Below the pieces are notes generated by a model that saw only the letters and a program-made list of their open reading frames with translations, was not told where the DNA came from and did not search any database. The position numbers were made by a program, and so were the translations under genes. Below are positions 1 through 64,000 of a DNA stretch of 64,000 nucleotides, piece by piece. Source of the stretch: Phascolarctobacterium sp. (GTDB taxonomy: Bacteria > Bacillota > Negativicutes > Acidaminococcales > Acidaminococcaceae); contig JAUNWI010000005.1 of assembly GCA_030540395.1 (NCBI GenBank), positions 62,001 through 126,000 on the forward strand. Reading direction: 5' to 3'. The first letter of the stretch is position 1, and the number at the start of each line of letters is the position of its first letter.

Positions 1-1
1 C

Positions 2-712
2 TGCTCCGTTGAAAGCATTGAGCAGATTACCGCAGTGGCCCAAGATGTCAAGGCAAGTGGTGCAACCTTGCTCCGTGGCGGTGCCTTCAAGCCTCGTACT
101 TCCCCCTACTCCTTCCAGGGCTTAAAGGAGCTGGGCTTGGATTACCTCAAGGCCGCTCGCGAAGCAACTGGCTTGCCCATCGTTACGGAAATTATGTCCG
201 CCGACAAAATTGAACGCTTCGTTGAGGATGTGGATTTGATTCAGGTTGGCGCCCGCAACATGCAAAACTTTGAGCTGCTTAAAGAATTGGGCAAAACCAA
301 TAAGCCCATTCTCTTAAAGCGTGGCCTTAGCGCAACCATCGAAGAGTGGATTATGTCCGCCGAATACATTATGGCCGGTGGCAATGACAATGTCATTTTG
401 TGCGAGCGCGGTATCCGCACCTTCGAGCATTACACGCGCAACACTTTGGACTTGAGTGCGATTCCAGCTGTGAAAAAGCTGAGCCATTTGCCTGTGGTTG
501 TTGACCCCAGTCACGCAGCAGGCCTGTGGTGGATGGTGGAGCCCTTGGCGAAGGCAGCAGTTGCTGTAGGCGCAGATGGCCTATTGATCGAGGTGCACAA
601 CAATCCTGAATGTGCACTGTGCGATGGCGCTCAATCCCTCAAGCCCGCTCGTTTTGAAAAGCTCATGGGAGAATTAAAGGGCATTGCTCAAATCGTGGGT
701 CGTGAATTATAA
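2..712 (+). CDS. aroF: 3-deoxy-7-phosphoheptulonate (DAHP) synthase, 5'-truncated
   Basis: Condenses phosphoenolpyruvate and erythrose 4-phosphate to DAHP, the first step of the shikimate pathway. The frame is already open at the left edge, so only the C-terminal 236 residues are here and roughly the first 100 are missing. The [17 protein letters not shown] block, the EIMS motif, the [14 protein letters not shown] strand and the late [10 protein letters not shown] motif are diagnostic of the AroF/KdsA barrel of the Bacillus-like class. A GTG at position 35 is internal and is not the start. It is the first visible gene of a tightly packed aromatic operon. No regulatory chorismate mutase or ACT domain is visible in the part present. 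Confidence 0.95.
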
Positions 713-730
713 TATAGACAAGTAAAATAT

Positions 731-762
731 AGCTCCAGTGTACCTTTGCGCTCACTGGAGCT
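731..762 (+). other. Intergenic hairpin between aroF and tyrA
   Basis: Perfect 10-bp inverted repeat (AGCTCCAGTG / CACTGGAGCT) with a 12-nt loop. The following bases are only moderately T-rich (CCTTGTATTT), so it is a weak terminator at best. It may instead be a processing or stability element between the first two aromatic genes. Confidence 0.5.
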
Positions 763-812
763 AGCCTTGTATTTAGTAGGATGGTAGAAAAGTAGAAATA
801 GGAGTGATTTTT

Positions 813-1700
813 TTGGAAGCTGATTTTCAAAGCAGCAAGGTTAGAAGCACTGATTGGAAAAAGTTAAGCTTTGCTATCGTGGGCTTGGGGCTCATAGGTG
901 GCTCCTATGCCAAGGCATTGCGCCTTTTGGGAGCCAAGCAGATTCTGGGTATGGAGCACAACGAAGCTACATTGGCGCAGGCTCAGGCCATGGGAATCAT
1001 CGATGTGGGTATGACCGCTGTGGATGAACGCCTTGCTCAGGCTGATGTTGTGATTTGCGCTATTTATCCGGAGGCTATTGCTAGCTTCATCAAGAGCAAT
1101 GTGGAGCACTTTAAGGCTGATGTACTTATTACCGATGTGGCAGGCATCAAGAATAATATGATTGCTGAGGTGCAGGCCGCTTTAAGTCCGGGAATGGAAT
1201 TTATCAGCGGTCATCCTATGGCCGGTCGTCAAAGCAGCGGCTTGGGAATGGCGGAGGCTGCGATTTTCCACAATGCCAATTACATCATCGTGCCGGAAAA
1301 GGGGAATAGTGAAGCCGCTATTTGTTGGCTGGAGACCTTTGCTAAGGCCTTGGGCTGTAAAAATACCGTGCGGGTGACGCCTGAAGAGCACGACCGCACC
1401 ATTGCCTTCACTAGTAATTTGCCCCATGTTACGGCAGTGGCCCTGATGGATAGTGCTTCCTATAATGAAAAGACAAAATATTTCGTGGCTGGCAGCTTCC
1501 GTGATGGCACTCGTGTGGCAGATATTAATCCGGAGCTGTGGTGCGCTTTGTTCTTGGCCAACAAGGACAAGGTGGCGGACGAAATTGAGAAATATATGGA
1601 GCAGCTGGAGCTGTGGCGCAAAGCCTTGCGCGCAGGCGATGGTGAGACCATGAAGGAGCTCATGCGTACTTCTGCTGCTCGGCGAAAGGAGCTATATTAA
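813..1700 (+). CDS. tyrA: Prephenate dehydrogenase
   Basis: Oxidatively decarboxylates prephenate to 4-hydroxyphenylpyruvate with NAD(P), the tyrosine branch after chorismate. A Rossmann motif GLGLIGGS lies near residue 24, followed by the ITDVAGIK and SGHPMAGRQSSG segments of the family and a helical C-terminal domain. At 295 residues it lacks the C-terminal ACT domain seen in Bacillus TyrA. A GTG at 804 is also in frame, but AGGAG (800-804) overlaps it; the TTG at 813 is 8 bases downstream of that ribosome site and is preferred. It overlaps aroB by one base (TAATG), which indicates translational coupling. Confidence 0.93.
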   Translation: MEADFQSSKVRSTDWKKLSFAIVGLGLIGGSYAKALRLLGAKQILGMEHNEATLAQAQAMGIIDVGMTAVDERLAQADVVICAIYPEAIASFIKSNVEHFKADVLITDVAGIKNNMIAEVQAALSPGMEFISGHPMAGRQSSGLGMAEAAIFHNANYIIVPEKGNSEAAICWLETFAKALGCKNTVRVTPEEHDRTIAFTSNLPHVTAVALMDSASYNEKTKYFVAGSFRDGTRVADINPELWCALFLANKDKVADEIEKYMEQLELWRKALRAGDGETMKELMRTSAARRKELY

Positions 1701-2764
1701 TGCAGGTTATCCATGTGGATTTAGGAGCCCATGCTTACGATATAGAAATTGAGGCCGGTTTATTACCGCAGATTGGCGCCAAGGTAGCCAAGCTGCTGCC
1801 CAAGGCCAAGAAGGCGGCTATCATCAGCGATAATAATGTGGCACCGCTGTATGCGGCGCAGTTGGAGGCGAGCCTGGTGGCAGCTGGCTTAGCCGTGGTA
1901 AAGGTGGTTATTGAAGCAGGCGAGCAGAGTAAAAATATGACTGTGCTGAGCTCTGTTTTAGAGCAGCTGGCTCAGGGCGGACTAACTCGCAGCGATGTAG
2001 TGCTGACGTTGGGCGGCGGCGTAGTGGGCGATTTGGGCGGCTTCGCCGCCGCCAGCTACATGCGTGGCGTGGCCTTTGTGCAAGTGCCCACCTCTCTTTT
2101 AGCTCAAATCGACAGCAGCGTGGGCGGCAAGGTAGCCGTGGATTTGGCGGCGGGCAAAAATTTGGCCGGCGCCTTTTATCAGCCTAAGGCCGTGTTCATC
2201 GATACAGACCTGCTCAAAACCTTGTCCACCCGCTTTTTGCATGATGGCCTGGCCGAAGCGATTAAATACGGCTGCATCAAGGATGCAGCCTTGTTCGAGA
2301 AAATTGCCGGCTTCGCAGGCGATGCAGAGCTTTTGGCCAATATCGATGATATTGTGGCTACCTGCTGCGCTATTAAGGCGCACATTGTGGAGCAGGACGA
2401 GTTTGACACAGGTCTCAGGATGCTGCTGAACTTTGGTCACACGCTGGGCCACGCAGTGGAACAGCATTTTGGCTACAGCGGCTTCACCCACGGTGAAGGC
2501 GTGGCCATCGGTATGTATCAGCTGACCAAACGCACGGAGGAATTGGGATTGACGCCGTCCGGCTCTGCTGAGAGCATTAAAAGCGTGCTGGAACAATACA
2601 ATTTACCGACCTCTGCGGGCGTGGCCAAGAGCGAGCTCTTAGATACCATGGCACGGGATAAAAAGAAGAATGGCAATAGCATTACCATCATTATTTTGCG
2701 TTCTATTGGAGTTGGCGACCTGCTCAAGCTGGATTGGCAGCAGGTGCCGGAGTATTTGGGGTAA
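1700..2764 (+). CDS. aroB: 3-dehydroquinate synthase
   Basis: Converts DAHP to 3-dehydroquinate, the second shikimate step, using NAD and a divalent metal. The 354-residue length is normal. Visible motifs are the NAD-binding GGGVVGDLGGFAA loop near residue 100, the VPTSLLAQIDSSVGGK active-site segment near residue 130, and the metal ligands in GLAEAIKYG, LNFGHTLGHA and FTHGEGVAIG. The start ATG shares its A with the tyrA stop. aroA begins 6 bases after its stop. Confidence 0.97.
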   Translation: MQVIHVDLGAHAYDIEIEAGLLPQIGAKVAKLLPKAKKAAIISDNNVAPLYAAQLEASLVAAGLAVVKVVIEAGEQSKNMTVLSSVLEQLAQGGLTRSDVVLTLGGGVVGDLGGFAAASYMRGVAFVQVPTSLLAQIDSSVGGKVAVDLAAGKNLAGAFYQPKAVFIDTDLLKTLSTRFLHDGLAEAIKYGCIKDAALFEKIAGFAGDAELLANIDDIVATCCAIKAHIVEQDEFDTGLRMLLNFGHTLGHAVEQHFGYSGFTHGEGVAIGMYQLTKRTEELGLTPSGSAESIKSVLEQYNLPTSAGVAKSELLDTMARDKKKNGNSITIIILRSIGVGDLLKLDWQQVPEYLG

Positions 2765-2770
2765 GGCTTT

Positions 2771-4072
2771 ATGAAAACAGTTAAAATTTTTCCTAGCAAA
2801 TTACAGGGTACAGTGGTAGCTCCATCCTCTAAAAGCATGGGGCACAGAGAGATTATCTGTGCAGGCTTAGCCGCTGGTACCAGTATTGTTGATAACGTTA
2901 GCATGTCCAAGGATATTGAGGCCACCATGCGCTGCCTCAAGGCCATCAACGTGGCTGTGGACGAAATTCCCAGCATGATTGCAGGTCGCAAGGCTTTGCA
3001 GATTTCCGGCACCGGTCATCCCATGGCTGCGGCCGATAGTGTGGACTGCGGCGAAAGCGGCTCCACCTTGCGCTTCTTTTTGCCCTTGGGTGCTAATCTG
3101 AATTGCCCTTTGACCTTTACTGGTCATGGCAAGCTGGTGAGCCGTCCCTTACAGGCTTATTATGATATTTTTGACGAAAAGTTTATCCAATATTTTAATG
3201 ATAACGGTAATCTGCCTGTGACCGTGAATGGTCGCCTGATGCCGGGAACCTACAAACTGCCCGGGGATGTGAGCAGCCAATTTGTCAGTGGTTTGCTGTT
3301 CGTGCTGCCATTACTCAATGGCGATTCTGTTATCGAAATTACTTCTCCGCTGGAGTCCAGTGCTTATGTGGATATGACTATCAACTGCTTGGCTAAATTT
3401 GGCGTTCAAGTTGAGAATGAGGGCGGAGAGCATCGACGCTATCTTGTAAAAGGCAAGCAGCGTTATCAGGCGCAGGATAGCAAAGTAGAGGGCGATTGGT
3501 CCCAAGCTGCCTTTTGGACTGTAGGCGGCAGCCTTGGCACCAGCATTACCTGCGAGGGTGTGAATATCAGCTCTCTGCAGGGTGACCAAGCCGTGGTGCG
3601 CATCATGGAGCGCATGGGTGCAGCTATCAGCCAAACGGCCAATAGTGTCACTGTCAGTGGCGGTGCAACCAAGGCAACTGTGATTGATGCAGCCAACTGC
3701 CCAGATATTATCCCTGTGCTTACAGTACTGGCTGCGGTAAGTGAGGGCACAACCAAGATTATTAACGCTGGTCGTCTGCGCATCAAGGAATGCGATCGCT
3801 TGGCAGCCATGACCAGTGAGCTGAATAAAATGGGCGCATCCATTACGGAAGAGCCTGAGGGCTTAACCATTGTGGGCAAGCCTGAAGGCTTAAAGGGCGG
3901 CGTTAAGGTGGATGCATGGAATGACCATCGCGTCGCCATGAGCCTTGCTATTGCGGTTCAAAAATGCGCTGAGCCCATCATTTTAAGCGGCGCTGAAAGC
4001 GTTGCAAAATCCTACCCCACCTTTTGGGAGGACTACAAGAGTGTGGGTGGCCTAGTGGAGGAAGAAGCATGA
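2771..4072 (+). CDS. aroA: 3-phosphoshikimate 1-carboxyvinyltransferase (EPSP synthase)
   Basis: Transfers the enolpyruvyl group from PEP to shikimate 3-phosphate. The protein has 433 residues. SSKSMGHR near residue 20, CGESGSTLRFFLPLG near residue 95, and the C-terminal RIKECDRL and WNDHRVAMSLA motifs are the substrate-binding and catalytic segments of the family. The N-terminal motif has Met where many homologues have a second small residue (SKSxxHR). The last 4 bases overlap the aroC start (ATGA). Confidence 0.97.
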   Translation: MKTVKIFPSKLQGTVVAPSSKSMGHREIICAGLAAGTSIVDNVSMSKDIEATMRCLKAINVAVDEIPSMIAGRKALQISGTGHPMAAADSVDCGESGSTLRFFLPLGANLNCPLTFTGHGKLVSRPLQAYYDIFDEKFIQYFNDNGNLPVTVNGRLMPGTYKLPGDVSSQFVSGLLFVLPLLNGDSVIEITSPLESSAYVDMTINCLAKFGVQVENEGGEHRRYLVKGKQRYQAQDSKVEGDWSQAAFWTVGGSLGTSITCEGVNISSLQGDQAVVRIMERMGAAISQTANSVTVSGGATKATVIDAANCPDIIPVLTVLAAVSEGTTKIINAGRLRIKECDRLAAMTSELNKMGASITEEPEGLTIVGKPEGLKGGVKVDAWNDHRVAMSLAIAVQKCAEPIILSGAESVAKSYPTFWEDYKSVGGLVEEEA

Positions 4073-5163
4073 GTGGAATTTATGGCATGAATATCAAAAT
4101 GTCCATTTACGGCGAGTCCCATGGCAAAGCCATTGGTGTAGTGCTGGATGGACTTCCACCGGGACTAGCCCTGGATGAGGAGGCTATTGCCGCCGAAATG
4201 GCCCGCCGCGCTCCCGGCCAGAGCGCGCTGACCACAGCGCGCAAGGAAAAGGACGCAGTGGAAATCCAAAGTGGCTTCTTCAACGGCTACACCACGGGCA
4301 CACCACTGTGTGCCCGTATCTCCAATAGCGACCAGCATTCCAAGGACTACAGCATCCTTAAGGATAAAATGCGCCCCGGTCACGGCGACTACGCCGGTTA
4401 CGTGCGCTATCAGGGCTACAACGATTATCGTGGCGGCGGCCACTTTAGCGCGCGCCTGACGGCGCCGCTGGTGTTCGCCGGTGCGGTGGCCAAGCAAGCG
4501 CTGGCCCAATATGGCATCACCGTTGGTGCCCACATTTTGCGCATTCACGATATTGTAGAGCCAAACTTCAACCCTTTGGGCGAAAGTGAAGCTACCTTAA
4601 AAGCCATCGATGGCAAGTCCTTCCCCGTCATCAATGATGCCATTGGCGAGCAAATGCAAAGCTGCATCCTCACTGCTAAGGGCGCGCTGAACAGTGTGGG
4701 CGGTGTTATTGAGCTGATGGCCATCAATTTGCCTGCAGGTATTGGCGCTCCCTATTTCGACTCCGTCGAAAGCCGCCTCAGCCAAATTCTCTTTTCCGTG
4801 CCTGCGGTGAAGGGCATTGAGTTCGGCGAGGGCTTTGGCTTTGCTCAGCTGACCGGTGCGGAGGCCAACGACCAAATGCACTACGAGGAAGGCAAGGTGC
4901 GCTGTTACACCAACCATAACGGCGGCATCACCGGTGGTCTCACCAATGGCATGCCCTTGGTGTTCCGTGTGGCCATGAAGCCCACTCCCTCCATCTCTCG
5001 GGAGCAAAGAACTGTGAGCCTGGCCGAGCAAAGCGATACTACCCTGACTGTTGTTGGTCGTCACGACCCCTGCATTGTGCAGCGGGCTGTGCCTGTAATT
5101 GAGGCAGTAACTGCCTGGACACTGTGGGATTTACTAATCGAAGCGAAGAAATGGGAGAAGTAA
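4069..5163 (+). CDS. aroC: Chorismate synthase
   Basis: Eliminates phosphate from EPSP to give chorismate, using reduced FMN. GESHG at residues 15-19, RPGHGDY, the RGGGHFSAR segment and the late VGRHDPC and RAVPVIEA motifs are the flavin and substrate signature of the family. The frame opens 45 bases earlier, but ATG 4069 is chosen: it follows GGAGGAAG, overlaps the aroA stop in an ATGA junction, and gives a normal 364-residue protein. No separate flavin reductase domain is present, so it is probably of the monofunctional class. Confidence 0.97.
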   Translation: MSGIYGMNIKMSIYGESHGKAIGVVLDGLPPGLALDEEAIAAEMARRAPGQSALTTARKEKDAVEIQSGFFNGYTTGTPLCARISNSDQHSKDYSILKDKMRPGHGDYAGYVRYQGYNDYRGGGHFSARLTAPLVFAGAVAKQALAQYGITVGAHILRIHDIVEPNFNPLGESEATLKAIDGKSFPVINDAIGEQMQSCILTAKGALNSVGGVIELMAINLPAGIGAPYFDSVESRLSQILFSVPAVKGIEFGEGFGFAQLTGAEANDQMHYEEGKVRCYTNHNGGITGGLTNGMPLVFRVAMKPTPSISREQRTVSLAEQSDTTLTVVGRHDPCIVQRAVPVIEAVTAWTLWDLLIEAKKWEK

Positions 5164-5164
5164 G

Positions 5165-6283
5165 ATGCAGGAACTGGATTTAGAATTAATTCGTAAGGAA
5201 ATAGATAAGGCCGACAGCCAGCTGGCAGAGGTTTTGGAAAAGCGCTTGCAGCTGGTAATGCAGGTGGCGGCCTATAAAAAATCCAAGGGCATGCCCGTAA
5301 AGGACAAAAACCGCGAAGCCAAGGTTATTGCCAAGGTGGCCAGCCTGTTGGAGAATAAGGATTATTCCATTGCAGTAAAAAATATTATGCGTGGCATCAT
5401 TGACCAAGCCTGCGTGCTGGAGGAAACAGCTCTTGCAGAGCCCTCCAACAGAACCTTTGAGGTGGCCTGCTTCGGCCCTGCGGGCTCCTTTACCCATCAG
5501 GCATTGGAGGACTTTTTCCGCGGTCGCAAGGTGAATCGCCACCATTACAACACCTTTGAAGAGGTTATTACCAGTATTTCCGATGGGTGTATGGATTACG
5601 CCGTGCTTCCCATTGAAAACAGCTCCACCGGTGGCATCACCGAGGTTTACGACCTGCTGCGCCAATATGATTGCCACATTGTGGGCGAGCAATGCGTAAA
5701 AATTGAGCAAAATCTGCTTGGCTGCGAGGGTGCAACACTGCAGAGCATCAAAACTGTTTATTCCCATCCTCAGGGCTTTAAGCAGAGCAAGGAATTCTTC
5801 CGGGACTACCCTCACATGGAGCAGGTGCCTTTCTTTAGCACCTCCAAGAGCGCGGAGGAGGTGGCCGAAAAGCAGGATATTACCCTCGGCGCCGTGGCTG
5901 GCAAGGCAGCAGCAGATTTATATAACTTGAAGATAATCGCTCCTGCCATCAACAGCAATAATAATAACTACACACGCTTTATTATTATTGCCAAGCGTCC
6001 GGAAATCATTCCCAATGCTAACAAAATTACCCTTATTGTGGCTGTAAAGCATGAAACTGGCTCCCTGTACAAGATGCTGGCCAGCTTCTATCATACAGGC
6101 CTGAACCTGATGAATCTGGAATCCCGTCCCATGGTGGGTAAGTCCTGGGAATACTTCTTCTACATTGATGTTACCGGCAATCTTTCCGACCCGCTGGTGG
6201 CAGATGTTATGGAAGAGGTACGCTCTAAGAGCACCTATGTGAAGATTTTAGGCAACTATCGAGCTTACGAAAAGAAGGAGTAG
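5165..6283 (+). CDS. pheA: Bifunctional chorismate mutase / prephenate dehydratase (P-protein)
   Basis: Makes phenylpyruvate from chorismate in two steps. An all-helical AroQ-type chorismate mutase spans about residues 1-90, with its Arg/Lys-rich helix (KRLQLVMQVAAYKKSKG). The prephenate dehydratase domain follows at about 97-275 (CFGPAGSFTHQA, PIENSSTGGITEVYDLL and a TRFIII motif). A C-terminal ACT domain at about 285-365 (HETGSLYKMLASF, NLESRPM) indicates feedback by phenylalanine. It starts 1 base after the aroC stop and is the Phe-branch counterpart of tyrA in the same operon. Confidence 0.95.
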   Translation: MQELDLELIRKEIDKADSQLAEVLEKRLQLVMQVAAYKKSKGMPVKDKNREAKVIAKVASLLENKDYSIAVKNIMRGIIDQACVLEETALAEPSNRTFEVACFGPAGSFTHQALEDFFRGRKVNRHHYNTFEEVITSISDGCMDYAVLPIENSSTGGITEVYDLLRQYDCHIVGEQCVKIEQNLLGCEGATLQSIKTVYSHPQGFKQSKEFFRDYPHMEQVPFFSTSKSAEEVAEKQDITLGAVAGKAAADLYNLKIIAPAINSNNNNYTRFIIIAKRPEIIPNANKITLIVAVKHETGSLYKMLASFYHTGLNLMNLESRPMVGKSWEYFFYIDVTGNLSDPLVADVMEEVRSKSTYVKILGNYRAYEKKE

Positions 6284-6286
6284 GCC

Positions 6287-7105
6287 ATGAGTAATAAATT
6301 TGGTTTAATCGGTGGCAAGCTGGGACATAGCCTGAGCCCTGCCATCCACCAGCTTTTTTTTGAATATACAGGTAAGCAGGGCAGCTATGAGCTTTTAGAA
6401 ACGGAGCTGGAAGCACTGCCGGAGCTGGTACAAAAATTGCGTGCCGAATTTGCAGGCACTAATGTGACCATTCCTCACAAGCTGCATGTAATGCCTTTAT
6501 TGGACAGCATAGCTCCGGAGGCAGCTGCTATCGGTGCTGTGAATACGATTAAATATACCAGCGAGGGAGCCTTTGGCTACAATACGGACTACTTTGGCTT
6601 TGGTCGCATGCTGGAATACAATGATATCAAGGTGACTGGCAAGGTCTGCGCTGTTTTGGGCACTGGTGGTGCTGCTCGCGCTGTGGTAAAATATTTGGCT
6701 GATAAAAAATGTGCCAAGCTGTATCTGGTAACGCGGGATGTGTATCGGGTTGACTCACATTTTGCCAAAATCGCGCCCAAAATCAAGGTGATTGACTACG
6801 CTCGCTTGGATGCCATTCAGGGTGATGTACTGGTAAACTGCACGCCCGTGGGCATGTTCCCCAAGGTGGACGCTGCTCCCGTTAGTGCGGAGGTAAGCTT
6901 TGCCTTTGATGCCAGCGTGGATTTGATTTATAATCCCGCGCAAACACTTTTCCTCAAGCAGGCAGCAGATGCTGGCAATAAGGCTGTAAACGGCCTTTTT
7001 ATGCTGGTGGCGCAGGCTGTGGCGGCTCAGGAAATTTGGCAGGGTGAGCGCTATGACAGCGAGTTAATCGTGCGCATTATGCAAGCCTTGGAGAAAAAGC
7101 TATGA
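6287..7105 (+). CDS. aroE: Shikimate 5-dehydrogenase
   Basis: NADPH-dependent reduction of 3-dehydroshikimate to shikimate. The protein has 272 residues, typical length. The substrate domain opens with GLIGGKLGHSLSPAIHQ, followed by the catalytic-lysine segment NVTIPHK near residue 62 and GAVNTIK. The Rossmann loop GTGGAARAV lies near residue 125, and NCTPVGM comes later. It starts 3 bases after the pheA stop and overlaps aroK by 4 bases (ATGA). Confidence 0.96.
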   Translation: MSNKFGLIGGKLGHSLSPAIHQLFFEYTGKQGSYELLETELEALPELVQKLRAEFAGTNVTIPHKLHVMPLLDSIAPEAAAIGAVNTIKYTSEGAFGYNTDYFGFGRMLEYNDIKVTGKVCAVLGTGGAARAVVKYLADKKCAKLYLVTRDVYRVDSHFAKIAPKIKVIDYARLDAIQGDVLVNCTPVGMFPKVDAAPVSAEVSFAFDASVDLIYNPAQTLFLKQAADAGNKAVNGLFMLVAQAVAAQEIWQGERYDSELIVRIMQALEKKL

Positions 7106-7608
7106 AGAATATTGTGTTGATTGGAATGCCCGGCTGTGGCAAGAGCACCTTCGGCAAGCGCCTGGCCAGGCGCTTGGGCTACAAATTTTACGATGCCGAT
7201 GATGTTTTGGAGCAGCGGGAGCAGCGTACCATAAAGGACTTTTTTGCGGAAAGCGAGGACGCTTTCCGCGCTGCTGAAACCCGCACGCTGGCCTTTTTGG
7301 CGGAGCTGGAGGGCGCTATTATCGCCACCGGCGGTGGCGCTGTAAAGCGCGCTGAAAATATGGAGCTCATGAAGCGCAAGGGTGTGGTGGTCTTTTTGGA
7401 CCGCAAGCCGGAGCAGATCTTGGGCAATATTGAAGGCGATGCACGTCCGCTCTTGGCAGCGGACAAGCAGCGCATATTTAATCTGTATGAGGAGCGCATT
7501 GAGCTTTATCGTAAATATGCTGATAAAATCATCACCAATACGGGTGAGTTTGGCAAAACCTTGGCTGCGCTGGAAGGCTACGCCAAGGAAATCGCAGAAA
7601 AGGGATGA
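7102..7608 (+). CDS. aroK: Shikimate kinase
   Basis: ATP-dependent phosphorylation of shikimate at the 3-hydroxyl. The 168-residue P-loop kinase has Walker A GMPGCGKST at residues 8-16, the shikimate-binding DAD (YDADDVLEQ) and the ATGGGAVKR motif. The LID arginine lies in the DARPLL segment. It overlaps aroE and aroQ by 4 bases each, so translation is likely coupled on both sides. Confidence 0.96.
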   Translation: MKNIVLIGMPGCGKSTFGKRLARRLGYKFYDADDVLEQREQRTIKDFFAESEDAFRAAETRTLAFLAELEGAIIATGGGAVKRAENMELMKRKGVVVFLDRKPEQILGNIEGDARPLLAADKQRIFNLYEERIELYRKYADKIITNTGEFGKTLAALEGYAKEIAEKG

Positions 7609-8054
7609 GGAATATGCGGAGAATTTTAGTATTAAACGGACCTAATATCAACATGCTGGGCACCCGGGAAAAGGCTATTTATGGCCGTCGCGACTATGAG
7701 AGCCTGTGCGCCTACATTCGCTCTGCAGCTGCACGCTTGGGCGTGGAGGTGGAGCTTTTGCAAAGCAATTACGAGGGTGATATCGTCACTGCTATCCAAA
7801 AGGCTTACGGCCAATTTGATGGCATCGTGATTAATCCTGCTGCCTTTACCCATTACAGCGTGGCTATTCTTGATGCCCTCAAGGCAGTTAATCTGCCTGC
7901 CATTGAGGTGCACATCAGCAATATCCATAAGCGGGAGGAGTTTCGCCATCATTCTGTGACCGTGGCTGGCTGCGTGGGCCAAATTTGTGGCCTGGGCTTT
8001 GCGGGCTATGCTTTGGCTTTAGAGGCGCTGTCCGTCTACGAGCCTGAAGAGTGA
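7605..8054 (+). CDS. aroQ: Type II 3-dehydroquinate dehydratase
   Basis: Dehydrates 3-dehydroquinate to 3-dehydroshikimate, step three of the pathway. The 149-residue flavodoxin-like protein has LNGPNINMLGTRE near residue 9, the catalytic tyrosine loop (YGRRDYESL), the QSNYEGDIV motif, NPAAFTHYSVAI and the EVHISNIHKREEFRHHS histidine segment. ATG 7605 overlaps the aroK stop; ATG 7614 is an alternative that would drop three residues. It is the last gene of the aromatic operon. No clear terminator follows before the tRNA promoter at 8085. Confidence 0.96.
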   Translation: MRNMRRILVLNGPNINMLGTREKAIYGRRDYESLCAYIRSAAARLGVEVELLQSNYEGDIVTAIQKAYGQFDGIVINPAAFTHYSVAILDALKAVNLPAIEVHISNIHKREEFRHHSVTVAGCVGQICGLGFAGYALALEALSVYEPEE

Positions 8055-8084
8055 GAAAAAATCTAAAAAAGTGCAAAAAAGGTG

Positions 8085-8113
8085 TTGACAAAACCTTATC
8101 AATGCTTTATACT
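8085..8113 (+). promoter_or_regulatory. Sigma-70/SigA promoter of tRNA-Gly
   Basis: TTGACA (8085-8090), a 17-bp spacer and TATACT (8108-8113), about 32 bp upstream of the mature tRNA. The core GTTGACAAAACC context recurs in the promoters at 27381 and 33231. Confidence 0.85.
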
Positions 8114-8145
8114 TATATTCGTTGCTGATGCACTAGCAACAAGAT

Positions 8146-8220
<75 letters not shown>

Positions 8221-8232
8221 CTGAAAAAATTG

Positions 8233-8262
8233 CCCGACAGTTTTTGACTGTCGGGTTTTTTA
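8233..8262 (+). terminator. Intrinsic terminator after tRNA-Gly
   Basis: Perfect 8-bp stem CCCGACAG / CTGTCGGG with a 7-nt loop, followed by a run of six T. Confidence 0.92.
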
Positions 8263-8265
8263 GTA

Positions 8266-8294
8266 TTGTCAAGATGCGTCTGTTGTGATATGAT
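8266..8294 (+). promoter_or_regulatory. Promoter of tig-clpP-clpX
   Basis: TTGTCA (8266-8271), a 17-bp spacer and TATGAT (8289-8294). It lies about 105 bp upstream of tig and directly downstream of the tRNA terminator, which leaves a leader of roughly 100 nt. No CtsR-like tandem heptamer is evident in the leader. Confidence 0.7.
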
Positions 8295-8398
8295 ATTATG
8301 AGCGATTTGTGTCAGCACATTTTCGCACCTGGAAAGCTGGCAACCTAATCCGATTATTATTATTTTTACCCACATAAATTTAAGGGAGGATTTTATTA

Positions 8399-9682
8399 AT
8401 GAACGTTACTGTTGAAAGAGTAGAAAACGAGGCAACTTTAAAGATTACTGCACCGGCTGCTGATGTTAATGCCGGTTTCAAAAAAGCTGTACAAAAAATT
8501 GCTAATAGCGTAAATATTCCTGGCTTCCGCAAGGGCAAAGCTCCTCGCGCTATCATCGAAATGCACTATGGCAAGGAAGCTATCAAACAAGAAGCTTTCG
8601 AAATGGTTGCTAACAAGCTGTACTCCGAAGCTCTGGATGTAAAGAATCTGATTCCTGTTGAGGATCCCAAGGTTGAAGAATCCGTATTCGAAGAAGGCAA
8701 GGATATGGAACTGACCATTAAGGTTACTGTTAAACCGGAACCTGAACTGGGCGAATACAAGGGCCTGCATGTTGACAAGGAAGAACCCGTTGTAACCGAC
8801 GAGGACGTTGAAGCTCAAATGAACGACCTGCGTAACCGCAATGCTAAAATGGTTGCAGCTGAAGAAGGTCACATCATTGAAAAGGGTGACTTCGCTATTA
8901 TCGACTTTGCTGGTACCGTTGGTGGCGAACCCTTCAGCGGCGGCGAAGGCAAGGGCTATCCTCTGGAGGTTGGCTCCAACTCCTTCATCCCCGGCTTCGA
9001 AGACCAACTGGTTGGCCTGTCCAAGGGTGATGCAACTGATGTAGAAGTAACCTTCCCCGAAGAGTACTTCGTAAAAGAGCTGGCTGGCAAAGAAGCTGTC
9101 TTCAAAGTAAACATCCAAGACGTAAAGATTAAACAACTGCCTGAGCTGAATGACGAATATGTTGCAGCTAACAGCGAATTCAAGACCGTTGAAGAAATGC
9201 GCGCTAACTACAAGGAGCGTATGCAAAAGGCTGCTGAAGAAAACGCTAAGGTAGCTTATGAGCATGCTCTGATTGACGCTGCTGTTGCTAACGCTAAATT
9301 CACCGTTCCTGCTATCATGATCGAAGACCGCATCACTCAAATGGTTGAAGAAATGCGCATGAGCCTGGAAAGCCGCAAAATGAACATGGAAATGTACAAG
9401 CAATACACCGGTCTGACCGATGAGCAAATCCGTGAAAACCAACGTCCGGCTGCTGAAGAGAATGTGAAGACTGACATCGTTCTGGATGCTATCGCTAAAG
9501 CAGAAAACATCCAAGTTGATATGGCTGACGTAGATGCAGAAATCGCTGCTATCTCCGCTCAACATGGCGCTTCCGTTGATGAAGTTAAGAAGATTATTAA
9601 ATCCAATGGCACCATGGGCCTGCTCCTGGCTAACATCCTGCGCCGCAAAGCTGCTCATGTTGTTATCGACAGCGCAAAATAA
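8399..9682 (+). CDS. tig: Trigger factor (ribosome-associated chaperone, PPIase)
   Basis: Ribosome-bound chaperone that meets nascent chains at the exit tunnel. The 427-residue three-domain layout is visible. The ribosome-binding domain with the signature GFRKGKAPRAI is near residue 42. The FKBP-like prolyl isomerase domain spans about 150-235 (GDFAIIDFAGTVGGEPFSGG, SNSFIPGFEDQL). A long helical substrate-binding C-terminus follows. AGGGAGGA lies 8 bases before the ATG. Codon choice is strongly biased, as in the energy operon, which suggests high expression. It heads the classical tig-clpP-clpX order. Confidence 0.97.
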   Translation: MNVTVERVENEATLKITAPAADVNAGFKKAVQKIANSVNIPGFRKGKAPRAIIEMHYGKEAIKQEAFEMVANKLYSEALDVKNLIPVEDPKVEESVFEEGKDMELTIKVTVKPEPELGEYKGLHVDKEEPVVTDEDVEAQMNDLRNRNAKMVAAEEGHIIEKGDFAIIDFAGTVGGEPFSGGEGKGYPLEVGSNSFIPGFEDQLVGLSKGDATDVEVTFPEEYFVKELAGKEAVFKVNIQDVKIKQLPELNDEYVAANSEFKTVEEMRANYKERMQKAAEENAKVAYEHALIDAAVANAKFTVPAIMIEDRITQMVEEMRMSLESRKMNMEMYKQYTGLTDEQIRENQRPAAEENVKTDIVLDAIAKAENIQVDMADVDAEIAAISAQHGASVDEVKKIIKSNGTMGLLLANILRRKAAHVVIDSAK

Positions 9683-9719
9683 TTCACTAATAAAGTAAGC
9701 AGTAAAGGAGTGTGACAAA

Positions 9720-10313
9720 ATGAATTACGTGCCTATCGTGGTTGAACAATCCAGCCGTGGCGAGCGTTCTTATGATATTTACTCCCGCCTGTTAAAGGAC
9801 AGAATCGTGTTCGTGACTGGCCCTATAGATGATACTATGGCCAATGTTGTCATTGCTCAGTTATTGTTCTTGGAGTCCGAGGACCCCGATAAGGATATTC
9901 ATCTGTACATAAATAGCCCTGGCGGTAGCGTGAGCGCCGGCATGGCTATCTATGACACTATGCAATACATTAAACCCGATGTTTCCACTATTTGCATGGG
10001 TATGGCTGCTAGCATGGCTTCTGTGCTGCTGGCTGCCGGCACCCCCGGCAAGCGCTTTGCTCTGCCCTACTCCAGGGTGATGATTCATCAGCCCTTGGGT
10101 GGTGCTCAGGGCCAGGCAACGGAAATCGAAATCCACGCTCGGGAAATCCTGCGCATTCGTCAGGAAATGAACGAGGTTTTGGCCAAGCATACTGGTCAAA
10201 GCGTGGAGAAGATTGCTGCCGATACGGAGCGTGACCATTATCTCACCAGCAAGGAAGCAAAGGAGTATGGTCTGATTGATGAGGTTGTGAGCCGCAGCAA
10301 ATCAGCAGAATAA
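9720..10313 (+). CDS. clpP: ATP-dependent Clp protease proteolytic subunit
   Basis: Serine peptidase that forms the tetradecameric barrel used by ClpX. The protein has 197 residues. The nucleophile lies in [15 protein letters not shown] (near residue 98), the catalytic His in [10 protein letters not shown] (near residue 123), and the Asp in the [20 protein letters not shown] segment (near 172). A short N-terminal stretch precedes the mature [22 protein letters not shown] start common to bacterial ClpP. It is preceded by AAAGGAG and followed 21 bases later by clpX. Confidence 0.98.
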
Positions 10314-10334
10314 GATACCAAGGAGATTTACAAG

Positions 10335-11588
10335 ATGAATTTTGACGATGGTCAGAGCAAGGATCTGTGCTGCTCCTTTTGCGGTAAACGCGAAAGCCAG
10401 GTACGCAGATTAATTGCCGGTCGCGGTGTGTATATCTGCGATGAGTGTATCGAATTCTGCAAAGATATGCTTGACGAGGATAAGCAGCAGGCAGCACAAG
10501 AAAGTGGCACCGACGTAAACGAGCTGCCAAAACCGAAAGAAATCAAGGCTATTTTAGATGAATACGTAATCGGTCAGGATGAGGCTAAAAAGACCTTGTC
10601 CGTGGCTGTTTATAACCATTATAAACGCATTAATTACGAAATGCAGAATCCTCAGGAAACCCGTGAGGTGGAGCTGCAAAAGTCCAATATTCTTATGCTG
10701 GGACCCACCGGCAGCGGCAAAACCCTGCTGGCCCAAACACTGGCAAAAATTTTGCAGGTTCCCTTTGCGATTGCTGATGCTACAACCTTGACGGAAGCTG
10801 GCTATGTGGGCGAGGATGTGGAGAATATTCTCCTCAAGCTCATTAGCAATGCAGATTATGATGTGGAGGCTGCGCAACGTGGCATTGTCTATATCGATGA
10901 GATTGATAAAATTGCTCGCAAATCTGAAAACGTTTCTATTACGCGTGATGTTTCCGGTGAAGGTGTACAGCAGGCATTGCTGAAGATTCTGGAGGGTACT
11001 GTGGCTAGCGTACCGCCCAAGGGTGGACGCAAGCATCCCCATCAGGAATTTATCAATATTGATACCACCAATATCCTCTTTATTTGTGGCGGTGCCTTCG
11101 CTGGCATGGAGCACATTGTCAATGCCCGTGTTGGCAAAAAGAACCTGGGCTTTGGTGCGGATATCCGCAAGAAGGCCGAGGTCAATGTCAACGAAGCCTT
11201 TGATAAGGTATTGCCCGAGGATATTATGAAGTTTGGCATTATCCCGGAATTTGCCGGTCGTCTGCCCGTTGTGGTAACGCTGAATTCTCTGGATAAGGCA
11301 GCTTTGGTGCAAATTCTCACCGAGCCCCGCAATGCTCTGGTTAAACAATACCAACGTTTCCTGGAAATGGATGGCGTGGAGCTGGAGTTTGAGCCTGCGG
11401 CCTTGGAGGCCATCGCTGAGGAAGCATTGAAGCGCAATGCCGGTGCTCGCGGACTGCGTTCAATAATTGAGTCCATTATGCGCAATGTAATGTATGATGT
11501 TCCTTCCCGTGACGATGTGAAGAAGTGCATCGTTACCGAGGCCACTGTGCGTGAGCATTGTGAACCACAGATGATTGTGGAAGATTAA
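10335..11588 (+). CDS. clpX: ATP-dependent Clp protease ATP-binding subunit ClpX
   Basis: AAA+ unfoldase that selects substrates for ClpP. The N-terminal treble-clef zinc domain (CSFCGKRES and ICDECIEFC, about residues 14-40) is followed by the AAA+ core with Walker A GPTGSGKT near residue 123 and Walker [10 protein letters not shown]. The IGF loop that docks on ClpP appears as LGFGAD. Sensor regions and [13 protein letters not shown] are near the C-terminus. The 417-residue length is standard. It is co-transcribed with clpP, and a terminator follows. Confidence 0.98.
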
Positions 11589-11599
11589 TTGTAAAGATA

Positions 11600-11634
11600 G
11601 GGGAAGGAGAAAGTTAGATTCCTTCCCCTTTTCT
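11600..11634 (+). terminator. Intrinsic terminator after clpX
   Basis: GGGGAAGGA / TCCTTCCCC stem with an 11-nt loop, followed by TTTTCT. It separates tig-clpP-clpX from lon. Confidence 0.85.
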
Positions 11635-11662
11635 ATTGTTTGCTAATGAAAGGAGGGTTTAG

Positions 11663-14011
11663 ATGGCTGAAGCAATAATGAATACAGAAATGATAACAAT
11701 GCCATTATTGCCTTTGCGGGGTCTTTTGGTTCTGCCGGGGATGCTGGTGAATGTGGATGTGGGCCGTGAAAAGTCCATGGCCGCAGTGCGGGCTGTAATG
11801 GATGTTGATAAAAAGATTATTTTGGCAGCCCAAAAGGATGCCAGCCGCAGTGAGGTTACTACGGCTGATATCCATGCTTGGGGCGTTGTGGCCGAGGTAA
11901 AGCAACAGCTGCAGCTGCCCAGCGGTGCTCTGCGCATTTTGGTGGAGGGCTTGGAGCGTGTGCAGCTCAGTAATATAACCGAGGTCCACCAAAATGACAG
12001 CGATTATTTCGTTGGTCAGGGTATGCTCCAAGCCAGCGTTGCTGGGGATGCTACCGACGAGGAGGCTTTGCGCCGCCTGCTGCTGGATGCCTTTGAGCAA
12101 TGGGTTTTGGTGACGAAGAAAATCAATGCCGAGGTAGTACAGGCCTTTAAGGCCCAGCCTGATACGGGGCGTGTGGCTGACATGATGTGCGGCTATCTGC
12201 CCATTTCCCTAGAGGAAAAGGAAAAGGTGCTGGAGGCTACAGCTGTTAACGAGCGTTTGCACTATTTATACGAGCTGTTGACTCGGGAGCGGGAGATTGC
12301 CAAGGTGGCCAAGAATATTTCCCAGCAGGTCCATGAGCAGGTGGAGCAAAACCAAAAGGAATACTACCTGCGGGAGCAAATCAAGGCCATCAGCAAGGAG
12401 CTGGGCGAGGCAGAGGACGTGCAAAGCGAAATCGCTGAGTACAAGCGCCGCATTGCCGAGCTGCAGCTGCCCGAGGACGTGGAGGCTAAGCTGAACAAGG
12501 AGTTTAACCGTCTGATCAAGATGCCGCCAATGACGCCCGAGGGTGCTGTTATCCGCAGCTATATTGATGCACTCTTGTCCTTGCCCTGGGGCAAGTTTAC
12601 GGAAGATAATTTTGATTTAAAGCTAGCGCAAAAAACACTGGATGCGGACCACTATGGTCTGAAGAAGGTGAAGGAGCGCATTTTGGAATATTTGGCTGTG
12701 CGGGCTCTGTCCAAGAGCACCCGTGGTCCCATCCTTTGCTTGGTCGGTCCTCCCGGCGTGGGCAAAACTAGCTTGGCCTTCAGTGTAGCCAAGGCCATTG
12801 GTCGCAAATTTACCCGCGTCTCCTTAGGCGGCATTCGTGATGAAGCCGAAATTCGCGGCCATCGCCGCACCTATATCGGCTCCATGCCCGGTCGCATTAT
12901 CCACGGCATGCAGGTGGCAGGCTGTATGAACCCTGTTTTCCTCTTGGACGAGGTGGATAAAATGGCGGCGGACTTCCGTGGTGACCCGGCTTCTGCCCTC
13001 TTGGAGGTGCTGGACCCGGAGCAAAACCATTCCTTTAGCGATCACTTTATTGAATTCCCCTTCGATTTGTCCAATGTCTTTTGGATTGTCACTGCCAATA
13101 CGGTGGAGACCATTCCGCCGGCCCTCCGTGACCGCATGGAGATTATCCAGCTGAGCAGCTATACGGATGAGGAAAAGGTGAAGATTGCCCAGCTGCACCT
13201 CTTGCCCAAGGAAATCAAGCTTAATGGCTTGGAAAACTACAAGGTTTCCTTGAGCGAAAAGGCTATTCGCCGTGTTATTCACGACTATACCCGCGAGGCC
13301 GGTGTGCGCAATTTGGAGCGCAAGCTGGCAGGCGTGTGCCGCAAGATTGCCTATACCATCGTCCAAGGCAAGAAAAAGTCCGCTCAAGTAACGGAAAAGA
13401 ATTTGGAGAAGTACTTGGGTAAGGTACTCTTCATGGATGATGACATCAGCCTGGAGCCCTCCGTGGGCACCTGTAATGGTCTGGCCTGGACCAGCGTGGG
13501 CGGCGAGCTTTTGAAGGTGGAGGTTTTGGCCTTCAAGGGCAAGGGTAATTTGACCCTGACCGGCCAGCTGGGCGATGTGATGAAGGAGTCTGCGCAGGCA
13601 GGCTATACTTATATTCGTAGCCGTGCCAAGGCCTTGGGCTTGGAAGAAAACTTTAGTGAAACCATGGACTTGCATATCCATCTGCCCGAGGGCGCAGTGC
13701 CTAAGGATGGTCCCTCTGCAGGCATCACCATGGTGACAGCCATGGTGTCTGCTCTGACCGGCAAAAAGGTGAAGGGCAAGATGGCTATGACCGGCGAGAT
13801 TACTCTTTCCGGCAAGGTGTGGCCCGTGGGCGGCATCAAGGAAAAAATGCTGGCTGCCTACCGCTATGGCGTGAAAACGGTGCTGCTGCCCAAGCGTAAC
13901 ATGCAGGATTTGGACGAGCTGCCGGACAATGTGCGTAGGACCATGGAGTTCATCCCCGTGGAGCATTTGGACGATGTATTGGCAGTTGCCCTGGAGGAAG
14001 CCCATGAGTAA
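11663..14011 (+). CDS. lon: ATP-dependent protease La (Lon)
   Basis: Hexameric cytosolic AAA+ serine protease that degrades misfolded and regulatory proteins. The 782 residues have the LonA order. The N-terminal substrate domain begins LPLLPLRGLLVLPGM, followed by a coiled-coil (QKEYYLREQIKAISKELGE). In the AAA+ module, Walker A is GPPGVGKTS and Walker B is VFLLDEVDKM. The C-terminal peptidase domain has the catalytic Ser685 in PKDGPSAGITM and the Lys in GGIKEKMLAA. The ATG follows AAAGGAGGG. Its end overlaps engB by 8 bases, a frequent lon-engB pairing. Confidence 0.98.
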   Translation: MAEAIMNTEMITMPLLPLRGLLVLPGMLVNVDVGREKSMAAVRAVMDVDKKIILAAQKDASRSEVTTADIHAWGVVAEVKQQLQLPSGALRILVEGLERVQLSNITEVHQNDSDYFVGQGMLQASVAGDATDEEALRRLLLDAFEQWVLVTKKINAEVVQAFKAQPDTGRVADMMCGYLPISLEEKEKVLEATAVNERLHYLYELLTREREIAKVAKNISQQVHEQVEQNQKEYYLREQIKAISKELGEAEDVQSEIAEYKRRIAELQLPEDVEAKLNKEFNRLIKMPPMTPEGAVIRSYIDALLSLPWGKFTEDNFDLKLAQKTLDADHYGLKKVKERILEYLAVRALSKSTRGPILCLVGPPGVGKTSLAFSVAKAIGRKFTRVSLGGIRDEAEIRGHRRTYIGSMPGRIIHGMQVAGCMNPVFLLDEVDKMAADFRGDPASALLEVLDPEQNHSFSDHFIEFPFDLSNVFWIVTANTVETIPPALRDRMEIIQLSSYTDEEKVKIAQLHLLPKEIKLNGLENYKVSLSEKAIRRVIHDYTREAGVRNLERKLAGVCRKIAYTIVQGKKKSAQVTEKNLEKYLGKVLFMDDDISLEPSVGTCNGLAWTSVGGELLKVEVLAFKGKGNLTLTGQLGDVMKESAQAGYTYIRSRAKALGLEENFSETMDLHIHLPEGAVPKDGPSAGITMVTAMVSALTGKKVKGKMAMTGEITLSGKVWPVGGIKEKMLAAYRYGVKTVLLPKRNMQDLDELPDNVRRTMEFIPVEHLDDVLAVALEEAHE

Positions 14012-14660
14012 AGAAAATTGGGATATTATCCGTGCTAAGTATGTGGCCTCCGCTGTCCGTGCCGACCAATATCCGCCCCTGCGCATGATTGAAGCGGCCT
14101 TCATCGGACGCAGTAATGTGGGCAAATCCTCCTTGATTAACTCCCTGTGCCGCCGCAACGGCTTGGCGAGAGTCAGCGCTACTCCGGGAAAAACCCAGAC
14201 CATCAACTTTTATGAGCTGGAGGCCAAGCGCACCGACGAGGGCTTGGACGAAAGAGCCAAGTTCTATCTGGTGGATTTGCCGGGTTATGGCTTTGCTAAG
14301 ACCAACCGCAATAATAAGGAGCAATGGTCCGGCTTTATCAGCAAATACCTTTCCGGTAGCGAAAATCTGGGCTTGGTATGCCAGCTCATCGATATTCGCC
14401 ACAAGCCCTTGGAGAGCGATTTGGAGTGCTACCAATGGCTGAAGGAATGTGGCCTTAGGGTGCAGGTGGTGCTGACCAAATCTGACAAGCTGTCTAAAAA
14501 TGCAGCTATGAGCCAAAAGGCACTTTTCAAGCGGGAGCTGGGCTTAAGTGAGGACGAAGTCATCACCTATACCTCCAGCCAGCACACCAATCGCAGCGAG
14601 CTCATCAATCGCATTATGGCTGCCTTGGTGGAGAACGGCGTGGAAGAGGAGCAGGCCTAA
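14004..14660 (+). CDS. engB: Ribosome biogenesis GTP-binding protein EngB/YsxC/YihA
   Basis: Small TRAFAC GTPase needed for assembly of the 50S subunit. The 218-residue protein has G1 GRSNVGKSS near residue 33, a G2-like TPGKTQTINFYEL, G3 DLPGYGF, G4 TKSDKLS and a G5-like TSS. The ATG at 14004 is chosen because the downstream peptide (MSKENWDIIRAKYV) matches the family's short N-terminus; the frame extends upstream only as overlap with lon. It is translationally coupled to lon. Confidence 0.95.
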   Translation: MSKENWDIIRAKYVASAVRADQYPPLRMIEAAFIGRSNVGKSSLINSLCRRNGLARVSATPGKTQTINFYELEAKRTDEGLDERAKFYLVDLPGYGFAKTNRNNKEQWSGFISKYLSGSENLGLVCQLIDIRHKPLESDLECYQWLKECGLRVQVVLTKSDKLSKNAAMSQKALFKRELGLSEDEVITYTSSQHTNRSELINRIMAALVENGVEEEQA

Positions 14661-14689
14661 GTTTTTGATTATGTGAGGGGGCAGATATC

Positions 14690-15727
14690 ATGCTGCTAAA
14701 CAGAATATTACTCTTTATCGTGGCTCTGAGCCTGGGGCATATGCTCCTGCGCCTGCATCTGCCCATTCCCTTTCTAATGGGCGGCCTGCTAACAGCTATT
14801 ACCTGCAAAACTCTGGCCCAACGGGCCCAGGTAAGCTGGCCCAAGCAGCTGCGTGAATACGCGCTGATGGTGGCAGGCTATGGCATAGGCTCCACCTTTA
14901 CAGCGGAAACCTGGAGTAATTTTTTACAAGAGCTACGGGGCGTTACGGAAGCTACCGTGGTAATTTTGGGTGCCAGCCTGTTGTTGGCCTTTGTTACGGC
15001 CAAGCTTTCTAAGGAAGGCCTAAAAAGCTGCATTATGGGCATGCTACCCGGCGGCATGACGCTTACCATGCTGTTGGCAGAGGAGGACGACGAGGTTAAT
15101 CCCAATGTGGTGATGGTGATGCAGGTTATTCGCTTGCTAAGCGTAGTCATCACCGTGCCCTTTTTGGTAATTTGGCTTTTGGATGCCAAGGTGGTGGGCA
15201 GCGCTGTGAGCATGCCCAACCACGGCGGTGTGCACTGGTTAGTTTTTATTCCTTTGGCAGTATTGGGCAGCTTCGTGGCACTTAAAACTCATTTGCCAAC
15301 GCCCAAGCTGTTAGGACCAATCTTGGCTACTGCTGCCTTTGCTGTGTATAGTGGTGGAGTGCAGCCGGTGCCGGTTTATTTGATGGCACCGGCCCAGGCA
15401 AGCATTGGCCTTTTCATGGGCATGCAGCTGGATGCCAAGCGCATTTTGGCTACCAAAAAGATGGTGCCCTATATTCTTATTGGCACAGCTTTTTTAATCG
15501 TGGTCAGCATTGGTATGGCCTCTGTGCTCAGTGCTCGCTATGGCTTTAGCCTGATTACAGCCTTTCTTGCTATGGCACCGGGTGGCATTGCCGAAATGTC
15601 TCTGGCAGGCATGAGCATGAATGAGAATGTTTCTGTTATCCTGACTTATCAGCTGGTGCGGGTGCTGGCAATTAATATTGGCATTCCGCCCATGCTGAAG
15701 CTGCTTTTTCCTAAAAAGCAGGCTTAG
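14690..15727 (+). CDS. AbrB-family integral membrane protein
   Basis: This 345-residue protein is almost entirely hydrophobic, with about ten predicted membrane spans arranged as two similar halves. Each half carries a PFLMGGLL- or PKLLGPILA-type segment followed by a GM/GG-rich helix (MGMLPGGMTLTML, MAPGGIAEMSLAG). That duplication is the hallmark of the AbrB membrane family, sometimes mis-annotated as ammonia monooxygenase. The transported substrate is not known. It is unrelated to the AbrB DNA-binding regulator. GAGGGGG precedes the ATG 29 bases after engB, and a strong terminator follows. Confidence 0.8.
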   Translation: MLLNRILLFIVALSLGHMLLRLHLPIPFLMGGLLTAITCKTLAQRAQVSWPKQLREYALMVAGYGIGSTFTAETWSNFLQELRGVTEATVVILGASLLLAFVTAKLSKEGLKSCIMGMLPGGMTLTMLLAEEDDEVNPNVVMVMQVIRLLSVVITVPFLVIWLLDAKVVGSAVSMPNHGGVHWLVFIPLAVLGSFVALKTHLPTPKLLGPILATAAFAVYSGGVQPVPVYLMAPAQASIGLFMGMQLDAKRILATKKMVPYILIGTAFLIVVSIGMASVLSARYGFSLITAFLAMAPGGIAEMSLAGMSMNENVSVILTYQLVRVLAINIGIPPMLKLLFPKKQA

Positions 15728-15766
15728 TTAGCTATGGAAGCTAAAGAAATATAGAAATACATGTAA

Positions 15767-15799
15767 GTCGCAGAAAAATTTTTCTGCGACTTTTTTCTT
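15767..15799 (+). terminator. Intrinsic terminator of the lon-engB-abrB-type unit
   Basis: GTCGCAGAAA / TTTCTGCGAC, 10-bp perfect stem with a 4-nt AT loop, followed by TTTTTTCTTT. Confidence 0.93.
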
Positions 15800-15875
15800 T
15801 CCTGCAAGGCAAAAAAGCTGAAAACCGCATGGTTGAGCGGTTTGTAGCGTTTTAGGAAATAGCGGGACAATTAAA

Positions 15876-15912
15876 GTCCATACTGGACAAAATCGCTCCA
15901 ACGTGCTATACT
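15876..15912 (+). promoter_or_regulatory. Promoter with overlapping palindrome ahead of the micro-ORF pair
   Basis: TGGACA (15884-15889), a 17-bp spacer and TATACT (15907-15912). The -35 is embedded in the palindrome GTCCA-TAC-TGGAC (15876-15888), a possible operator. The first micro-ORF starts about 50 bp downstream. Confidence 0.7.
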
Positions 15913-15963
15913 ATAACCATCCTAAAGAAATCTAGGGATAGCAAAATAAAGGAGGCACAAACC

Positions 15964-16020
15964 ATGTTAGAAAAAATGTTGAAGGCATTCTACGAATTTC
16001 AAGTACTGTATATTCACTAA
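15964..16020 (+). CDS. 18-residue microprotein, copy 1
   Basis: Reads MLEKMLKAFYEFQVLYIH and then TAA. AAAGGAGG ends 8 bases before the ATG. It is followed 25 bases later by a near-identical second copy. The two copies differ at seven codons; six of the changes are silent and one is Ala to Val. That pattern points to selection on the peptide itself. The sequence is amphipathic: a basic/acidic N-terminal half and an aromatic C-terminal half. There is no signal peptide, no cysteine and no run of one regulatory amino acid. The function is unknown. A secreted or membrane-active peptide, a small regulator or a type I toxin are all possible. Confidence 0.65.
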   Translation: MLEKMLKAFYEFQVLYIH

Positions 16021-16045
16021 GATTTAATATAGAGGAGGAAGCATC

Positions 16046-16102
16046 ATGTTAGAAAAAATGTTGAAGGTATTCTATGAATTCCAGGTATTATACATCCACT
16101 AA
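16046..16102 (+). CDS. 18-residue microprotein, copy 2
   Basis: Reads MLEKMLKVFYEFQVLYIH and then TAA, with its own ribosome site GAGGAGGAAG 5-6 bases before the ATG. It differs from copy 1 by Val8 and six silent codon changes. Both copies lie between one promoter (15884) and one terminator (16133), so they form a dedicated two-gene transcript of about 250 nt. No larger gene follows, which argues against a leader-peptide attenuator. Confidence 0.65.
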   Translation: MLEKMLKVFYEFQVLYIH

Positions 16103-16132
16103 GAGGTAAATAAAAATGTATAGTGATTTATG

Positions 16133-16164
16133 AAAGCGCTTGGCAGCAGTGTCCGGGCGCTTTT
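16133..16164 (+). terminator. Terminator of the micro-ORF transcript
   Basis: AAAGCGC / GCGCTTT stem closing a loop of about 17 nt that contains a possible inner GG/CC pairing. It is followed by TTTTCTTGTT. Confidence 0.7.
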
Positions 16165-16179
16165 CTTGTTGTTGTGCTT

Positions 16180-16266
16180 ATTCTTATTGAGAATTAGTAT
16201 CGCATAAAAAATAATGGAAAAATTTCTCGCAAAAGTATTGACATTCTTATTGAGAATGAGTATAAT
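16180..16266 (+). promoter_or_regulatory. Strong promoter with two Fur-like boxes
   Basis: TTGACA (16238-16243), a 17-bp spacer and TATAAT (16261-16266) form a consensus promoter. The spacer contains TTATTGAGAATGAGTAT, a Fur-box-like sequence. A second copy with one mismatch (TTATTGAGAATTAGTAT) lies 63 bp upstream, six helical turns away on the same DNA face. Iron-dependent repression by Fur is inferred from resemblance to known Fur sites. Confidence 0.7.
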
Positions 16267-16288
16267 TAAATTATCAAATCAATATTTC

Positions 16289-16369
16289 GTATGAGGCGCT
16301 AACTGGTGCAAATCCACACGGTCCCGCCGCTGTAACAGATTTATCTGGAGTCAGCAAAGCCCTTCATAC
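16289..16369 (+). promoter_or_regulatory. Cobalamin (B12) riboswitch aptamer, orphan
   Basis: The core GGTGCAAATCCACACGG, then TCCCGCCGCTGTAAC, then a B12-box-like AGTCAGCAAAGCCC matches the conserved cobalamin aptamer in order and spacing. The ends GTATGAGG and CCCTTCATAC pair as the closing P1 stem. It is transcribed from the Fur-boxed promoter at 16238 and followed by a terminator at 16462. No coding sequence follows: the next gene is the HD-GYP gene at 16845, beyond a second terminator. It is therefore either the remnant of a lost uptake-gene leader or part of a B12-responsive small RNA. Confidence 0.8.
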
Positions 16370-16461
16370 AAGCAAACGCTTGACCTGCGGGCGACAGGAG
16401 AGATGTTAACAGATAAGGTGCTGTTTATGTGAGAGTGGCAGCTTCCTTAGATGCGCGCATT

Positions 16462-16492
16462 AAACCGCCCTTCACAACAGGGGCGGTTTTTT
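16462..16492 (+). terminator. Terminator of the cobalamin leader
   Basis: CCGCCC / GGGCGG stem with a 10-nt loop, followed by six T. It is probably the expression platform of the riboswitch. From here to 16670 I see no gene-sized frame with a convincing ribosome site on either strand. Confidence 0.85.
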
Positions 16493-16670
16493 AATCGACT
16501 TAGCAAGCAGGGCGAAATATTGATTTACCCAAAATCTATTGGAACATAAGCAAACCGGACACTTGCTTTTGCATATCAAAAATATGCCGTTCTAATCATT
16601 GAAATACTCCTTATCCTTCTCCTCCATAGTGTTAGCCTGTTACAGGGGTGTGGCATGCTAAACGTTATAA

Positions 16671-16699
16671 AAAAGCCGCCGTTAATGGGCGGTTTTTTT
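16671..16699. terminator. Second terminator-like hairpin before the HD-GYP gene
   Basis: AAAAG-CCGCC / GGCGG followed by seven T, with A-rich bases on the 5' side, so it could act in both directions. It insulates the HD-GYP gene from the riboswitch transcript. Confidence 0.75.
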
Positions 16700-16844
16700 A
16701 TTGCCTTTAGCAGAAGTAATGCTCATATTAAATATAAGCAAAATATGGGTCAAGCTAGTGACTTTTCATTGAAAATACGCTAAAATGTAAAATAGGTATG
16801 TTTGTGATTGTGTATGATTAAAATATTCTGGGAGCGTGTTTTAA

Positions 16845-17666
16845 ATGAAGATTCGATTTCATAAGAATGAGAAGCTTGTTTATGCTTGCGTTGCTAGTTT
16901 TGTAATCGTTCTGCTTGTGGCGGGGCTGCTGCTGCATTGGCAGCGGGGAGCATTTACGAGTAATATGCTTTTGGTGCTTGCCGTGGTACTGGGAGCACTG
17001 TTTTTTCTGGAAGTTTATTTGTTGTGCACCGAAAAGGAAGAAAAATATATCCTAGAGAAGAAACGTGTCCGCAGCGTGTGGCGCATGTCCATGCAAATTG
17101 TGCAGACTCTGGTCAAGACCATTGATGCCAAGGATTCCTACACCAATGGTCATTCTGCCCGTGTGGCCCAATATGCAGTAATGCTCGCAACGCGCATGGG
17201 CTTTAACGAGGAAGAGTTGGGAAGACTGGAGTACACTGCTCTTTTGCATGATGTGGGCAAGATTGGTGTTTCCGACGCTATTTTAAATAAAAAGGGCAAG
17301 CTGACTGAGGAGGAATATGCTATTATCAAGGAGCATTCCAAGGTGGGCGCTCAAATTTTGAGTACAATTACAGAGCTTCCTGATGTAGCAGTGGGTGCTC
17401 GTTGCCATCATGAACGTTACGACGGCAAGGGATATCCCGATGGCCTGAAGGGGGAGGAAATTCCCTTATTTGCACGTATTATCGCCGTGGCTGATTCCTA
17501 TGATGCCATGACATCTAAGCGCAGCTATCGTGCTGCCTTGCCTCAGGAGGTTGTGCGTCAAGAGATTTCACAGGGTATTGGAACCCAATTTGATCCTCGT
17601 ATTGCCAAGCTTATGCTGATGATAATGGATGAGGATAAAGCTTACGAGCTGAGAGAAATAGAATAG
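16845..17666 (+). CDS. Membrane-anchored HD-GYP phosphodiesterase
   Basis: Probably hydrolyses cyclic di-GMP (or a related cyclic dinucleotide) at the inner membrane. The 273 residues start with two membrane helices (about 11-31 and 38-60). The HD-GYP domain fills the rest: His103 in NGHSARVAQYA, the metal dyad HDVGKIG (His135-Asp136), HHERYDGKGYP with the GYP at about 196-198, and the late RIIAVADSYDAMTS helix. All the metal-site residues I can place are present, so it should be active. There is no PAS, response-regulator or GGDEF domain, so the input is presumably the membrane part. GGGAG precedes the ATG. Confidence 0.9.
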   Translation: MKIRFHKNEKLVYACVASFVIVLLVAGLLLHWQRGAFTSNMLLVLAVVLGALFFLEVYLLCTEKEEKYILEKKRVRSVWRMSMQIVQTLVKTIDAKDSYTNGHSARVAQYAVMLATRMGFNEEELGRLEYTALLHDVGKIGVSDAILNKKGKLTEEEYAIIKEHSKVGAQILSTITELPDVAVGARCHHERYDGKGYPDGLKGEEIPLFARIIAVADSYDAMTSKRSYRAALPQEVVRQEISQGIGTQFDPRIAKLMLMIMDEDKAYELREIE

Positions 17667-17759
17667 TCTTTTACAGAATTTATAAATAAAATGTATATAT
17701 TAAACCAAATTACGCCTTTGGCAAGTTACGGAAGTATAATTTTATTATGAAAGAAAAAC

Positions 17760-17790
17760 TTGCCGGGGGGGGGTAAAACTGTGGTATAAT
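17760..17790 (+). promoter_or_regulatory. Promoter with a G9 tract in the spacer
   Basis: TATAAT (17785-17790) is preceded by TTGCCG (17760-17765) at a 19-bp spacing. The spacer contains most of an uninterrupted run of nine G (17765-17773). Loss of one or two G would bring the spacing to 18 or 17 bp, so the element could be phase-variable by slippage. Confidence 0.5.
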
Positions 17791-17872
17791 TATTCTGTAT
17801 CTATAAATAAAACACAGATGCAAGCAAGGCTTTCTTTCTGCGTTTTCTGAATCAGATTGCGAGGGGTGCAAA

Positions 17873-18184
17873 GTGTCTGATAGAATTAAAATGATTGGCA
17901 ATAAGATTCGCTTGATGCGAGTCAGCAAGGGGTTGTCCCAACAGAACCTGGCCAAAGAGATAGGTATTACCCAAGCTCATTTTAGTAACATTGAAAATGG
18001 TCGCTGCAATGCAACTATTGATGTTTTGTTGCGTTTGCACGATTCCCTACAGGTTCCTATGGCGGTTTTTTTTGAAGAAATCGATGAGCAGGATGGCACC
18101 GTTTTGGAGAAAAAGAAACAGAGCTCCGGTATCGACATGGATGATTTGGTGGCCATGCTGCAGCTTTTGAAAAAAGCAAAATAA
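17873..18184 (+). CDS. XRE-family helix-turn-helix regulator
   Basis: The 103-residue protein has one Cro/CI-type DNA-binding domain at about residues 8-65. The turn and recognition helix (LSQQNLAKEIGITQAHFSNI) and the following ENGRCNATIDVLLRLHDSLQV match the family. The C-terminal 35 residues are charged and may mediate dimerisation. It starts with GTG after GAGGGG. It stands alone between the HD-GYP gene and the valS leader, with its own promoter and terminator, so its target genes cannot be read from context. Confidence 0.88.
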   Translation: MSDRIKMIGNKIRLMRVSKGLSQQNLAKEIGITQAHFSNIENGRCNATIDVLLRLHDSLQVPMAVFFEEIDEQDGTVLEKKKQSSGIDMDDLVAMLQLLKKAK

Positions 18185-18195
18185 AAGGTGCTTCT

Positions 18196-18236
18196 AACCG
18201 CTTTTGTTCCCAAACAGAAGCGGTTTTCGTGTTTTT
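18196..18236 (+). terminator. Terminator after the XRE gene
   Basis: AACCGCTTTTGTT / AACAGAAGCGGTT imperfect long stem with a small loop, followed by TTCGTGTTTTT. Confidence 0.8.
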
Positions 18237-18248
18237 GTGATAAAATAG

Positions 18249-18277
18249 TTGACACTTAGCCTTGAACTTGCTAAGAT
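18249..18277 (+). promoter_or_regulatory. Promoter of the valS leader
   Basis: TTGACA (18249-18254), a 17-bp spacer and TAAGAT (18272-18277), a few bases upstream of the T-box leader. Confidence 0.8.
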
Positions 18278-18299
18278 ATAGTGTATACAAATTTATATG

Positions 18300-18550
18300 C
18301 TAAAGGCGAGGAACGGAAGGGCTTTGACCTGTAGACGAGGTAGAGAGGCAGCGGTAGGTGCAAGCTGTGTGCGTCGGTGTGAAGGCTGTAGTCCGGGAGC
18401 TGCTTTGCTGAACCGGCTTTACTTAGCAAGCCTTAGTAGGTGATGTCGTTTGCACACGTTACGTGCTTCGAGTGCTCTGCATATTATGCAGGGAAGATAG
18501 GTGGTACCACGTTGATTTGCGTCCTGTTCATGAAGAACAGGGCTTTTTTA
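18300..18550 (+). promoter_or_regulatory. T-box leader of valS (Val specifier GTA)
   Basis: The conserved T-box AGGTGGTACCACG lies at 18499-18511. It is followed by a terminator hairpin GTCCTGTTC / GAACAGGGC (18521-18543) and six T. In Stem I the block GAAGGCT-GTA-GTCCGGGAGC places GTA, a valine codon, at 18388-18390 in the specifier position. Uncharged tRNA-Val binding is expected to favour the antiterminator and raise valS expression. Confidence 0.92.
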
Positions 18551-18568
18551 TTTTAAGGAGGATTTGTA

Positions 18569-21223
18569 ATGAGCGAGGAACATAATATTCCTAAGGTGTA
18601 TGACCCTGCTTCTGTAGAGAAGAAGTGGTATGAGTTCTGGGAAAAAAATCGTTATTTTCATGCTGAGGTAGAGGAAGGCAACAAGGCATTTAGCATTGTT
18701 ATCCCCCCTCCGAATATCACTGGCCAATTACACATGGGCCATGCTTTGGACAATACTCTGCAGGATATTCTGATTCGTTGGCATCGCATGATGGGCCACA
18801 ACACCCTGTGGATGCCTGGCTATGACCATGCAGGCTTGGCTACCCAAATCAAGGTAGAAGAAGTAATCAAAAAGGAAGAGGGCAAGACCCGCTATGATTT
18901 GGGCCGCGAGGAATTCCTGAAGCGTGTTTGGGAGTGGAAGGAGCAATATGGCGACCGCATTATCAACCAGCTGAAGCATTTGGGCGTTTCCTGCGATTGG
19001 GAGCGCAAGCGCTTCACTATGGACGAGGGCTGCTCCAAGGCTGTGCGCGAGGTTTTCTGCACCCTGTTTGAAAAGGGCTTGATTTATAAGGGCACCCGCA
19101 TCACCAACTGGTGCGTAAACTGCAACACTGCTCTGTCCGATATTGAGGTTGAGCATAAGGATGATCCGGGTCATCTGTGGTATTTCCGTTATCCCGTTGT
19201 GGAGGAAGAGGGTACCTATCTGACCATTGCCACCACTCGTCCTGAAACCATCCCTGGCGATACCGCTGTAGCTGTAAACCCTGCTGACCCCCGCTATGGT
19301 CACCTGGTTGGCAAGCATTTGACCCTGCCCGCAAATGGTCGCATCATTCCCATCATCGCTGATAGCTACGTTGATTTGGAATTTGGTACCGGTGCTGTAA
19401 AAATTACTCCGTCCCACGACCCCAACGACTATGAGATGGGCATTCGTCATAACCTGCCCAGCGTAGTTGTTATTGGCATGGATGGCAAAATGACTGCAGA
19501 AGCAGGCAAATATGAAGGTCAAACCCGCGAGGAATGCCGCAAGAACATCGTTGCTGATTTGGAAGCCGGCGGCTACCTTGTAAAAATTGAAGACCATGCT
19601 CATGCTGTTGGCCACTGCCAACGCTGCGGCTGCGTTGTAGAGCCTTTGGTTTCCACCCAATGGTTCGTAAAAATGGAGCCCCTGGTTAAGGCTGCTGTGG
19701 ATTGCGTTAACGATGGTCGCACTCAATTCGTGCCCGAGCGCTTCACCAAGACCTACACCGGCTGGATGGATAACATTCGCGACTGGTGTATTTCCCGCCA
19801 GATTTGGTGGGGTCACCGCATTCCCGTTTGGTACTGCGATGACTGCGGTGAAATGCACGCCAGCCGTACTGATTTAACTGCTTGCCCGAAATGCGGCAGC
19901 ACTAATATCCATCAGGATGAGGATGCTCTGGATACCTGGTTCAGCTCCGCTCTGTGGCCCTTCTCCACCATGGGCTGGCCTGACAAGACTCCGCTCCTCA
20001 AGCAATTCTATCCCACCAGCGTATTGGTAACCGGCTACGATATTATCTTCTTCTGGGTAGCACGTATGCTGATTATGGGCATGGAATTCATGCAGGACAT
20101 TCCCTTTGAAAAGGTCTTCATCCATGGCTTGGTACGCGACAGCCAAGGTCGCAAGATGTCCAAATCCTTGGGCAATGGCATCGACCCCTTGGAGGTTATT
20201 GATAAATACGGCGCTGATACATTGCGCTTTATGCTGATTACCGGCAACACTCCGGGCAACGATATGCGCTTCTATTGGGAACGTGTGGAAGCAACCCGTA
20301 ACTTTGCCAACAAGATTTGGAATGCTTCTCGCTTTGCCCTGATGAATATTGAAGGCTATGACCCCAACGCGAAGCTTGCTCCCTACACTCTGGCTGATAA
20401 ATGGATTCTGTCCCGCCTGCAGCACACTGCCAAGGGCGTTACCGACATGCTGGAGAAATTCGAGCTGGGCGAAGCTGGCCGCATGATTTACGACTTCATT
20501 TGGGGCGAGGTTTGCGACTGGTATATCGAGCTGGCTAAACCCCGTCTGTACAATAAAGAAAACGCTGAAGAGCGCGCTACCGCACAGCATGTGCTGGCCA
20601 AGGTGCTCACCAGTGCTATGCAGCTGTTGCATCCCTATATGCCCTTCATTACCGAGGAAATTTACCAATGCCTGCCCCACGAGGCAGAAAGCATCATGAT
20701 TTCCAAGTGGCCTGAGGCTGATGCTGCTCTGATTGACGATGAAGCAGAGCGTCTCATGGGTGCTATTATGGAAAGCATTAAGGCTGTCCGCAATATGCGT
20801 GCTGAAGTAAATGTGCCGCCCGGAAAGAAGGTTCCCGCAACCATGCTGGTGGCTGCTGATTTGAAGGCTGGCGTAGAAGCTAATGCCAACTACATCCATC
20901 TGATGGGTGGCATCAGCGAGCTCACCGTGCTGGATGACAGCGCTGCTAAACCGGAAAACGCTATGGCAGCAGTTGTATCTGGCATCGAGGTATATCTGCC
21001 TCTGGCAGGCCTCATCGACGTGGAAAAGGAAACTGCACGCCTGAACAAGGAGCTGGCTGCTATTGATAAGGAGCTGAGCCGTGTTGAAGGCAAGCTGGGC
21101 AATGCCGGCTTCCTTGCGAAAGCACCTGAGGCTGTTATTGTGAAGGAAAAGGCTAAGGCAGAAGAGCTCAATGGCAAGAAGGCTGCTATTAACGAGCGCT
21201 TGGCTTATTTGAAGACTTTGTAA
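18569..21223 (+). CDS. valS: Valyl-tRNA synthetase
   Basis: Charges tRNA-Val in the cytosol. The 884-residue class I synthetase has the HIGH-type motif in PPNITGQLHMGHALDNTL near residue 45. It has a CP1 editing domain in the middle with TIATTRPETIPGDTAVAV, and the KMSKS loop GRKMSKSLGNGIDP near residue 530. A C-terminal tRNA-binding coiled-coil arm ends the protein (KETARLNKELAAIDKELSR). Cys pairs near 420-450 (CDDCGEMHASR, CPKCGSTN) may hold zinc. AAGGAGG precedes the ATG. Codon bias is strong. Confidence 0.98.
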   Translation: MSEEHNIPKVYDPASVEKKWYEFWEKNRYFHAEVEEGNKAFSIVIPPPNITGQLHMGHALDNTLQDILIRWHRMMGHNTLWMPGYDHAGLATQIKVEEVIKKEEGKTRYDLGREEFLKRVWEWKEQYGDRIINQLKHLGVSCDWERKRFTMDEGCSKAVREVFCTLFEKGLIYKGTRITNWCVNCNTALSDIEVEHKDDPGHLWYFRYPVVEEEGTYLTIATTRPETIPGDTAVAVNPADPRYGHLVGKHLTLPANGRIIPIIADSYVDLEFGTGAVKITPSHDPNDYEMGIRHNLPSVVVIGMDGKMTAEAGKYEGQTREECRKNIVADLEAGGYLVKIEDHAHAVGHCQRCGCVVEPLVSTQWFVKMEPLVKAAVDCVNDGRTQFVPERFTKTYTGWMDNIRDWCISRQIWWGHRIPVWYCDDCGEMHASRTDLTACPKCGSTNIHQDEDALDTWFSSALWPFSTMGWPDKTPLLKQFYPTSVLVTGYDIIFFWVARMLIMGMEFMQDIPFEKVFIHGLVRDSQGRKMSKSLGNGIDPLEVIDKYGADTLRFMLITGNTPGNDMRFYWERVEATRNFANKIWNASRFALMNIEGYDPNAKLAPYTLADKWILSRLQHTAKGVTDMLEKFELGEAGRMIYDFIWGEVCDWYIELAKPRLYNKENAEERATAQHVLAKVLTSAMQLLHPYMPFITEEIYQCLPHEAESIMISKWPEADAALIDDEAERLMGAIMESIKAVRNMRAEVNVPPGKKVPATMLVAADLKAGVEANANYIHLMGGISELTVLDDSAAKPENAMAAVVSGIEVYLPLAGLIDVEKETARLNKELAAIDKELSRVEGKLGNAGFLAKAPEAVIVKEKAKAEELNGKKAAINERLAYLKTL

Positions 21224-21242
21224 GATTATTTGGAAAGAAACC

Positions 21243-21316
21243 CCACCACCGCAAGCGGTCCCCCTCCCCTTGAAAGGGGAGGCAGGGGTGCGTCCTCCCC
21301 GCTCAGGGGAGGCTTT
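21243..21316 (+). repeat. Twin G/C-rich hairpins after valS
   Basis: Two stems in tandem: CCTCCCCTT / AAGGGGAGG (21263-21282) and CCTCCCC / GGGGAGG (21294-21312), the second followed by CTTTCC. The composition differs sharply from the flanks. The element resembles the C- and G-run intergenic repeats scattered in many bacterial genomes, and a related hairpin lies at 22898. The second stem may terminate valS transcription. Confidence 0.6.
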
Positions 21317-21354
21317 CCTATATCTAGCTGGATTTATAAATTTGGAGGCAGAAT

Positions 21355-22659
21355 ATGAATTATTCTGAAAGCCTGGGCTACCTAGATAGCCTTGGCAAAT
21401 TTGGCATCAAGCTGGGCATGGAGCGCATTGAAGGCCTCCTGAAGGAGCTGGGCAACCCGGAGCAAAAAATCAAGACCGTGCATGTCACCGGCACCAACGG
21501 CAAGGGCTCCGTTACCAGTATGATTACCAATATTTTATTGGCGGCCAATCTAAAGGTGGGCAAATTCACTTCGCCCCATCTGGTGAAATATAATGAGCGC
21601 ATTACCTTAAACGGCAAGGATATCAGCGATGATGATTTTGCCACTGTTATTACTGCTGTGAAGGTGGCTGCGGACAGCGTTGTGAAAAAGGGTGTCTGCG
21701 AGCAGCCCACCCAATTTGAGATTTTGACTGCTGCTGCTTTCCTGTTTTTCTATTTGAATAAGGTGGATTATGCTGTCATCGAGGTGGGCATGGGCGGCTT
21801 GTGGGACTCCACCAATGTGATTACCCCTGTGGTCAGTGTTATTACTAATGTGGCCTTGGACCATACGGACCGCTGCGGCAAAACCATTGAGCGCATTGCT
21901 ATGCAAAAAGCTGGTATTATCAAGGAAAAGGTACCTGTTGTTACGGCAGCGGAGGGCAATGAAGCCTTGGGACCCATTATCAGCTTTGCTATGTTCAAGG
22001 AAGCGCCTGTTTATCTTTATGGCAAGGCTTTTCGTGGTGAGGAAGTCACTAGCTCCATGGAGGGGCAAAAATTTACTCTTTACGCTGGTAACACTTATAG
22101 CTCCGAGTACGAAATTAAATTACCAGGCGAGCACCAGATTAAAAATACCAGTGTAGCTATTGTGGCTGCCAAATTAGTTTCGAAGCAGGATGACCGCATT
22201 AACGAGCTGGCCTTGCATATTGGCGTGGCTAATACGCTGTGGCCCGGTCGTTTGGAGCGTATTCATCAGCATCCGGATATTATTTTGGATGGCGCTCACA
22301 ATCCCAATGGTGCGGAGGCGCTGCGCAAGGCATTGGACAAGTATTATCCGGGGCAGAAGGTGCATTTTGTCTTTGGCATGATGGGGGACAAGGATATGAG
22401 CGGCGTCATCAAAACCTTGATTCATGGTGATGATGTTGTTTACACTGTGCGTGCGGATAAGGGCTATCGTGCGGCGGAGGCAGCTGACCTTGCAAAGCTG
22501 GTGGGTCCCAATGCCATTGCTGTGGAGGATTTGGCAGTGGCTTATGACAAGGCCTTGAGTGCGGCAGGTGTTGATGGCGTTGTGTGCGTGTGCGGAAGTC
22601 TTTATCTTGTAGGTGAGTTCAAGAAAATGCTGCTTGAGCAGCGCAGTAAGATGAATTAA
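21355..22659 (+). CDS. folC: Folylpolyglutamate synthase / dihydrofolate synthase
   Basis: Adds glutamate to dihydropteroate and to reduced folates. The 434-residue Mur-ligase-type protein has the P-loop VTGTNGKGSVTSM near residue 46 and the TSPHLVKYNERI motif. The YAVIEVGMGGLWDSTNV segment precedes TNVALDHTDRCGKTIE. A C-terminal domain follows with LDGAHNPNGAEALRKAL and the FGMMGDKD motif. Its length fits the bifunctional FolC family. TTGGAGG precedes the ATG. Confidence 0.95.
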   Translation: MNYSESLGYLDSLGKFGIKLGMERIEGLLKELGNPEQKIKTVHVTGTNGKGSVTSMITNILLAANLKVGKFTSPHLVKYNERITLNGKDISDDDFATVITAVKVAADSVVKKGVCEQPTQFEILTAAAFLFFYLNKVDYAVIEVGMGGLWDSTNVITPVVSVITNVALDHTDRCGKTIERIAMQKAGIIKEKVPVVTAAEGNEALGPIISFAMFKEAPVYLYGKAFRGEEVTSSMEGQKFTLYAGNTYSSEYEIKLPGEHQIKNTSVAIVAAKLVSKQDDRINELALHIGVANTLWPGRLERIHQHPDIILDGAHNPNGAEALRKALDKYYPGQKVHFVFGMMGDKDMSGVIKTLIHGDDVVYTVRADKGYRAAEAADLAKLVGPNAIAVEDLAVAYDKALSAAGVDGVVCVCGSLYLVGEFKKMLLEQRSKMN

Positions 22660-22671
22660 AGTCTGTAATTC

Positions 22672-22852
22672 GTAAATATAATCATTTACTCCGTCAAATG
22701 AGGTTTCTTAACGCCAATTTCGTTGGGAACAACGACGCAGCTGCGGTCAGAATTTGTTCGCAGATAGCTTTTGGTTTTCGAGACACTTGCTGCTGTTGTT
22801 CCAGCAACTCATTGGCTAAAACCTCAATGACTCCGCAAATGATTATATTTAC
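22672..22852. repeat. 181-bp foldback (MITE-like) element
   Basis: The terminal 16 bases GTAAATATAATCATTT (22672-22687) are exactly repeated in inverted orientation at 22837-22852. The similarity continues inward with mismatches (GTCA..TGAGGTTT, then GCCAAT, then GGAACAAC) to about 22745 and 22780, so the arms are about 73 bp and the loop about 35 bp. There is no transposase. It fills most of the folC to O-antigen-ligase gap and could be a non-autonomous transposable element or a long RNA hairpin. No second copy is visible in this window. Confidence 0.65.
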
Positions 22853-22897
22853 TCAGTGTAGGTACGTGCTTGTTGTGTACAGTTTGTAGAAAGTTGT

Positions 22898-22947
22898 GCC
22901 CCCTCCTAGAGGGGGCTGGCAGCGAGCTTGCGAGCTGACTGGGGGAG
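22898..22947 (+). repeat. G/C-rich hairpin repeat overlapping the next ribosome site
   Basis: GCCCCCTC / GAGGGGGC (22898-22916) is followed by a second short symmetric stretch AGCGAGCTTGCGAGCT. The block ends in the GGGGGAG that serves as ribosome site for the O-antigen-ligase-like gene. In composition it resembles the repeat at 21243. Confidence 0.5.
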
Positions 22948-22957
22948 ATTCTGCTAT

Positions 22958-24340
22958 ATGAAGCGTCTAGCTGATTATCTCGACAAAAGAATATATTATA
23001 TGCTGCTATTCACAGTGGCGGTGATTCCGTTGCATCAGGAGTTTACGGCGTTTTGCGTGGGTGTGACTTTTCTTGCGGCGGCTTTGGTAGCGTATGTGAA
23101 GGGGCGGCAGCAGCCGTGTGTGCTGAAGGATTGGCAGCAGTTGGCTTTGTATGTGCTGCTCGTCATCGGCGTGGTGTCGCTGCATTTTTCTAAGAATCAG
23201 TTCATTTCTTCTTGGAATTTTGTGTACGTGGCGGGACAGTATAGTGCGCTTTTTTTTGTGCTGCTGCGGTACGGATGGCAACGGCCGCAGGTCTTTGGGG
23301 ACACATCTAAGGGTGGCACAGGTAAAGAGTCAATGGCAAAGCTGAAACATAGGGGCGTGGGCGCTGGGGCAAGAGCTGCTGGTTGTAATGGGAAACTTAC
23401 TGGCGGTGTGCAAGGCTTATGGGTACGTTTTAGCACGCTGCCCCGTCCTCTGCAGCTCATCGGCGCATTCTTGGCTGTGTCGGTGCTGGTGAGCCTCATC
23501 GGCATCGCCCAAAAGCTTTTGGGCGTAGCCGGTGAGGGCATCTGGTCCGACCCGGACCAATTCCCCGATTTAAAGGTGCGAGTTTTCTCCACTCTGGTGA
23601 ACCCCAATATTCTCGCTGGCTATCTGGTACTGGTCATTTCCTACTGTACGGCGTTCTTCAATATGACGAAGGAGCACCGCCCTTGGCGCGGCGTCTTCGC
23701 CGCCGCCGGCGCCTTGGCGGCGCTCTGCCTGCTCTACACCTATAGTCGTGGCAACTGGCTGGCCTGCGCCGCCATGCTGCTGGCCTTTTGCGTGCTCTTT
23801 TGTCCCAAGGCTGTGGGACCAGTGCTGGCCGCTGGCGCCATCGCCTTGGCCTTGGGCGGCCCGGCGGTGCTGCAGCGGCTCAGCTCCATTACTAGCGGCG
23901 AAGATACCTCCGCCGCGTTGCGTATTGCTTACTTCGAGAGTACTACTGCTGTTATTGAAGATTTTCCTTTGGGCGTGGGCTGGTATGGCTATCGCTTTGT
24001 GTACCCCGATTATAATTTTTACTTGGAGGACACCAGCGTCATTATGTACCACTGCCACAATATCTTCCTCAATGTGTGCGCCGAGCTGGGGTACCACGGG
24101 CTTTTGGTGTTCCTGCTCATTTGGTGGGGAATTTTCCTGCCTGCGGCTTGGAGGCTGGCCTACCATGGCCGCAGCCTGTGGCTGAAGGCCATGGGACGGG
24201 GCTATGTGCTGGCCACAGTGGGCATTGCTATCGGCGGGCTCACGGACCATGTGTATTTCAATACGCAAATGGGCTTGTGCTTCTGGCTCTTGGGCGGGCT
24301 AACCATGCTCTGCAGCAAGCTGAATAATTACGAAAGCTAA
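22958..24340 (+). CDS. O-antigen ligase-family polytopic membrane protein
   Basis: Likely a ligase or polymerase acting on lipid-linked glycans in the inner membrane. The 460 residues contain about 11-12 hydrophobic helices. A large periplasmic-type loop in the second half carries the Wzy_C/WaaL-like GVGWYGYRFVYPDYNF and a conserved HNIFLNVCAELGYHGL segment (about 355-400). A basic, low-complexity soluble stretch at about 120-145 (GVGAGARAAG) interrupts the early helices. ATG 22958 is chosen because GGGGGAG lies 10 bases upstream; the frame itself opens at 22928. In a Negativicute this fits LPS or surface-glycan assembly. The exact substrate is unknown. Confidence 0.8.
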   Translation: MKRLADYLDKRIYYMLLFTVAVIPLHQEFTAFCVGVTFLAAALVAYVKGRQQPCVLKDWQQLALYVLLVIGVVSLHFSKNQFISSWNFVYVAGQYSALFFVLLRYGWQRPQVFGDTSKGGTGKESMAKLKHRGVGAGARAAGCNGKLTGGVQGLWVRFSTLPRPLQLIGAFLAVSVLVSLIGIAQKLLGVAGEGIWSDPDQFPDLKVRVFSTLVNPNILAGYLVLVISYCTAFFNMTKEHRPWRGVFAAAGALAALCLLYTYSRGNWLACAAMLLAFCVLFCPKAVGPVLAAGAIALALGGPAVLQRLSSITSGEDTSAALRIAYFESTTAVIEDFPLGVGWYGYRFVYPDYNFYLEDTSVIMYHCHNIFLNVCAELGYHGLLVFLLIWWGIFLPAAWRLAYHGRSLWLKAMGRGYVLATVGIAIGGLTDHVYFNTQMGLCFWLLGGLTMLCSKLNNYES

Positions 24341-24409
24341 AAAGGAACGTTCTTTTCGGTAACGTTTCGTTACCCATAAATTTCTACCATTTTCGTACTA
24401 ATAACTAAA

Positions 24410-24462
24410 ACATAAAGCGTCAATTTTCTCTTAAAAGCAGGAGAAAATTGACGCTTTTGTAA
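24410..24462. terminator. Bidirectional terminator between convergent genes
   Basis: Perfect 17-bp stem AAAGCGTCAATTTTCTC / GAGAAAATTGACGCTTT (24414-24457) flanked by A- and T-rich ends. It serves the ligase gene on the plus strand and metY on the minus strand. The GCGTCA base of the stem recurs in the terminators at 31893 and 35686. Confidence 0.88.
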
Positions 24463-24502
24463 TGTTTTAGTGTCTTAGTAGTTGCTAAACAAAATTTTAT
24501 GG

Positions 24503-25789
24503 TTATTCAATGCCTGCCAGGGCTTGTGCCAAGTCAGCAATCAAGTCCTCTTTGTCCTCCAAGCCGCAGGAAATGCGTACCAAGCCTGCAGGAATGCCAC
24601 AGGCAGCCAGCTGCTCGTCCGTCATTTGGCGATGAGTGCTGGTGGCAGGATTCAGGCAGCAGGTGCGAGCATCGGCTACATGGGTCTCGATAGCAGCGAT
24701 TTTCAGGCGTTTCATGAAGGCTTCCGCTGCCTTGCGTCCACCCTTCAGGTTGAAGGATACCACGCCACAGCCACCATTACCCAGGTACTTTTCTGCCAAG
24801 GCATGGTATTTGTTGGAGGCTAGGCCCGGATAGCTTACATAGTCCACCTGGGGTTGCTTTTCCAGGAATTCAGCCACGGCCTGGCCGTTTTCTACGTGGC
24901 GTGGCATGCGTACATGGAGGGACTCCAAGCCTAGATTCAAAATGAAGGCACTTTGCGGTGATTGGGTGCAGCCAAAATCGCGCATCAGCTGGGCAGTGGC
25001 CTTGGTAATAAAGGCGCCTGCCTGACCAAATTTTTCCGCATAGGTAATGCCGTGATAGGATTCATCGGGCTGGCAGAGACCGGGGAATTTGTCTGCATGG
25101 GCCAGCCAATCAAACTTGCCGCTATCCACGATGGCGCCGCCTACGCAGGAACCATGACCATCCATATATTTAGTGGTGGAATGGGTAACAATATCGGCAC
25201 CCCACTCGATGGGACGACAGTTGATGGGAGTGGGGAAGGTGTTATCCACGATGAGGGGCACGCCATGACGATGAGCTGCCTTGGCAAATTTTTCGATATC
25301 CAGCACGGTCAGGGCCGGGTTGGCAATGGTTTCGCCAAAAACAGCCTTGGTATTATCCTGAAAAGCGGCGTCTAATTCTTCGTCCGTAGCGTCAGGAGAA
25401 ACAAAGGTAGCGGTAATGCCCATTTTCGCCATGGTTACGGCAATTAGGTTAAAGGTGCCACCATAAATGGAGGAGGAAGCCACAATATGACTGCCGGCTT
25501 CACAGATATTGAAGAGGGCAAAGAAGTTTGCCGCCTGACCGGAGGAGGTGAGCATGGCGGCTGTGCCGCCCTCCAGCTCCGCAATTTTGGCTGCTACATA
25601 ATCGCAGGTGGGATTTTGCAGGCGGGAATAAAAATATCCTGTTGCTTCTAAATCAAAAAGCTTGCCCATATCCTCGCTGGTGTCATATTTGAAGGTGGTG
25701 GATTGAATGATGGGGATTTGGCGGGGTTCGCCGTTGCCTGGATGATAACCGCCTTGTACACATTTAGTATTGATATTCACATTTGCCAT
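24503..25789 (-). CDS. metY: O-acetylhomoserine sulfhydrylase
   Basis: PLP enzyme that makes homocysteine directly from O-acetylhomoserine and sulfide. The 428-residue Cys/Met-metabolism fold-type I protein has YSRLQNPTCDYVAAKIAELEGG, the SSSIYGGT loop, DNTFPTPINCRPIEWGADIV and the Schiff-base lysine in HSTTKYMDGHG. The insertion after the lysine (WLAHADKFPGLCQPDESYHG) is typical of MetY rather than MetB. ATG 25789 lies 9 bases after AAGGAG and is preferred to ATG 25795, which is only 3 bases away. It is co-transcribed with metA behind a Met T-box. Confidence 0.95.
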   Translation of the reverse strand: MANVNINTKCVQGGYHPGNGEPRQIPIIQSTTFKYDTSEDMGKLFDLEATGYFYSRLQNPTCDYVAAKIAELEGGTAAMLTSSGQAANFFALFNICEAGSHIVASSSIYGGTFNLIAVTMAKMGITATFVSPDATDEELDAAFQDNTKAVFGETIANPALTVLDIEKFAKAAHRHGVPLIVDNTFPTPINCRPIEWGADIVTHSTTKYMDGHGSCVGGAIVDSGKFDWLAHADKFPGLCQPDESYHGITYAEKFGQAGAFITKATAQLMRDFGCTQSPQSAFILNLGLESLHVRMPRHVENGQAVAEFLEKQPQVDYVSYPGLASNKYHALAEKYLGNGGCGVVSFNLKGGRKAAEAFMKRLKIAAIETHVADARTCCLNPATSTHRQMTDEQLAACGIPAGLVRISCGLEDKEDLIADLAQALAGIE

Positions 25790-25809
25790 TTCCATAATCT
25801 CCTTTAGTC

Positions 25810-26820
25810 TTATTTTTCTTGTTTAACCTCTGCACCCACTCTTTGCAGCTGCAGCAGAATTTTATTATATTGGTCCAAGGCCTTGTTCAGCTTGTCGCTT
25901 TCGGCAGGAGCCAGCTGGGTTAAATCATAGGGAGTATCCTGATAAACGATATTTAGCCAGTTCATGTAGAACAGGTGGGCATAGCTGCGCCATTTGAAAA
26001 CAGGCTCCTGGGTGGTGTCGTTTTCAGGGAAGTAGAATTGGGGCATCTCGATGGGCAAATTCTTTTGCTTGTCCCGATAGTACTCATTGGCCAAGGTATA
26101 ACGGTCATATTCAAAATGGCCCAGCACAAAGATGCGGCGCAAATCCTTGGTGGCACAAATATTGATACCGTTTTCCACGGAGCGGGACAGCACCTGCAGC
26201 GCTTTGCAGGCATCAATGGCATCGTCATCCACGGCGGTGTGGCGGGATTGGGGAATAAAATAGCGGTCATCAAAGCCACGCAGCAGGGGATGGTTTTTCA
26301 CCGTGAGGCCATAGGGGAAGATGCCAAACATTTTGGCCGGAAGCACGGTTTTGTGTACACCATAGTAATGATAAAGCGCAGCCTGGGCGCCCCAACACAG
26401 TGTCATGGTGGAGTAACAGTGGTATTCGGCCCAATCGAGATAAGCTTCAATCTCTTTCCAGTAATCCACCTCTTCGAAAGGAATGGTCTCCACAGGAGCT
26501 CCGGTCATCAAAAAGGCATCGTAATAATTATCCTTGATATCATTGAATTCCAAATAGGCTCTATCCAAATAAGAGTTGTCAGTGTGAGTAGTTTCACGGG
26601 TGACTACGCGGCAAAAATCAACTTCAATCTGCAAAGGGGAGTTGCCCAAAAGACGCAAAAGCTGGATTTCCGTGGGCTTTTTCAAGGGCATCAAATTGAG
26701 CACGCATACCTTCAAGGGGCGCACACGCTGGGTGTTGGCACGCTGCTCGGTCATGGTAAAGATGCCCTCCTCCTGTAATTGGACAATTGCTGATAAATGA
26801 TCGTTGACTTTAATAGGCAT
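25810..26820 (-). CDS. metA: Homoserine O-acyltransferase (MetA family)
   Basis: Activates homoserine for methionine synthesis by acylating its hydroxyl. In Firmicutes this family usually uses acetyl-CoA, which would match the neighbouring MetY. The 336-residue protein has LKVCVLNLMPLKKPTEIQLL near residue 36, TGAPVETIPFEEVDYW, the nucleophile Cys in LCWGAQAALYHYYG, and the His/Glu pair in GHFEYDRYTLANEYYRD. The frame runs 49 codons further upstream into the leader, but ATG 26820 directly follows AGGAGGAAG. The acyl donor (acetyl or succinyl) cannot be fixed from sequence alone. Confidence 0.95.
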   Translation of the reverse strand: MPIKVNDHLSAIVQLQEEGIFTMTEQRANTQRVRPLKVCVLNLMPLKKPTEIQLLRLLGNSPLQIEVDFCRVVTRETTHTDNSYLDRAYLEFNDIKDNYYDAFLMTGAPVETIPFEEVDYWKEIEAYLDWAEYHCYSTMTLCWGAQAALYHYYGVHKTVLPAKMFGIFPYGLTVKNHPLLRGFDDRYFIPQSRHTAVDDDAIDACKALQVLSRSVENGINICATKDLRRIFVLGHFEYDRYTLANEYYRDKQKNLPIEMPQFYFPENDTTQEPVFKWRSYAHLFYMNWLNIVYQDTPYDLTQLAPAESDKLNKALDQYNKILLQLQRVGAEVKQEK

Positions 26821-26907
26821 TGTTTCTTCCTCCTCAATACTAAATTCCCTAAATTTCCTATTTCCTAATAATGGGACGCTGTTGCAGGGAGCTGGCTTTT
26901 TGAGGCA

Positions 26908-27215
26908 ATAAAAAAGCTTTCGTTCCTGCAAAAATACAGGGACGAAAGCGTAACTTCGTGATACCACCCTTATTCATCCATATGTCACCATATGAACCTC
27001 ATCAAGTACGCAGGGATTTTGTTTACCCTTTAATACTCTAGCACTGTAACGGGTGCGCCCGGACGACCTAAAGACCTTTAGCAAAGGAAACTCAGTCCAT
27101 CAGCTCCAAGACCATCTTCAACGCCACCCCTTGCTCCTCCTTGCACCAAAATGGAGGCTCTCTGGGCCAAGCTCGTGCGTTTACTCTTCTCTTCATCGCT
27201 CAGTATTAAGCTATG
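26908..27215 (-). promoter_or_regulatory. T-box leader of metA-metY (Met specifier ATG)
   Basis: Read on the minus strand, AGGGTGGTATCACG (26957-26970) is the T-box. It is followed by a long terminator stem GCTTTCGTCCCTG / CAGGAACGAAAGC (26915-26949) and a T run. Stem I contains GAAG-ATG-GTCTTGGAGC, placing the methionine codon ATG at 27113-27115 in the specifier position. It predicts induction of direct sulfhydrylation genes when tRNA-Met is uncharged. Confidence 0.9.
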
Positions 27216-27221
27216 TGCTAG

Positions 27222-27250
27222 ATGATACCGCAAGATGTTCATGACGTCAA
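27222..27250 (-). promoter_or_regulatory. Promoter of the metA T-box leader
   Basis: On the minus strand, TTGACG (27245-27250), a 17-bp spacer and TATCAT (27222-27227). Confidence 0.75.
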
Positions 27251-27380
27251 CTGTTTTCGTGAAAAATTTACAAATCGTGGACATCTTCTTGGTAAATGTA
27301 AATTAGTTTACAAAAAATAGAGGCTTTTGCAGGCTTTGGAAGTGTAAAAATTATTCTCGAGCTTTTTTTGCAAAAAAGTG

Positions 27381-27408
27381 TTGACAAAACCGGAAAAGGG
27401 AGTAAAAT
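27381..27408 (+). promoter_or_regulatory. Promoter of the Cys-rich leader and ABC operon
   Basis: TTGACA (27381-27386), a 16-bp spacer and TAAAAT (27403-27408). A small hairpin CCTAT / ATAGG (27427-27443) lies in the untranslated leader before the leader ORF. Confidence 0.75.
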
Positions 27409-27476
27409 AATACACAACACAGAAAACCTATAGAAATAATAGGCTTAATAAGTGTTAAGGAAGAGAGGAAATTAAG

Positions 27477-27599
27477 ATGAAAAAGTATGACGTAGTAAAG
27501 AACGTGATGTGCAGCATGTGTATGGGCAGCGCTATGTGTATGCCCTCTTGTTGTGTTGCGCAAAAACGAATGTGTCTTTACTATGGTTCTTGTAGATAG
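27477..27599 (+). CDS. 40-residue Cys/Met-rich leader peptide
   Basis: Starts MKKYDVVKNVMCSMCMGSAM and contains seven Cys (residues 12, 15, 21, 25, 26, 33, 39) and seven Met. GAGAGGAAA precedes the ATG. A transcription terminator begins 17 bases after the stop, and an amino-acid ABC transporter operon follows, the arrangement of a translation-sensing attenuator for cysteine and/or methionine. Within the ORF, bases 27510-27517 (TGCAGCAT, covering Cys12) are exactly complementary to 27612-27619 (ATGCTGCA), which overlap the 5' arm of the terminator. A direct role of the peptide, for example in metal binding, cannot be excluded. Confidence 0.7.
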   Translation: MKKYDVVKNVMCSMCMGSAMCMPSCCVAQKRMCLYYGSCR

Positions 27600-27616
27600 T
27601 TAACTGTAATTATGCT

Positions 27617-27641
27617 GCAGGCCATGGCGCCTGCTTTTTTT
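27617..27641 (+). terminator. Attenuator-type terminator before the ABC operon
   Basis: GCAGGC / GCCTGC stem with a 6-nt loop, followed by seven T. It lies between the Cys-rich leader ORF and the ABC ATPase gene. Confidence 0.85.
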
Positions 27642-27692
27642 ATTGACTATAAACCTAGTAAATATCTAGGTAAAGTAAGTGGAGTGAAGCTT

Positions 27693-28451
27693 ATGTTGAA
27701 GGTAACAGGCATTCGCAAGGCCTTTAAAAATAACGAGGTCTTGAAGGGTGTGGATTTAGAGGTCAAAAAGGGGGATGTGGTGAGCATCCTTGGTCCTAGT
27801 GGCAGTGGCAAAACAACCCTGCTACGCTGCATCAATTTCCTTGAGCATGCCGATGCAGGTCAGCTAGATTTTGATGAGCAGCATCTTGATTATGCTAAGG
27901 TTAAGGGCAAGGAAATCAAGCAAATTCGCCAAAAAACAGCCTTTGTTTTCCAAAACTACAATTTGTTCAATAACAAAAATGCTTTGGAAAATGTGACAGA
28001 GGGCTTGATTTATGGCAGGGGCATGGATAAGGAAAAAGCCATCGCCATTGCCAAAAAGGCCTTGGACAAGGTTGGCCTTGCCGATAGATATGACTATTAT
28101 CCCAGTCAGCTTAGCGGCGGCCAGCAGCAACGTGTGGGCATTGCCAGAGCCATTGCAGTGGAGCCGGAAATAATCCTGATGGATGAGCCCACAAGTGCGC
28201 TGGACCCCGAGCTGATTGGCGAGGTGCTGGCGGTGATTAAACAGCTGGCAGACGAAGGAAAAACCATGGTGATTGTGACGCATGAGATGCAGTTTGCTAA
28301 GGAAATTTCCACTAATGTGATTTTTATGGCAGATGGCAACATCGTGGAGCAGGGGCCGCCCAGCAAGATTTTTGTGCAGCCAGAGCACGAGCGCACACGC
28401 AAATTCTTAAAGCGCGTGCTGCCACCGCCGGAAATTGAATATGTCATCTAA
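27693..28451 (+). CDS. Polar amino acid ABC transporter, ATP-binding protein
   Basis: Energises import of an amino acid across the inner membrane. The 252-residue GlnQ-type ATPase has Walker [10 protein letters not shown] (residues 34-42), a Q-loop ([12 protein letters not shown]), the signature [14 protein letters not shown], Walker [13 protein letters not shown] and the H-loop VTHEM. ATG 27693 is used; an in-frame ATG at 27612 lies inside the terminator and leader and is not credible. The order ATPase, binding lipoprotein, two permeases gives a complete transporter. The Cys/Met leader upstream suggests a sulfur amino acid such as cystine or methionine, but the sequence alone does not show the substrate. 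Confidence 0.93.
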
Positions 28452-28492
28452 TTTTAAAATAAACTTTTAAGAATATAAAGAATGGAGCGATT

Positions 28493-29347
28493 ATGATGTT
28501 GAAAAAATCTTTACTTAATAAATTAGCAGTTGTTTCCCTGAGCATTTTGGCAGTGGCCGCTTTGAGCGCCGGTTGCGGTAGCGATAGCAAAAAGGCAGCA
28601 GCTCCGGCTGGTAAAAAGGTAGTAGTGAAAACCGTCATCAGCGGCACTGAAGCTCCCTTGAGCTGGGTGGATGAAAAGGGCGAAAAGCATGGCTATGAAT
28701 ATGACGTGCTGCTGGAGATTAATAAAAAGCTGAAAAACTATCAGCTGGATATCCAAGCCGTTCCTCCTGAAACCCAGGATGTAATGATGGAATCAGGCGA
28801 CGCCAAGGTTGCAACTGGTGGCTATTATAAAAACGCTAAGCGTGAGCAAAACTTTATCCTGCCTTCCAATCCCATTGGTGCCAGCAATTTGGTGGTTTAT
28901 GTGACCAAGGGTAACGAAACTAAATACAAGAATTTGGAGGACGTTGTTAAGGCTAATCTGAAGATTGTGCCGCTGACTCCTAATGGTGGCGCCTTCCGTA
29001 TCGTTACCGATTGGAACAAAAAGCATGGCAATTTGCTGAAGGAAATTCCGGTACAGGCCGGTCGCAGCGCTGCTGACGGTGTAAATTCCTTAAAGGAAGG
29101 TCAATATGACGCCTTTATTATTCCCGATATTTTGGGTGTTTTGGATTTGGCAGAAAAACAGGGCGTGCAGCTGGTTGCTTTGCAGGAGCCTGTAAAGGTG
29201 AATGGCACCTACGTTTTGGTTAACAAAAAAGAGGAAAAGCTGGCCGGAGAAATCAACGATGCACTTAAGGCATTGCGTGATGACGGCACTCTGAGCAAGC
29301 TGAATGTAAAGTGGTTTAAGGCAGACCTGCTGAAGATTTTGAAATGA
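28493..29347 (+). CDS. Amino acid ABC transporter substrate-binding lipoprotein
   Basis: Captures the substrate outside the inner membrane. It has a lipoprotein signal with basic MMLKKSLLNK, a hydrophobic core and lipobox LSAGC (Cys28). The mature part is a family 3 binding-protein fold of about 255 residues (TEAPLSWVDEKGEKHGYEYDV near the start, ATGGYYKNAKREQNF in the middle). Two adjacent ATG codons (28493, 28496) could start it. It is less similar to cystine-specific FliY/TcyA by eye than to a general polar amino acid binder, so the substrate is open. Confidence 0.9.
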   Translation: MMLKKSLLNKLAVVSLSILAVAALSAGCGSDSKKAAAPAGKKVVVKTVISGTEAPLSWVDEKGEKHGYEYDVLLEINKKLKNYQLDIQAVPPETQDVMMESGDAKVATGGYYKNAKREQNFILPSNPIGASNLVVYVTKGNETKYKNLEDVVKANLKIVPLTPNGGAFRIVTDWNKKHGNLLKEIPVQAGRSAADGVNSLKEGQYDAFIIPDILGVLDLAEKQGVQLVALQEPVKVNGTYVLVNKKEEKLAGEINDALKALRDDGTLSKLNVKWFKADLLKILK

Positions 29348-29409
29348 AGTGATGGTGTGTTGCTTGTAAAAGCGGCACAGCAAAAAAATGATTAAGGGAT
29401 GTGTGGAAT

Positions 29410-30111
29410 ATGTTAACTTTTAGCTTTAGTTATTTTCTTGAGGTTTGGCCGAAGCTGCTAGAGGCTGTGCCCTATACCTTCTATTTTATCCTGATGAGCA
29501 CGCTGGTAAGCTTTGTCGCAGGTATTCTTGTAGCTATGGTTCGCATTCCCCGCATCCCCGTTCTTTTTGAGCTGACGGAGCTATGGATGAGTCTGATTAG
29601 GAGTATGCCCTTTGTGCTGCTACTCTTTTTAAGCTATTTCCTGTTGCCCTTCCTTTTGCAGGGCTTCGGCGTTGCAAGCAGTGACGTACCCAAGGAAATC
29701 TACGTTTATACAGCGATGTTTCTGCATTATGGGCCCATTGTGGCGGAGGTTATCCGCCCGGCCTACGAGGCCGTGCCCCATGGTCAGACTGAGGCAGCGT
29801 TGGTATTTGGTCTCAGTACTTGGCATAGAGTGACGCACATTAACCTGCCACAAGCATTACCGATTATGCTGCCGGGACTGGTGAACCAGTTTATCGAAAT
29901 CATCAAGGACACCTCCCTAATGTACATGATTGGTTTAATGGATTTGGTGGGGCGCGCCAATCTTTTAATTCACCTGCGCTTAGGGCAGGGACGCATCGAG
30001 TGCTATCTGGTGGTAGCTTTGATTTATTGGGCTCTGATTAGCGCCTCCGAGCTCTTGGCGGCCCATTTGGAGCGGCACAGCAATAGATTCTTAAGGAGGG
30101 AAGCAGCATGA
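29410..30111 (+). CDS. Amino acid ABC transporter permease 1
   Basis: One half of the membrane channel. The 233 residues have about five helices and the HisM/GlnP-type EAA loop (YEAVPHGQTEAALVFGLSTW and onward to LPQALPIMLPGL). ATG 29410 is preferred because AAGGGA (29394-29399) is 10 bases upstream; the in-frame GTG at 29401 is too close to it. It overlaps the second permease by 4 bases (ATGA), so equal expression is expected. Confidence 0.92.
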   Translation: MLTFSFSYFLEVWPKLLEAVPYTFYFILMSTLVSFVAGILVAMVRIPRIPVLFELTELWMSLIRSMPFVLLLFLSYFLLPFLLQGFGVASSDVPKEIYVYTAMFLHYGPIVAEVIRPAYEAVPHGQTEAALVFGLSTWHRVTHINLPQALPIMLPGLVNQFIEIIKDTSLMYMIGLMDLVGRANLLIHLRLGQGRIECYLVVALIYWALISASELLAAHLERHSNRFLRREAA

Positions 30112-30821
30112 CCTTTGAATTTGATACAGCTATCAAGGCCTTTGCCTTCATCCTTAAGCATCTTCCCTTAACCCTTTTTTTGCCGGCGGTGACACTCATC
30201 ATTGGCATTGTTTTTGGCTCCATTATTGCCATCGTGCGCTTGCGCAGCAATAAGCTTGTTAATGCGATATTGGCGATGGTGGTTTCCTTCTTCCGCTCGG
30301 TGCCGGCCATTCTGCAGGTTTTTATCATGTATTACAGCTTGCCCTATCTCATTGCGCCAATTTTGAGTGCGGTGACGGGCAGTGTAGTGAATCCCTTTGA
30401 TGTGAGTCCTTATTGGACGGCTTATATTTTCTTTATCATTTATCAAACAGCATACCAGTCCGAGAATATTCGTGGAGCGTTGCTCAGCGTAGACAGGGGA
30501 CAGATGGAGGCTTCTTTGGCAGCAGGGCTTTCGTACTATCAGGCCTATAAGCGTATTATCCTACCGCAGGCCTTTGCAGTGGCTATGCCTTCATTCTTCA
30601 CTTATTATCTGCATGGCATCAAGAGCTTGGCACTGCTGTTTACGATTAAGATAGTAGATATTTTTGCAGCAGCAGATATTTTTGCTGCTTTATATAGCAG
30701 ACGCACTGAGCCCTATGTGGCAGATGCCATTATATATTGGCTGCTGTGCGTAGTCTTAACCTTTGTTTTCAATAGCTGGGAGCGCAGCCTGAGTAAGGGC
30801 TTGCGCCACGCAGATCACTAA
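30108..30821 (+). CDS. Amino acid ABC transporter permease 2
   Basis: Second half of the channel, 237 residues with about five helices. It has its own EAA loop (SVDRGQMEASLAAGLSYYQAYKRIILPQA). The presence of two distinct permeases predicts a heterodimeric channel of the HisQM/GltJK type. AAGGAGG precedes its ATG within the first permease gene. Its stop shares bases with an in-frame ATG of the next gene, although a later ATG there has the better ribosome site. Confidence 0.92.
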   Translation: MTFEFDTAIKAFAFILKHLPLTLFLPAVTLIIGIVFGSIIAIVRLRSNKLVNAILAMVVSFFRSVPAILQVFIMYYSLPYLIAPILSAVTGSVVNPFDVSPYWTAYIFFIIYQTAYQSENIRGALLSVDRGQMEASLAAGLSYYQAYKRIILPQAFAVAMPSFFTYYLHGIKSLALLFTIKIVDIFAAADIFAALYSRRTEPYVADAIIYWLLCVVLTFVFNSWERSLSKGLRHADH

Positions 30822-30847
30822 TGAATTTTTTTAGGAGATGTATGATC

Positions 30848-31861
30848 ATGAATAAAATAGAACGATTAGAGGCGGCTATAGCTGGCAAAGAGGTGGACCG
30901 TGTTCCTTATTCCATTTGGCACCATCTTTCCGCGCTGGACCAGGATCCGGTGAGCCTCGCTGAGGAAACCGTTGCGTTGAGCAAGAAATACGATTACGAT
31001 TTTGTGAAGATGATGCCCTTTGGCCTTTATGGCGTGCAGGACTTGGGAGCAAAAATCAACATCTTTGCGCAACAGGGTAAGCCGCCTCTGGTGGCTCGTC
31101 CCGGAATTCAATCCATCAGCGACTATTTAGCGCTGCAGCCCATACCTGCCATTCAGGGTACCTATGGCAAGCAGCTGGAGTTTACCGAGCTTTTGCATAA
31201 GCAGCTGCCCAGCGGCACGCCCTATATCCAAACTATCTTTAGCCCGTTGACCACGCTGCATAAGCTGGCTGGCAACCGCGTGCTGGAGGACCTCAAAACT
31301 AATCCTGAGGCGGTAGAGCATGCGCTGGAGGTTATCACGGAAATCACCATTGACTTTGTGCAGGAAAATATCAAGCGGGGTGTGAGTGGCTTTTTCTTTG
31401 CTACGCAGGATGCTCGTAAGCCCCTCATCAGTGCCGAAAACTTTGCTAAATTTGGCATTAAATACGATTTGGCAGTGCTCAATAGCTATGTAAAAAAGAC
31501 CTGGTTCAATGTGGTGCATTTGCATGGCCTGGATGTGTATTTTGACGAGGTGCTGGCTAATTATCCTGTCAATGTTTTGAATTGGCATGACCGCAATACG
31601 CCGCCGACGCTGGCGGAAGCACGCCAAAAGACGAATAAGGCCTTTTTGGCTGGCATTCGTGCTGCGCAAAAAATTGTTAATGGAGTGGAGGAGCCGGATG
31701 ATATTTTTGAAAATGGTACTCCGGAGGAAATCAGCACCCATGTGAAGGAAGCGATCGCTCAGGTTGATGGCAAAGGTCTTATTATCGGGCCCGGCTGCGT
31801 AGTTAACCAATTCGTAACCGAAGAAAAACTGCGTGCAGTACAAAAGGCTTTAGTGCTGTAA
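30848..31861 (+). CDS. Uroporphyrinogen decarboxylase (URO-D) family protein, methyltransferase-like
   Basis: The 337-residue URO-D fold protein starts NKIERLEAAIAGKEVDRVPYS and has the later HLHGLD and GPGCVVN motifs. The latter resembles the zinc-ligand Cys region of MtaA/CmuA-type cobalamin methyltransferases; the usual His-X-Cys is HLH here. It is therefore unlikely to be the haem-pathway HemE and more likely acts on a methylated thiol or corrinoid partner. It is the last gene of the ABC operon, which hints at processing the imported compound. ATG 30848 lies 10 bases after AGGAG; ATG 30842 is an alternative. Confidence 0.75.
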   Translation: MNKIERLEAAIAGKEVDRVPYSIWHHLSALDQDPVSLAEETVALSKKYDYDFVKMMPFGLYGVQDLGAKINIFAQQGKPPLVARPGIQSISDYLALQPIPAIQGTYGKQLEFTELLHKQLPSGTPYIQTIFSPLTTLHKLAGNRVLEDLKTNPEAVEHALEVITEITIDFVQENIKRGVSGFFFATQDARKPLISAENFAKFGIKYDLAVLNSYVKKTWFNVVHLHGLDVYFDEVLANYPVNVLNWHDRNTPPTLAEARQKTNKAFLAGIRAAQKIVNGVEEPDDIFENGTPEEISTHVKEAIAQVDGKGLIIGPGCVVNQFVTEEKLRAVQKALVL

Positions 31862-31892
31862 TGTTTATCATTAATTAAAAACAGCAATAATA

Positions 31893-31940
31893 AAAGCGTC
31901 AGCCTGCTCCTGTTAAGGAGCTTGCTGACGCTTTGTAGTT
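31893..31940 (+). terminator. Terminator of the ABC/URO-D operon
   Basis: AAAGCGTCAGC / GCTGACGCTTT with an inner CTCCT / AGGAG stem. It shares the GCGTCA base with the terminators at 24414 and 35686. Confidence 0.85.
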
Positions 31941-31960
31941 TCTAAGAATATATAAAAATA

Positions 31961-32012
31961 TAAAAAAAGAACGTCAACCTGCATCTTTAAGGAGAAGTAG
32001 GTTGACGTTTTG
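31961..32012 (-). terminator. Terminator of bioB
   Basis: AACGTCAACCT / AGGTTGACGTT (31970-32009). On the minus strand it is followed by TCTTTTTTT, so it terminates bioB; plus-strand function is possible too. Confidence 0.82.
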
Positions 32013-32033
32013 CTTTACAGTATTGGGTTTAGC

Positions 32034-33008
32034 TTAACGCAAATATTCGGGTACGATATCGCGGCCAAGGCTGGTGAGCAGTGCTTTGTCACTAGCAATA
32101 GTGGAGCCGGAGGTGGTGAGCATGTTGCCGGTGATGGTAGCACTAGCACCGCCCTTGAAGGCTTCCTCACCATCATTTTTCATCAAACGGCGGCCTGCAG
32201 CTAGGCGAATGTTAGCCAACGGATTGATGTAACGGAAGAAGGCTACAGTACGCAGGATGTCCTCTTCCTTCAGGGTCGGCAGATTTTCCAGCGGAGTACC
32301 CTTAATCGGCATCAAAGCATTGATGGGAATGGATTCAATGCCCAGCTCGGCAAGGCTAATAGCCATATCCAGTCTATCCTCCCAGGTTTCGCCCATGCCG
32401 ATAATACCACCGCTGCACACGCAGAAGCCCTCTTTTTGGGCCAGCTTAATGGACTCGATTTTTTCATCATAGGTATGGGTGGTGCAAATGTGCGGGAAGA
32501 AGCGACGAGAGGTTTCGATATTCTCGTGGTAGCTTTCTACGCCAGCCTCGTGCAGTATATGGAATTGCTCCGCAGTCAAAAATCCATGGGAAGCACACAG
32601 GGAAAGCTTGCATTTTTGCTTCATGGTTTTGTAAGCATCAATAGCCTTTTCAAAATCCTCACCCACAAGGCCTCTACCGGCAGTAACGATAGCAAAGCGG
32701 TCCACGCCTTCGCTTTCGTTTGCCAAGGCTTCGTTCACAATCTTATCCTTACACAGGAAGGGATATTCTTCGATACCGGTTTTGTTATGAGCGGATTGTG
32801 CGCAGTATTTGCAGTTTTCGCCGCAGCGACCGCTCTTACCATTGATGATGGTACACAAATCTACTTTATCGCCACAAAAGTGCTTACGAATTAGATCCGC
32901 ACCCTCTTGTAATTCCTTTAAATCGCAGGTTAAGAAAAAGCTTAAATCATCCTGACGAGTTAAGCGTTTACCTGCAATAATTTCCTCAGCTAATTTCTTG
33001 ACATCCAT
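32034..33008 (-). CDS. bioB: Biotin synthase
   Basis: Radical SAM enzyme that inserts sulfur into dethiobiotin. The 324-residue barrel has the CGENCKYC cluster motif (C-X3-C-X2-C) near residue 60, the FAIVTAGRG strand, YHENIETS, GGIIGMGETWEDR and the late arginine in NIRLAAGRR. ATG 33008 follows GAGGGATCAGT; the frame extends 29 codons upstream without support. No other biotin gene is nearby. The product feeds biotin to the carrier subunit of the decarboxylase encoded at 54758, so the two loci are functionally linked. Confidence 0.96.
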   Translation of the reverse strand: MDVKKLAEEIIAGKRLTRQDDLSFFLTCDLKELQEGADLIRKHFCGDKVDLCTIINGKSGRCGENCKYCAQSAHNKTGIEEYPFLCKDKIVNEALANESEGVDRFAIVTAGRGLVGEDFEKAIDAYKTMKQKCKLSLCASHGFLTAEQFHILHEAGVESYHENIETSRRFFPHICTTHTYDEKIESIKLAQKEGFCVCSGGIIGMGETWEDRLDMAISLAELGIESIPINALMPIKGTPLENLPTLKEEDILRTVAFFRYINPLANIRLAAGRRLMKNDGEEAFKGGASATITGNMLTTSGSTIASDKALLTSLGRDIVPEYLR

Positions 33009-33078
33009 ACTGATCCCTCTTTCTTGAATACCTATCAAATAGGTATATTTATACTGTAAAAAATTAAGAAAGCAAACA

Positions 33079-33138
33079 GTTAACCAGCCATCCACTTTCG
33101 TTAACCAAGATTATATCACTGAGTTAACAAAAATGCAA
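33079..33138 (-). promoter_or_regulatory. bioB promoter with BirA-like operator sites
   Basis: On the minus strand, TTGCAT (33133-33138), a 17-bp spacer and TATAAT (33110-33115). Three GTTAAC hexamers at 33079, 33100 and 33123 are spaced 21 and 23 bp. The last two flank the -10 as TTGTTAAC-N17-GTTAACGA. This resembles the known BirA operator, whose usual spacing is 14-16, so the assignment is likely but not exact. Confidence 0.65.
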
Positions 33139-33230
33139 GCATAATCCCTATTACTTCAGTAAGCTTTTTGTAAGCTACTTTACACTAAATACATGGCATC
33201 GTAAAAACCGAAGCTTTTCGTGAAAAAGGG

Positions 33231-33258
33231 TTGACAAAACCTATAATTTAGATAGAAT
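33231..33258 (+). promoter_or_regulatory. Promoter of the metB-like/malY unit
   Basis: TTGACA (33231-33236), a 16-bp spacer and TAGAAT (33253-33258). It is transcribed divergently from bioB. The intervening 33139-33230 shows nothing else I can support. Confidence 0.75.
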
Positions 33259-33314
33259 TACTATAATAACCTGTTAAACCTATCTTTTTACTAGAATTAA
33301 AGGAGCGTGTTCTT

Positions 33315-34451
33315 ATGGAATTTGCAACTAAATGTGTACATGCTATTGGCGCACCCGATGCCACTGGCAGCATCACCCCGGCGATTTATCTTTCTTCTAC
33401 CTTTGCCCATCCCAGATTAGGCGAATCCACCGGCTTTGCCTATACCCGTGAGTCCAATCCCACCCGTGCTCGCTTGGAAACACTGCTGGCAACCCTGGAG
33501 GGCGGCGTGGATGCCCTGGCTTTTTCTTCCGGCATGGCTGCTGTGGATGCTGTCATGAATCTGTTCAGTCCCGGGGACCACATTATCACTGGCAACGATT
33601 TGTATGGTAGCTCCTTCCGCCTGTTCCGTAATCTGAATGCCAAAAACGGCGTGGAATTTACCACCGTGCATACCTCAAAATTAGACGAGATTAAAGCGGC
33701 CGTTAAGCCCAATACCAAGGCCATCTTTTTAGAAACTCCTACCAATCCTACCATGGAGATTTCTGATTTAAGAGCGATTAGTCAAATAGCCAAAGAAAAC
33801 AATTTCCTCGTCATCGTGGATAATACCTTCCTCACTCCGTATTTCCAAAAGCCCTTGGAGCTGGGAGCCGATATTGTTATTCACAGTGGTACCAAATATC
33901 TGGCCGGTCATAACGATGTACTCTGCGGCTTTACTGTAGCCAAAAGTCAGGCCATTGCCGACAAGCTGCGCTTAATCTTCAAAACTACAGGTGCAGTGTT
34001 GGGTGCCTTGGATACTTGGCTTGTTATTCGTGGTATCAAGACACTGCCGCTGCGTATGGAGCAGCATCAAAAGAATGCGCTGGCACTGGCCGCATGGCTA
34101 CAAAAACAGCCCAAGGTCAAATATGTGCTTTACCCCGGACTCAAGGAGCATCCCGGCTATGCAATCAATGCCGCTCAGACCAGCGGCTTTGGCGGCATGA
34201 TTTCCTTCGCTGTGGACAGCCCCAAAACGGCGGAGCTGCTGCTGGAAAAAATCAAGCTGATTAAATTTGCGGAAAGCCTTGGCGGCACTGAAAGCCTTTT
34301 GACCTATCCTATTCGCCAGACCCATGCGGATTTGACGCCTGAGGAATGCGAGGAAAAGGGCATCACCGATTGCCTGCTGCGTTTGTCCACCGGCATTGAA
34401 GCTACCGAGGACTTGATTGCTGATTTGGAGCAGGCCTTTGCAAGCCTATAA
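33315..34451 (+). CDS. Cystathionine gamma-synthase / lyase family PLP enzyme
   Basis: The 378-residue trans-sulfuration enzyme has YTRESNPTRARLETLLATLEGG, GNDLYGSSFRLF, ETPTNPTMEISDL, DNTFLTPYFQKPLELGADIV and the PLP lysine in HSGTKYLAGHNDV. The C-terminal SLGGTESLLTYP and THADLTPEE motif marks the MetB/MetC/CGL group. Gamma-synthase, beta-lyase and gamma-lyase activities cannot be told apart reliably by eye. It is followed 34 bases later by a PatB/MalY-type C-S lyase, so a gamma-synthase plus beta-lyase pair making homocysteine from cysteine is the simplest reading. Confidence 0.9.
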   Translation: MEFATKCVHAIGAPDATGSITPAIYLSSTFAHPRLGESTGFAYTRESNPTRARLETLLATLEGGVDALAFSSGMAAVDAVMNLFSPGDHIITGNDLYGSSFRLFRNLNAKNGVEFTTVHTSKLDEIKAAVKPNTKAIFLETPTNPTMEISDLRAISQIAKENNFLVIVDNTFLTPYFQKPLELGADIVIHSGTKYLAGHNDVLCGFTVAKSQAIADKLRLIFKTTGAVLGALDTWLVIRGIKTLPLRMEQHQKNALALAAWLQKQPKVKYVLYPGLKEHPGYAINAAQTSGFGGMISFAVDSPKTAELLLEKIKLIKFAESLGGTESLLTYPIRQTHADLTPEECEEKGITDCLLRLSTGIEATEDLIADLEQAFASL

Positions 34452-34485
34452 AGAATAGCTATGTATTGTTTGGAGGGGATGGAAA

Positions 34486-35673
34486 ATGGTTTCCTATGAT
34501 TTTGATAAAATAGTGGATAGACGCAATACTGACTGTTTAAAACATGATTTTGCTGTGCAAAGAGGTAGGCCCCAGGATGTGCTGCCCTTTTGGGTAGCTG
34601 ATATGGATTTTCCCATTGCTGAGGAAATTACGGACGCTTTGGTAAAACGCTGCCAGCATGGAATTTTTGGTTACAGTGAGGCCACGGACCCTTATTTTGA
34701 CGCTTTGCAAAAATGGTATAACAAGCATTTTCATTGGCAGGTGCAAAGGCCTTGGCTTATTAAAACGCCAGGCGTAGTCTTCGCTCTAGCAATGGCTGTA
34801 AAGGCCTTCACCGAGCCGGGAGAGGGAGTTTTAGTGCAACAGCCAGTCTATTATCCCTTCACCGAGGTAATTAGAGATAATGGACGCGAAGTTGTTAATT
34901 CACCCTTGGTGCTCATCAATGGTCATTATGAAATGGATTTTGCAGATTTGGAGCAGAAGCTGGCTGACACCAAGGTGAAGCTGATGTTCCTTTGCTCACC
35001 CCATAATCCCGTAGGTCGCGTGTGGAGCGAAGCAGAGCTGCGCAAGGTAGGAGATTTGTGCTTGGAGTACAACGTTATCACTGTGAGCGATGAAATTCAT
35101 TCTGATTTCGTTTGGGATGATAATGTGCATACTCCCTTTGCCACATTAGGCAAGGAATACGAGCAAAACTGCATTGTCTGCACTGCGCCTAGCAAAACCT
35201 TTAATCTGGCGGGCCTACAGGTCTCCAATATTTTTATTCCCAACCAAAAGCTGCGTCACGCACTGCGCAAGCAAATCGATGCTGCAGGCTACAGCCAGCT
35301 GAATACCTTGGGCTTGGTCGCCTGCCAAGCGGCCTATACTTATGGCGAAGAATGGCTCACGCAGGTGAAGGCATATATTCGCAGTAATATCGCTTTTGTA
35401 GAGCAATATTTAGTAGAGCAGCTGCCGCAAATCAAGATGCTGCCCATCGAGGGCACCTATTTGGTGTGGCTGGACTGCAGCGCACTGGGCATGACCGCTG
35501 CCGAGCGGGAGCAATGGCTGTGGCACGAGGCCAAGCTGTGGCTGGATGGTGGCGGCATCTTTGGCGTTGAAGGCGAGCCCTATGAGCGCATCAATGTGGC
35601 CTGCCCGCGAGCAACACTGCTAAAGGGCTTGGAGCAGCTGAAAGCGGCTGTAGAAGGCTTGAAGAAAGAGTAA
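34486..35673 (+). CDS. MalY/PatB-type aminotransferase, probable cystathionine beta-lyase
   Basis: The 395-residue fold-type I PLP protein opens with FDKIVDRRNTDCLKHD, then LPFWVADMDFPIAEEI, the typical start of MalY/PatB C-S lyases. CSPHNPVGRVW, SDEIHSDFVW and the lysine in TAPSKTFNLAGLQ give the cofactor site. The C-terminal GEGGIFGVEG-equivalent reads GGGIFGVEGEPYERIN. It probably splits cystathionine or cysteine-type thioethers to a thiol, pyruvate and ammonia. GGAGGGG precedes the ATG. It forms a unit with the upstream metB-like gene. Confidence 0.88.
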   Translation: MVSYDFDKIVDRRNTDCLKHDFAVQRGRPQDVLPFWVADMDFPIAEEITDALVKRCQHGIFGYSEATDPYFDALQKWYNKHFHWQVQRPWLIKTPGVVFALAMAVKAFTEPGEGVLVQQPVYYPFTEVIRDNGREVVNSPLVLINGHYEMDFADLEQKLADTKVKLMFLCSPHNPVGRVWSEAELRKVGDLCLEYNVITVSDEIHSDFVWDDNVHTPFATLGKEYEQNCIVCTAPSKTFNLAGLQVSNIFIPNQKLRHALRKQIDAAGYSQLNTLGLVACQAAYTYGEEWLTQVKAYIRSNIAFVEQYLVEQLPQIKMLPIEGTYLVWLDCSALGMTAAEREQWLWHEAKLWLDGGGIFGVEGEPYERINVACPRATLLKGLEQLKAAVEGLKKE

Positions 35674-35685
35674 TAGCGAAACAAC

Positions 35686-35733
35686 AAAGCGTCAGCAAGT
35701 TCCTGTTCGCAGGAGTGGGCTGACGCTTTTTTC
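35686..35733 (+). terminator. Terminator after malY-type gene
   Basis: AAAGCGTCAGC / GCTGACGCTTT with inner TCCTG / CAGGA, followed by six T. It is a third member of the GCGTCA terminator set. Confidence 0.9.
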
Positions 35734-35841
35734 TATGCTAGTATAGTACTCTGGACTTATCAAAATTACATAAATTGATATTATCAAGCTACCAGCAAAA
35801 GGCTTATAATAAAAATATTCTAGGAAATTGGAGGAATTATT

Positions 35842-36654
35842 ATGACCTTATTAAATAAAGCCTTGACCATTGCTGGTAGTGATACTAGTGGTGGCGCTGG
35901 TATGGAAGCGGATTTAAAGACTATGGAGGAGCTGGGCGTATACGGCATGCCGGCTCTGACCTGCATTGTAACCATGCATCCCAAAACCTGGGAGCATAGT
36001 GTGTATCCGTTGCCCTCGGATTTGATTGAAAAGCAGCTGGTGACAGCTATTGAGGGTGTGGGCATCAACGCCATGAAAACTGGCATGATTGGCAGCCCGG
36101 AATTGGTGGAGCTGGTGGCTCAAACTATCGATAAATATGCTTTAAAGAATGTTGTTATTGACCCTGTAATGGTTTGCAAGGGTTGTGATTTGATTTTGGC
36201 TCCTGCGGCAGCACAGGCGATTAAAGAGCTGCTGGTGCCACGTTGCGATATCATTACCCCGAACACGGTGGAGGCAGCGTATTTGGCTGATTTGCCCGAG
36301 GTGAAGACGGTGGAGCAAATCAAGGAGGCGGCCGAGCGCATCATTGCTGCCGGAGCGAAAAATGTCGTTATCAAGGGCGGTGAGCGCCTGAGTGATAACG
36401 CTGCCATCGATTTTTTCTACAACGGTAAGGACTTTGTGGAAATGGCTGTGCCCAAAATTTATCCTTCGTATAACCATGGTGCGGGCTGCACCTTCTCCGC
36501 TGCAATTACAGCGGGCTTGGCTAATGGTTTAACAATGGAGGAGGCAGTGAAGCAGGCTAAGGCCTTTGTAACTGCTGCCTTAAAGCATGGCTTTGCCATT
36601 AATCACATCGTGGGCTGCACCAACCACACGGCCTATAAAAAATATGGTGCTTAA
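35842..36654 (+). CDS. pdxK: Pyridoxine/pyridoxal kinase, ThiD-like type
   Basis: The 270-residue ribokinase-fold protein has IAGSDTSGGAGMEADLKTMEELGVYG at the N-terminus and the GINAMKTGMIGS and IDPVMVCKG segments. The anion-hole/catalytic region is NHGAGCTFSAAITAGLANG. The conserved Cys and the PVMVCKG motif resemble the Bacillus/Staphylococcus PdxK that arose from the ThiD family, more than a thiamine-pathway ThiD. No thiamine genes are near. PLP-dependent metB-like, malY-like and metY genes surround it, which supports a role in supplying PLP. Hydroxymethylpyrimidine kinase activity remains an alternative. Confidence 0.85.
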   Translation: MTLLNKALTIAGSDTSGGAGMEADLKTMEELGVYGMPALTCIVTMHPKTWEHSVYPLPSDLIEKQLVTAIEGVGINAMKTGMIGSPELVELVAQTIDKYALKNVVIDPVMVCKGCDLILAPAAAQAIKELLVPRCDIITPNTVEAAYLADLPEVKTVEQIKEAAERIIAAGAKNVVIKGGERLSDNAAIDFFYNGKDFVEMAVPKIYPSYNHGAGCTFSAAITAGLANGLTMEEAVKQAKAFVTAALKHGFAINHIVGCTNHTAYKKYGA

Positions 36655-36668
36655 GTAAACAAAAATAA

Positions 36669-36707
36669 AGAAAACCTTCAGCTTTTTCGTGGAGCTGAAG
36701 GTTTTTC
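36669..36707. terminator. Bidirectional terminator between pdxK and the HD protein gene
   Basis: AAACCTTCAGCT / AGCTGAAGGTTT perfect 12-bp stem with a 9-nt loop, with T run on one side and A run on the other. Confidence 0.9.
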
Positions 36708-36719
36708 TATATTTAGCGG

Positions 36720-37850
36720 TTATTTTACAATCAAAGCGTTTACCAGCTGGCGCAGTTGCTCAATGCCATTGGGCTGGGAAGCGAGGCTGTTGGCGTACAT
36801 CATAGAAACCTGTGCACCCAGGTAGTTACGCATCTTGTTGAATTGCTCGCCTTGCAGGTCGGCAGCCTTTAGGCCGTAATCCTGTACTGCGATTTGCTCC
36901 AGCATTTTTACAGTTCTTTGGCAAGCGGGGCTGCTCAGCACATAATCATGGTCGCCCAGGCTAACAATAAAGCCTTCTTGCTTTTGCGGGGAGGGCAGGG
37001 TGTTGTTTGCAGTAATAATGCCGATTTCTTTAGCATCCTTACCAGCGATAATAGCTGCTGCAGTGAGGAAGCCGACAACGATTTGCTCTTCCTTAGCACT
37101 GCCCGGAGTTTGGTGAGCGCAGGCTTGGGCAACGATTTCTTCCACGGGGAAGCCACGATAGATTACTTCGGCAATACTAAAGATGTGGTGAGCACCAGTA
37201 CCGGCAATTTGATATTCCTTCAGGCTGGATTGGTCCTTCTTCCATTGGAAAACCAGCGGCTTAGCCAAGTCATGCAGTGCTTGTGCGGAGATGATGATGT
37301 CGCGGCTGATTTGGCTGTTGAACAGGCTGTAATAGGTAGCATAAATGCCCTCGGAAATGCTCAGGTTAGCAGCAGTGTGGGTTGCCAGACCACCGGGATA
37401 AGCATGATGGCTAGCGTAACCGCTACCAGGAGCGGAGTAGAAGGGTTGGGGAGCTTGACCATTATACGGGGGCAGGAAGTTAGCTAAAGAGGTTTTGGCA
37501 GGGTCGATTAATTTTAAAGCTACCAGCTTGTTATAAACCTTTTCTTTAGCACAAGCTGCTTGGTATTGCTGCATAAAGGTGGGGTTAGGATTATTGATAA
37601 TATCCATGGTCATCTTGCGCAGGCGTGTATCTTGAATTGTGTTTACAGCATCTTTGATTTTCTTATAGGACATTTGTACGAGGTCGGAGCCCTTCGCTAA
37701 AGCCTCTGCTTCAGGCAATCTATTGAAGGGAGCGGCAACGACCTTGGCTTTGGCAGCAAAGCTCAGATGGGGCAGGGATAATAAAGAAGCACTGACAATG
37801 GCACCAGCAGAGATTTTTAAAAAGCTGGCACGGGAAATATTTTGACTCAT
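36720..37850 (-). CDS. Exported HD-domain protein with atypical Tat-like signal
   Basis: The 376 residues start with a signal peptide: n-region with SRASFLK, hydrophobic core, then LSFAAKA as a likely cleavage site. The layout copies a Tat signal (S-R-R-x-F-L-K) but the second Arg is Ala. The mature part carries HD-hydrolase-like motifs: HHAYPGGLATHT, QALHDLAKP, GTGAHHIF and ACAHQ. Together these resemble a metal-dependent phosphohydrolase site in order and spacing. Substrate and function are unknown. AGGAGG precedes the ATG. It is transcribed divergently from tatA-tatC, which makes Tat export plausible despite the missing Arg. Confidence 0.75.
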   Translation of the reverse strand: MSQNISRASFLKISAGAIVSASLLSLPHLSFAAKAKVVAAPFNRLPEAEALAKGSDLVQMSYKKIKDAVNTIQDTRLRKMTMDIINNPNPTFMQQYQAACAKEKVYNKLVALKLIDPAKTSLANFLPPYNGQAPQPFYSAPGSGYASHHAYPGGLATHTAANLSISEGIYATYYSLFNSQISRDIIISAQALHDLAKPLVFQWKKDQSSLKEYQIAGTGAHHIFSIAEVIYRGFPVEEIVAQACAHQTPGSAKEEQIVVGFLTAAAIIAGKDAKEIGIITANNTLPSPQKQEGFIVSLGDHDYVLSSPACQRTVKMLEQIAVQDYGLKAADLQGEQFNKMRNYLGAQVSMMYANSLASQPNGIEQLRQLVNALIVK

Positions 37851-38042
37851 TTTCTTTAGACCTCCTAAATTTTGGGTTGCTCTTAGTGTAAAGCAGTTTT
37901 GTTTGAAAAATATTAAGAAAATGTAATTATTATGTAAAACCTTAATTCTAACTAGATTTAATAATAATTTAACAATAACTTGATTTAAAATTAATATTGC
38001 TGGAGTAGAATAAATGCAACCTGAAATTAAGGAGGAATAAGA

Positions 38043-38258
38043 ATGTTTGGTATTGGTTTTTCTGAAATGCTGGTTTTAGCGATTATCGCTTTGCTTGTGT
38101 TTGGTCCGAAACGTTTGCCGGAGATTGGCAATGCTGTGGGCAAGGGCATGCGTGAATTTAAGGACGCTGTTAATGGCCCCACCACTGTTACTGCAGTAAA
38201 GGATGCTACTGTTAAAGAGGAAGCAGCTGCCGATAAAAAAGTAGATGTTAAGGCATGA
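38043..38258 (+). CDS. tatA: Sec-independent translocase protein TatA/TatE
   Basis: Pore-forming component that moves folded proteins across the inner membrane. The 71-residue protein has the single N-terminal membrane helix (FGIGFSEMLVLAIIALLVFGP), the FGPKRLPEIG hinge and an amphipathic helix to about residue 43, then a charged tail. Only one TatA-type gene is present and there is no TatB, as in minimal Firmicute TatAC systems. It overlaps tatC by 4 bases. AAGGAGG precedes the ATG. Confidence 0.95.
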   Translation: MFGIGFSEMLVLAIIALLVFGPKRLPEIGNAVGKGMREFKDAVNGPTTVTAVKDATVKEEAAADKKVDVKA

Positions 38259-38971
38259 AGTTTGATTTAATTTCTACTGGTGCCGGAGAAATGAGCTTTA
38301 CAGAGCATTTAGAGGAGCTGCGCCATAGGCTGATGAAAATGCTCCTGGCTGTAGTGGTAGGGCTGTTTATTAGCTACTGCTTTATTGACACTATAGTAAG
38401 CTTTGTCACAGCACCTGCTGGTAAGCTTTATTATCTGCGACCGGCAGAGGCCTTTTTTATTTATATTAAGGTAGGCGCGGTGGCTGGCTGCGTCATTGCT
38501 ACACCGATTATTTTTTACCAGCTGTGGGCCTTTGTGATGCCTGCCATGAATATCAAGCAGCGGCTATGGCTTTTGGCGATTACGGTTCTTTCCTTAGGCC
38601 TTTTTGCGAGCGGCATTTTGTTTTCCTATTATCTGGTTTTGCCCTTGGGGCTGGCCTTTTTTACAGGCTTTGATGCTCAGGGGGTGCAGGCGATGATTTC
38701 CATGGAAAACTATATTGATTTTTTGCTGATGCTGCTCTTGCCCTTCGGCCTGATTTTTGAATTGCCCTTAGTGATTATCGTGGGGGCAGGGCTCGGCATT
38801 ATCACTAGTAATGGCTTAAAAAGAATGCGCCCTTATGTGTTTTTGTTAAGCTTTTTATTGGCGGCCATCTTGACACCTCCGGATGTTATTTCGCAAATCA
38901 TGCTGGCAGTTCCCATGCTGTGCATGTACGAGCTGAGCCTGCTTTTTATTCGTTACATTTTACAAAGATAA
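38255..38971 (+). CDS. tatC: Sec-independent translocase protein TatC
   Basis: Receptor for twin-arginine signals in the inner membrane. The 238 residues form six helices. FTEHLEELRHRLMK near residue 15 is the cytosolic signal-binding motif, followed by PAEAFFIYIKVG, the first periplasmic cap region, and FELPLVII. It is coupled to tatA by an ATGA overlap. Pho-box-like repeats begin 8 bases after its stop, in front of the phosphatase gene, suggesting that phosphate-starvation export substrates could be among its clients. Confidence 0.96.
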   Translation: MKFDLISTGAGEMSFTEHLEELRHRLMKMLLAVVVGLFISYCFIDTIVSFVTAPAGKLYYLRPAEAFFIYIKVGAVAGCVIATPIIFYQLWAFVMPAMNIKQRLWLLAITVLSLGLFASGILFSYYLVLPLGLAFFTGFDAQGVQAMISMENYIDFLLMLLLPFGLIFELPLVIIVGAGLGIITSNGLKRMRPYVFLLSFLLAAILTPPDVISQIMLAVPMLCMYELSLLFIRYILQR

Positions 38972-38978
38972 AAAATAG

Positions 38979-39033
38979 TTAACTTGAACTTAACTAAAAC
39001 AGTATATTGATTTTAACATTGCTGCCTTATACT
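38979..39033 (+). promoter_or_regulatory. Pho-box-like repeats and -10 of the alkaline phosphatase gene
   Basis: TTAACT (38979-38984) and TTAACT (38990-38995) have an 11-bp period, and TTAACA follows at 39013-39018. TATACT (39028-39033) is a good -10. Direct TTAACA-type repeats with 11-bp spacing are the PhoP-binding pattern of Bacillus. Phosphate control is inferred. Confidence 0.6.
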
Positions 39034-39074
39034 TAAAGCACAAGAGAGATATTCTCTGAGAAAGGATGAAAATA

Positions 39075-40871
39075 ATGAAATTCATGCATAAGAAAAATGC
39101 TTTTATCGCAGCTGCTATGCTGGGCTTAAGCTGCACCTTCGGTGCTTATCTGCCTTCTGTTACTGAGGCTGCTGGCTACCTTGCTCCCCAAGAGCAGGCT
39201 ATCAAGGTACTGCCTATTGACAATGCTAAATTCCTGCAAGGCCAACGCTTTGACTTTGCCATTGAAATCAAAAATGGCGACACCAATATGGATGTCAAAG
39301 TAAATGGTCAAGATGCCGCTAAGTTCTTTGGTAAAACTGCTACCAAGAGCATGGAAGGCACCACTGCTGTATATCGTATTGATGATGTAAGCTTCCCCAA
39401 GGCTGGCGACATCACCATCAATGTTAAAAATGGCGCTAATGAACGTGCTGCTAAATATGTTGTAACCAATGCTAAGGCTAAAAAGACTGCCAAAAACGTA
39501 ATCCTGTTTGTAGGCGATGGCATGAGCCTGCAAGCACGCGAAATCGCGCGTATTCTGTCCAAGGGCATCACCGAGGGCAAATATAACGATTTGCTGAACA
39601 TGGAAAAGCTGGACAACATGGCTGTAATAACCACCTCCGGCTATGACTCCATCGTTACTGACTCTGCCAACAGTGCTTCTGCTTATGCAACTGGTCACAA
39701 GAGCGTTGTAAATGCTATGGGCATTTATGAAAACTGCACCAAGGATCCTCTGGATGACCCCAAGGTAGAAAACATCATCGAGCTGGCTAAGCGTACTCGT
39801 GGCATGGCTACCGGTATCGTATCCACCGCTAATATTACCGATGCTACCCCGGCTGCAATGCTGGCTCACACCCGTCGTCGTGCAGAGCAAAACTATATTG
39901 CTGCTGATATGCTCACCGAAAAGCATCGTCCCGATGTAATTCTGGGCGGCGGCTCCCGTCATTTCCTGCCCAAAGGCGTACCTGGCTCCAAGCGTAAGGA
40001 TAATGTGGACGTAATCAAGAGCTTTGAGGATTTGGGCTATGCCTTCTCCGGCACCAAGACCGAGCTGCGCAACACTCCGAAGGATGCTGACAAGCTGCTG
40101 GGCCTGTATCAGCTGAACAACATGGATGTATATATCGATAGAGAAGTTACCAAGAACCCCAAGGTTTTGAAGGGCTTTAACGACCAACCGGGCCTGGTAG
40201 AAATGACTGAAAAAGCTATCGAGACCTTGAGCAAGAACAAGAACGGCTTCTTCCTGATGGTTGAAGGTGCTTGCATCGATAAACAATTGCACGTGCTGGA
40301 TTGGCAGCGCGCTGCTTATGATAACATCGAAATGGATAAGGCTATAGGCGTAGCACAGAAATTTGCTGCTCAAAAGAACGATACCCTGATTATCGTGGTA
40401 GCTGACCATGCTCATGGTGCTAGCATCACCGGTACCTATCATGAAAAGGATGGCAAGACCGGTCGTGAAGCAGTAAGAACCTATGCTGATGCTAAATGGC
40501 CTACCTTCGAGGATGCTGATGGTGATGGCTATCCTGATAACCCGGATCCGTCTGTAACCTTGGCTGTACAATTTGCTAACCACCCTGATTATAACGAAAA
40601 CTATCGCTTCAAACCCGTACCGACTGTGCCTGCTGTAATGGGCAAGGACGGCAAAGCTATTGCTAACCCGAAGATTAGTGGCGAGCTGCTGCGTGGCAAT
40701 ATCCCCGCTAAGGCTGACCAAGAGGTACACTCTGCTGACGACATCCTGCTGAATGCTGGTGGTCCTGGCTCTGAATACTTCAAGGGCGTTATGGATAACA
40801 CCGAGGTCTTCTTCGGCATGGTAAGAGCTCTGGGCTTGGACGGCAATAAGACTGTTAAACAAAGCAAATAA
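39075..40871 (+). CDS. Exported alkaline phosphatase
   Basis: Releases phosphate from organic esters outside the inner membrane. The 598 residues begin with a Sec-type signal (MKFMHKKNAFIAAAMLGLSC, later cleavage near VTEAAG). An extra N-terminal domain of about 110 residues follows before the catalytic core. The core has the metal site ILFVGDGMS, the phosphorylated Ser in TDSANSASAYATGHKS, the EGACIDKQLHVLDW and VVADHAHG metal ligands, and the late His in VHSADDILL. ATG 39075 is 8 bases after AAAGGA; an in-frame ATG at 39066 overlaps that site. It is larger than E. coli PhoA. Codon bias indicates strong expression. Confidence 0.9.
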   Translation: MKFMHKKNAFIAAAMLGLSCTFGAYLPSVTEAAGYLAPQEQAIKVLPIDNAKFLQGQRFDFAIEIKNGDTNMDVKVNGQDAAKFFGKTATKSMEGTTAVYRIDDVSFPKAGDITINVKNGANERAAKYVVTNAKAKKTAKNVILFVGDGMSLQAREIARILSKGITEGKYNDLLNMEKLDNMAVITTSGYDSIVTDSANSASAYATGHKSVVNAMGIYENCTKDPLDDPKVENIIELAKRTRGMATGIVSTANITDATPAAMLAHTRRRAEQNYIAADMLTEKHRPDVILGGGSRHFLPKGVPGSKRKDNVDVIKSFEDLGYAFSGTKTELRNTPKDADKLLGLYQLNNMDVYIDREVTKNPKVLKGFNDQPGLVEMTEKAIETLSKNKNGFFLMVEGACIDKQLHVLDWQRAAYDNIEMDKAIGVAQKFAAQKNDTLIIVVADHAHGASITGTYHEKDGKTGREAVRTYADAKWPTFEDADGDGYPDNPDPSVTLAVQFANHPDYNENYRFKPVPTVPAVMGKDGKAIANPKISGELLRGNIPAKADQEVHSADDILLNAGGPGSEYFKGVMDNTEVFFGMVRALGLDGNKTVKQSK

Positions 40872-40884
40872 TTAGGGGTAAATA

Positions 40885-41388
40885 ATGATGCGAAAAGCTT
40901 TTGGTTTCTTTTTGCCACTGCTTTTCTTCATAAACATCCTTCTTGGAACGGTTCCCTTGGGGGAACCGTTTCTTAGCTTTTGCGGAAGTTCCGGCAAAGC
41001 AGAAGCGTTTTGGGGAAGTGCAGAGGCAATTGGCTTTGATGAAATGTATTCTTCCGTATCCTCTCGCGGTGTGGAGCTCAGCGATAAGCTGAAGCAAAAC
41101 GAAGGCAAGGAGGTCAGCATGGTTGGCTTTATGGCTCCGCCTTTAACTCCCACCATCAACTTTTTTGTGTTGACCAGAGAGCCCATGTCCATTTGTCCCT
41201 TCTGTGGCAGTGATGCCGATTGGCCCACCGATATCGTTGTAGTAAAGCTAAGCGAGCCGGTTAAGGCGTTGCCCTTTGATAGCCCTATCAAGGTTACGGG
41301 TGTGCTTGAGCTGGGAACCGAGGTGGACGGTGAGACTGGCTTTGTGAGCCTAGTGCGCATTCGGGCGAATAATTTGGAGGCTTTATAA
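40885..41388 (+). CDS. Exported protein of unknown function with a CPFCG motif
   Basis: The 167-residue protein has an N-terminal signal/anchor (MRKAFGFFLPLLFFINILLG). The rest reads as an OB-fold-like domain (EGKEVSMVGFMAPPLTPTIN, then VKVTG-type IKVTGVLELG strands) with ICPFCGSDADWP in the middle. It resembles small exported proteins that accompany LolD/FtsX-type ABC genes in other bacteria, and the Cys pair may bind metal or form a disulfide. Its stop shares one base with the ATPase start, so the three genes 40885-43251 are one unit. No function is assigned. Confidence 0.65.
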   Translation: MMRKAFGFFLPLLFFINILLGTVPLGEPFLSFCGSSGKAEAFWGSAEAIGFDEMYSSVSSRGVELSDKLKQNEGKEVSMVGFMAPPLTPTINFFVLTREPMSICPFCGSDADWPTDIVVVKLSEPVKALPFDSPIKVTGVLELGTEVDGETGFVSLVRIRANNLEAL

Positions 41389-42065
41389 TGGCTCTGTTAC
41401 AGATAGATGATTTGCAGAAGGTCTTTTATACTCCGGATGGCAATGTGAGTAATGTAATCTATGTGCCGGAGCTAACGCTCGAGTGGGGTGAGAGCTTGGT
41501 CCTAGATGGCCCCAGTGGCTGTGGCAAAACGACTATTTTGCACTTGATTTCGGGTCTATTAAAGGCTGATAGTGGCAGCATTGAGTTTGACGGAAGGCAG
41601 CTTTTAGAGCTGGACGCCACGCAAAGAGCGCAATGGCGCAGCCGTAATATTGGCTATATTTTGCAAAAGCTCAATCTGTTGGAGGAGCTAACTGTGCTGG
41701 AAAATGTGCTGTTGCCCCTGTGCTGGCAGGCCGAGGCCGTGGATATGGAGGGCTTTAAGGCGCGGGCTAAGGAGCTTTTGCAGCAGGTTGGCTTGGAGAA
41801 TAAGCTACATATGCTTCCTACCCATTTGAGTATTGGCGAGCAGCAGCGTGTAGCTGTGGTGCGGGCTCTGCTGCAGCGTCCACCCTTGGTGCTAGCCGAT
41901 GAACCCACTGCTAGCTTGGATAAGGCCAATGGGGAGAAGGTGTTGGAGCTTTTGCAGCAGCTGTGTAAGCTGAATAATACAGCTTTGCTCATTAGTACTC
42001 ATGATGAAAGCATTAAAGCGCGCTTTGCTAAACGCTATAATATAAGGAGCGGCTGCTATGAATAA
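41388..42065 (+). CDS. LolD/MacB-type ABC transporter ATP-binding protein
   Basis: The 225-residue ATPase has Walker A GPSGCGKTT (residues 41-49), a Q-loop (YILQKLNLLEELTV), an unusual signature LSIGEQQRVAVVRA and Walker B LVLADEPTASLD. This type powers mechanotransmission by FtsX-fold permeases, not import through a channel. The permease follows with an 8-base overlap, and an exported CPFCG protein precedes it. Substrate unknown; export or extraction of a membrane component, or metal-related transport, are options. Confidence 0.88.
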   Translation: MALLQIDDLQKVFYTPDGNVSNVIYVPELTLEWGESLVLDGPSGCGKTTILHLISGLLKADSGSIEFDGRQLLELDATQRAQWRSRNIGYILQKLNLLEELTVLENVLLPLCWQAEAVDMEGFKARAKELLQQVGLENKLHMLPTHLSIGEQQRVAVVRALLQRPPLVLADEPTASLDKANGEKVLELLQQLCKLNNTALLISTHDESIKARFAKRYNIRSGCYE

Positions 42066-43251
42066 AAATCTGCTTGTATATCGTTTATTGCTGGGCAAAA
42101 AGCTGCAAAACAGCGTGGTAGCTCTGATTATGGCTTTGGGCGTAGCACTGGCAGTAATTGTGCTGCTGCTAGCCAATGGTGTGCACCAGAGCATGGTACA
42201 AGCTGCGAAGCCCTTTCCCTTGCTCATGGGCGCCAAGGGCAGCCCTAATCAGCTTGTTTTGAACAGCGTCTTCCTCAAGGACCAGCCGGTGGGCAATATC
42301 AGCTATTCCGTCCTAGAGGAGCTGCGGCAGTCTAAGGCGGTGGAGCAGGCAATACCGCTGGGCTTTGGTGATAATTATCGCGGCTTTAGGCTCATTGGCA
42401 CCGAAAAAGAGCTTTTTGAGCTTAATCTTTTAGGCGCGAAGCAGGAGCACTGGCTGCAGCTTGCTGAGGGACGTGCCTTTGCTGATGAGCAGGAGGCTGT
42501 GTTGGGTGCGGAGGCAGCGCGTTTAAGCGGCCTGAAGCTGGGCGATAGCTTTGCTTCCGTCCATGGCTTAGTTGCCAACGCCAATAGCAAGGCCCATAAA
42601 GAAAAATATAAGGTTGTGGGCATTTTAAAGCCGGTGCATGGGCCCTATGACCAGGGGATTTTTGTGCCCATGGAAAGCATTTGGGAGCACCATAGCCATG
42701 GTAAGGCAGATACTCCTAAGGAAGCAACCGCCATTGTCATTCGGCCTACGGGCTATGCTGCATCTATGCAGCTAGCTGCGTCCTATAGCAAGCATCCGGC
42801 TGTACAGGTGGTTTTTCCTGCGAAGATAGTGATTCAAATATTCTCAATTCTGGGCAATGTTGAAAAGCTCTTGCAGATGCTTAACTATGCCGTGCTAGCG
42901 ATGGCCTTGCTGATTATCGCGGGCTCCTTATATTGGTTTGCCCTGTGCAGCGCGCATCAGCAGGCTATTATGAGGGCGTTAGGCGGTACTACTAGGCAGG
43001 TAGTAAGCCTGTATTTTCGCCTTGGCATGTGCCTTGTCAGCACAGGTATCATCGGTGGCCTGGTGATGGGCCATGGGCTTTATTATGCTCTTGCCAATTT
43101 GCTGCAGAGCAAGGCCGGCTTGTATCTGCCACAGCAGCTGTTAGCCGAGGAAGGGGTTTTAGTAGCTGTGGTCCTGCTGTTGGGTGCACTTTGTAGCTGG
43201 CTGCCAGCCTATTGGACGGCTTCTAGAAGCGATATTGTTGAAAATTTGTAA
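42058..43251 (+). CDS. FtsX/MacB-type ABC transporter permease
   Basis: The 397 residues have one N-terminal membrane helix (about 16-38) and a large extracytoplasmic MacB-like domain of about 220 residues. Three C-terminal helices follow (YAVLAMALLIIAGSLYWFAL and two more), the FtsX fold. It partners with the ATPase at 41388, probably as a homodimer. The periplasmic domain and the exported CPFCG protein could interact. The gene ends 14 bp before the next promoter. Confidence 0.88.
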   Translation: MNKNLLVYRLLLGKKLQNSVVALIMALGVALAVIVLLLANGVHQSMVQAAKPFPLLMGAKGSPNQLVLNSVFLKDQPVGNISYSVLEELRQSKAVEQAIPLGFGDNYRGFRLIGTEKELFELNLLGAKQEHWLQLAEGRAFADEQEAVLGAEAARLSGLKLGDSFASVHGLVANANSKAHKEKYKVVGILKPVHGPYDQGIFVPMESIWEHHSHGKADTPKEATAIVIRPTGYAASMQLAASYSKHPAVQVVFPAKIVIQIFSILGNVEKLLQMLNYAVLAMALLIIAGSLYWFALCSAHQQAIMRALGGTTRQVVSLYFRLGMCLVSTGIIGGLVMGHGLYYALANLLQSKAGLYLPQQLLAEEGVLVAVVLLLGALCSWLPAYWTASRSDIVENL

Positions 43252-43264
43252 TCTGCACTGCATC

Positions 43265-43293
43265 TTGACAGATACAAAAATCTGCTCTATATT
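43265..43293 (+). promoter_or_regulatory. Promoter of the C39-like gene
   Basis: TTGACA (43265-43270), a 17-bp spacer and TATATT (43288-43293). Confidence 0.75.
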
Positions 43294-43342
43294 TATATCA
43301 TAGTATAACGCTCTGAATTGAGTATAAGGCAGGTTATCAAAG

Positions 43343-43966
43343 ATGAAAATCCCCTTACATTATCAGGTGTCAAATTATGATTGTGGTCCCACCTCGCTAG
43401 TGAACGCGTTAAATGTTTTGTTTGAGCGTGAGGATATTCCTCCGGAGCTCATCCGTAATATTATGCTGTACTGCCTGGATTGCTATAATCTGCAGGGCGA
43501 GGAGGGTCGCTCTGGCACTAGCAGACTGGCGATGATGTACTTGAGCAATTGGATGGATGGCTACGGCAAAACCGGTCGCTTGCCCATCTCCAGCGAATAT
43601 GTAAGTGGCAGGGATGTTTACATCGGCCCCGGAGGCAAAATAAATCAAGCACTGCAATGCAATGGCGTGGTCGTAGTGCGCCTTTTTCTTGATGAATGGC
43701 ATTTTGTTTTGCTCACTGGTAAGGGCAACGATGTGGTGCTTGCTTTTGACCCTTATTTGAGCACAGAGCTTTTTGTGGACCATCCGGAAATCAGCTTGGA
43801 GCTGGACCCCTGGCATTATAATCGTATTATTCCTGATAGTTGCTTTAATTCTGAAGCGGAGCAGCTTTATGCCTTGGGGCCGAAGGACTTGCGCGAGGCT
43901 GTGATCATTTATAACGAAAGGACCCGCAAGCAGGCTGTAATGGAGCAGATTGAATATTATATTTAG
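43343..43966 (+). CDS. C39-like cysteine peptidase-fold protein
   Basis: The 207-residue protein has the papain-like YDCGPTSLVNAL (Cys14), DEWHFVLLTG (His120) and AFDPYL (Asp136), which together form a plausible Cys-His-Asp triad in the order of the C39/bacteriocin-leader peptidase family. Unlike bacteriocin exporters it has no membrane or ABC domain, and no leader peptide gene is adjacent. It has no signal sequence and is probably cytosolic. It has its own promoter and terminator. Substrate unknown. Confidence 0.75.
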   Translation: MKIPLHYQVSNYDCGPTSLVNALNVLFEREDIPPELIRNIMLYCLDCYNLQGEEGRSGTSRLAMMYLSNWMDGYGKTGRLPISSEYVSGRDVYIGPGGKINQALQCNGVVVVRLFLDEWHFVLLTGKGNDVVLAFDPYLSTELFVDHPEISLELDPWHYNRIIPDSCFNSEAEQLYALGPKDLREAVIIYNERTRKQAVMEQIEYYI

Positions 43967-44012
43967 CAGTTACAAGAGCCATCTCAGGGTCAGATTATAT
44001 GATTCTTTACAA

Positions 44013-44054
44013 AGTCGGAGCTTTTTTCTTAAAAAAGCGGCTCCGGCTTTTTTC
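44013..44054 (+). terminator. Terminator after the C39-like gene
   Basis: AGTCGGAGC / GCTCCGGCT stem (one G-T pair), inner TTTTTTC / AAAAAAG pairing, followed by six T. Confidence 0.88.
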
Positions 44055-44128
44055 TTATTTACAAGCGCAATTAAACAGAGTACAATAATAGGGTAAAAGT
44101 ATATATTAGATTTTCAGGAGCGATGTGT

Positions 44129-44485
44129 ATGAAACTAAGTGAAGTACAAAAACTGCTGGAGGCTAGGGTTTTGGGGGGAGAAGAGTTTCTGGACCGCCAA
44201 ATAGAAACCTGCTGCGGCAGCGATATGATGAGCGACGTTTTGGCTTTTACCAAACGCAACACGCTGCTATGTACAGGTCTGACCAATATGCAAGTGGTAC
44301 GCACTGCCGATATGACCGAGCTGAGTGGTTTAGTTTTCGTGCGCGGCAAGGTGCCTGACCAGGAAATAGTGGAGGCTGCGGCGGAGGATATGCTCCCTGT
44401 TTTGGTAACAGAGCATACTTTGTTTGATGCCTGTGGCATTTTATATGCTGCTGGAATTCGTGGCTGTAGTAAAAGAGGTAATTAA
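44129..44485 (+). CDS. DRTGG-domain protein 1
   Basis: The 118-residue protein is a single DRTGG domain: N-terminal KLSEVQKLLEARVLGG, CCGSDMMSDVLAFTKRNTLL, then VVRTADMTELSGLVFVRGK and a VTEHTLFDACGILY end. DRTGG domains usually sit in sensory or regulatory proteins, often next to CBS domains. Here two stand-alone copies bracket an ATPase and a hydrogenase-like protein. ATG 44129 is 8 bases from AGGAG and is preferred over ATG 44123 at 2 bases. It starts the four-gene cassette. Confidence 0.82.
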   Translation: MKLSEVQKLLEARVLGGEEFLDRQIETCCGSDMMSDVLAFTKRNTLLCTGLTNMQVVRTADMTELSGLVFVRGKVPDQEIVEAAAEDMLPVLVTEHTLFDACGILYAAGIRGCSKRGN

Positions 44486-44486
44486 A

Positions 44487-44930
44487 ATGAGTGATAATAA
44501 ATCAGTGAAATTGGCTTTTGATTGCGCCGGAGGCGATTTTGAAAGAGCTGGCGAGGCTTCCTCCAAGATCAAGAAGATGCTGCAGCGTCTGGGCATTCCT
44601 GCGGACTGTGTACGCCGCATCGCCATTGGCACCTATGAGGCCGAGATGAATGTGATTATTCATGCCGGCGGTGGCAATGTGGCGGCGGAGGTTTTCCCCA
44701 CCATGACGGTGATTACCGTTACCGATAAGGGTCCCGGCATTCCTGATATTAATAAAGCTTTGCAGGAGGGCTGGTCCACAGCTCCTGACTATGTGCGCCA
44801 AATGGGCTTTGGTGCCGGCATGGGCTTGCCTAATATGCAAAAATGCTCTGATGAATTTGATATTCAGTCCAAGGTGGGTGAGGGTACTACCATCGTAATG
44901 AAGTTTAAGCACCAAAGTGAAGATTTATAA
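44487..44930 (+). CDS. RsbW-type HATPase (anti-sigma or sensor kinase-like)
   Basis: The 147-residue protein is one GHKL ATPase domain: N-box GTYEAEMNVIIHAGGG, G1 DKGPGIPD and G2 GFGAGMGLPNM. It lacks a phosphoacceptor histidine domain and membrane helices, like RsbW/SpoIIAB anti-sigma kinases. It begins 1 base after the first DRTGG gene. Its partner is presumably in the cassette; no STAS anti-anti-sigma or sigma gene lies nearby. Confidence 0.85.
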   Translation: MSDNKSVKLAFDCAGGDFERAGEASSKIKKMLQRLGIPADCVRRIAIGTYEAEMNVIIHAGGGNVAAEVFPTMTVITVTDKGPGIPDINKALQEGWSTAPDYVRQMGFGAGMGLPNMQKCSDEFDIQSKVGEGTTIVMKFKHQSEDL

Positions 44931-44964
44931 GCTAATGTTTCTGAGCAAAGTGAGGTGATACGCA

Positions 44965-46338
44965 TTGGCTCCTACAAAGTATTATCATTCGGTACAGCTC
45001 AATAGAGAGAAATGTCAGGGCTGCGTATCCTGCGTCAAGCTCTGTCCTACGGAGGCCATTAGGGTTCGCAATGGCAAGGCCGAGATTTTGGCGGACCGCT
45101 GCATTGATTGTGGTGCCTGTGCCAGTGGCTGTCCCTATCACGCCTTTACAGTGAAGACCGACATGCTGGAGGGCTTGTCAAAGTTTGTATATAACATTGT
45201 GCTGCCGGCGCCCAGCCTTTATTCCCAGTTTCCGGCCAACGTGCCCTTGGAGGACATTTGGCAGGGGCTGCATAATTTAGGCTTTGATGAGATTTTTGAC
45301 GTTTCGCTGGCTTCTGAATACATTGCCAAGGAAATAGAAAGCTATCTTAAAAACTACACAGGAGGACGCAAGCCTTTAATTTCCAGCACCTGTCCGGCGG
45401 TAATGCGTCTGATTCAGGTAAAATTTCCGGAATTAATCAAGCAGGTAGTGCCGGTTTTGGCACCTGTTGAAGCTGCGGCCATTTATGTCAAGCGGGAGGC
45501 GGCAGCGCGCAAGCAGCTGTCAACGGACCTTATTGGCGTGTGGTTTATTTCACCCTGCCCTTCCAAAGAGACCAATATCCGTCAGTCCGTGGACGTACAG
45601 CATACGGAGCTCACAGGCAGCTTTAGCCTGAGCGAAATCTATGGCCTGCTCTTGAAAAATATGGGTGGAACCCATGAATTAAATGTGCGCACCGGCTCTT
45701 CCTATGGCTTGGGTTGGGGAACCTACGGAGGGGAGCTGGCTTCTGCAGGCATAACCAATGGTCTGGCGATTCACGGCATTGATAATGTTTACGAAATCCT
45801 AGAGCAGATTTCTATGAATAAAATGCCCCAGCTTGATTATGTGGAGTGCAATGCCTGCCAGGGCGGCTGCTTGGGCGGCCTTTTGGCAGCAGAAAATAAA
45901 TTTGTAGCTGAAAGCAATCTGCGTCAGCGTATCCGCCAACTGCGAGAGCAGGAGCCTGCCGCCAGGCAGGAGGCTATGGCTAGAACCATGGTGCTGCAGG
46001 ACTTTCCGGCTTCGGCTGCCTATCGCAAGCGCTTGGTGCCCCGTCCCATGATGCAGCTGGATGATGACATTATGGAGGCTATGAAGAAGTTCGAGCGCAT
46101 GGAGGAGGTACTCTGTGCGTTGCCTGGACTGGATTGTGGTGCTTGTGGCGCTCCCAGCTGCCAGGGCTTGGCCGAAGATATCGTGCAGGGTAAGGCCCAC
46201 GAAATTGATTGTATTTTTAAACTGCGTGCCAGTGTGCACAAGCTGTCCCAGGGCATGCTGGAGCTGGCTAAGCAGATTCCCATATACCATGAACCCAAAA
46301 TGCTGAATAATATGGAGGATGAAGATCATGAAGGTTAA
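44965..46338 (+). CDS. Iron-sulfur [FeFe]-hydrogenase-like sensor protein
   Basis: Two 4Fe-4S ferredoxin motifs come first (Cys17/20/23/27 and Cys46/49/52/56). A degenerate H-cluster domain follows: L1 SSTCPAVMRL, where the usual first Cys of TSCCP is Thr, L2 ISPCPSKE and L3 NACQGGCLGG. Then comes a 4Fe-4S module DCGACGAPSCQG with a further Cys (HEIDC). The four H-cluster cysteine ligands seem kept but the proton-relay Cys is lost, as in putative sensory hydrogenases. HydE/F/G maturases are not in the window. The start is TTG 44965, 7 bases after AGGTGA. It probably senses redox state or H2 and passes the signal to the neighbouring HATPase. Confidence 0.82.
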   Translation: MAPTKYYHSVQLNREKCQGCVSCVKLCPTEAIRVRNGKAEILADRCIDCGACASGCPYHAFTVKTDMLEGLSKFVYNIVLPAPSLYSQFPANVPLEDIWQGLHNLGFDEIFDVSLASEYIAKEIESYLKNYTGGRKPLISSTCPAVMRLIQVKFPELIKQVVPVLAPVEAAAIYVKREAAARKQLSTDLIGVWFISPCPSKETNIRQSVDVQHTELTGSFSLSEIYGLLLKNMGGTHELNVRTGSSYGLGWGTYGGELASAGITNGLAIHGIDNVYEILEQISMNKMPQLDYVECNACQGGCLGGLLAAENKFVAESNLRQRIRQLREQEPAARQEAMARTMVLQDFPASAAYRKRLVPRPMMQLDDDIMEAMKKFERMEEVLCALPGLDCGACGAPSCQGLAEDIVQGKAHEIDCIFKLRASVHKLSQGMLELAKQIPIYHEPKMLNNMEDEDHEG

Positions 46339-46678
46339 AGAGCTTTTAGATGTATTAAATTTGAAATTGTTAACTAAGGATGTATCCGAGGATGCGTTAT
46401 ATGCAGAGGTAGAGGGTGGCTATGCCAGCGACCTGCTGAGCAATGCCATGGGCCAGGCACAACCGGGCATGGTATGGGTGACAATGCAGGGGCACCAAAA
46501 TGTAGCTGCCGTGGCTTCCTTGATTGGGCTTTCCTGCGTGATTGTAGCTGGTGATGGTCCTGTGGCTGAAGAAACTCTGCACAAAGCCAATATGAATGAT
46601 ATTGTTGTTGCCGCTACTGCTGAGCCTGCTTTTGAGCTGATTGGCAAAATGTATGCGTTGGGCGTGGGCAAAAAATAA
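46328..46678 (+). CDS. DRTGG-domain protein 2
   Basis: The 116-residue DRTGG-domain protein starts KVKELLDVLNLKLLTKD. It is distantly similar to the protein at 44129 in length, fold and position of the ASDLLSNAMGQAQPGMVWVT segment. ATG 46328 is 10 bases after GGAGG; ATG 46319 is only 1 base away. It overlaps the hydrogenase-like gene by 11 bases. It closes the cassette. Confidence 0.82.
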   Translation: MKVKELLDVLNLKLLTKDVSEDALYAEVEGGYASDLLSNAMGQAQPGMVWVTMQGHQNVAAVASLIGLSCVIVAGDGPVAEETLHKANMNDIVVAATAEPAFELIGKMYALGVGKK

Positions 46679-46699
46679 GCAAAAAAGGCATTTTTTAAG

Positions 46700-46717
46700 A
46701 ATGACTGGTTGGTCATT
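46700..46717. promoter_or_regulatory. Inverted repeat, possible operator
   Basis: AATGAC-N6-GTCATT lies 22 bases after the DRTGG 2 stop. It resembles TetR-family or FadR-type operators of Firmicutes. It could also be the base of a weak terminator. From here to 47060 I see no supported gene; the stretch is AT-rich and gene-free. Confidence 0.35.
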
Positions 46718-47061
46718 TTGAAAAAACTAACCGATTTACGAAAGTAGTTGAAAAACAGGCAAGCTGTATCCTTTGTGAAAAACGCGATAGGAAAAATCTA
46801 GTACAAATAACCTTTTGTGCTTTTATGATGGAATATGAAGAAAAAGGCTGTGAATGTCCTGTTGAAACAATACAAAAAAGCCAGAAATACACAGCGTTCA
46901 CAGATTTATTTCGGTTTTTTGTAAAGAAAAAGCTTGCTATGTTACAATTTTATTGGTATTATATTAGTCGTTAAGCCTTTAAAATCTCCGCTTCGTGAAA
47001 CTGTCATTGACAAGGCGATGGAAAATTTTTCCCGAAAATGAGTGAAGTTTCCGCTGAAATG

Positions 47062-47298
47062 TGTTATAATTGTAGCAGAAACGAAAAAGAAAATATAAAA
47101 ATTTTCCGAGCTCTAGCAGGAGTTTTCCTTGCTATGTCGAAAACACAATATAGAAAAGTATGAAGTCTTTGTGAAATGCTTGACTAAGGCAGTACCTTAT
47201 CTGGTGGTTCCGTCTGGGAACAGCAGATGAGTTATAAGCAAAAAGGGATTCTCCCCTTTTATAAACACAATGTCCTAATTATAAGGAGGAAGGTAAAC
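47062..47298 (+). promoter_or_regulatory. Promoter and structured leader of the succinate-to-propionate operon
   Basis: An extended -10 (TGT-TATAAT, 47062-47070) precedes a leader of about 220 nt. Within it a nested hairpin is visible at 47198-47228: ATCTG, then GTTCC-GTCTG-GGAAC, then CAGAT. No known riboswitch core was recognised. AAGGAGGAAGG lies just before the operon's first ATG. Confidence 0.55.
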
Positions 47299-48819
47299 AT
47301 GATCGACATTAAAGATCGCATTGTTGACGTAGTAGCTGGCAAAGTTATGACTGCTGAAGCTGCTGCAGAATTTGTACATGATGGTGACAACGTAGGTACC
47401 AGTGGTTTTACTCCGTCTGGCTATCCGAAAGCTGTACCTCTGGCTCTTGCTGAAAAAGGCAAAAAAACTCCTTTCAAAATCAACGTTTGGACTGGCGCAT
47501 CCGTAGGTCCCGAAATGGATACCGCTATGACCCAAGCAGGCATCGTTGACCGTCGTATGCCTTACCAAACCAACAACGATATGCGTAAAGCTATCAATGC
47601 TGGCCAAGTTAAATACACCGACCTGCATCTGAGCCATGTTGCTCAAATGACTCGTTATGGCTTCATGGCTAACCGTCGTGACGTTGATGTTGCAATCGTA
47701 GAAGCTTGCAAAATCATCGACCTGGGCGAAGGCAAAGTTGGTCTGATCCCGACCACCTCCATGGGCAACACCTCTTCCTATGTTCAATCCGCTAAAAAGG
47801 TTATCGTTGAAGTTAACGTAACCCAACCGGTTGCTCTGGAAGGCATGCATGACTCCTATGTTCCTCTGGATCCCCCGAACCGTGGACCTATCCCCGTTTG
47901 CAAACCGGAAGACATCATCGGCACTCCGTATGTTCCTGTAGAAGTTGAAAAGATCGTTGCTGTTGTTCCTTGCGACATCACCGATAAAGTTCGTCCTTTG
48001 GGCGCTATCGACGAAGACGCTCAAAAGATGGGCAAAAACCTGGTTGACTTCTTCAAAGCTGAAGTTGCTGCTGGCCGTCTGCCGAAGAACCTGCTGCCGT
48101 TGCAATCTGGCGTAGGCTCCGTAGCTAACGCAGTTATCAATGGTCTGGTTAACTCCGACTTTGAAGACCTGACCGTTTACACCGAAGTTATCCAAGACGG
48201 TATGTTCGACCTGATCGACGCTGGCAAACTGCGCGTTTGCTCCGGTACCGCTCTGAGCCCGTCTCCTGAATGCCTGAAGAAATTCTACGAAAACGTAGAC
48301 AAATACAAGAAGTACATCATCCTGCGTCCGCAAGAAGTTGCTAACAGCCCGGAAGTTGCTCGTCGTATCGGCGTTATCGCTATGAACACCGCTATCGAAG
48401 TTGACATCTATGGCAACGTTAACTCCACTCATATCTGCGGCACCAAGCTGATGAACGGTATCGGCGGCTCCGGCGACTATGCTCGTAACGGCTTCCTGAC
48501 CGTATTCTTCACCACCTCCTTGGCAAAGGGCGGCGCTATCTCTTCCATAGTTCCTTTCTGCAGCCATGTTGACCACACCGAGCATGATGTTGACGTTATC
48601 GTTTCCGAACGCGGCGTAGCTGACCTGCGTGGCCTGTCCCCGAAAGAACGCGCTCTGGTTATCATCGACAAGATTGCTAACCCGAAATATCAACCCATGC
48701 TGTTGGATTACTTCCATCGTGCATGCGAAGCTTGCAAGAACAGCCAAACCCCGCACATTCTGTCCGAGGCTTTCTCCTTCCATACCCGCTTCAACGAAAC
48801 CGGCACCATGGAAAAATAA
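47299..48819 (+). CDS. Succinate (propionyl-CoA:succinate) CoA-transferase
   Basis: Moves CoA from propionyl-CoA, the end product of the pathway, to succinate, so activation costs no ATP. The 506-residue acetyl-CoA hydrolase/transferase family protein has PSGYPKAVPLALAEKGKK, VWTGASVGPEMD, the catalytic-Glu region AIEVDIYGNVNSTH and the CoA-binding GIGGSGDYARNGFLT loop. The C-terminal HVDHTEHDVDVIVSERG is typical of the SCACT/ScpC group. ATG 47299 directly follows AGGAGGAAGG; the frame opens 24 codons earlier in the leader. Specificity for succinate is inferred from the operon. Codon bias is extreme. Confidence 0.9.
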   Translation: MIDIKDRIVDVVAGKVMTAEAAAEFVHDGDNVGTSGFTPSGYPKAVPLALAEKGKKTPFKINVWTGASVGPEMDTAMTQAGIVDRRMPYQTNNDMRKAINAGQVKYTDLHLSHVAQMTRYGFMANRRDVDVAIVEACKIIDLGEGKVGLIPTTSMGNTSSYVQSAKKVIVEVNVTQPVALEGMHDSYVPLDPPNRGPIPVCKPEDIIGTPYVPVEVEKIVAVVPCDITDKVRPLGAIDEDAQKMGKNLVDFFKAEVAAGRLPKNLLPLQSGVGSVANAVINGLVNSDFEDLTVYTEVIQDGMFDLIDAGKLRVCSGTALSPSPECLKKFYENVDKYKKYIILRPQEVANSPEVARRIGVIAMNTAIEVDIYGNVNSTHICGTKLMNGIGGSGDYARNGFLTVFFTTSLAKGGAISSIVPFCSHVDHTEHDVDVIVSERGVADLRGLSPKERALVIIDKIANPKYQPMLLDYFHRACEACKNSQTPHILSEAFSFHTRFNETGTMEK

Positions 48820-48881
48820 TTTGAAAATATCTTAAGAATCTACTTGAGAAGTTTTCAAAAATATTGTAAACTATGTTATGT

Positions 48882-48914
48882 ACTTGCCGATGGGTGTGAG
48901 TCCCATCGGCAGGT
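48882..48914 (+). other. Strong intercistronic hairpin without T tract (1)
   Basis: A 13-bp stem including TGCCGATGGG / CCCATCGGCA with a 7-nt loop, followed by ATAAATAAAAATG and no T run. It lies between the CoA-transferase and the mutase. It is more likely an mRNA processing or 3'-stabilising element than a terminator. Confidence 0.6.
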
Positions 48915-49040
48915 ATAAATAAAAATGTTGACGAGGCCTTTAGGCTTTGCCATATACCGTCTTTGACGGACACTCTCACCATCATTTCGGATCCGTCCAA
49001 TCCGAAATATGCAAACCAAATATTTAAGGAGGATTTGAGA

Positions 49041-50690
49041 ATGGCATTTGAAGAAATTAAAGCTGGTTTAGCAAAATACACTGCTGACGTTGAAGCTAAA
49101 CTGGTAAAAAACCCTGAACGCGCAAACCTGGTTCCTAACAGACTGTACACCCCGATTGATCTTGGTGAAAACTTTGACTACATGACCAAATTGGGCTTCC
49201 CCGGTGAATATCCTTACACCCGTGGCGTACAACCCACCATGTATCGTGGCCGTTTCTGGACCATGCGTATGTATGCTGGTTTCTCCACCGCTGAAGAATC
49301 CAACAAACGTTATCGTTACCTGCTGGCTAACGGTGGTTCCGGCCTGTCCTGCGCATTCGACCTGCCGACCCAAATCGGTTATGACTCCACCGATCCGATG
49401 GCTGAAGGCGAAGTTGGTAAAGTAGGCGTAGCTATCGACTCCCTGGCAGATATGGAAATCCTGTTTGACCAAATCTCTTTGGACAAAGTTTCCACTTCTA
49501 TGACCATCAACGCTCCTGCATCCGTACTGCTGGCTATGTACATTGCAGTTGCTGAAAAACAAGGCGTTTCCGCTGACAAACTGCGCGGCACCATTCAGAA
49601 CGATATTCTGAAAGAGTATGCAGCTCGCGGCACCTACATTTTCCCGCCGAAACCCTCTATGCGTTTGATCACCAATATTTTCGAATATTGCTCCAAGAAC
49701 GTACCCCTGTGGAACACCATCTCCATTTCCGGTTACCACATTCGTGAAGCTGGTTCCACCGCTTCTCAAGAAATCGCATTCACCATCGCTGACGGCATTG
49801 CTTATGTAGAAGCTGCTATCAAAGCTGGTCTGGACGTTGACGCTTTCGCTGGCCGTCTGTCCTTCTTCTGGAATGCTCATAACAACGTACTTGAAGAAGT
49901 TGCTAAATTCCGCGCTTCTCGTCGTGTATGGTCCAAAGTTATGAAAGAGCGTTTTGGCGCTAAGAAAGCTAAATCCATGATGCTGCGCGTTCATACCCAA
50001 ACCGCTGGCTCCATGCTGACCGCTCAACAACCGAACAACAACATCGTTCGTGTTGCTCTGCAAACCGCTGCTGCTGTTATGGGTGGCACCCAATCCCTGC
50101 ACACCAACTCCAAGGACGAAGCTTTGGCACTGCCGACCACTGAGTCTGTAACCATCGCTCTGCGTACCCAACAAATCGTTGCTTACGAATCCGGCCTGGC
50201 TGACACCGTTGACCCGTTGGGCGGCTCCTACTATGTAGAAGCTCTGACCGACAAGATCGAGAAAGAAGCTTGGGAATACATCGAAAAGATCGACGAAATT
50301 GGTGGCGCTCCTGAAGCTATCGCTAAAGGCTACATCCAAAAAGAAATTCAAGATTCCGCTTACAAATGGCAAATGGAAATTGAAAAAGGCGACCGTATCA
50401 TCGTTGGCGTTAACAAATTCACCCAAGAGGAAGAACCTCCGAAGAACCTGCTGCGCGTAGACGGCTCTGTAGGCAAACTGCAAGCTGAAAAGATTGCTGC
50501 TCTGAAAGCTCGCCGTGACAACGCTGCTGTAGAAGCTGCTCTGAAAGCTCTGGAAGCTGGTTGCGCAGACGAATCTGTAAACCTGATGCCTTTGATCCTC
50601 GACGCAGTTCGTGCATATGCTACCGAAGGTGAAATCTGCGGCGTTATGAGAAAAGTATTCGGTGAATATCAACCTCATACCACTCTCTAA
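49041..50690 (+). CDS. mcmA1: Methylmalonyl-CoA mutase, catalytic (large) subunit
   Basis: B12-dependent rearrangement of succinyl-CoA to (R)-methylmalonyl-CoA. The 549 residues contain the substrate TIM barrel only. [52 protein letters not shown] and [19 protein letters not shown] are family hallmarks. The B12-binding domain is absent and is encoded by the next gene, as in archaeal-type mutases. ATG 49041 follows AAGGAGG. Codon bias is strong. Confidence 0.96.
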
Positions 50691-50725
50691 TTTGTAAACA
50701 CTAACATATACGGAGGTATTTTACA

Positions 50726-51115
50726 ATGGCTAACATTAAAGTTTTAGTTGCTAAACCCGGTCTGGACGGCCATGACCGCGGTGCTAAAGTAGTTGCTCGT
50801 GCTCTGCGCGACGCTGGTTTCGAAGTTATCTACACCGGTATCCGTCTGACCCCGGAACAAATCGCTGAAGCTGCTCTGCAAGACGACGTACAAGTTGTTG
50901 CTCTGTCCCTGCTGTCCGGCGCTCACAACACCCTGTTCCCGAAAGTAGTTGAACTGCTGAAGGAAAAAGGCCTGAACGACGTTCTGGTTATCGGCGGCGG
51001 CGTTATTCCTGACGCTGACATCCCCGGCCTGAAAGCTGCTGGCATCACTGAAGTATTCACTCCTGGCACCCCGACCAGCAAAATTGTTGAATGCATCAAC
51101 GCTAACGTAAAATAA
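50726..51115 (+). CDS. mcmA2: Methylmalonyl-CoA mutase, B12-binding (small) subunit
   Basis: The 129-residue Rossmann-like cobalamin-binding protein has DGHDRG with His16 as lower cobalt ligand, the LSLLSGAHN segment and IGGGVIP near the nucleotide tail, and TPGTP at the end. It pairs with the large subunit 35 bases upstream. Stand-alone small subunits of this size occur in archaeal and some Negativicute mutases. Confidence 0.96.
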
Positions 51116-51136
51116 TTTTATCCCTAACCTATAAGC

Positions 51137-51161
51137 GCAAGCCGGGCTTGTCCCGGCTTGC
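51137..51161 (+). other. Strong intercistronic hairpin without T tract (2)
   Basis: Perfect 10-bp stem GCAAGCCGGG / CCCGGCTTGC with a 5-nt loop, followed by CTTATCAAAT. It lies between the small mutase subunit and meaB. It may lower expression of the downstream chaperone relative to the enzymes. Confidence 0.6.
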
Positions 51162-51200
51162 CTTATCAAATATTCACAATCTGACAAGGCGGTGTGAACT

Positions 51201-52139
51201 ATGGAAATAGTAGATAAATTATTAAATCATTCTCGTCTTGCATTATCTAAGGCAATCACTGCTGTTGAAAATGAATACGATGACGCTGTCAAAATTATGA
51301 CAGAGATCTATCCTCATACTGGTAATGCGTATGTAATTGGTATCACTGGCCCTCCGGGTGCTGGTAAAAGTACTTTAACTGATAAACTTGCTAAAGAATA
51401 TCGCAAACGCGGTAAAACTGTAGGCATCGTAGCGATTGACCCTACTAGCCCGTATTCTGGCGGTGCTATTCTTGGTGACCGTATTAGAATGATGGATCTG
51501 ATGGCGGATGAAGGCATCTTCGTTCGTTCTATGGCTACCCGTGGCAGCCTTGGCGGCCTGTCTCAAAAAGCAGGTGACGCTGTAAAACTAATGGACGCTT
51601 ATGGCATGGACGTAATCATTATCGAGACCGTAGGTGTAGGCCAATCTGAGGTTGATATTGTTAAGACCGCAGATACCACCATGGTTGTTGTTATCCCCGG
51701 TATGGGCGATGACATCCAGGCTATTAAAGCAGGTATACTTGAAATCGGTGACCTTTTCACGATTAACAAAGCTGACCGTGAAGGTACAGACAAGCTCAAC
51801 ATTGAGATTGAAATGATGCTCGAATTAAATCCCGAACATGTTGGCTGGCGTCCTCCGATTAACAGGACCATTGCTAGCAAGGGTGAAGGTATAGAGGCTG
51901 TTGTGGACTCCATCGAGGCTCACAAGGCATATTTGATTGACTCCGGTAAATTGAACGATATCCGCAAAAAACGTATTAAAAACGAAGTTGAGGCTATGCT
52001 CAATGACCGCGTAAATCGCTACATCGACAAAGAAGTTATTCAAACTGCGGAATTTGATGCTCTTGTTGTAAGAATGCAATCCCGTGAGATTGAACCTTAC
52101 TCTGTCGTTGATGATATTGTTGGTAAAGTTTTGAAATAA
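51201..52139 (+). CDS. meaB: Methylmalonyl-CoA mutase-associated GTPase MeaB/ArgK
   Basis: G-protein chaperone that loads and protects the B12 cofactor of the mutase. The 312-residue SIMIBI GTPase has Walker A GPPGAGKST (residues 50-58), the DPTSPYSGGAILGDRIRM switch region, ETVGVGQSEVDI and the NKADREGTD base-recognition motif. Its codon choice is less biased than that of the flanking enzyme genes (for example GGT and TTA occur often), consistent with a lower demand. Confidence 0.95.
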   Translation: MEIVDKLLNHSRLALSKAITAVENEYDDAVKIMTEIYPHTGNAYVIGITGPPGAGKSTLTDKLAKEYRKRGKTVGIVAIDPTSPYSGGAILGDRIRMMDLMADEGIFVRSMATRGSLGGLSQKAGDAVKLMDAYGMDVIIIETVGVGQSEVDIVKTADTTMVVVIPGMGDDIQAIKAGILEIGDLFTINKADREGTDKLNIEIEMMLELNPEHVGWRPPINRTIASKGEGIEAVVDSIEAHKAYLIDSGKLNDIRKKRIKNEVEAMLNDRVNRYIDKEVIQTAEFDALVVRMQSREIEPYSVVDDIVGKVLK

Positions 52140-52175
52140 AACCACCAAAATTACATTTTTTAGGAGGAATTTATT

Positions 52176-52607
52176 ATGGCATTCAAAACTATTTGTGTTG
52201 ACCACGTAGGTATCGCTTGCGCTGGTACTCTGGAAGAAGCTGCTAAAATTTACACTGAGGCTCTGGGCTTGAAAGCTACCGGTACCGAAGAAGTTAAAGA
52301 ACAAGGCGTTGCTACCATTTTCGTTCCCTGCGGCGAAACCCTGATCGAACTCCTCGTTGACATTACCGAAAACGGCGACGGCCCTATCGGCAAATATGTT
52401 GCTAAAAATGGCCCTGGCATCCAACATATGGCTCTGCGCGTTGACGACATCAAAGCTGCTATTGCTGACCTGCAAGAAGCTGGCGTTCGCATGATCGACA
52501 AAGCTCCCCGCAATGGTGCTGGCCAAATGAAGATTGCCTTCATTCACCCGAAATCTGCTGGCTGCCTGTTGGAAATCTGCCAACCCATGGCTACCTATGT
52601 TGACTAA
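52176..52607 (+). CDS. mce: Methylmalonyl-CoA epimerase
   Basis: Interconverts (R)- and (S)-methylmalonyl-CoA so that the decarboxylase can use the mutase product. The 143-residue VOC-fold protein has VDHVGIACAGTLEEAAKIYTE at the start, the metal-ligand Glu in ETLIELLVD, HMALRVDDI and the C-terminal PKSAGCLLEICQP. AGGAGG precedes the ATG. It sits between meaB and mmdA, completing the route. Confidence 0.95.
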   Translation: MAFKTICVDHVGIACAGTLEEAAKIYTEALGLKATGTEEVKEQGVATIFVPCGETLIELLVDITENGDGPIGKYVAKNGPGIQHMALRVDDIKAAIADLQEAGVRMIDKAPRNGAGQMKIAFIHPKSAGCLLEICQPMATYVD

Positions 52608-52665
52608 TTTACAAGCTTAGCTGGTAAATTTCTAGATTTAGGTTAAATTATTTTTGATACATTGT

Positions 52666-52696
52666 GCTGAAGGCATACACGAGATATGCCTTCAGC
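52666..52696 (+). other. Strong intercistronic hairpin without T tract (3)
   Basis: Perfect 12-bp inverted repeat GCTGAAGGCATA / TATGCCTTCAGC with a 7-nt loop, followed by ATATGTATATAAATT. It lies between mce and mmdA. Confidence 0.65.
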
Positions 52697-52742
52697 ATAT
52701 GTATATAAATTTGTTCTCCCAAATATGATGGAGGTGTAAGAT

Positions 52743-54269
52743 TTGTCTACTCAAGAAAGAATTGAGAAAATGCTCAAAAAAGCCGAAGTAATTCTGGCTG
52801 CTGGCGGCGAAAAACGTGTTGCTAAACAACATGAAGCTGGCAAAATGACTGCTCGCGAAAGAATCGCTGCACTGCTCGACGAAGGTTCCTTCGTAGAATT
52901 GGACCGTTTCGTTCGTCATCGTTGCACTAACTTCGGTCAAGAAAAGAAAGAACTTCCGGGTGAAGGCGTTACCACCGGTTACGGCACTGTAGATGGCCGT
53001 CTGGTTTATGTATTCGCACAAGACTTCACCGTAGAAGGTGGCTCTCTTGGCGAAATGCACGCTGCTAAGATTGTTAAGGTTCAACGCCTGGCTCTGAAAA
53101 TGGGCGCTCCGTTGGTTGGCCTGAACGATTCCGGCGGTGCTCGTATTCAAGAAGCTATCGACGCTCTGGCTGGCTATGGTAAGATCTTCTTCGAAAACAC
53201 CATCGCTTCTGGCGTTATCCCCCAAATCTCTGCAATCATGGGTCCCTCCGCAGGCGGCGCTGTATACAGCCCGGCTCTGACCGACTTCATCTACATGGTA
53301 AAGAACACCTCCAAGATGTTCATTACCGGCCCTGCAGTAGTTAAATCCGTAACCGGTGAAGATGTAACCCAAGAACAACTGGGTGGCGCTATGACCCACA
53401 ACAGCACTTCTGGTGTTGCTCACTTCGCTGCTGAAAACGACGAAGACTGCCTGCAACAAATTCGTTACCTGCTGAGCTTCCTGCCCTCCAACAACATGGA
53501 AGGGGCTCCGATCGTTGAAACTGGCGACGATCCGATGCGTACTGCAGATCACCTGAACACCCTGCTGCCTGATAACTCCAACCAAGCATACGACATGTAT
53601 GAAGTTATCAAAGCAATCGTTGATAACGGCGAATACTATGAAAACCAAAAATACTGGGCAACCAACATCATCACTTGCTTTGCTCGTATGGATGGTCAAA
53701 CCATCGGTATCATTGCTAACCAACCGAAAGTTATGGCTGGCTGCTTGGACATCAATGCTTCCGATAAATCCGCTCGTTTCATCCGCTTCTGCGACGCTTT
53801 CGGCATTCCTCTGCTGAACCTGGTTGACGTTCCTGGCTTCCTGCCTGGCTGCAACCAAGAATATGGCGGCATCATCCGTCACGGCGCTAAGATGCTGTAT
53901 GCTTACTCTGAAGCAACTGTTCCCAAAATTACTCTGGTAACCCGTAAAGCTTACGGCGGTTCCTACCTGGCAATGTGCTCTCAAGACTTGGGCGCTGACC
54001 AAGTTATTGCATGGCCGACCGCTGAAATCGCAGTTATGGGTCCTGCTGGCGCAGCTAACATCATCTTCAAGAAAGATCCCGATGTTGAAGCTAAGACCAA
54101 AGAGTATATCGACAACTTCGCTACTCCGTACCAAGCAGCAATGCGCGGCATGGTTGACATGGTTATCGAACCGAAAAACTCTCGTCCCACCATCATCAAC
54201 GCTCTGCAAATGCTGGAAAGCAAACGCGAAACCCGTCCGGCAAAACGCCACGGCAACATTCCTTTGTAA
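52743..54269 (+). CDS. mmdA: Methylmalonyl-CoA decarboxylase alpha subunit (carboxyltransferase)
   Basis: Transfers the carboxyl group of (S)-methylmalonyl-CoA to the biotin carrier, releasing propionyl-CoA. The 508-residue crotonase-like carboxyltransferase has MTARERIAALLDEGSF, GLNDSGGARIQEAIDAL, GPSAGGAVYSPAL, VDVPGFLPG and the second oxyanion-hole TRKAYGGSYLAM. It starts with TTG after GGAGGTG. It is cytosolic, attached to the membrane part through MmdD. Strong codon bias is seen. Confidence 0.97.
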   Translation: MSTQERIEKMLKKAEVILAAGGEKRVAKQHEAGKMTARERIAALLDEGSFVELDRFVRHRCTNFGQEKKELPGEGVTTGYGTVDGRLVYVFAQDFTVEGGSLGEMHAAKIVKVQRLALKMGAPLVGLNDSGGARIQEAIDALAGYGKIFFENTIASGVIPQISAIMGPSAGGAVYSPALTDFIYMVKNTSKMFITGPAVVKSVTGEDVTQEQLGGAMTHNSTSGVAHFAAENDEDCLQQIRYLLSFLPSNNMEGAPIVETGDDPMRTADHLNTLLPDNSNQAYDMYEVIKAIVDNGEYYENQKYWATNIITCFARMDGQTIGIIANQPKVMAGCLDINASDKSARFIRFCDAFGIPLLNLVDVPGFLPGCNQEYGGIIRHGAKMLYAYSEATVPKITLVTRKAYGGSYLAMCSQDLGADQVIAWPTAEIAVMGPAGAANIIFKKDPDVEAKTKEYIDNFATPYQAAMRGMVDMVIEPKNSRPTIINALQMLESKRETRPAKRHGNIPL

Positions 54270-54325
54270 TTCACAGGCGGCTTAGCGCTTAAAACCCTAT
54301 TTTAAGATAAGATGAGGTGAAATAA

Positions 54326-54679
54326 ATGGGTCCTGTTACCACTAACCCTTGGCTGATCGCTCTGATCAACATGACCATCGTATTCGGCGTTTTGATTGCG
54401 TTGGGCGTTATGATGAGCCTTCTGCAAGTAATCGATCCGACTAAAAAAAAAGTTGCTAAACCGGCAGTAGCTCCTACCCCGGCAGCAGCTCCGGCACCGG
54501 CAGCAGTTGCTGCTGCACCGGTACAAGATGACAGCGAAATCATCGCTGTTATCGCAGCAGCAGTAGCAGCATGCGGCTGCAGCGCTGAACAAATCGCTTG
54601 CATCCGTCGTGTTAAATCCGATGCTTGGAATGTAAATGCTCGTGCTGAAGCTATCAGCGTTCGTAAAGAATGCTTCTAA
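54326..54679 (+). CDS. mmdD: Methylmalonyl-CoA decarboxylase delta subunit
   Basis: Small anchor that ties the carboxyltransferase to the sodium pump, like OadG. The 117 residues have one N-terminal membrane helix (about 8-32), a KKK stop-transfer, an Ala/Pro linker at about 46-68 and a charged C-terminal segment ending WNVNARAEAISVRKE, the part that grips MmdA in known systems. AGGTGA precedes the ATG. Confidence 0.9.
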   Translation: MGPVTTNPWLIALINMTIVFGVLIALGVMMSLLQVIDPTKKKVAKPAVAPTPAAAPAPAAVAAAPVQDDSEIIAVIAAAVAACGCSAEQIACIRRVKSDAWNVNARAEAISVRKECF

Positions 54680-54757
54680 TGCTATAAAGCATTATTGATT
54701 TGCAAGTTTGCAATTTAATTTTTAAAAAAAATCGAGATTTTAAGGAGGATTATATCC

Positions 54758-55075
54758 ATGAAAAAGTATACTATCACCGTTAATGGTACCGCATACGAAG
54801 TTGAAGTTGAAGAAGCTGGCGTTGTAGCTTCTGCTCCGAAAGCTGCTGCTCCGGTTGCTGCTGGCGCTACCACCGTTTCCGCTCCGATGCCCGGCAAAGT
54901 TCTGTCCGTTAACGTTAAAGTTGGCGACGCAGTTAAAGCTGGCGACGTTCTGATGATTCTGGAAGCTATGAAGATGCAAAACGAAATCATGGCTCCGGCT
55001 GACGGCACTGTATCTGACGTTCGCGTTTCCGCAGGCCAAACCGTTGGTACCGGCGACGTTATGATCGTTATGTAA
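54758..55075 (+). CDS. mmdC: Methylmalonyl-CoA decarboxylase gamma subunit (biotin carrier)
   Basis: Carries the carboxyl group on biotin from MmdA to MmdB. The 105 residues have an N-terminal strand region, an Ala/Pro linker at about 28-41 and a biotinyl domain with EAMKMQNE, whose Lys72 is the biotinylation site. The linker is shorter than that of many oxaloacetate decarboxylase chains. It depends on biotin, hence on bioB at 32034 and a ligase outside the window. Confidence 0.96.
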   Translation: MKKYTITVNGTAYEVEVEEAGVVASAPKAAAPVAAGATTVSAPMPGKVLSVNVKVGDAVKAGDVLMILEAMKMQNEIMAPADGTVSDVRVSAGQTVGTGDVMIVM

Positions 55076-55132
55076 TTTTTAGCTGATAGTTCGCAATATC
55101 AGTTATAAATTAACTTAGTACCCTGATCCTTT

Positions 55133-55159
55133 GGAGGGCCTCTATCCCGGAGGCCTTCC
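55133..55159 (+). other. Strong intercistronic hairpin without T tract (4)
   Basis: GGAGGGCCTC / GAGGCCTTCC, 10 bp with one G-T pair and a 7-nt loop, followed by ACAAATTG. It lies between mmdC and mmdB and could reduce expression of the membrane pump relative to the soluble subunits. Confidence 0.6.
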
Positions 55160-55186
55160 ACAAATTGAAAATTGGGAGGATATTAA

Positions 55187-56314
55187 ATGGAAGCATTTCT
55201 CGTTGCTTTAGCATCCGTTTGGGCAGACTCCGGTTTCTCCGCTTTGACCGGCGGCCACGTAATCATGATCATCGTTGGTCTTGTTCTTCTGTACATGGCT
55301 ATTGGCAAAGGCTTTGAGCCCCTGCTGCTCTCTCCGATCGCTTTTGGTTGTATTCTGGCTAACATTCCTAAAAACGGTTTCGAACAACCTGGCGTTATGT
55401 CCGTAATCGCATACGGCATTCACCACGAAGTATTCCCTCCGTTGATCTTCTTGGGCGTAGGCGCAATGACCGACTTTGGTCCTCTGCTGGCTAACCCCAA
55501 AACCTTGCTGCTTGGTGCTGCTGCACAAGGCGGTGTATTCGTAGCTTTGCTCGGCGCTATGCTGCTGGGCTTCTCCGTACAAGAAGCTGCTGCTATCGGT
55601 ATCATCGGTGGTGCTGACGGCCCGACTTCTATCTACCTGGCTGCTAAAATGGCTCCCCAACTGTTGGGCGCTATCGCTGTAGCTGCTTACTCCTACATGT
55701 CTTTGGTTCCCCTGATTCAGCCTCCTATCATGATGCTTTGCACCACTGAAGCTGACCGCAAAATTGTTATGAAACAATTGCGCCCGGTTTCCCGCTTCGA
55801 AAAGATCGCATTCCCGATCATGTGCACCATCGTTATCTCCTTGCTGTTGCCTTCCGTAACCGCATTGATTGGTATGCTGATGCTTGGTAACCTGTTCAAA
55901 GAAGCAGGCTGCTTGGATCGTCTGTCCGATACCGCACAAAACGCTATGATGAACATCGTAACCATCATGCTGGCTACCGGTACTGGCTGCACCATGTCCG
56001 CTGAATCCTTCTTGAACTATCAAACCATCCTGATCATCTGCTTGGGCCTGGTAGCATTCATTGCTGGTACTGCAATGGGCGCTATTTTCGGTACCCTGAT
56101 GTGCAAACTGGATGGCGGCCAAACCAACCCGCTGATCGGTTCTGCAGGTGTATCTGCAGTTCCTATGGCTGCTCGTGTATCTCAAAAAGTTGGTCAAAAG
56201 TGCAACCCTGCTAACTTCCTGCTGATGCACGCTATGGGCCCCAACGTAGCAGGCGTTATCGGTACTGCAGTAGCTGCTGGTACCATGCTGGCTATGATCG
56301 GTCCTGTTAAATAA
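55187..56314 (+). CDS. mmdB: Methylmalonyl-CoA decarboxylase beta subunit (Na+-pump)
   Basis: Polytopic membrane protein that decarboxylates carboxybiotin and moves Na+ outward, the energy-conserving step of succinate fermentation. The 375 residues have about nine to eleven helices. [25 protein letters not shown] and [14 protein letters not shown] carry the conserved Asp of the sodium site, and the later [18 protein letters not shown] holds further pump residues. The sequence is near-typical for the OadB/MmdB/GcdB family. It ends the operon, and a strong terminator follows. Confidence 0.97.
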
Positions 56315-56332
56315 TTAAATTATTTAGCTATT

Positions 56333-56363
56333 AAAGAGCTCACCTTATGGTGAGCTCTTTTTT
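56333..56363 (+). terminator. Terminator of the succinate-to-propionate operon
   Basis: AAAGAGCTCACC / GGTGAGCTCTTT perfect 12-bp stem with a 4-nt loop and further T. This is the only hairpin in the operon with a proper T tract. Confidence 0.95.
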
Positions 56364-56506
56364 ATGTTTCGAGTTTTGTTAACACGATAAACTGAATTAA
56401 AAAAGGGCAAGAAAATCTTAAGTGAAAAATCATCAGAAATTCTACTATTTTAGTCATCTTTGTTGTATAATGAAGAAGTAATCTAAGAAAAGGAAGTAGA
56501 AGCTAC

Positions 56507-58231
56507 GTGCAAAATTTTACTATCTCAAAACAGTTTTTCCGTGATGTATGGTTTCTTACTAAAAGCTATTGGCAGTCTGAAGAAAAGAAAAAAGCTTTCT
56601 TTTTGTTGGCCTGTATAATTACACTAACCCTAGGCATAGTATATATGCTGGTGCTACTTAACCAGTGGAATAATCGTTTTTATAGTGCACTCCAAAATTA
56701 TGCAACAGACATAATTTTTCATGAGCTATATGTATTTTCTGGCTTAGCTGCTGTCTACATCATTCTAGCAGTATATTCCTACTATCTCCAGCAGTGCTTA
56801 ATTATTAATTGGCGTAAGTGGCTTACAGCACGCTTTTTGGAAACATGGCTTAAAAATAAAACTTATTATAACCTGCAGATGTTTGGCAAGGATACTGATA
56901 ACCCAGATCAGCGTATATCTGAGGATGTGCGCCTTTTTGTGGAAATGACACTGGGCTTTACAGTGGGCATTATTAAAGCCTTCTGTACCTTTGCATCCTT
57001 TGTAGTTATACTGTACAGTATGTCAGGCCCTCTGAAATTTTCCCTCATGGGGCGGGAAATAACTATTAATGGTTATCTTTTCTGGGCATCCTTGCTATAT
57101 TCAATTGCAGGCACCTATGTGACTCATTTAGTGGGTCGCAAGCTAGTACAGTTAAACTTTATACAACAACGCTACGAGGCAGATTTTCGATTTGCCATGA
57201 TTCGCTTGCGTGAAAGTGCTGAGAATGTTGCCTTCTACCGGGGTGAAGCTCAAGAAGGTATAGTATTCAAAGATAGATTTAAGCTTTTAATAGACAACTT
57301 TTGGAAGCTAGTTAATAAACAAAAACAGCTGGTTTGGCTAAACTCCGGCTATAGTCAAATTGCTATTATCTTTCCCTTTGTGGCAGCTATGAATCGCTAC
57401 CTTAGTAAGGAATTCACATTGGGTAGTTTAATGCAGGTGGCCAGCGCCTTTGGTCGCGTGCAGGATTCGCTGTCCTATTTTGTAGATATGTACGCTAGCT
57501 TGGCCCAGTGGCAAGCTGTTGTTATGCGTCTTACCTACTTTGGCAGGCACATGCAGGAGGTTGCAGCGGAAGCAGAACGCTTCCATGTGGAACGTTTCGC
57601 AACCTCTACGGCTGTTAGTGCTGATAATATGCAGATTAATCTTCCAGATGGGTCTCCCTTATTGCAGAACATTAGCTTTACGCTCCATCCGGGAGCTAAT
57701 GTTTTGATTAAGGGTGTGAGCGGTAGTGGTAAAAGCACCCTGCTTCGTGCCATTGCTGGCATTTGGCCCTTTGTAGAGGGCAAGATTAATATGCCCAAGA
57801 CGGACGAGTTAATGTTTATTCCACAAAAGCCCTATATTCCCTTGGGAACATTGCGAGAAGCCTTGCTCTATCCTGGAACTAAGCCAATGAGTGTCGAGGA
57901 GCTGAAGCAGCTAATGCATACTTGCCAAATCGGTTATTTGGAAGATAAGCTGGATTTAGTCGCAGATTGGAGCCATGTGCTATCTGTGGGTGAGCAGCAA
58001 CGCTTAGCCTTTGTGCGAGCTCATATCCAACAGCCTCTGTGGCTCTTTTTGGATGAAGCAACCTCAGCTTTGGATGAAGAAACTGAGGCTAAGATGTATG
58101 GATTATTGGGCGAGTGTTTGACCAATACAACTGTGGTCAGTGTCGGACATCGTAGTACTTTGAATCATTTTCATCAACTAGTACTACGTTTGGATAAAAA
58201 CGCACATAGTGTGCAGCTAGAACAAATATAA
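56507..58231 (+). CDS. SbmA/BacA-like ABC transporter with fused ATPase (YddA/Rv1819c type)
   Basis: The 574 residues have an N-terminal SbmA/BacA-like membrane domain of about 320 residues (WNNRFYSALQNY, NWRKWLTARFLETWLKN, NPDQRISEDVRLF, ESAENVAFYRGE). An ABC domain follows with Walker A GVSGSGKST, FIPQKPYIPLGTLREALLYP, signature LSVGEQQRLAFVRA and Walker B LWLFLDEATSALDE. Family members transport peptides, fatty acyl compounds or, in Mycobacterium, cobalamin. It starts with GTG, and the ribosome site GGAAG is weak. A TATAAT at 56466-56471 may serve it. Substrate here is unknown; its place after a B12-dependent operon makes cobalamin a fair guess only. Confidence 0.82.
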   Translation: MQNFTISKQFFRDVWFLTKSYWQSEEKKKAFFLLACIITLTLGIVYMLVLLNQWNNRFYSALQNYATDIIFHELYVFSGLAAVYIILAVYSYYLQQCLIINWRKWLTARFLETWLKNKTYYNLQMFGKDTDNPDQRISEDVRLFVEMTLGFTVGIIKAFCTFASFVVILYSMSGPLKFSLMGREITINGYLFWASLLYSIAGTYVTHLVGRKLVQLNFIQQRYEADFRFAMIRLRESAENVAFYRGEAQEGIVFKDRFKLLIDNFWKLVNKQKQLVWLNSGYSQIAIIFPFVAAMNRYLSKEFTLGSLMQVASAFGRVQDSLSYFVDMYASLAQWQAVVMRLTYFGRHMQEVAAEAERFHVERFATSTAVSADNMQINLPDGSPLLQNISFTLHPGANVLIKGVSGSGKSTLLRAIAGIWPFVEGKINMPKTDELMFIPQKPYIPLGTLREALLYPGTKPMSVEELKQLMHTCQIGYLEDKLDLVADWSHVLSVGEQQRLAFVRAHIQQPLWLFLDEATSALDEETEAKMYGLLGECLTNTTVVSVGHRSTLNHFHQLVLRLDKNAHSVQLEQI

Positions 58232-58245
58232 GGAGGCAGAAACCT

Positions 58246-59451
58246 ATGTTACCCATGCAAATTGCACCGAATATTTATGATGTGGGCGTACAGGATTGGG
58301 CTGTGCGCGATTTTCACGGTTATAAAACTGAGCGAGGAGCTACTTATAATTCCTACTTGATCATGGATGAAAAAATCACCTTGATAGATACAGTAAAGGC
58401 ACCCTTTGCGGAAGAGCTTTTGCGCAACATCAGCAAGGTAACTCCTTTGGAGAGCATTGATTATATTATTATCAACCATGTGGAGCCTGACCACAGCGGT
58501 GCTATGCCTGCTTTGGCTAAAGCTTGCCCCAATGCGAAGTTCATTATTTCCATGGCTGGCAAGAATGAAGCTATTCAGCATTATGGCGATATCTTCGACT
58601 TCGAAGTTGTGAAGGATGGTGCCACCTTGAATATTGGTAAGCGCAATTTGGTGTTTGCTATGATGACCATGCTACATTGGCCTGATAGCATGGCTACCTA
58701 TTGCGTAGAAGATAAAATTCTTTTCTCTAATGATGCTTTTGGTGAGCATTATGCTACCAGCAAGCGCTTTGATGATGAGGTTGACGAGGCAGAGCTTTTC
58801 TATGAAGCACGCAAATATTTCGCGAACATCCTTTGGCCTTATGCCAAGTTAATTGGCAAAGCCATCACTAAGGTTGGCGGTTTGGAGATTAAAATGATTG
58901 CTCCGAGTCACGGCGTAGTATGGCGCAAAAACATCGCCAAAATTGTGGACTGCTATAGCAAATGGGGCCAAGGCGTCTGCGATGGCAGCCTTGTTATTGC
59001 TTATGACAGCATGTGGGGCGGCACAGAAAAATTGGCCCGTGCTATCGCTCGCGGTGCTCAAAAGGCTGGGGTAGAGGTAAAGGTATACAAGCTAAGTGCT
59101 ACACCTAATAGCACAGTTGCAGCAGATGTTTTTACTGCTTCCGGACTGTTGGTTGGTTCTCCGACCTTGAACAGCGGCATGATGCCGAGCATGGGTTCCT
59201 TGCTTACCTATTTGAAGGGCTTAGCTCCTACCGGCAAAAAGGTTGCTGCCTTTGGCACCTTTGGCTGGGCTGGCGGCGGGCAAAAGGACATGGAAGAAAT
59301 GCTAGGCAAATTTAGCAAGGAAGTGCTGCCTGGCTTTACCTGCAAATGGACGCCGCAACCCAATAATCTGGAGTCCGCAGAACAATTTGGCTTTGATTTT
59401 GCCCAAAGCTTATTAGAGGATGAGCATGAAGAGTGCCATTGCGCTGACTAA
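58246..59451 (+). CDS. Flavodiiron protein (FprA family)
   Basis: Reduces O2 or NO to harmless products in anaerobes. The 401 residues have a metallo-beta-lactamase-like diiron domain: HVEPDHSG, MLHWPDSM, SNDAFGEHY and APSHGVVWR supply the His/Glu/Asp ligands. A flavodoxin domain follows from about residue 250 (AYDSMWGGTEKLARAI, GSPTLNSGMMPSMGSLL). All ligands I can place are present. AAGGAGG precedes the ATG. It follows the ABC gene by 14 bases and may share its transcript. The electron donor is unknown. Confidence 0.93.
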   Translation: MLPMQIAPNIYDVGVQDWAVRDFHGYKTERGATYNSYLIMDEKITLIDTVKAPFAEELLRNISKVTPLESIDYIIINHVEPDHSGAMPALAKACPNAKFIISMAGKNEAIQHYGDIFDFEVVKDGATLNIGKRNLVFAMMTMLHWPDSMATYCVEDKILFSNDAFGEHYATSKRFDDEVDEAELFYEARKYFANILWPYAKLIGKAITKVGGLEIKMIAPSHGVVWRKNIAKIVDCYSKWGQGVCDGSLVIAYDSMWGGTEKLARAIARGAQKAGVEVKVYKLSATPNSTVAADVFTASGLLVGSPTLNSGMMPSMGSLLTYLKGLAPTGKKVAAFGTFGWAGGGQKDMEEMLGKFSKEVLPGFTCKWTPQPNNLESAEQFGFDFAQSLLEDEHEECHCAD

Positions 59452-59602
59452 AAAGCAAAAGCAAACGAGTCTAACTTCAGTCAAGGAGCTTGGCTTGTGC
59501 TAGGAAAAGTTACTTTTAATTCACCCTTTTGTAATTATTTTCTCTGTGAAAAAACAATTGAATAGTGTATAATAGACACAAGTAAAGTGAAAGCGAGGTC
59601 TT

Positions 59603-60037
59603 ATGATGAATCTTAAGGCGACCAAGTTTACCAATTTTATTAATGAAAGAAATATCAACGTTTTCCAAATGCAGGAAATTGATGGTGATATGCATCCTGT
59701 AGTTTATCGCAGTGCTATGGAGGTTGGCGGCCAAAACCTGCCCACCATGCTCGTTATTGATGACAGCATTTATGTAATGCTGCAGGTACGTGTGGGCGCA
59801 GGCTTGGTTAAGGAATCCAACAAGGCTGCTGTAATGGAGCACATGAATAGCCTGAACGAGAACTACAAGGTTTTCAAATATTATGCTAATGAAAACGGCG
59901 ACATCGTTATTGAAAGCTGCATTCCTACCACTGATGAGGAATTTATGCCCGAGCTGGTGCATGCAGTTATTGATGTAGTGCTGAAGCATTTGAACGAAGA
60001 GTATCCCAAGCTGATGAAAACTGTTTGGTCTAACTAA
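59603..60037 (+). CDS. YbjN-like / type III secretion chaperone-fold protein
   Basis: The 144-residue alpha/beta protein has segments such as NERNINVFQMQEIDGD, LPTMLVIDDSIYVMLQVRVG and a helix near MEHMNSLNENYKVFKYY. It resembles the YbjN family, whose fold matches secretion chaperones and whose role is mostly unclear. It is preceded by TATAAT (59568-59573) and AGCGAGG, and two adjacent ATG codons (59603, 59606) are possible starts. It stands just upstream of the manganese leader. No function is assigned. Confidence 0.65.
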   Translation: MMNLKATKFTNFINERNINVFQMQEIDGDMHPVVYRSAMEVGGQNLPTMLVIDDSIYVMLQVRVGAGLVKESNKAAVMEHMNSLNENYKVFKYYANENGDIVIESCIPTTDEEFMPELVHAVIDVVLKHLNEEYPKLMKTVWSN

Positions 60038-60061
60038 CAGTCTAACAATTACAACTGCTTA

Positions 60062-60213
60062 AATAAAGGGAGTAGCTGGCATGGAAGCTTTATAGCGACC
60101 ATGTTTGCATTGCCGTCAGTACGACTATGTGCTTGCGCAGTAGTCCGGTGATGTGAGTAAATGGCGAGACTTTGTTGCAAATATTTTATTTTGCAGCATG
60201 GCCTCGCCTTTTT
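60062..60213 (+). promoter_or_regulatory. yybP-ykoY (manganese) riboswitch with terminator
   Basis: AAAGGGAGTAGC at the 5' side, the CCGTCAGTACGACT and GTCCGG internal segments, and the closing GGCGAGACTTTG are the conserved pieces of the yybP-ykoY aptamer. A terminator follows: GGCGAG / CTCGCC (60163-60208) with inner TGTTGCAAAAT-like pairing and five T. It precedes a P-type ATPase. In known cases Mn2+ stabilises the aptamer and prevents termination, so the ATPase would be induced by manganese. Confidence 0.85.
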
Positions 60214-60248
60214 ATTTGGTTAGGTGATGCTGAAAGGAGGCATTACAT

Positions 60249-62900
60249 ATGCAAAAATATGGATTAAACTCACAGCAGGTGCAGCGTTCCCAAGTGCTGC
60301 ACGGAAGGAACATTTTGCCCCAGCCTCAGCAGCAAAGCTTTTTAAAAAAGCTGGGGGAGAATTTGCAGGACCCCATGATTAAGATTTTGCTAGTGGCACT
60401 TTTGATTAACATGGTCTTTGCTTACAGCGGTCAGGGCGATTGGGTGGAAAGTATAGGTATTCTCGTAGCGATTCTGCTAGCTGTCTTGGTTTCCACCTGG
60501 TCGGAATATAGCAATGAAAATGCTTTTCAAAGACTGCAGGCAGAGGCAAGTCGTACCCAGTGTAGGGTGTGGCGTGATGGCAAGCCCCAAGCTATTCCTG
60601 TGGAAGAGGTGGTAGTGGATGATGCTGTAATTTTGCAGGCAGGTGATAAGGTGCCTGCAGATGGCTGTTTACTGGAGGGCAAGCTGCAAGTGGACCAGTC
60701 TACACTAAATGGTGAAAGTGAGCCAGCAGAAAAAATTTCCCGGGCAATACACAAGGAGCAAGCTGAAAATACTGTAGATTTACTAAATCAGCACCAGCTA
60801 TTTCGCGGCAGTGTTGTAGTTGAAGGCAACGGCATCATGCTGGTGCAAAGGATTGGTGCAGACTCACTGTATGGACAGCTGACTCAGGAGCTGAAGGATG
60901 AGGAGAGGGAAAGCCCTCTAAAGCTTAAGCTGAAGGCCTTGGCTAAGCAAATCAGTAGACTGGGCTACAGCGGCGGCGTGCTGATAGCCTTGGCAGTAAT
61001 GCTGCATAAAATGCTCGTAGCAGGAGGGTGGAACGCTTACACAAGAAATTGGGACCTTGTGGTGAATGACTTGCTGCAGGCCATAATCCTGGGCATCATC
61101 ATTATTGTGATGGCAGTGCCGGAGGGTCTGCCCCTTATGATTGCCATTGTTTCCTCTCTGAATATGCGCAAGATGCTTAGAGATAATGTTTTAGTGCGCA
61201 AGCTGGTGGGAATTGAAACAGCGGGCAGCTTAAATATCCTGTTTACAGATAAAACCGGTACCATTACCAAGGGCCATTTACAGGTGGTGAGCTATCTTAG
61301 CGGCGAGGGCAAGGAATACTATAAGCTGGAGGAGTTGCCAGCAACGCTCAAGGCTTACACCATTCAGCAAGCTCTTCTGAACACATCTGCCAGTTATAGC
61401 AAGGGCCAACTGGTGGGCGGAAATATGACGGAGGCGGCCTTGGGAAGCTTTGCAGGCAAGGTAGCTTTAGAGATTATGCCCCAACGCCTAGAATTATTAC
61501 CCTTCAATAGCAGCAATAAGTACTCCTTAGCGATAGTGCAGGATGCAGGACGTGTTTATGGTTTGGTTAAGGGTGCGCCGGAGGTGCTATTGCCTAAGGT
61601 CACTTACTACTGGGGTGAGGATGACGTACATAAACCTTTTACAGAAGAGCAGCGACAGCACCTTGATGCACGCATGAATGCGCTGGCAGGTAAAGCCATG
61701 CGCCTTTTGGCGCTGTGCAGCTTTGAGACTAATGCTGCCCAGCAAGATAAGGGCGGAGCAGCTGGCGAGGGCACGGCAGTGCCCGAGCGTGGCTGGACGC
61801 TTATGGGTATAGTGGCTATTCGCGACGATGTGCGGCAGGAAGCAGTGGATGCAATCAAGGCTGTGCAGCGAGCCGGCGTGCAGGTAGTGATGATTACAGG
61901 CGATAGAAAAGAGACCGCTATGGCCATTGCTAAGGACGCCGGTCTTCTGCACAGCCAGGAGGAGCTGGTGTGGACCTCCAGTGAATTGGCACAGCTTAGT
62001 GACGACGAGGTGAAAGCGCAGCTTGCCAAGCTGCGCGTAGTGGCAAGGGCGCTGCCCTTGGACAAGCTCCGCTTGGTGCGCCTGGCGCAGGAGTTGAACC
62101 TTGTCGCCGGTATGACCGGCGACGGTGTCAACGATGCGCCGGCGCTGAAGCGGGCGGATGTGGGCTTTGCCATGGGCAGCGGCACGGAGGTGGCCAAGGA
62201 GGCTGGGGACATTGTCATCCTTGATGACAACTTCCTCAGCATCAAGCAGGCCATCCTCTATGGGCGCACCATCTATAATAATATTCGCAAATTCATCGTC
62301 TTTCAGCTGACCATCAACTTTGCTGCGGTAATGACCAGCTTCATAGCACCCTTCTTAGGCATTGATAAGCCCCTGACCATTACCCAAATCCTGTGGATTA
62401 ATTTAGTCATGGACACCTTGGCAGCTCTGGCCTTCGGCGGCGAGCCTGCGCTGGCTGCTTATATGCAGGAGCAGCCCAAGCGCCGCAGTGCAGATATTAT
62501 TAACAAAAGGATGCTGCAGGAAATAATATTGGGTGGCAGTGTGATGACGGTTCTAGGGCTGGCGTTCTTTAAAAGCAGCTGGGTGGACGGTTTATTTAGA
62601 AATGCACCGGACCACATCTATACCTATACAGGCTTCTTTAGCGCTTTTATCTGCATGGCTGTGGCCAACGCCTTCAATGTGCGTGCTGAGGGAGTGAATG
62701 TATTGAAGAACCTACAGCAGAATCCGGCCTTTCTGCAGGTGATGCTAGTCATCGTGGCCGTGCAGGTGGGTATGACCTATTTAGGTGGCAGTCTTTTGCG
62801 TACCGCTCCCCTGCAGGGACAGGAGTGGCTGGTGGTAGTGGCCTGCGCTTGCGTCATGCTTTTGGGTGGCACCTTGCATAAGCTTGGCAGCAGAAAATAA
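60249..62900 (+). CDS. P-type cation ATPase (calcium/manganese-type exporter)
   Basis: The 883-residue P2-type ATPase has an N-terminal cation-ATPase domain, actuator TLNGESEPA, membrane helix 4 with AVPEGLPLMIAI, the phosphorylated Asp334 in DKTGTITKG, the N-domain KGAPEV, TGDRKETA and the TGDGVNDAPALKRADVGFAMG hinge. The C-terminal helices include NLVMDTLAALAFGGEPA. It is closest by eye to plasma-membrane-type Ca2+ ATPases, several of which export Mn2+. The upstream manganese riboswitch makes Mn2+ export the best guess. AAAGGAGG precedes the ATG. Confidence 0.92.
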   Translation: MQKYGLNSQQVQRSQVLHGRNILPQPQQQSFLKKLGENLQDPMIKILLVALLINMVFAYSGQGDWVESIGILVAILLAVLVSTWSEYSNENAFQRLQAEASRTQCRVWRDGKPQAIPVEEVVVDDAVILQAGDKVPADGCLLEGKLQVDQSTLNGESEPAEKISRAIHKEQAENTVDLLNQHQLFRGSVVVEGNGIMLVQRIGADSLYGQLTQELKDEERESPLKLKLKALAKQISRLGYSGGVLIALAVMLHKMLVAGGWNAYTRNWDLVVNDLLQAIILGIIIIVMAVPEGLPLMIAIVSSLNMRKMLRDNVLVRKLVGIETAGSLNILFTDKTGTITKGHLQVVSYLSGEGKEYYKLEELPATLKAYTIQQALLNTSASYSKGQLVGGNMTEAALGSFAGKVALEIMPQRLELLPFNSSNKYSLAIVQDAGRVYGLVKGAPEVLLPKVTYYWGEDDVHKPFTEEQRQHLDARMNALAGKAMRLLALCSFETNAAQQDKGGAAGEGTAVPERGWTLMGIVAIRDDVRQEAVDAIKAVQRAGVQVVMITGDRKETAMAIAKDAGLLHSQEELVWTSSELAQLSDDEVKAQLAKLRVVARALPLDKLRLVRLAQELNLVAGMTGDGVNDAPALKRADVGFAMGSGTEVAKEAGDIVILDDNFLSIKQAILYGRTIYNNIRKFIVFQLTINFAAVMTSFIAPFLGIDKPLTITQILWINLVMDTLAALAFGGEPALAAYMQEQPKRRSADIINKRMLQEIILGGSVMTVLGLAFFKSSWVDGLFRNAPDHIYTYTGFFSAFICMAVANAFNVRAEGVNVLKNLQQNPAFLQVMLVIVAVQVGMTYLGGSLLRTAPLQGQEWLVVVACACVMLLGGTLHKLGSRK

Positions 62901-62970
62901 AGCTGCTGACTCTATATTTGTTTCATTCTTTACAAAGCATACCACAACAAAAAATAATTCCTCTTTAGCA

Positions 62971-62999
62971 TTGACAAGAGAAGGTAAAAAAAGTAAAAT
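62971..62999 (+). promoter_or_regulatory. Promoter of the leuA T-box leader
   Basis: TTGACA (62971-62976), a 17-bp spacer and TAAAAT (62994-62999). Confidence 0.8.
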
Positions 63000-63005
63000 A
63001 TCTTT

Positions 63006-63276
63006 CAACAACTGCAAATCGCCCCTGAAAGATGAAGAAGGGAAGAAGATATGGTGAAAGGTCACAGAGAGTCGCTGGCCGGTGTAAAGCGATACTGGAA
63101 GCTATATGCATACTGATCCTGGAGTTGCCTTCCTGATAGGTAGGGAAGGACGTGACTGTCACGTTATAGACGAAGGCCTTGTTGGAGGCTAAAGGGTTGC
63201 GCAAGCAACTGAATTAGGGTGGTACCGCGTGGAAATTTCCCCGCCCCTAGCATGAAGCTATGGGGCGGATTTTATT
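63006..63276 (+). promoter_or_regulatory. T-box leader of leuA (Leu specifier CTG)
   Basis: T-box AGGGTGGTACCGCG lies at 63216-63229, followed by the terminator CCGCCCC-TAGC / GCTA-GGGGCGG (63241-63268) and a T-rich end. Aligned with the two other T-boxes in the window, CTG at 63113-63115 is in the specifier place (CTG-ATCCTGGAG). It fits leucine control. If shifted by one codon, ATC (Ile) would be read instead. Confidence 0.88.
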
Positions 63277-63302
63277 TTAGAATGTAGAAAAGAGGAAGTA
63301 AA

Positions 63303-64000
63303 ATGCAACAAGAGAAAAAATATGTACCCTTTCACCGTGTGAGCCTGCCGGACCGTCAATGGCCTGATAAAACTATTACCAAAGCACCCGTATGGTGCAG
63401 TGTTGATTTGCGGGATGGCAACCAAGCTTTGGTAACCCCCATGGGCATTGAAGAGAAGCTGAAATTTTTCCACACCTTGGTGGACGTGGGCTTTAAGGAA
63501 ATTGAGGTTGGCTTCCCTTCCGCCTCTGAAACTGAATACGAAATCTTGCGCACCTTAATTGAGGGCGGACATATTCCTGACGATGTAACGGTGCAGGTTT
63601 TGGTGCAGGCTCGTGAAGAGCTTATTCGCAAAACCTTTGAAGCTGTCCGTGGTGCTAAAAACGTTATTATTCACTTCTATAACTCCACCTCTACCCTGCA
63701 ACGCAAGGTTGTTTTCGGCAAGGATATGGAAGGCATCACCGAAATCGCTGTCCAGGGTGCGAAGCTTATTAAACAGCTTACCGAGGAGGAAGTAGCTCGC
63801 AGCGGCATGAACATTCGTTACGAATACTCTCCGGAAAGCTTTACTGGCACGGAAATCGACTTTTCCATCGCTATTTGCGAGGCCGTAATGCAGGAAATGG
63901 GTGCCACTAAGGAAAATCCCATCATCCTCAACCTGCCCTCTACTGTGGAAATGTGCACACCCAACACCTATGCGGACCAAATTGAATACTTCTGCCGCAA
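63303..64000 (+). CDS. leuA: 2-isopropylmalate synthase, 3'-truncated
   Basis: Condenses acetyl-CoA with 2-oxoisovalerate, the first committed leucine step. 232 codons are present and the frame is open at the right edge. [51 protein letters not shown] and [11 protein letters not shown] are typical of the longer, yeast/actinobacterial-like LeuA class. The catalytic metal-site start is DLRDGNQ. GAGGAAGTAAA precedes the ATG. A C-terminal leucine-binding regulatory domain would lie beyond the window. A Leu T-box controls it. Confidence 0.94.

Follow-up and report, generated by a model that had tools for sequence, protein, structure and literature searches.

This locus, part of the 64,000-nt stretch of Phascolarctobacterium DNA analysed here (the window), raises the question of what controls an amino acid importer operon that is preceded by a short leader open reading frame rich in Cys and Met codons and by an intrinsic terminator. 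In Firmicutes, sulfur amino acid genes are usually controlled by T-box leaders, riboswitches or CymR. What we propose, with high confidence, is transcription attenuation of the trp/his kind, in which the translating ribosome senses cysteine, as the control of this operon for a cystine-type ABC importer. This kind of mechanism is already known, and the leader of the window would be a new case of it.

The leader ORF of 40 codons (27477-27599, forward strand; translation MKKYDVVKNVMCSMCMGSAMCMPSCCVAQKRMCLYYGSCR) contains seven Met and seven Cys codons, the latter starting at 27510, 27519, 27537, 27549, 27552, 27573 and 27591. A sigma-70-type promoter, TTGACA-16-TAAAAT (27381-27408, forward strand, 11/12 matches in a consensus scan), lies upstream, leaving about 60 nt of 5' UTR between the predicted start site and the ORF. 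The Shine-Dalgarno sequence GAGAGGA (27463-27469, forward strand) is located 7 nt 5' of the leader ATG, and the intrinsic terminator GCAGGCCATGGCGCCTGC-TTTTTTT (27617-27641, forward strand; stem 27617-27634, -10.0 kcal/mol, U7 tract) separates this translatable ORF from the first gene of the operon. At the local Cys frequency of 1.3% (44/3277 residues), at least seven Cys in 39 residues have a probability of about 8e-7; the Cys richness of the leader exceeds chance, and the over-represented codons are those of the amino acid that a cystine-type importer would supply. An earlier note on this DNA had described a Shine-Dalgarno-led, Cys/Met-rich ORF of 40 residues and a terminator before an amino acid ABC operon, which is borne out by translation, Shine-Dalgarno sequence, terminator and gene context; the GGGCA/TGCCC hairpin that it placed inside the ORF (27524-27545) is present.

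The operon, encoded on the forward strand, starts with a TcyN-like ABC ATPase (27693-28451; best NCBIfam match PRK11264 TcyN, 322.9 bits, cut-off 406), followed by a cystine/YtmK-like solute-binding lipoprotein (SBP; 28493-29347; NCBIfam PRK11260, 58.4 bits), whose nearest solved relative is YtmK of B. subtilis (PDB 2o1m, E 2.9e-21), and by two ABC permeases of the cystine type (29401-30111 and 30108-30821), both with a cystine permease as best NCBIfam match. It is closed by a URO-D family gene of the MtaA/CmuA-like methyltransferase family (30821-31861; PF01208, E 5.9e-27; NCBIfam MtaA/CmuA), with coordinates given from the first in-frame ATG; it may instead start later, at 30848. The best NCBIfam matches of ATPase, permeases and SBP are cystine parts, every score being below the equivalog cut-off, and the four-gene ABC operon looks like a cystine-type importer.

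Divergent from the Cys leader lies metA with its own T-box leader (27205-26935, reverse strand; 92.4 bits, just below the 93-bit cut-off), the specifier region of which, GAAGAUGG, we read as Met. With a Met-type T-box on metA and a Cys leader on the importer, the two divergent units appear to be governed by two different sulfur amino acids. Rfam scans found no T-box before the importer operon on the forward strand, only the one on the reverse strand before metA; a Cys T-box riboswitch was rejected as the sensor of the window, as the stem I specifier and the T-box antiterminator are absent before the operon. A further T-box leader above the Rfam cut-off is located at 63026-63251 (forward strand) of the window.

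The switch was computed at equilibrium: the ribosome was set to hold a given codon in its A site, and the RNA lying 3' of it was folded alone. An antiterminator hairpin of 20 bp is predicted at 27581-27627 (forward strand; arms 27581-27602 and 27607-27627), with -17.1 kcal/mol versus -10.0 kcal/mol for the terminator. Its 5' arm spans the end of the leader ORF, stop codon included (CTATGGTTCTTGTAGATAGTTA), and is largely kept in the related genome G003. The calculated terminator probability does not exceed 0.02 while the A site holds any of Cys1 to Cys5, and is 0.90 at Cys6 and 1.00 at Cys7 and at the stop codon. This pattern is stable over 30-42°C and for footprints between +10 and +16; only Cys6 lies on the boundary. 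In silico, a mutually exclusive antiterminator is placed under the control of ribosome position; since 28 out of 1000 dinucleotide shuffles of this segment produced stall states just as clean, the structure on its own is modest evidence. The earlier note had pointed to TGCAGCAT at the first Cys codon (27510-27517) as exactly complementary to 27612-27619. The complementarity stands, but the pairing is not populated (ensemble probability 0.000), and an antiterminator built on it was rejected; the likely pairing is 27581-27602 with 27607-27627.

According to the proposed mechanism, a plentiful supply of charged Cys-tRNA would allow the ribosome to pass the Cys codons, reach the stop codon and cover 27581-27602, upon which the terminator stem (27617-27634) would form and RNA polymerase would stop before the importer genes. 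When cysteine is short, the ribosome would stall at one of Cys codons 1-5 and leave 27581-27602 free to pair with 27607-27627, so that the 5' arm of the terminator would be sequestered and the operon transcribed. While sequence and computation show the leader ORF, its terminator, the alternative hairpin and the genes that follow, we infer that the leader is translated, that transcription ends prematurely and that both respond to cysteine. A point against the mechanism is that, unlike in a textbook attenuator, the untranslated leader RNA favours the antiterminator (terminator probability 0.24).

Peptide and DNA searches for homologues of the leader in the family delivered only the leader of G003 and a relic in the window's own genome (G000). 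The G003 leader, on contig C34, adjoins the same metA T-box, has kept its frame open and still contains seven Cys (neutral P 0.02). In this one pair 17 codons differ, 17 nonsynonymously and 0 synonymously, and the residue identity of 24/40 equals the neutral expectation (23.6), a pattern that gives no sign of purifying selection on the leader peptide. Because all differences are nonsynonymous and identity is neutral, yet seven Cys are kept, the leader fits a codon counter rather than a functional Cys peptide. As no terminator was detected within 130 nt of the G003 leader and the contig ends 187 nt past it, the attenuator of G003 may be decaying or unseen. The relic (L070, about 1440-1560; G000:C1:6429-6560) is a second copy of the promoter and of the leader start, in which the leader is truncated to MQKFKA and joined to what is left of a UroD gene and of a permease of the cystine type.

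For comparison, operons with a cystine-type SBP and UroD were gathered in the class and from one genome per species (84,980 species). A strict filter (Shine-Dalgarno sequence, at least 3 Cys, at least 8% Cys, terminator within 130 nt) on both strands of all collected loci delivered leaders of cystine-type operons and one unrelated match. Such leaders were obtained from Phascolarctobacterium (MRQYALAANNIMCKMQAQEMCCSCCAQFYM), Succiniclasticum and an unplaced Acidaminococcaceae MAG (MKKSAVLRRAESCSMRTLAAVMCMCCCPCALSMNMCRTRNACLCLLT), Youngiibacter (MKMDFQVSSKNCICCHSKASSMCCCICHGKISYEYKP), Anaerobium and two Enterococcus, and looser criteria add leaders in Treponema, Paenibacillus and a Clostridiaceae MAG (L185). 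None of these three additions matched the strict terminator, so the downstream step is not claimed there. By the same equilibrium method the leaders of Phascolarctobacterium, Succiniclasticum and Enterococcus gave no clear switch, and that of Youngiibacter a partial one only.

Among Shine-Dalgarno-preceded mini-ORFs of 61 non-redundant upstream regions, with all 20 amino acids asked alike, Cys is the most enriched residue (clusters in 13 regions versus 0.75 expected, among them regions from Phascolarctobacterium, Succiniclasticum, Enterococcus and Treponema), followed by Met (7 versus 0.38 expected) and Asn (10 versus 1.65 expected); three Cys in six residues were observed 9 times versus 0.07 expected. 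One of the 13 Cys cases, L187, is a false positive that lies inside a T-box. Mapping the Cys-leader label onto a tree of 71 SBPs takes a minimum of five or six changes. With 28-32% identity to the SBPs of the comparison operons, that of the window lies well apart from them, and the operons compared are therefore homologous, not strictly orthologous. The leaders before related operons have no common peptide sequence, and those tested matched no NCBIfam model. Conservation of the Cys codons in relatives, named by the earlier note as a check, is found for the mini-ORF and the number of Cys, which recur, but not for the peptide sequence and the exact positions. Judged by sequence, comparable Cys gauges seem to stand before operons of this kind in several further groups of bacteria. 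In otherwise unrelated leaders (window, L154, L158, L174, L193, L215) a Met often precedes a Cys codon (ATG-TGY).

The Treponema leader, MxxxFEKLVRENFRNGxMCxCC, was found one to four times per genome in 93 of the 245 genomes sampled from the family (loci L234-L267, match near 1500-1580 in most). The genes that follow it, with families checked on the first 70 residues, are UroD together with cystine ABC genes, an O-acetylhomoserine sulfhydrylase, a cysteine synthase and a cystathionine gamma-synthase/lyase-like gene. One inner Met and two or three Cys are kept. As FEKLVRENFRNG is nearly invariant in 29 unique Treponema leaders despite synonymous variation of its Leu and Arg codons, the peptide itself is under selection here, unlike that of the window leader; an arrest peptide and a cysteine regulon are possible. 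A short hairpin directly 3' of the leader stop codon, within the first 20 nt, was seen in L234, L236, L240, L245 and L253 (e.g. ACCGGAAAGTTCTTTCGGT, ACTGAAGGTCCTTCAGT, GCTGAAAGTCCTTTAGC) and appears to covary.

T-boxes precede homologous operons in Megasphaera, Acidaminococcus provencensis, Dialister and one Succiniclasticum. The specifier GGAA(G)UGC is present in those of L161, L182, L187, L189, L191, L196 and L200, and UGC was read by eye in L156 and L194, which brings the UGC T-boxes on related operons to nine altogether; they are an independent pointer to cysteine as the signal for such operons. The Succiniclasticum T-box case, L156, is nested with the Cys-leader genomes L157-L159 on the SBP tree. 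Switches between T-box and leader peptide have been documented for hisS (PMC2965389). The Cys T-box has the same control sense, with uncharged tRNA-Cys permitting read-through, and is found on the same operon type in other genomes, but there the RNA reads the tRNA, whereas in the window leader the translating ribosome would do so. In L223, a Lactobacillales MAG, the same operon type carries a T-box at -203 to -98 of the first gene with a specifier that looks like AUG, not UGC.

The earlier note had suggested attenuation for sulfur amino acids, of which the reading of cysteine is upheld by the comparative evidence, the exchange with Cys T-boxes and the computed switching, while the Met signal is disfavoured by T-boxes reading UGC. 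A leader that senses methionine, or both sulfur amino acids, would agree with Met codons as numerous as the Cys codons, with Met as second most enriched residue in related mini-ORFs, with the adjoining divergent metA and its Met-type T-box and with the apparent AUG specifier of L223. We nevertheless regard it as improbable in view of the nine UGC T-boxes, the first rank of Cys in the same mini-ORFs, the single inner Met versus two or three Cys kept in Treponema and the cystine type of the importer; cysteine, not methionine, is likely the signal.

Control at the DNA level also has to be weighed, as the window contains a perfect 5-7-5 inverted repeat just 3' of the -10 element, CCTATAGAAATAATAGG (CCTAT-N7-ATAGG, 27427-27443), which is a possible operator, and a second one, CCTAGTAAATATCTAGG (CCTAG-N7-CTAGG), at 27654-27670. 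The site C[AC]TAn-N7-nTA[GT]G is found in 24/61 related upstream regions, as opposed to a mean of 1.2 and a maximum of 4 in shuffles, and the repeats are likely the putative operator of a regulator. A repressor or activator at these repeats is compatible with attenuation; that it controls the operon with ORF and terminator being incidental is very unlikely, since terminator, antiterminator and Cys count would then all be coincidences. Least probable of the explanations weighed is that the ORF encodes a Cys-rich small protein with a function of its own, perhaps as a metal or redox peptide, with the terminator as a fixed brake. The ORF is indeed Cys-rich and well-initiated and its peptide is recognisable in G003 (58%), but residue identity is at the neutral level with nonsynonymous differences throughout, no peptide sequence is common to the leaders of related operons, those tested giving no NCBIfam match, and the 3' codons of the leader make the antiterminator arm.

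As a proposed attenuator, the window leader resembles the trp/his-type His leader before hisS/hisZ in Firmicutes (PMC2965389) in its Shine-Dalgarno-led short ORF with regulatory codons, in its terminator and competing antiterminator, in the match between amino acid and operon and in the replacement of a T-box on the same genes; it differs in reading cysteine, not histidine, in serving an importer, not a tRNA synthetase, and in having its stop codon inside the antiterminator arm. Cys-codon attenuators with polycysteine leaderless sORFs are described for mycobacteria (Canestrari 2020, as cited in PMC9094748 and PMC13236596), and Actinobacterial cys leaders without terminators have been predicted (PMC1262725). 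Both share with the window a mini-ORF that stands ahead of sulfur genes and carries its Cys codons in runs; the mycobacterial attenuators are leaderless and those of the comparative study (PMC1262725) have no terminators, whereas the window leader is not a leaderless mini-ORF but has a Shine-Dalgarno sequence, its 5' UTR and an intrinsic terminator. The uORFC-8-2 motif, predicted with a terminator before cysS in Rhodobacterales (PMC8632094), likewise combines uORF Cys codons with a subsequent intrinsic terminator, but it belongs to another target gene and lineage, the window leader preceding an importer operon with relatives in Acidaminococcaceae, and has two tandem Cys codons at positions 14-15 as opposed to seven across 28 codons. 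In the literature searched, coverage of which is incomplete, no description of Cys leaders in Firmicutes, Treponema or Spirochaetes was found.

We lean slightly towards the broader view that attenuation by Cys-codon leaders is a widespread and repeatedly evolved control of cystine/cysteine supply in Firmicutes and Spirochaetes that is exchanged with Cys T-boxes, with a Treponema regulon whose leader is conserved as a peptide (FEKLVRENFRNGxMCxCC) and whose nascent peptide may join in ribosome arrest. If so, the list of sulfur amino acid controls in Firmicutes given above misses one that replaces the Cys T-box, genomes of the Succiniclasticum type, with the same operon under either sensor, would be a natural experiment on the replacement of a tRNA-sensing device, and the cystine importers of gut anaerobes would gain a directly testable cysteine response.

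A gene of the URO-D/MtaA family accompanies cystine-type importers across Firmicutes and Spirochaetes (window, L154, L174, L226, L232); as a guess, its product might demethylate an imported methylated thiol.
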